Positions 1-12,212 of a stretch of 12,212 nt of DNA are shown one piece after another (position 1 is the first letter of the stretch; every line of letters starts with the position of its first letter). The notes under the pieces were generated by a model. The model did not search any database. It was given only the letters and a program-made list of their open reading frames with translations, and was not told the origin of the DNA. This stretch comes from Epsilonproteobacteria bacterium 4484_65 (GTDB taxonomy: Bacteria; Campylobacterota; Campylobacteria; Campylobacterales; Sulfurovaceae), in the NCBI GenBank assembly GCA_002085305.1, contig NATJ01000070.1, positions 1 to 12,212 on the forward strand. Direction: 5' to 3'. A program made the position numbers and the translations under genes.

Positions 1-118
1 CCCATTGTCTCTGGTTTTTGGTAAAAAGTGCAAATGCCTTAGCTCCTATAGCCATGGCATTGAGTGGTGCATTATCTACTCCACCACTTGCACTTACATG
101 TGCTCCAACAAATTTCAT
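1..118 (-). CDS. nfo: Endonuclease IV (AP endonuclease), N-terminus only, cut by window edge
   Basis: Reading leftward from an ATG at 118, 39 codons stay open to the window edge. They begin [13 protein letters not shown] and continue to [15 protein letters not shown], the characteristic start of the Nfo/endonuclease IV TIM-barrel family. These enzymes cut the DNA backbone 5' of abasic sites in base excision repair, using three metal ions; the metal ligands lie beyond the window. The start codon is preceded by a GAGG ribosome binding site five bases upstream. It lies 7 bp after the stop codon of the lipoprotein gene, so the two are probably co-transcribed. Family identity is recognised from memory of the conserved N-terminus; only about 39 of the usual ~280 residues are visible. 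Confidence 0.9.
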
Positions 119-125
119 ATCATCC

Positions 126-611
126 TCACTGTTTTTTGACTTTTATAAGTATTGCATTGATTGTATCACGAAAAATAATCTCATCATTTAAAACACTATA
201 GTGTATGTTATATTTATCTTCTTTTACTATCTTTTGTGTAAAGCCGTTACGGTTTTTTTCCAACCCTTCACTATACATTATAGGTTTTCCTCTAAAAATA
301 TTTTCCAGTATCTCCTCCGGATACATACTGTTTAAGACTTCTTTGTTAAAACTACTCTTACTCATACACGCCAAAAGACTCATACATACAGATGCTTCAG
401 AGATCTCTAAAGTCATCAAAGCTTGTCCACTGCCATAAATTTCCACTTTGATCTCGTCTTTATTTTCATAGATAAAGCCCATATCTGCATATTTGAATGT
501 AGGGGTTTTAAACATGATAAATGCTGAGTTTTGTTTGACATATTCTTTTGGAGCACAAGCATTAAAGAGAAAACTAAGTATCAAAAATAAAATGATCCGA
601 CTAAAATTCAT
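126..611 (-). CDS. Small predicted lipoprotein of unknown function
   Basis: This encodes a 161-residue protein. It starts with a basic residue and a hydrophobic stretch (residues 5-16), then a lipobox LFNAC with the lipidated cysteine at residue 19, followed by APKE. Signal peptidase II processing and attachment to the inner or outer membrane are therefore expected. The mature part contains [15 protein letters not shown], a cysteine-containing [11 protein letters not shown] segment and a [10 protein letters not shown] segment, which resemble short lipoproteins I associate with Campylobacterota. I cannot give it a function. The frame is open further upstream to an ATG at 644, but the ATG at 611 is preferred. 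It has an AAGGA ribosome binding site, gives a normal lipoprotein signal, and lies downstream of the -10 box at 636-641. The gene is followed after 7 bp by nfo. Confidence 0.8.
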
Positions 612-635
612 CTGTTTTTCCTTATTTTTAGACAA

Positions 636-641
636 ATTATA
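636..641 (-). promoter_or_regulatory. Putative -10 box for the lipoprotein-nfo unit
   Basis: On the minus strand this is a perfect TATAAT preceded directly by TG, about 25 bases upstream of the ATG at 611. Transcription would start near 628. No clear -35 box is visible, only AT-rich DNA, which is common for sigma-70 promoters of Campylobacterota. Confidence 0.55.
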
Positions 642-674
642 CACTATTTAAGAGATTTTTAAGCACCCTGTTTA

Positions 675-680
675 TATAAT
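675..680 (+). promoter_or_regulatory. Putative -10 box for the tRNA-Glu pair
   Basis: A perfect TATAAT 20 bases upstream of the first tRNA-Glu gene, preceded by a T-rich tract but no recognisable -35 hexamer. It lies back to back with the promoter at 636-641 that serves the minus strand. Confidence 0.55.
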
Positions 681-700
681 GCCGTCCACAAGTTATATAT

Positions 701-775
701 GGCCCCATCGTCTAGCGGTTAGGATCCATGGTTTTCATCCATGTTACAGGAGTTCAAGTCTCCTTGGGGTCACCA
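701..775 (+). tRNA. tRNA-Glu (anticodon TTC), copy 1
   Basis: This 75-base sequence folds as a cloverleaf. The acceptor arm is GGCCCCA against TGGGGTC (one G-U pair). The anticodon stem CATGG/CCATG encloses the loop TTTTCAT with anticodon TTC. The T arm contains GTTCAAGTC, and the 3' CCA end is encoded. It decodes GAA and GAG. It is identical to the copy at 807-881. Confidence 0.95.
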
Positions 776-806
776 TTTTATAACTTGTAAACTTTTCAAT
801 ATTTGT

Positions 807-881
807 GGCCCCATCGTCTAGCGGTTAGGATCCATGGTTTTCATCCATGTTACAGGAGTTCAAGTCTCCTTGGGGTCACCA
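807..881 (+). tRNA. tRNA-Glu (anticodon TTC), copy 2
   Basis: This is a base-for-base repeat of the tRNA at 701-775, including the encoded CCA. A 31-base AT-rich spacer without a promoter-like sequence separates the copies, so both are probably processed from one transcript. The flanks of the two copies differ, which suggests a gene duplication, not a simple tandem assembly error. Confidence 0.95.
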
Positions 882-910
882 ACTTTACTCTAAATAAATT
901 TATCAATTTT

Positions 911-919
911 TGCTATCAT
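911..919 (+). promoter_or_regulatory. Possible extended -10 promoter of the acyl-CoA synthetase gene
   Basis: TGCTATCAT matches the extended -10 pattern TGnTATnAT and lies about 70 bases upstream of the ATG at 990. The gap between the second tRNA and the coding region is only 108 bases, and transcription from the tRNA promoter could also read through. Confidence 0.3.
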
Positions 920-989
920 ATCCTTATACATTTCAGTACATCTCCTATTTTTGTATCTGCAATTATCACATTAGGAAAAGGCAATATTT

Positions 990-2702
990 ATGAATAAACC
1001 ATTTATAGAACTTCCCAAGCTTACACTCAAAGCACTGCTTGACTACAGTACCAAAACCTATGCAGATCGTCCTGCTGTCCAATTTGTAGATGCTGAGCCC
1101 ATCACTTATGCACAGCTTGCACAAAATGTCGAAATCCTCCAGGAAATGTTACGTACATACGGGATAAAACCCGGTGACAGAGTTGCACTCTATAGTGAAA
1201 ATATGCCCAATTGGAGTGCAATCTATTTTGCAGTAACCACAATGGGGGCAGTTATTGTACCCATTTTACCGGATTTTCATACCTCAGAAGCAATGCATAT
1301 TGCTATCCATGCAGAGTGTAAAGCTGCCTTTGTCTCACAAAAACTCTTTGAAGTGATGTTGGATGAGACACAACCCCCTGAAATGAACCTGCTTGTGATC
1401 ACTGATAATCTTAATATCCTCAAAAAATTGTCAACACCTTCCACTGTGGATAAAGTATTAAAAAAGAGTGGGGAACAGCTCTCAAAAGCGATGGAAAAAC
1501 TTGGCAAAGAGAACAAAGAAGATGAGGAAATTATCATTAAGGAAGAAGATCTTGCAGCCATCATCTACACCTCTGGCACCACAGGAAATTCAAAAGGAGT
1601 GATGCTCAGCCATAAAAATCTGGTATTTGATGCAACAGCTTCACAAAAGATCGTCGATATCTTTTCAACAGACCGCTTTCTCTCCATTTTGCCACTCGCA
1701 CATACCTATGAATGTACTATAGGGATGATTGTTCCGATCCTGAATGGTGCTTCCATTCACTACATCCAAAAGCCACCAACCCCAACCATACTGATCAAGG
1801 CAATGTCAACAGTGAAACCTGACTTTATACTCACCGTACCTCTGGTTATAGAGAAGATCTATAAAAATAAAATTCTACCTAACTTTCAAAAAAACCTACT
1901 GATCAAAATGCTTTATGCTATACCCTTTGTACGTAAAAAACTCAATAAAATTGCAGGCAAGAAGCTCATAGAGACTTTTGGAGGAAAGATCCGTTTCTTT
2001 GGTGTAGGAGGAGCATCTCTCTCTCCTGCTGTTGAGAAGTTTTTACGTGAAGCCCAATTCCCTTATTGTATCGGCTATGGACTGACAGAGACAGCTCCAT
2101 TACTTGCTGGCACCAATCCAAGTAAGACAAAATATAAAGCTATCGGTCCGGTGATCCCAGGTACAGAACTTGAACTTCGTGATCAAAATAAAGAGGGTAT
2201 CGGTACGCTTTGGGCACGTGGTCCCAATGTCATGATAGGGTATTATAAAGACCCTGAAAAGACAGCTGAAGTGATAGATGATGAGGGGTGGTTCAACACG
2301 GAAGATATCGGTTATCTTGATGAAGATGGATACTTTTTCATGAGTGGGCGTGCCAAAAACATCATCGTAGGATCTTCCGGTGAAAATATTTATCCTGAAC
2401 AGATCGAAGCAGCTATCAATGCCCAAACATTGGTTGCAGATTCACTTGTCTATGACGACAAAGGAATTCTGACTGCACGTATTCATCTTGATTATGACAA
2501 ACTTGATGAAATACTTGGGGTAAGTAAAAAATCTGAAACAAAGATGCATGCAAAAGTGGATGATCTGCTTGAAAATATCCGTCTGGAAATCAATGAAAAT
2601 ATTTCTGCGTTTTCACGTATCCGAAAAGTTATTGAACAACGTGAAGAATTTATCAAGACACCGACCAAAAAGATTAAACGCTATCTCTATACTGAATCAT
2701 AA
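990..2702 (+). CDS. Long-chain acyl-CoA synthetase (AMP-forming)
   Basis: This 570-residue enzyme belongs to the ANL adenylating superfamily and most resembles FadD-type fatty acyl-CoA ligases, which join fatty acids to CoA through an acyl-AMP intermediate. The ATP-binding loop YTSGTTGNSKG is at residues 193-203 and the adenine/acyl motif GYGLTETAP at 363-370. The ATP-ribose and hinge region runs from WFNTEDIGYLDEDGYF to SGRAKNIIV (434-460), with the conserved Asp at 439 and Arg at 454. ENIYPEQIE follows at 465-472, and the catalytic lysine lies in TPTKKIKR near 557-564. Length and motif order are complete. The substrate cannot be read from sequence; a lipid recycling or phospholipid role is more likely than growth on fatty acids. 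The start has a GGAAAAGG-type ribosome binding site. It stands alone between tRNA genes. Confidence 0.88.
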   Translation: MNKPFIELPKLTLKALLDYSTKTYADRPAVQFVDAEPITYAQLAQNVEILQEMLRTYGIKPGDRVALYSENMPNWSAIYFAVTTMGAVIVPILPDFHTSEAMHIAIHAECKAAFVSQKLFEVMLDETQPPEMNLLVITDNLNILKKLSTPSTVDKVLKKSGEQLSKAMEKLGKENKEDEEIIIKEEDLAAIIYTSGTTGNSKGVMLSHKNLVFDATASQKIVDIFSTDRFLSILPLAHTYECTIGMIVPILNGASIHYIQKPPTPTILIKAMSTVKPDFILTVPLVIEKIYKNKILPNFQKNLLIKMLYAIPFVRKKLNKIAGKKLIETFGGKIRFFGVGGASLSPAVEKFLREAQFPYCIGYGLTETAPLLAGTNPSKTKYKAIGPVIPGTELELRDQNKEGIGTLWARGPNVMIGYYKDPEKTAEVIDDEGWFNTEDIGYLDEDGYFFMSGRAKNIIVGSSGENIYPEQIEAAINAQTLVADSLVYDDKGILTARIHLDYDKLDEILGVSKKSETKMHAKVDDLLENIRLEINENISAFSRIRKVIEQREEFIKTPTKKIKRYLYTES

Positions 2703-2715
2703 AAGGTATATATTT

Positions 2716-2791
2716 TGGTGGAGCATAACGGGATCGAACCGATGACCTCTTCGCTGCCAGCGAAGCGCTCTCCCAGCTGAGCTAATGCCCC
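2716..2791 (-). tRNA. tRNA-Ala (anticodon GGC)
   Basis: On the minus strand this 76-base sequence forms a cloverleaf. The acceptor GGGGCAT pairs with ATGCTCC (one G-U). The D arm is TAGCTCAGCTGGGAGAGC, the anticodon stem is CTTCG/CGAAG around CTGGCAG (anticodon GGC), and the T loop is GGTTCGATCC. The 3' ACCA end is encoded. It lies 13 bp from the stop of the opposing acyl-CoA synthetase gene. Confidence 0.95.
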
Positions 2792-2809
2792 ACAAGTTGG
2801 AAGAAGTGG

Positions 2810-2818
2810 ATTTTATCA
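2810..2818 (-). promoter_or_regulatory. Possible extended -10 promoter of tRNA-Ala
   Basis: On the minus strand this reads TGATAAAAT (TG, one base, then TAAAAT). It lies about 19 bases upstream of the tRNA 5' end, a normal distance for a tRNA promoter. It abuts the inverted repeat at 2818-2846. Confidence 0.4.
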
Positions 2819-2846
2819 TAAGATGGATAAAATATACCCATCTTAT
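2818..2846. terminator. Hairpin between the prolyl isomerase gene and tRNA-Ala, possible terminator
   Basis: A perfect 9-bp inverted repeat (ATAAGATGG against CCATCTTAT) with an 11-base loop, starting 6 bases after the stop codon of the minus-strand parvulin gene. The run TCATTTTT follows it on the plus strand; the minus-strand exit side is not T-rich. It may therefore work better for plus-strand read-through than for the parvulin operon. The stem is AT-rich and moderate in strength. Confidence 0.4.
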
Positions 2847-2852
2847 TCATTT

Positions 2853-3131
2853 TTATGAACGTTCTGTTACCTCAAGAAGGTGGTAGCCAAACTGTGTTTG
2901 TACCGGGCCGTGAACCACACCTACCTCATCATTGAAAACTACTTTGTCAAACTCCGGTACCATTTGACCTTGACTAAATGTTCCCAGGTCTCCACCTTGT
3001 GCACCTGACGGGCATGTTGAGTTATCTTTTGCTGCTTGCTCAAAAGTGATTTCACCTGAATTTATCTTCTCTTTGAGTTCATTACAGAATGCTTCATCAC
3101 TTACCAATATATGTCTTGCTGATGCTGTCAT
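2853..3131 (-). CDS. ppiC: Parvulin-type peptidyl-prolyl cis-trans isomerase
   Basis: This is a 92-residue stand-alone rotamase domain, almost exactly the length of E. coli parvulin (PpiC). It shows ARHILV at the start, the CPSGAQGGDLGTFSQGQMVPEF block in the middle (residues 41-62) and FGYHLLEV at the end, the standard parvulin signatures. There is no signal peptide, so it should act in the cytoplasm, speeding proline isomerisation during protein folding. The ATG at 3131 has an AAAGGA ribosome binding site. It lies 25 bp after the PP-loop gene and is likely the last gene of the dnaG operon on this strand. Confidence 0.9.
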   Translation of the reverse strand: MTASARHILVSDEAFCNELKEKINSGEITFEQAAKDNSTCPSGAQGGDLGTFSQGQMVPEFDKVVFNDEVGVVHGPVQTQFGYHLLEVTERS

Positions 3132-3156
3132 TTTTATTCCTTTGATTATTTTCTAT

Positions 3157-4161
3157 TTATTTAGCATTGAAAAAATACTGTTGTGCTTCTTTTTTCTCTG
3201 CAAAGGGAGAGACAGTTATCGTCTCATCTCCAACTTCGACATCATAGCTCTCTTCTGCTGAACTTCTTGCATAGGTCATGGCTAATTTTGCGGCCAAAGC
3301 TCTGTCTGCACTGCTTGCATCTGAACTTAAAAGAGAAAAAGGGCCACCTATAGGTAATCTAATGGTGACATATTTATCGCTCTGGATAGCTTGCAAACCT
3401 TCATTGTCTTCTTTGTCACGTCCTACTGCAAGTTTTGCACCATCAGGAAGCCTGAAATGCCGACCGAATTTAAGCAACTCTATATCTTCTACCTCAAAGG
3501 TATCAAAAGAGATGAACTCTTTGATACGATCAGAATAGTGAGATTCTGTCAACAGGCAACCACCACCCGGAGACTCATAGTCTTCCCAGCCATATGCTTC
3601 TGCCATTGCCAACTGTCGTTCACGGCTACGACCGGAAATGTCAAGCAGTTTTTCTCTATCTATCCACCCTTCCAGTTCTGGGGTCGTCTCTTCCATCAGC
3701 TTTGCAGACATTGGACGGACTATCAGTTTTTCCTCTTTATCATCCGCCAGTTTAGCAACCTGCTTCATGGCATCATGGCGCTGGCTCATAGGACGCTGCC
3801 CTATCACTTCACCTGTAAAGATAAATGAAGCCCCTAACTCCGGCATCATCACTTTGGCTATCTTGAACATATACCCGTGACAGTCGATGCAGGGATTAAA
3901 GTTTTTTCCATAGCCGTGTACCGGGTCAAAGAGAATATTTTGAATATACTCTTCACGTACATCCACCATCTTAAACTCTGCACCTGCCATCTCGGCACGC
4001 TGTTTCATAACTTCAGAGACATCTTTTGTGCCGCCAAACCCTATCTTGATATGCAGGGCAATGACATCTATGCCCTGGTCAACCATAAGCTTGATAGCGA
4101 TCATGCTGTCAAGCCCTCCACTGAACATTGCTAAAGCGCGTCTTTTACCAGTTTGTGTCAT
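3157..4161 (-). CDS. PP-loop ATPase, MnmA/ThiI-like tRNA sulfurtransferase relative
   Basis: This 334-residue protein starts with an N-type ATP pyrophosphatase PP-loop, FSGGLDS (residues 13-19), which adenylates a substrate in tRNA thiolases and related enzymes. A CxxC motif follows in NPCIDCHGYMF (C91, C94), then GEVIGQRPMSQ near 117-127 and SPGGGCLLTE with C202. Three well-placed cysteines could hold an iron-sulfur cluster or provide the catalytic persulfide pair, as in MnmA/TtcA-type enzymes; this is inference. The C-terminal third resembles the extra domain of short MnmA-like proteins of Campylobacterota that are often annotated as 'tRNA methyltransferase' by legacy naming. I recall such a gene beside dnaG in Helicobacter. 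Its start overlaps the dnaG stop by 17 bp, implying translational coupling. The exact RNA substrate is unknown. Confidence 0.75.
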   Translation of the reverse strand: MTQTGKRRALAMFSGGLDSMIAIKLMVDQGIDVIALHIKIGFGGTKDVSEVMKQRAEMAGAEFKMVDVREEYIQNILFDPVHGYGKNFNPCIDCHGYMFKIAKVMMPELGASFIFTGEVIGQRPMSQRHDAMKQVAKLADDKEEKLIVRPMSAKLMEETTPELEGWIDREKLLDISGRSRERQLAMAEAYGWEDYESPGGGCLLTESHYSDRIKEFISFDTFEVEDIELLKFGRHFRLPDGAKLAVGRDKEDNEGLQAIQSDKYVTIRLPIGGPFSLLSSDASSADRALAAKLAMTYARSSAEESYDVEVGDETITVSPFAEKKEAQQYFFNAK

Positions 4162-5509
4162 AGCTTATAAGCTCTCCTTTTTCTAATCTCGGAATTATAT
4201 CTGTTCTTAACTTTCGTATGAGAAACATCTTTTTATCTGAGGATAGTGACGTATCTCTTGGCAACATTTTTAATTTTTTCTTATAATATCTAATGAGAAA
4301 ATTACGAAGGTCTATGAATAAACCTTCCTCACTCATTACCTGCGCATCTTCACTAATCGAAAGTCCAACAAGAGAAGGATTTTCATACTCCCCATTAAGT
4401 AACGCAGTAAAAAGTGTACTGTAGTCTCCAAACATATCAACATCTACAACATCAAGCACACCATCTATAAGCTCAGGCTTCTCAAGTAATGTTTTTAGAA
4501 TACTAAGCTGTATCGATGTATCATCTCTTTGTTGTGAAAAACTATCTTTTACTTTTGCGACATTGGTTTGCTTCCCAAAATATGCAGGTGATACCCCTAA
4601 AAGTGTAGCAGCCATAGGGATATACGAATCTTTGATGATCTGGCTTAAACTCTCCAAGAACTGCTTAGCTGTACCAAACGCTGCTTCTTTGGCACGCGGG
4701 TCATTCAGATCATACGCATAAATGATCTTCTCTAACACGAAAGGGATGAGTGGTTTGGCTTCACGAAGCAATTTTGCTACCTCTTCACTCTGCCCTTTAG
4801 CTATAAGGTCTGCAGGATCCTGCCCATCAGGGAATAATACTACACCTCCATCAAAGTTTGCGACACTCAACATCTGTGCAGCTTTCAGTGCAGCAGCCAC
4901 CCCCGCTTTATCACCATCATACGCCAAGATGATCTTAGGGTCACCCTTTCGAAGCAGTGGCAGATGTTCCGGAGTAAGTGCTGTACCCATACTTGCCACA
5001 GCTTCTGTAAAGCCTGCTTGATGGAACATCACCACATCAAGATACCCCTCACACACAATGAGTTTTTTATTTTTATAAATACTCTCTTTTGCCAAGTCAT
5101 AACCATAAAGCAGACGTGATTTATTGAAGAGTTTTGTTTGAGGTGAGTTAATGTACTTGGCAGGATGATTGGTAATGGTACGTCCACCAAAACCTACCGC
5201 AGCACCACTTGTAGAGAAAATAGGAAAAGTAATACGCTCTACCAAACGGGCATAATACCCACCACCCTCACCTTGTGCTATGATCCCTGCCTCCAATGCT
5301 TTAGGCAGAGGTAAAAGTGCAGAATTTAAAAAATGCATGACAGAAGCACCATCGGGTACATATCCTATGCCAAATCGCTGAATGGAACTTTGGGCGATAC
5401 CCCTGTCTAAAAGATACTGTTTTGCAGTGGGGTTGTTTTCCAGGTTTTTTACATACCAGGTCTGTATGGATTCAAGTACACGTTTGGCATCGGAGTAATC
5501 AGAGCTTTT
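4145..5509 (-). pseudogene. dnaG: DNA primase DnaG, core and C-terminal part, without its N-terminus
   Basis: This frame has no start codon of its own. It is open from just after an in-frame TAA at 5510-5512 and reads KSSDYSDAKRVLESIQTWYVKNL, then the primase core. The residues match DnaG from about E. coli position 110 onward. The RNA polymerase subdomain contains ITFPIFSTSGAAVGFGGR and KYINSPQT. The TOPRIM fold has its glutamate in VCEGYLDVV and its metal-binding aspartates in YDGDKAG. The C-terminal helicase-binding domain ends in ISYDTNW. DnaG makes the RNA primers for replication. This part alone lacks the zinc-binding domain and the start of the polymerase domain. The first internal ATG (5338) is well inside the conserved domain and unlikely to be a true start. 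The 3' end overlaps the PP-loop gene by 17 bp. Confidence 0.85.
4162..4179 (-). promoter_or_regulatory. Ribosome binding site and palindrome ahead of the PP-loop gene
   Basis: On the minus strand a strong AAGGAG is followed by a perfect 12-base palindrome AGCTTATAAGCT that ends immediately before the ATG at 4161. The linear spacing of 12 bases is long. Folding the palindrome into a 4-bp stem with a TATA loop would bring the ribosome binding site close to the start codon. All of it lies inside the last codons of dnaG. Confidence 0.4.
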
Positions 5510-6543
5510 TTATCAATATGTGCTTGATCTATATACAATGAAGGTATCTGTTCTAAGGAAATAGCCAAATCAAGTAAAAGGTGAGATAAGTTTTTACTGA
5601 TCGTTTTATATGTACGACGGCTATGACAACCATCCCCATCCATCAGTCCTTGGAATAATCCTTCTCTTCGTTCAATACATAAATAATTAAAGAAGTATGG
5701 ATAAGATTTTCTACTAGCTCCCTTGGAGAATAATTTCTGAAATATATGTTCTAAATTTGTACTTGAACAAGTGACTTCAAGAGAGTTTTTTCTTTCTTTT
5801 GGTAAAAATATTGATGCTTCTTTGGAAAATGTATTTTTTAGTATTTTAATTATTTTTTCTGCATACTTATTTTCTTTTCTGTTTAATGAAAACTTTATAC
5901 CACCTCTATATGTACTACCTTCTGATATATACATACCAAAAAGCCACATTAATTCTTGAGAAAGTGTTATAGTGTCTATCTTGGACACATTGGGACCAAA
6001 ATTGTTTTTTTCCCAATAAGAAGAGACATCCAAGCTATCGCTCTGTATAATATCCCTATCTATAGGGTAAAGGAAATAGTCTCCTTTTTTAATGTCTCTC
6101 GCAAATACTACTTTACTTATAAGTGCATCTGTCTGATAAGATTGATTTTTTTTGATACGTCCATAAAACTTTAAAGGTCTGGATTTCTCAACTCTTATAT
6201 AAGGTAAGTTACTTAAAATATCCTCTTTTTTTACTACTACCATATCATGATTTTGTGTAAAATATGACCAGTCATTTATAAGATCCGTTTTAAATTTTAG
6301 CATCCCATATTGTGGTTTATGGTTCAATGTTTTAACAACTTTTGTTGCTTTACCGTTCGAAGCAAAGACAAAATCACCCACCTCTATATTTTCAATAGCT
6401 TTCAGACCTTCGGTTGTTCGTATCATTTCATGGGGTGCAAGACAGCCAAAACAGTGGTATATCTGCTTGCTTGGACTTACTACAAAGCTAGGGGATTTTT
6501 CTCCATGAAACGGACACTTGCTGATTATCATTATTAGCCTCAT
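5449..6543 (-). pseudogene. dnaG: DnaG zinc motif fused to a truncated intein (5' part of broken dnaG)
   Basis: Counting residues from the ATG at 6543, residues 10-33 run from CPFHGEKSPSF to YHCFG: the DnaG CHC2 zinc motif minus its last cysteine. At residue 34 (codon 6442-6444) the protein turns into an intein starting CLAPHEMIRTTEG, so the intein sits directly before the fourth zinc ligand. The residues before C10 (MRLIMIISK) do not look like DnaG. They are antisense to the start of the LapB-like gene, so about 39 primase codons are missing. The intein stays recognisable to about residue 346. The remaining residues, up to the stop at 5449, are out-of-frame DnaG sequence. The frame overlaps the downstream DnaG frame (open from 5509) by about 60 bp in a different phase. 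As given, no functional primase can be made from this locus. Confidence 0.8.
5506..6444 (-). mobile_element. Intein with LAGLIDADG homing endonuclease, C-terminal splicing region missing
   Basis: About 313 intein residues are present (34-346 of the frame that begins at 6543). Splicing block A is clear: Cys1 then HEMIRTTEGLKAIENIEVGDFVF (34-60). Block B has the TxxH motif in YFTQNHDMVVV (T96, H99). The endonuclease has two LAGLIDADG helices: LFGMYISEG (201-209, acidic residue E208) and FQGLMDGDG (297-305, acidic D304). Between and after them is a typical DNA-binding endonuclease body. Blocks F and G, with the terminal His-Asn and the +1 Cys, are absent: intein sequence stops at an A6 run (5506-5511) where primase sequence in another frame begins. 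The region is visibly more AT-rich than the flanking primase, consistent with horizontal arrival. Protein splicing should not be possible; the endonuclease domain could still fold. Confidence 0.85.
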
Positions 6544-7516
6544 TATTGCACTCGCTACTTATGGTTGGGGACTTTATAGACAACAAAAGGAGCAAGGGAA
6601 TCTGCTCAAATTTTTAGATAAATTTGACAGTACCGAGTGTGCTCTTGATACCACTGATATGCCTTTTGAACCTCATATGCTTAAGCCACTTACTTTACTT
6701 GCTAAAGCTTTTGAAAACTCAGGGGAATACCATAAATCTATCAATATTTATCTCTATTTGATCAAAAATATCTCCGATGACCTAGGAAAACTTGAACTCA
6801 TGGAAAGACTGGGGAATACTTATCTTCATGCAGGATTTTTGGAACGTGCCAGATCTATCTATGCAGAGATCTTACGCAAAAAACCCCGTAATATCAAAGT
6901 ACTTTATGAATTGGGTGTCGTGTATGAAATGATGCACAAATATGATAAAGCAAAAGAAGTGATAGAACCATTAGAGATGCTTGGAGAGGAGACGCATGCC
7001 CTGACAAAATTTCTTGAACTCTCTGAAATAAAATCCAGTAAAACGATCTCTATAGAGGAAAAGGTAGAAAAACTCCATAAAATTCTAGAAGCGGAACCTA
7101 CACTTTATAGAGAAATAGTAAATACTATGCTGCAACTGGATACAAGAGTAGCATGGGAGATCATCGATCCTGAACGCCTGAAAGAGGTAATAGATATCCT
7201 CTGGTTCTTACCAAATTCACAACTCGATTTAGATACAATTACATCCAATACACAGCTAAATACACTCTACTATGCCAAAGGATATTTACAAAAACCAATT
7301 GTCCAAAGTGGTATCTTTAGTCTTGACATGTTAGCCACCGCAAGAGAGAGTGGATTTGAGCAGGGAGATCTGCTTTTTTCATACCTGTGTAAAAAATGTA
7401 AACAGAGTTTTCCTGTCTCCTTTAGACGATGTCCAAATTGTATGGCAATAAACTCTGTAGAAGTTGAGGAAAAAATTGCAAAATCAAGCCCGAAAACAGA
7501 TTACTCTCTACTCTGA
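6518..7516 (+). CDS. LapB (YciM)-like membrane-anchored TPR protein with C-terminal zinc ribbon, 5' end possibly lost
   Basis: This encodes about 332 residues. A hydrophobic N-terminal helix (LIIIISLIIALATYGWGLY) is followed by a linker, then TPR repeats around residues 50-165 (for example GEYHKSINIYLYLI, LGNTYLHAGFLERARSIY and LGVVYEMMHKYDKAKEVI). The C-terminus has a rubredoxin-like CxxC-x10-CxxC zinc ribbon (C291, C294, C305, C308). This order matches LapB/YciM, which in Escherichia coli controls LpxC turnover with FtsH and so balances lipopolysaccharide synthesis. Equivalent function here is inference. The start is doubtful: the frame upstream is closed by TGA at 6506-6508, there is no ATG, GTG or clear ribosome binding site, and only TTG at 6518 is available. 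The 5' end overlaps the broken dnaG head to head, so the true start was probably lost with the dnaG 5' end. It overlaps rnhA by 41 bp. Confidence 0.7.
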   Translation: MLIIIISLIIALATYGWGLYRQQKEQGNLLKFLDKFDSTECALDTTDMPFEPHMLKPLTLLAKAFENSGEYHKSINIYLYLIKNISDDLGKLELMERLGNTYLHAGFLERARSIYAEILRKKPRNIKVLYELGVVYEMMHKYDKAKEVIEPLEMLGEETHALTKFLELSEIKSSKTISIEEKVEKLHKILEAEPTLYREIVNTMLQLDTRVAWEIIDPERLKEVIDILWFLPNSQLDLDTITSNTQLNTLYYAKGYLQKPIVQSGIFSLDMLATARESGFEQGDLLFSYLCKKCKQSFPVSFRRCPNCMAINSVEVEEKIAKSSPKTDYSLL

Positions 7517-7919
7517 CGGCTCTAGCCTCGGTAACCCAGGGCCAGGCGGTTATGGGGGTATACTGGAGTTTAAAGGAAAGTGCAAAGAGTACTTTGGTGG
7601 TGATCTCCATACCACAAACAACCGTATGGAACTTCAAGGTGTCATCGAGGGGCTCAAGCTTCTCAAAGAACCTTGTGACGTAGAGGTAATATCTGACAGT
7701 TCTTACGTGGTCAAAGCGATCAATGAATGGTTAGCCGGATGGGTACGTAAAAACTTTGCCAAAGTAAAAAATGTAGACTTATGGGAAGCCTATCTTGATG
7801 CTGCAAAGCCACACAATGTTCACGGGACATGGGTCAGGGGTCACAACGGACATCCGGAAAATGAACGCTGTGATGAACTGGCTCGAAATGAAGCGGAGAG
7901 AATAAAGGCTACGTTATAG
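7476..7919 (+). CDS. rnhA: Ribonuclease HI
   Basis: This 147-residue enzyme cuts the RNA strand of RNA-DNA hybrids. With the start at TTG 7476, the catalytic set is D14 ([18 protein letters not shown]), E52 (NNRMELQGV), D74 (ISDSSYVV), H123 and D133 ([17 protein letters not shown]), matching D10, E48, D70, H124 and D134 of the E. coli enzyme. The basic handle region [15 protein letters not shown] is present. TTG at 7476 is chosen over TTG at 7464 because a GAGGA ribosome binding site lies five bases before it; there is no ATG. The 5' end overlaps the LapB-like gene in another frame, so translation is probably coupled. A 26-bp inverted repeat separates it from rnc. Confidence 0.93.
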
Positions 7920-7920
7920 C

Positions 7921-8000
7921 TGTAGCGTGGGCATTCCTGCCCACGACCTGAACATATCAATTGCAAGCAATTGTTCGTGGGCAGGAATGCCCACGCTACA
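7921..8000. repeat. Paired inverted REP-type hairpins (family A), perfect 26-bp inverted repeat
   Basis: The arms 7921-7946 and 7975-8000 are exact reverse complements of 26 bases, with a 28-base centre that itself contains CAATTGC-AA-GCAATTG. Each arm also folds alone: an 8-bp stem CGTGGGCA/TGCCCACG with a TTCC (or GGAA) loop. GTAG lies directly at the foot of the left stem (7922-7925) and CTAC at the foot of the right one (7996-7999). A GTAG tetranucleotide at the 5' foot of a GC-rich hairpin is the mark of REP elements moved by RAYT transposases. Here two units face each other with tags outside. It fills the rnhA-rnc gap and ends 25 bases before the rnc start. Confidence 0.9.
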
Positions 8001-8025
8001 AAACCAAAATAAAAGGAACAAAACA

Positions 8026-8697
8026 ATGAACAACTACAGTCAACTCGAAAAGCGACTGAACTATACATTTAAGAACAAGCAATTGATTATTGAGGCTTTG
8101 ACACACAAAAGTGACAAAAAGCCTTACAATAATGAGCGGCTTGAGTTTTTAGGAGATGCCGTACTTGACCTTATCGTAGGTGAGTATCTTTTTTCTAAAT
8201 TCCCCAACTCGGATGAGGGTATACTTTCAAAAATACGTGCTTCACTTGTCAATGAAAGTGGGTTTACACTTTTGGCACGAAAGATCAACCTGGGAGAATA
8301 TATTTTTCTCTCCATGGCAGAAGAGAATAACAACGGGAGAAACAAACCTTCACTGCTCTCTAACGCTTTTGAGGCTGTGATAGGTGCCATTTACCTTGAA
8401 GCCGGATTGGCTGCTGCAAAAGAAATTTCTGTCAAACTGCTGGAAGAGTGTCATCCTAGAATTGATCTGCAATCTTTGTCAAAAGATTACAAAACCGCCC
8501 TTCAGGAGTTGACACAGGCAACACATGGAGTCACTCCACTTTATGAGATGTTAGGTTCTTCCGGGCCCGATCATAAAAAAGAGTTTGAGATCGCTGTAAT
8601 ACTGGATGAAAAAACGATCGCCACGGCAAGAGGAAAAAGTAAAAAAGAAGCACAGCAAAAAGCAGCAAAAATTGCATTGGAGGCATTAAAGTTATGA
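8026..8697 (+). CDS. rnc: Ribonuclease III
   Basis: This 223-residue enzyme cleaves double-stranded RNA and processes rRNA and many mRNAs. The signature [19 protein letters not shown] is at residues 36-54, with catalytic E40 and D44. The second catalytic block, [18 protein letters not shown], carries E116. The C-terminal double-stranded RNA-binding domain begins near [11 protein letters not shown] and contains [10 protein letters not shown] and [17 protein letters not shown]. The residue aligned with E. coli D114 appears to be Asn (N113). The frame is open upstream to 7927, but that part is read-through of the REP hairpins. The ATG at 8026, with an AAAAGGA ribosome binding site, gives the usual start [11 protein letters not shown]. 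The stop overlaps the aroC start in ATGA, so the two are translationally coupled. Confidence 0.95.
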
Positions 8698-9776
8698 ATA
8701 CCTTTGGGAAAAAACTGACACTGACTACATTTGGTGAATCGCATGGTAAAGCTTTAGGGTGTATCCTTGATGGTGTACCTGCAGGACTTCATATAGATGA
8801 GGAGTTCATTCAGTCTGAACTAGACCGTAGAAAACCAGGGAAGAGCAAACTTGAAACCGGACGCAAGGAAGATGACAAATTTGAAATACTCTCTGGTACT
8901 TTTGAAGGGCTAAGTACCGGTACACCTATTGCAATGGTGATCTTCAATACGAATCAAAAATCTAAAGACTATGACAATGTCAAAGACCTCTTTCGTCCGG
9001 GACATGCTGACTTTACCTACTTCCACAAGTATGGACTCAGAGACTACCGTGGAGGCGGACGAAGTTCTGCCAGAGAAACGGCTGCAAGAGTGGCAGGTGG
9101 GGCCATAGCCAAACTGATGTTAAAAGAGTTAGGTGTTTCTATACAAAGTGGGCTTTGTGAAGTAGATGGGATCAAAGGTGAAGTACAAGATTTTGAACAT
9201 GCAAAAAGTTCTAAAATGTATGCCCTGGATCCTGCTATGGAAGCAGCACAGGAAGACGCTATCTTAACAGCAAAAGAGAATCATGATTCCGTTGGTGGTG
9301 TAGTCTTGACCACTGCCACAGGTGTACCCATAGGTCTAGGTGAGCCCCTCTATTACAAACTTGATGCTATTTTAGCTGAAGCGATGATGGGCATAAACGC
9401 AGCCAAAGCTGTAGAGATCGGTGACGGAGTAGCAAGTACACACCTCAAGGGAAGTGAAAATAATGATGAGATCACCTTAAACGGTTTCAAAAGTAATCAC
9501 TCGGGTGGAATGTTAGGTGGTATCTCCAATGGGGACACTATCATCGTGAAAACACACTTTAAACCAACCCCTTCCATCTTTCAAGAACAAGATACTATTA
9601 CCACACATGATGAAGAGGTAAAATGCAACTTAAAAGGACGGCATGATCCTTGTGTAGCCATTAGAGGTTCCGTCGTATGTGAAGCGATGATGGCACTGAC
9701 ACTTGCCGATATGACACTACTCAATATGGGTAAAAAGATGGCGCACCTCAAAGCACTTTATCCCCAATCAAACTAA
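8694..9776 (+). CDS. aroC: Chorismate synthase
   Basis: This 360-residue protein is full length for the family. It makes chorismate from 5-enolpyruvylshikimate-3-phosphate with reduced FMN, the last step of the shikimate pathway. Signatures are [15 protein letters not shown] at the N-terminus (13-27), [36 protein letters not shown] (about 101-136, with the conserved His and Arg residues), [13 protein letters not shown] in the middle and [20 protein letters not shown] near the C-terminus. The ATG overlaps the rnc stop by four bases. In Helicobacter rnhA, rnc and aroC are also neighbours as I recall, so the order is conserved in the group. Confidence 0.96.
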
Positions 9777-9786
9777 AGGAACAACT

Positions 9787-11112
9787 GTGAAGAAACCAGG
9801 ATTTGGTATTATTGGACTTATACTCGTTGCAGCACTCTATTATTTTACAGCAGGTTCTGCTCAAATTACAGAAGAGATGAAAAAGCAAGTTAATGACGAG
9901 TTGACAACGTTACAACAAAATGGTTTTGGGATAAATGGTAGAGAGATCAATGAGACAGAAGAACATTTTGTACTTAGTTTTGATGAACCTGCTAAGATCA
10001 CACACTACTTAAGTTCTCAAGGTGCACAGGTAGAGCAAGAAGATATTCTTGCACTTAAAGGCTTGAAAATAGGAGTAGATGCAAAATATCTTAATGACAG
10101 CTATAGTGCACTTTCTTTAGATATCTATCCTGTAGGGCTTCCCGAAAGCATGCTGCAAGAGATAGAAGAAGAGGATAAAGCAGCACTTGAACGTATTAAA
10201 AAGATGATGTCAGACAAAACACTGCTTGTACATCTTGACTTTAACAAACTGCTTTCAGGTTTCAAAGGACAATTAAAAGATATCAATGAAACATTTGAAG
10301 AGGAAGGAAAAGTAACATTTGTAAGTAAAGGTTTCAAGTTTGAAGGAGATATAGAAAATGAAAAAGTAAAGACTGTTAGACAAACACTTGAACTTTTCTC
10401 TGTAGAAGCAGATAAAGAGCTTACGATGAAACTTTCAAACTTTACATCCAACTATACACTCTCCGGTCCATCTCCTTATGACTCTAAGTCTGGCTACACT
10501 GTTGAGGAGATCAAGATCCAGGGAGAACCAGAATTTTCTATGCTTATGAAAAACCTGAATGTCAATGCTGTAAGCAGTATAAAGAATGATCTTCTCAGCA
10601 GTTCTATCATTTCAAAAGTGGATGAGCTCAAAATTACAGAAGAGCAAAAAAAATACAGAATGGATGATATCCTTTTTGATTTTAAGATAGAGAACCTTGA
10701 TATAGCTTCATTTGAAGCACTTCAAGGTATAGATACTGAAGATGAAAAAGCTATTAATGCCCTCAGTCAGAAGATACTCTCTAAAGGTATCATACTGAAT
10801 ATCCCAAGTTTTTCTGTTAAAAAGATATCAGAGAATGGGAAAACCATGGATGGGTTCATGCTCAGCTCTTCTTTGGCTATAGATAAAGCATTTGATATCA
10901 ATGCTACCTCACAAAATCCACTGGCAATACTGAATGCCCTCAGTACCAAAACAAAACTCTCTGTCTCTACAGAACTCTTTGCTCGCATTGCACAAGAGCC
11001 AAGAGCTATGATGCTATTGATGCTCTTGCCGCCTGTTGAAAAAGAGGGTAAAAAGATATATGAGATTGAATTTATCAAAGGAAAGATAACAGTCAATGGG
11101 GCTTCGTTCTAA
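9787..11112 (+). CDS. DUF945 (YdgA-like) membrane-anchored protein
   Basis: This 441-residue protein starts with GTG preceded by an AAAGGA site, 10 bp after aroC. It has one N-terminal hydrophobic segment (residues 6-21, FGIIGLILVAALYYFT) that could be an uncleaved membrane anchor, then a long extracytoplasmic part of alternating beta-rich segments with few cysteines. Size, anchor and texture, including a repeated FKFEG/ITVNG-like strand pattern, resemble DUF945 proteins such as E. coli YdgA and YihF, whose function is poorly known. The call is tentative because no hallmark motif exists. It is the last gene of the plus-strand operon and ends 6 bp from the convergent rnhB stop. Confidence 0.55.
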   Translation: MKKPGFGIIGLILVAALYYFTAGSAQITEEMKKQVNDELTTLQQNGFGINGREINETEEHFVLSFDEPAKITHYLSSQGAQVEQEDILALKGLKIGVDAKYLNDSYSALSLDIYPVGLPESMLQEIEEEDKAALERIKKMMSDKTLLVHLDFNKLLSGFKGQLKDINETFEEEGKVTFVSKGFKFEGDIENEKVKTVRQTLELFSVEADKELTMKLSNFTSNYTLSGPSPYDSKSGYTVEEIKIQGEPEFSMLMKNLNVNAVSSIKNDLLSSSIISKVDELKITEEQKKYRMDDILFDFKIENLDIASFEALQGIDTEDEKAINALSQKILSKGIILNIPSFSVKKISENGKTMDGFMLSSSLAIDKAFDINATSQNPLAILNALSTKTKLSVSTELFARIAQEPRAMMLLMLLPPVEKEGKKIYEIEFIKGKITVNGASF

Positions 11113-11118
11113 TTTCTT

Positions 11119-11685
11119 TTAAAAAAGCGTTGGCTCATCAACGCCTTTTACTCTAAACGTTTTTCGATGTACCTTACATCTATCATACTTTACTATCGCT
11201 TCTATATGGGCTTTAGTGCCATACCCTTTATGTTTTTCAAATCCATACTTGGGGTATTTTTTAGCCATCTCGATCATCTCTCTGTCACGTGTCACTTTAG
11301 CCAAGATACTCGCGGCACTCACTTGGGCTATTTTATCATCTGCTTTAACCATCGTTGTAATATTGTCAACACCAAAAGTACTGTTCCCATCAAAAAGATA
11401 GTCAACATCAGGTAAATGCTTCTGTATGATTTGCAAACCTTTTTGTAAACACTTGGAGATTCCCAGTTCATCTACCTCTTGTGCAGAAAAAGAGACAATG
11501 TGATAATCAGAGTTTTCGATCACAAGCGGGTAAAGTGCTTCACGCTTCTTCTCAGTCAACTTTTTAGAATCCATTAGCCCCTTAATAGGATTTTTCAACA
11601 CCACCCCAGCCATCACAAGAGAACCCGCCAAGGGACCTCGTCCTGCTTCGTCTATGCCGCATAGGGGTTTTTGTTCATTTTTCAT
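11119..11685 (-). CDS. rnhB: Ribonuclease HII
   Basis: This 188-residue enzyme nicks DNA at embedded ribonucleotides and degrades RNA-DNA hybrids. The N-terminal motif GIDEAGRGPLAG supplies D12, E13 and the GRG substrate-binding loop. DSKKLTEKKRE is at 39-49, LFDGN supplies D99, and AASILAKVTRDREM supplies D134, completing the DEDD active site. KYPKYGFEKHKGYGTKAH is typical of bacterial RNase HII. The start at 11685 has a TTGGAG ribosome binding site six bases upstream. It converges on the plus-strand operon that carries rnhA, so both RNase H types lie within 5 kb. Upstream lies the REP cluster. Confidence 0.95.
   Translation of the reverse strand: MKNEQKPLCGIDEAGRGPLAGSLVMAGVVLKNPIKGLMDSKKLTEKKREALYPLVIENSDYHIVSFSAQEVDELGISKCLQKGLQIIQKHLPDVDYLFDGNSTFGVDNITTMVKADDKIAQVSAASILAKVTRDREMIEMAKKYPKYGFEKHKGYGTKAHIEAIVKYDRCKVHRKTFRVKGVDEPTLF
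11121..11149. terminator. Bidirectional terminator between the DUF945-like gene and rnhB
   Basis: The stem GCGTTG (11127-11132) pairs with CAACGC (11139-11144) around a six-base loop. It is flanked by six A on the left and CTTTT on the right, so transcripts in both directions end in a T run (six T on the minus strand). The stem lies inside the last codons of rnhB, whose stop codon falls in the T tract. Confidence 0.75.
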
Positions 11686-11724
11686 TTTATCTCCAAATTG
11701 TATTTATCTGTTATGCATATTTTT

Positions 11725-11815
11725 GGTGTTGTAAGGGTACAACACCCTACAGTATTTTCGCCATATTAAATTTAATTTACATTCCAACCGTAGGGTGTTG
11801 TCCCACGACAACACC
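11725..11815. repeat. REP-type hairpin pair, family B, copy 1
   Basis: The arms are 11725-11750 and 11790-11815. Each is an 8-bp stem GGTGTTGT/ACAACACC with a six-base C- or G-rich loop. CTAC (11747-11750) and GTAG (11790-11793) lie at the inner feet. The loops differ (AAGGGT on the left, CCCACG on the right), so the arms are inverted copies diverged only in the loop. The 39-base centre contains a 12-base palindrome ATTAAATTTAAT (11765-11776). The tags point inward, the reverse of the family A pair at 7921-8000. Confidence 0.88.
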
Positions 11816-11868
11816 AATTATCCAAACATTTAAAAGCATTTCATATTTTGTGACAATCCAAGGTTTTT

Positions 11869-11961
11869 GGTGTTGTGAGGGCACAACACCCTACGAATCC
11901 ATTTACAAAATCAACCTTTTATTTCACGTCCAACCGTAGGGTGTTGTCTCCCGACAACACC
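11869..11961. repeat. REP-type hairpin pair, family B, copy 2
   Basis: This is a second copy of the element at 11725-11815, 53 bases further on. Its arms are 11869-11894 (loop GAGGGC, tag CTAC at 11891-11894) and 11936-11961 (tag GTAG at 11936-11939, loop CTCCCG), with identical 8-bp stems. Both copies are preceded by TTTT and share AACC just before the right-hand GTAG; the rest of the centre is different. The four units alternate in orientation, so the inner two (11790-11815 and 11869-11894) also form a tag-outside pair. Together with copy 1 this accounts for most of the 309-base gap between rnhB and the next gene. Confidence 0.88.
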
Positions 11962-11994
11962 AAAAGCACAAACGTTTACGAAATTATAAATCTA

Positions 11995-12212
11995 TCATTG
12001 TAATCCTAATTCTTCAAATATGTCATAAGTCACTTTAGAAAAAGCTCGTTTGTGAAATTCTTTATCATCTAAATATCCACAAGTTAAGTATCTATAAATA
12101 TCTTTGTCACTAAAGCCTAAAGATTTAAATTCTTTTTTTAGTGTCTCAAAGTGCTCTTTTGTATCTTGTTGAAAAAATTTAATATATAAGTCTTCTAAAA
12201 AGTCTCCTGACA
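11995..12212 (-). CDS. C-terminus of an unrecognised protein, cut by window edge
   Basis: Reading leftward from the window edge, the frame is open from 12210 to a TGA at 11995-11997, giving 71 residues that end YDIFEELGLQ. The peptide is acidic and rich in Phe, Tyr, Lys and Asp (DFLEDLYIKFFQQ, FSDKDIYRYLTCGYLDDKEF) and looks helical. I do not recognise the family. The DNA is more AT-rich than the neighbouring housekeeping genes. It is on the same strand as rnhB and lies just upstream of it, separated by the REP cluster. The steady frame and the codon texture favour a real gene, but the start and length are outside the window. Confidence 0.6.
   Translation of the reverse strand, partial: SGDFLEDLYIKFFQQDTKEHFETLKKEFKSLGFSDKDIYRYLTCGYLDDKEFHKRAFSKVTYDIFEELGLQ

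Follow-up and report, generated by a model that had tools for sequence, protein, structure and literature searches.

A putative mobile intein in the zinc motif of DnaG in some Campylobacterota, and a damaged copy that probably reflects an assembly fault

According to the accessible parts of the respective reports, splicing of the MoaA intein is controlled by a native disulfide between Cys-3 and Cys1 (PMC3922620, PMC10663303), the nucleophile cysteine of DnaBi1 is bound by zinc (PMC7360933), and the Prp8 intein is inhibited by zinc, which occupied Cys1 in some of the crystal molecules (PMC6805012). DnaG has been named as an intein host in eubacteria, in a table that gives no site in the portion of the source available (PMC5874633). 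In the open-access literature, we found no description of an intein at the CFG / fourth-zinc-cysteine site of DnaG, in keeping with the impression of an earlier note on this DNA that the site is not commonly described: DnaG inteins are already known, but the CFG|C site was not found described in that literature. Here, we analyzed such an insertion in a contig of campylobacterotal origin and in related genomes. Taken as a whole, the sequence comparisons make it very probable that a mobile intein resides in DnaG of some Campylobacterota and that the copy from which we started is a damaged record of it, the damage being more likely due to faulty assembly.

The window, i.e., the whole stretch of DNA that was analyzed, comprised the complete contig C30 (12.2 kb) of a 1.13-Mb MAG (124 contigs, 72.1% complete). 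Two frames on the minus strand make up its dnaG, one at 5449-6543 and the other listed at 4145-5338, but readable to 5506. The 5449-6543 frame encodes KCPFHGEKSPSFVVSPSKQIYHCFG, followed by CLAPHEMIRT... as the start of the intein at position 6444. Its CHC2 zinc domain (PF01807) scored 49 bits, above the Pfam cut-off, and 50.7 bits in a search of the whole MAG; the second frame matched the primase core, Toprim and the helicase-binding domain in Pfam. PF01807 had one match across the whole MAG, which was the window dnaG, the C-terminal part of DnaG likewise had a single match, and a search of the MAG for the zinc family and the DnaG C-part revealed no second dnaG. On the minus strand, an N-extein remnant of 25 codons with zinc ligands 1 to 3 (6445..6519, KCPFHGEK...YHCFG) precedes intein residues 1 to 313 of ∼381 (5506..6444), which were delimited by alignment with relatives and include the N-terminal splicing part and the LAGLIDADG endonuclease. 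Cys1 (6442..6444) lies immediately past CFG, where the fourth zinc ligand stands in the sequence. Manual counting from the alignment placed the block B TxxH motif (TQNH) at 6247..6258, LAGLIDADG motif 1 (MWLFGMYISEG) at 5917..5949 and motif 2 (GLMDGDG) at 5629..5649, all on the minus strand.

Elsewhere in the window, a minus-strand gene with HUP/ThiI-like and NFACT-R_2 domains (3157-4161) lies between a PpiC-like gene and dnaG, two genes that are direct neighbors in G010 and G045. A perfect 26-nt inverted repeat with a 28-nt loop (7921-8000), possibly a REP-like element or a terminator, is found between genes that we take from the look of their sequence to be rnhA and rnc. Units of ∼30 nt, repeated and inverted, are clustered at 11720-11978 around GGTGTTGT...ACAACACC, and two near-identical tRNA-Glu(ttc) genes are located at 701-775 and 807-881, spaced 106 bp apart.

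When one genome per species was scanned, 34 pattern matches were obtained, 18 of which were confirmed as DnaG inteins. These 18 loci originated from MAGs titled Sulfurovum, Sulfurimonas, Arcobacter, Campylobacterales, Campylobacteraceae, Helicobacteraceae or Campylobacterota, one of them (L029) from a Sulfurimonas single-cell genome; three whole genomes (G105, G354 and G440) were additional carriers with the same junctions. In this set, we take L016 to be the G045 locus (also L003/L011) and L020 the G010 locus (also L004). The proposal that a bacterial DnaG harbors an intein, made in the earlier note from the window alone, was thus borne out at 18/18 loci and in the three whole genomes, and an insertion of the kind it expected in relatives, of more than 300 residues between CFG and CG, was present at all 18 loci, with 379 to 383 residues and of the LAGLIDADG type. 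Written as CFG|C...VGN|CG, the insertion point separates CFG from the fourth cysteine of the zinc motif. The note's start of the intein at the cysteine after YHCFG (CLAPHE... from 6444) also held, since the alignment of the relatives put the N-junction exactly at CFG|C, identically in 18/18 named loci and in the window copy. The frame was open to VGN|CG in 17 of the 18; the exception, L020, had a one-base frame break within the intein and an unchanged C-junction. In the G010 MAG (L004/L020), this break sits near the end of the endonuclease. G105 exhibited a single open frame from the zinc motif through the intein into the primase, up to the end of the available stretch, and the G045 frame was open across the intein and 224 C-extein residues, followed by a frame change inside dnaG.

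Among 150 relatives, the window's own genome included, eight intein matches were obtained at E ≤ 1e-3, and half of them belonged to the DnaG intein family: the own copy, G045 (74%), G010 (72%) and G105 (55%). The weak matches L006 to L009 were rejected as DnaG inteins, as they represent inteins in other host proteins. Their hosts, all in Campylobacterota, are ribonucleotide reductase (two genomes) and subunit A of gyrase/topoisomerase IV (two genomes).

Block B read TQNH, TKNH or TRNH at 18/18 loci, and TQNH in the window. The C-terminal Asn followed by Cys (blocks F and G) was present in the relatives as VGN|C. The penultimate residue was Gly and not His at 17 C-junctions and in L020, L036, L037 and L005; a penultimate His is usual in inteins, but not universal. 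For profile searches, 15 precursor stretches were used, i.e., the 18 loci minus L020 (frame break), L026 (unread base) and L028 (short end). Intein_splicing, Hom_end and LAGLIDADG_3 were matched in all 15 at E ≤ 0.01, in some cases below the Pfam cut-off, and intein_Cterm in 13. For instance, Intein_splicing scored 32.9 bits in L021, below the cut-off of 35.8, and 39.9 bits in L016, above it; in the window copy, every match to splicing (Hint) or LAGLIDADG endonuclease families stayed below the cut-off. Two LAGLIDADG motifs with the acidic catalytic residue were found in 19 of 20 inteins, with N replacing D in motif 2 of L019, and both motifs are also present in the window. Judged by these alignments, DnaG of the relatives contains what we regard as a real, cysteine-initiated (Cys1) intein of the cis-splicing type, with a predicted LAGLIDADG endonuclease, at the junction of CFG and the fourth zinc cysteine.

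To place the site within the host domain, the intein-less DnaG of G016, from the same genus, was aligned with the solved primase zinc domain 1d0q_A, which gave a gapless alignment. The residues of the zinc motif fell on chain positions C40, H43, C61 and C64 of 1d0q (manual count), which we take to be the zinc ligands, and the intein is inserted after the equivalent of G63 and before that of C64. By this alignment with a solved structure, the host domain is a predicted CHC2 zinc domain of DnaG (C-x2-H...C-x2-C). The motif was uninterrupted in 31/31 intein-less loci examined, of which 21 read CFG|CG by the first motif and the other ten, differing by one or two letters, read straight through. In the relatives, the C-junction is immediately followed by the fourth zinc cysteine.

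The window copy ends after residue 313 of ∼381. Position 5506, which had been taken as the end of the intein in the earlier note, proved instead to be part of a joint with missing sequence (joint 2, 5505..5507, minus strand), at which the frame changes and, compared to G045 or G010, ∼320 or 319 bp are lacking. The loss corresponds to the last 68 intein residues and the following 39 primase residues, including the fourth zinc cysteine. Beyond this joint, DnaG resumes at about residue 100 (G016 numbering), 39 residues past the fourth cysteine, and its remainder with the core, Toprim and helicase-binding domain (4145..5506, minus strand) is in a frame other than that of the intein part. Because the C-terminal Asn, Cys+1 and blocks F and G are missing, the window copy is predicted to be unable to splice as written. 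At the other end, joint 1 (6518..6520) lacks ∼215 bp compared to G045 and ∼204 bp compared to G010, comprising the dnaG start, the intergenic stretch and the start of a divergent gene (6518..7516, plus strand), presumably TPR-like by the look of its sequence, whose first codons are gone. Aligned with the 551-residue DnaG of G016, the window matched residues 35 to 61 and 100 to 550, with Cys1 of the intein opposite position 61; the first ∼34 to 36 residues were absent, as were residues 61 to 99 with the true fourth cysteine. The idea that the intein sits directly before the fourth zinc ligand therefore holds for the relatives, in which the cysteine after the C-junction is that ligand, but in the window the ligand itself is absent.

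The two collapsed stretches are probably an assembly fault of the MAG and not real deletions, the chief reason being that two hits fell on an essential gene and its neighbor; dnaG is essential and, as a rule, single-copy. A comparison of 336 kb in 40 further contigs of the MAG with 2.0 Mb of G016 revealed splits in 6 of 193 genes; bases were missing in five of these (23 to 225 bp), and the frame changed in five of the six. Among 49 control loci of other genomes (231 kb), which were dnaG-centred and unmatched to the MAG sample, 1 of 67 genes was split, namely, by the frame break in G045 dnaG. The difference was nonsignificant (Fisher p 0.68), and splits with loss of bases (5/193 versus 0/67) gave a p value of 0.33 in the same test. 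The window dnaG was missed by this count (0/7 window genes), as its two pieces are too far apart, and was caught by a looser listing. The nonsignificant test slightly reduced our confidence in an assembly collapse, and likewise in the explanation as a whole, and slightly raised that in real deletions. If the deletions were real, the intein and the window dnaG would be decaying, with the gene for a working primase lying in the unrecovered portion of the genome, or the cells carrying this copy would be dying variants. This would agree with the clean joints, each of which has 2 to 3 bp in common with both sides, with the collinearity of 4173-5507 and 6518-9740 with G010, with the 72.1% completeness of the MAG and with a rate of split genes not significantly over the control. 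It is hard to reconcile, however, with the essential and normally single-copy nature of dnaG, with two losses plus a frame change that hit this gene and also cut the start of its neighbor, and with the collapses of 23 to 225 bp seen elsewhere among the genes of this MAG, so that we consider it unlikely. A split intein, whose C-terminal half and next primase part would be encoded elsewhere and joined in trans, would explain why the window intein stops where the endonuclease ends, ahead of the C-terminal splicing part. Yet neither a second intein piece nor a copy of the missing extein stretch (CGVGGDSIKF...) was found elsewhere in the MAG, which is 72.1% complete, and the later part of DnaG continues at the joint itself, only out of frame; this reading was rejected as highly improbable.

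In the intact relatives, the site raises the further possibility that splicing responds to metal or redox state. All 15 aligned precursors read CFG-C1, in which a Cys lies at -3 and Cys1 falls on the position of the fourth ligand, and in L021 the Pfam zinc model aligned over residues 3 to 61, residue 61 being Cys1. Cys1 and Cys+1 are thus both candidates for one zinc-ligand place. The earlier argument that an unspliced primase would have an incomplete zinc site was accordingly not established, as Cys1 stands in the fourth-ligand position; strict dependence of the primase on splicing is likely in intact relatives. Metal- or redox-gated splicing would be a good hypothesis by analogy with other inteins. 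In one form of it, zinc or a Cys-3/Cys1 disulfide would serve as a switch that keeps the precursor unspliced, so that primase is formed only in a suitable state. This form is consistent with the two cysteines in 15/15 aligned precursors and with what is described in the accessible parts of reports on the native Cys-3/Cys1 disulfide that controls activity of the MoaA intein (PMC3922620, PMC10663303), the block of DnaBi1 by zinc on a catalytic Cys (PMC7360933) and the zinc inhibition of the Prp8 intein (PMC6805012). On the other hand, the Cys at -3 serves the primase as a zinc ligand and is conserved in DnaG with or without the intein; hence it gives no sign of an evolved switch, and we consider such a switch quite unlikely. 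Slightly less likely still is that zinc bound by ligands 1 to 3 and Cys1 of the precursor, or a Cys-3/Cys1 disulfide, would block splicing and thereby gate primase and hence replication.

The DnaG zinc domain was detected in 395/397 Campylobacterota genomes; the intein was rare, being found in 4 of the 397 sampled (window MAG included), or in 3/396 good-quality genomes. When DnaG exteins were arranged in a tree (41 rows, 20 with and 21 without intein), intein presence required at least four changes; the tree left out the intein-bearing loci L020 and L028 as well as ten intein-less loci missed by the first motif, and its intein-less rows were those with the best zinc scores and not a random draw, with none from family f16. 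The intein-bearing members of f16 grouped with Sulfurimonas in this tree. In the extein tree, L022 was joined to L033 (100/99), whereas the tree of inteins grouped it with L021 and L023 (100/100). For at least this one member, the conflict between intein and host-gene trees may be read as a sign of movement between lineages. In 4 of the 6 pairs examined, the intein showed lower third-position differences than the distal extein, most clearly in L019/L037 (0.11 to 0.12 versus 0.30) and L022/L023 (0.32 to 0.34 versus 0.56); in L022/L033 and L030/L005 it did not. In the exteins flanking the site, these differences were in places as low as in the intein. Replacement of the intein in L030/L005 (inteins 66%, exteins 97%) was dropped as an interpretation, third-position differences being high in both parts. 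Overall, intein and extein identities were correlated (Spearman 0.68, 171 pairs of 19), and much of the descent therefore looks vertical. The endonuclease is under purifying selection, with a dN/dS of 0.07 to 0.17 in seven chosen pairs, in some of which dS was near saturation. Empty alleles in relatives and apparent transfer independent of the host gene, the two marks of a mobile intein, can both be recognized in these comparisons.

In viral contigs, 151 pattern matches were obtained, none of which encoded a relative. Nine records of annotated phages were matched, eight at 21 to 27% identity over 57 to 100% of the query and the ninth at 42% over 22%, and among plasmids one record was matched at 25% identity over 32%. 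Carriage by phages or plasmids was rejected on these figures.

From established intein chemistry, we infer that in intact hosts the intein would be translated within DnaG and then excise itself by an acyl shift at Cys1, transesterification at Cys+1 and cyclisation of the Asn, whereby CFG-C and hence the zinc site would be restored. The endonuclease would cut within the conserved codons of the zinc motif in dnaG alleles that are empty and would be copied into them. In the window, the two collapsed stretches would then have taken the intein tail and parts of dnaG. The locus is of interest as an insertion site that is both precise and recurrent, and that lies in a replication protein essential to bacteria. 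As both splicing cysteines may compete for one zinc-ligand position, the question of a metal or redox switch becomes directly testable here, in a natural zinc-binding host domain. The window also serves as a warning that an intein may appear shortened in a single MAG contig.

Among known systems, the MoaA intein offers a parallel in its host cysteines, which are metal ligands in MoaA, as the zinc ligands are in DnaG. Like the DnaG intein, that of Pyrococcus abyssi MoaA has a Cys at -3 and Cys1 across its N-junction, as seen in the accessible part of the report (PMC3922620). In contrast, its host is archaeal and of another kind, and disulfide control is experimental there and inferred for DnaG. 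The accessible part of the work on Mycobacterium smegmatis DnaBi1 and DnaBi2 likewise describes a bacterial replication protein as host, with splicing of DnaBi1 inhibited by zinc on the nucleophile and a homing endonuclease in DnaBi2 (PMC7360933); unlike in DnaG, the insertions are at helicase sites (P-loop and H4 motif) and in no zinc motif. The likeness to the MoaA and DnaB inteins is one of descriptions and not of sequence alignment. The intein of a mycobacteriophage TOPRIM protein (primase/topoisomerase) resembles the DnaG intein in its primase-like host, as far as the accessible text goes (PMC5050341), but resides in a phage protein. The best match to a solved structure was PI-SceI (the VMA1 intein), with a sequence profile E value of 1.1e-8 over residues 159 to 343, covering the endonuclease only, and its host, in contrast to DnaG, is the yeast vacuolar ATPase.
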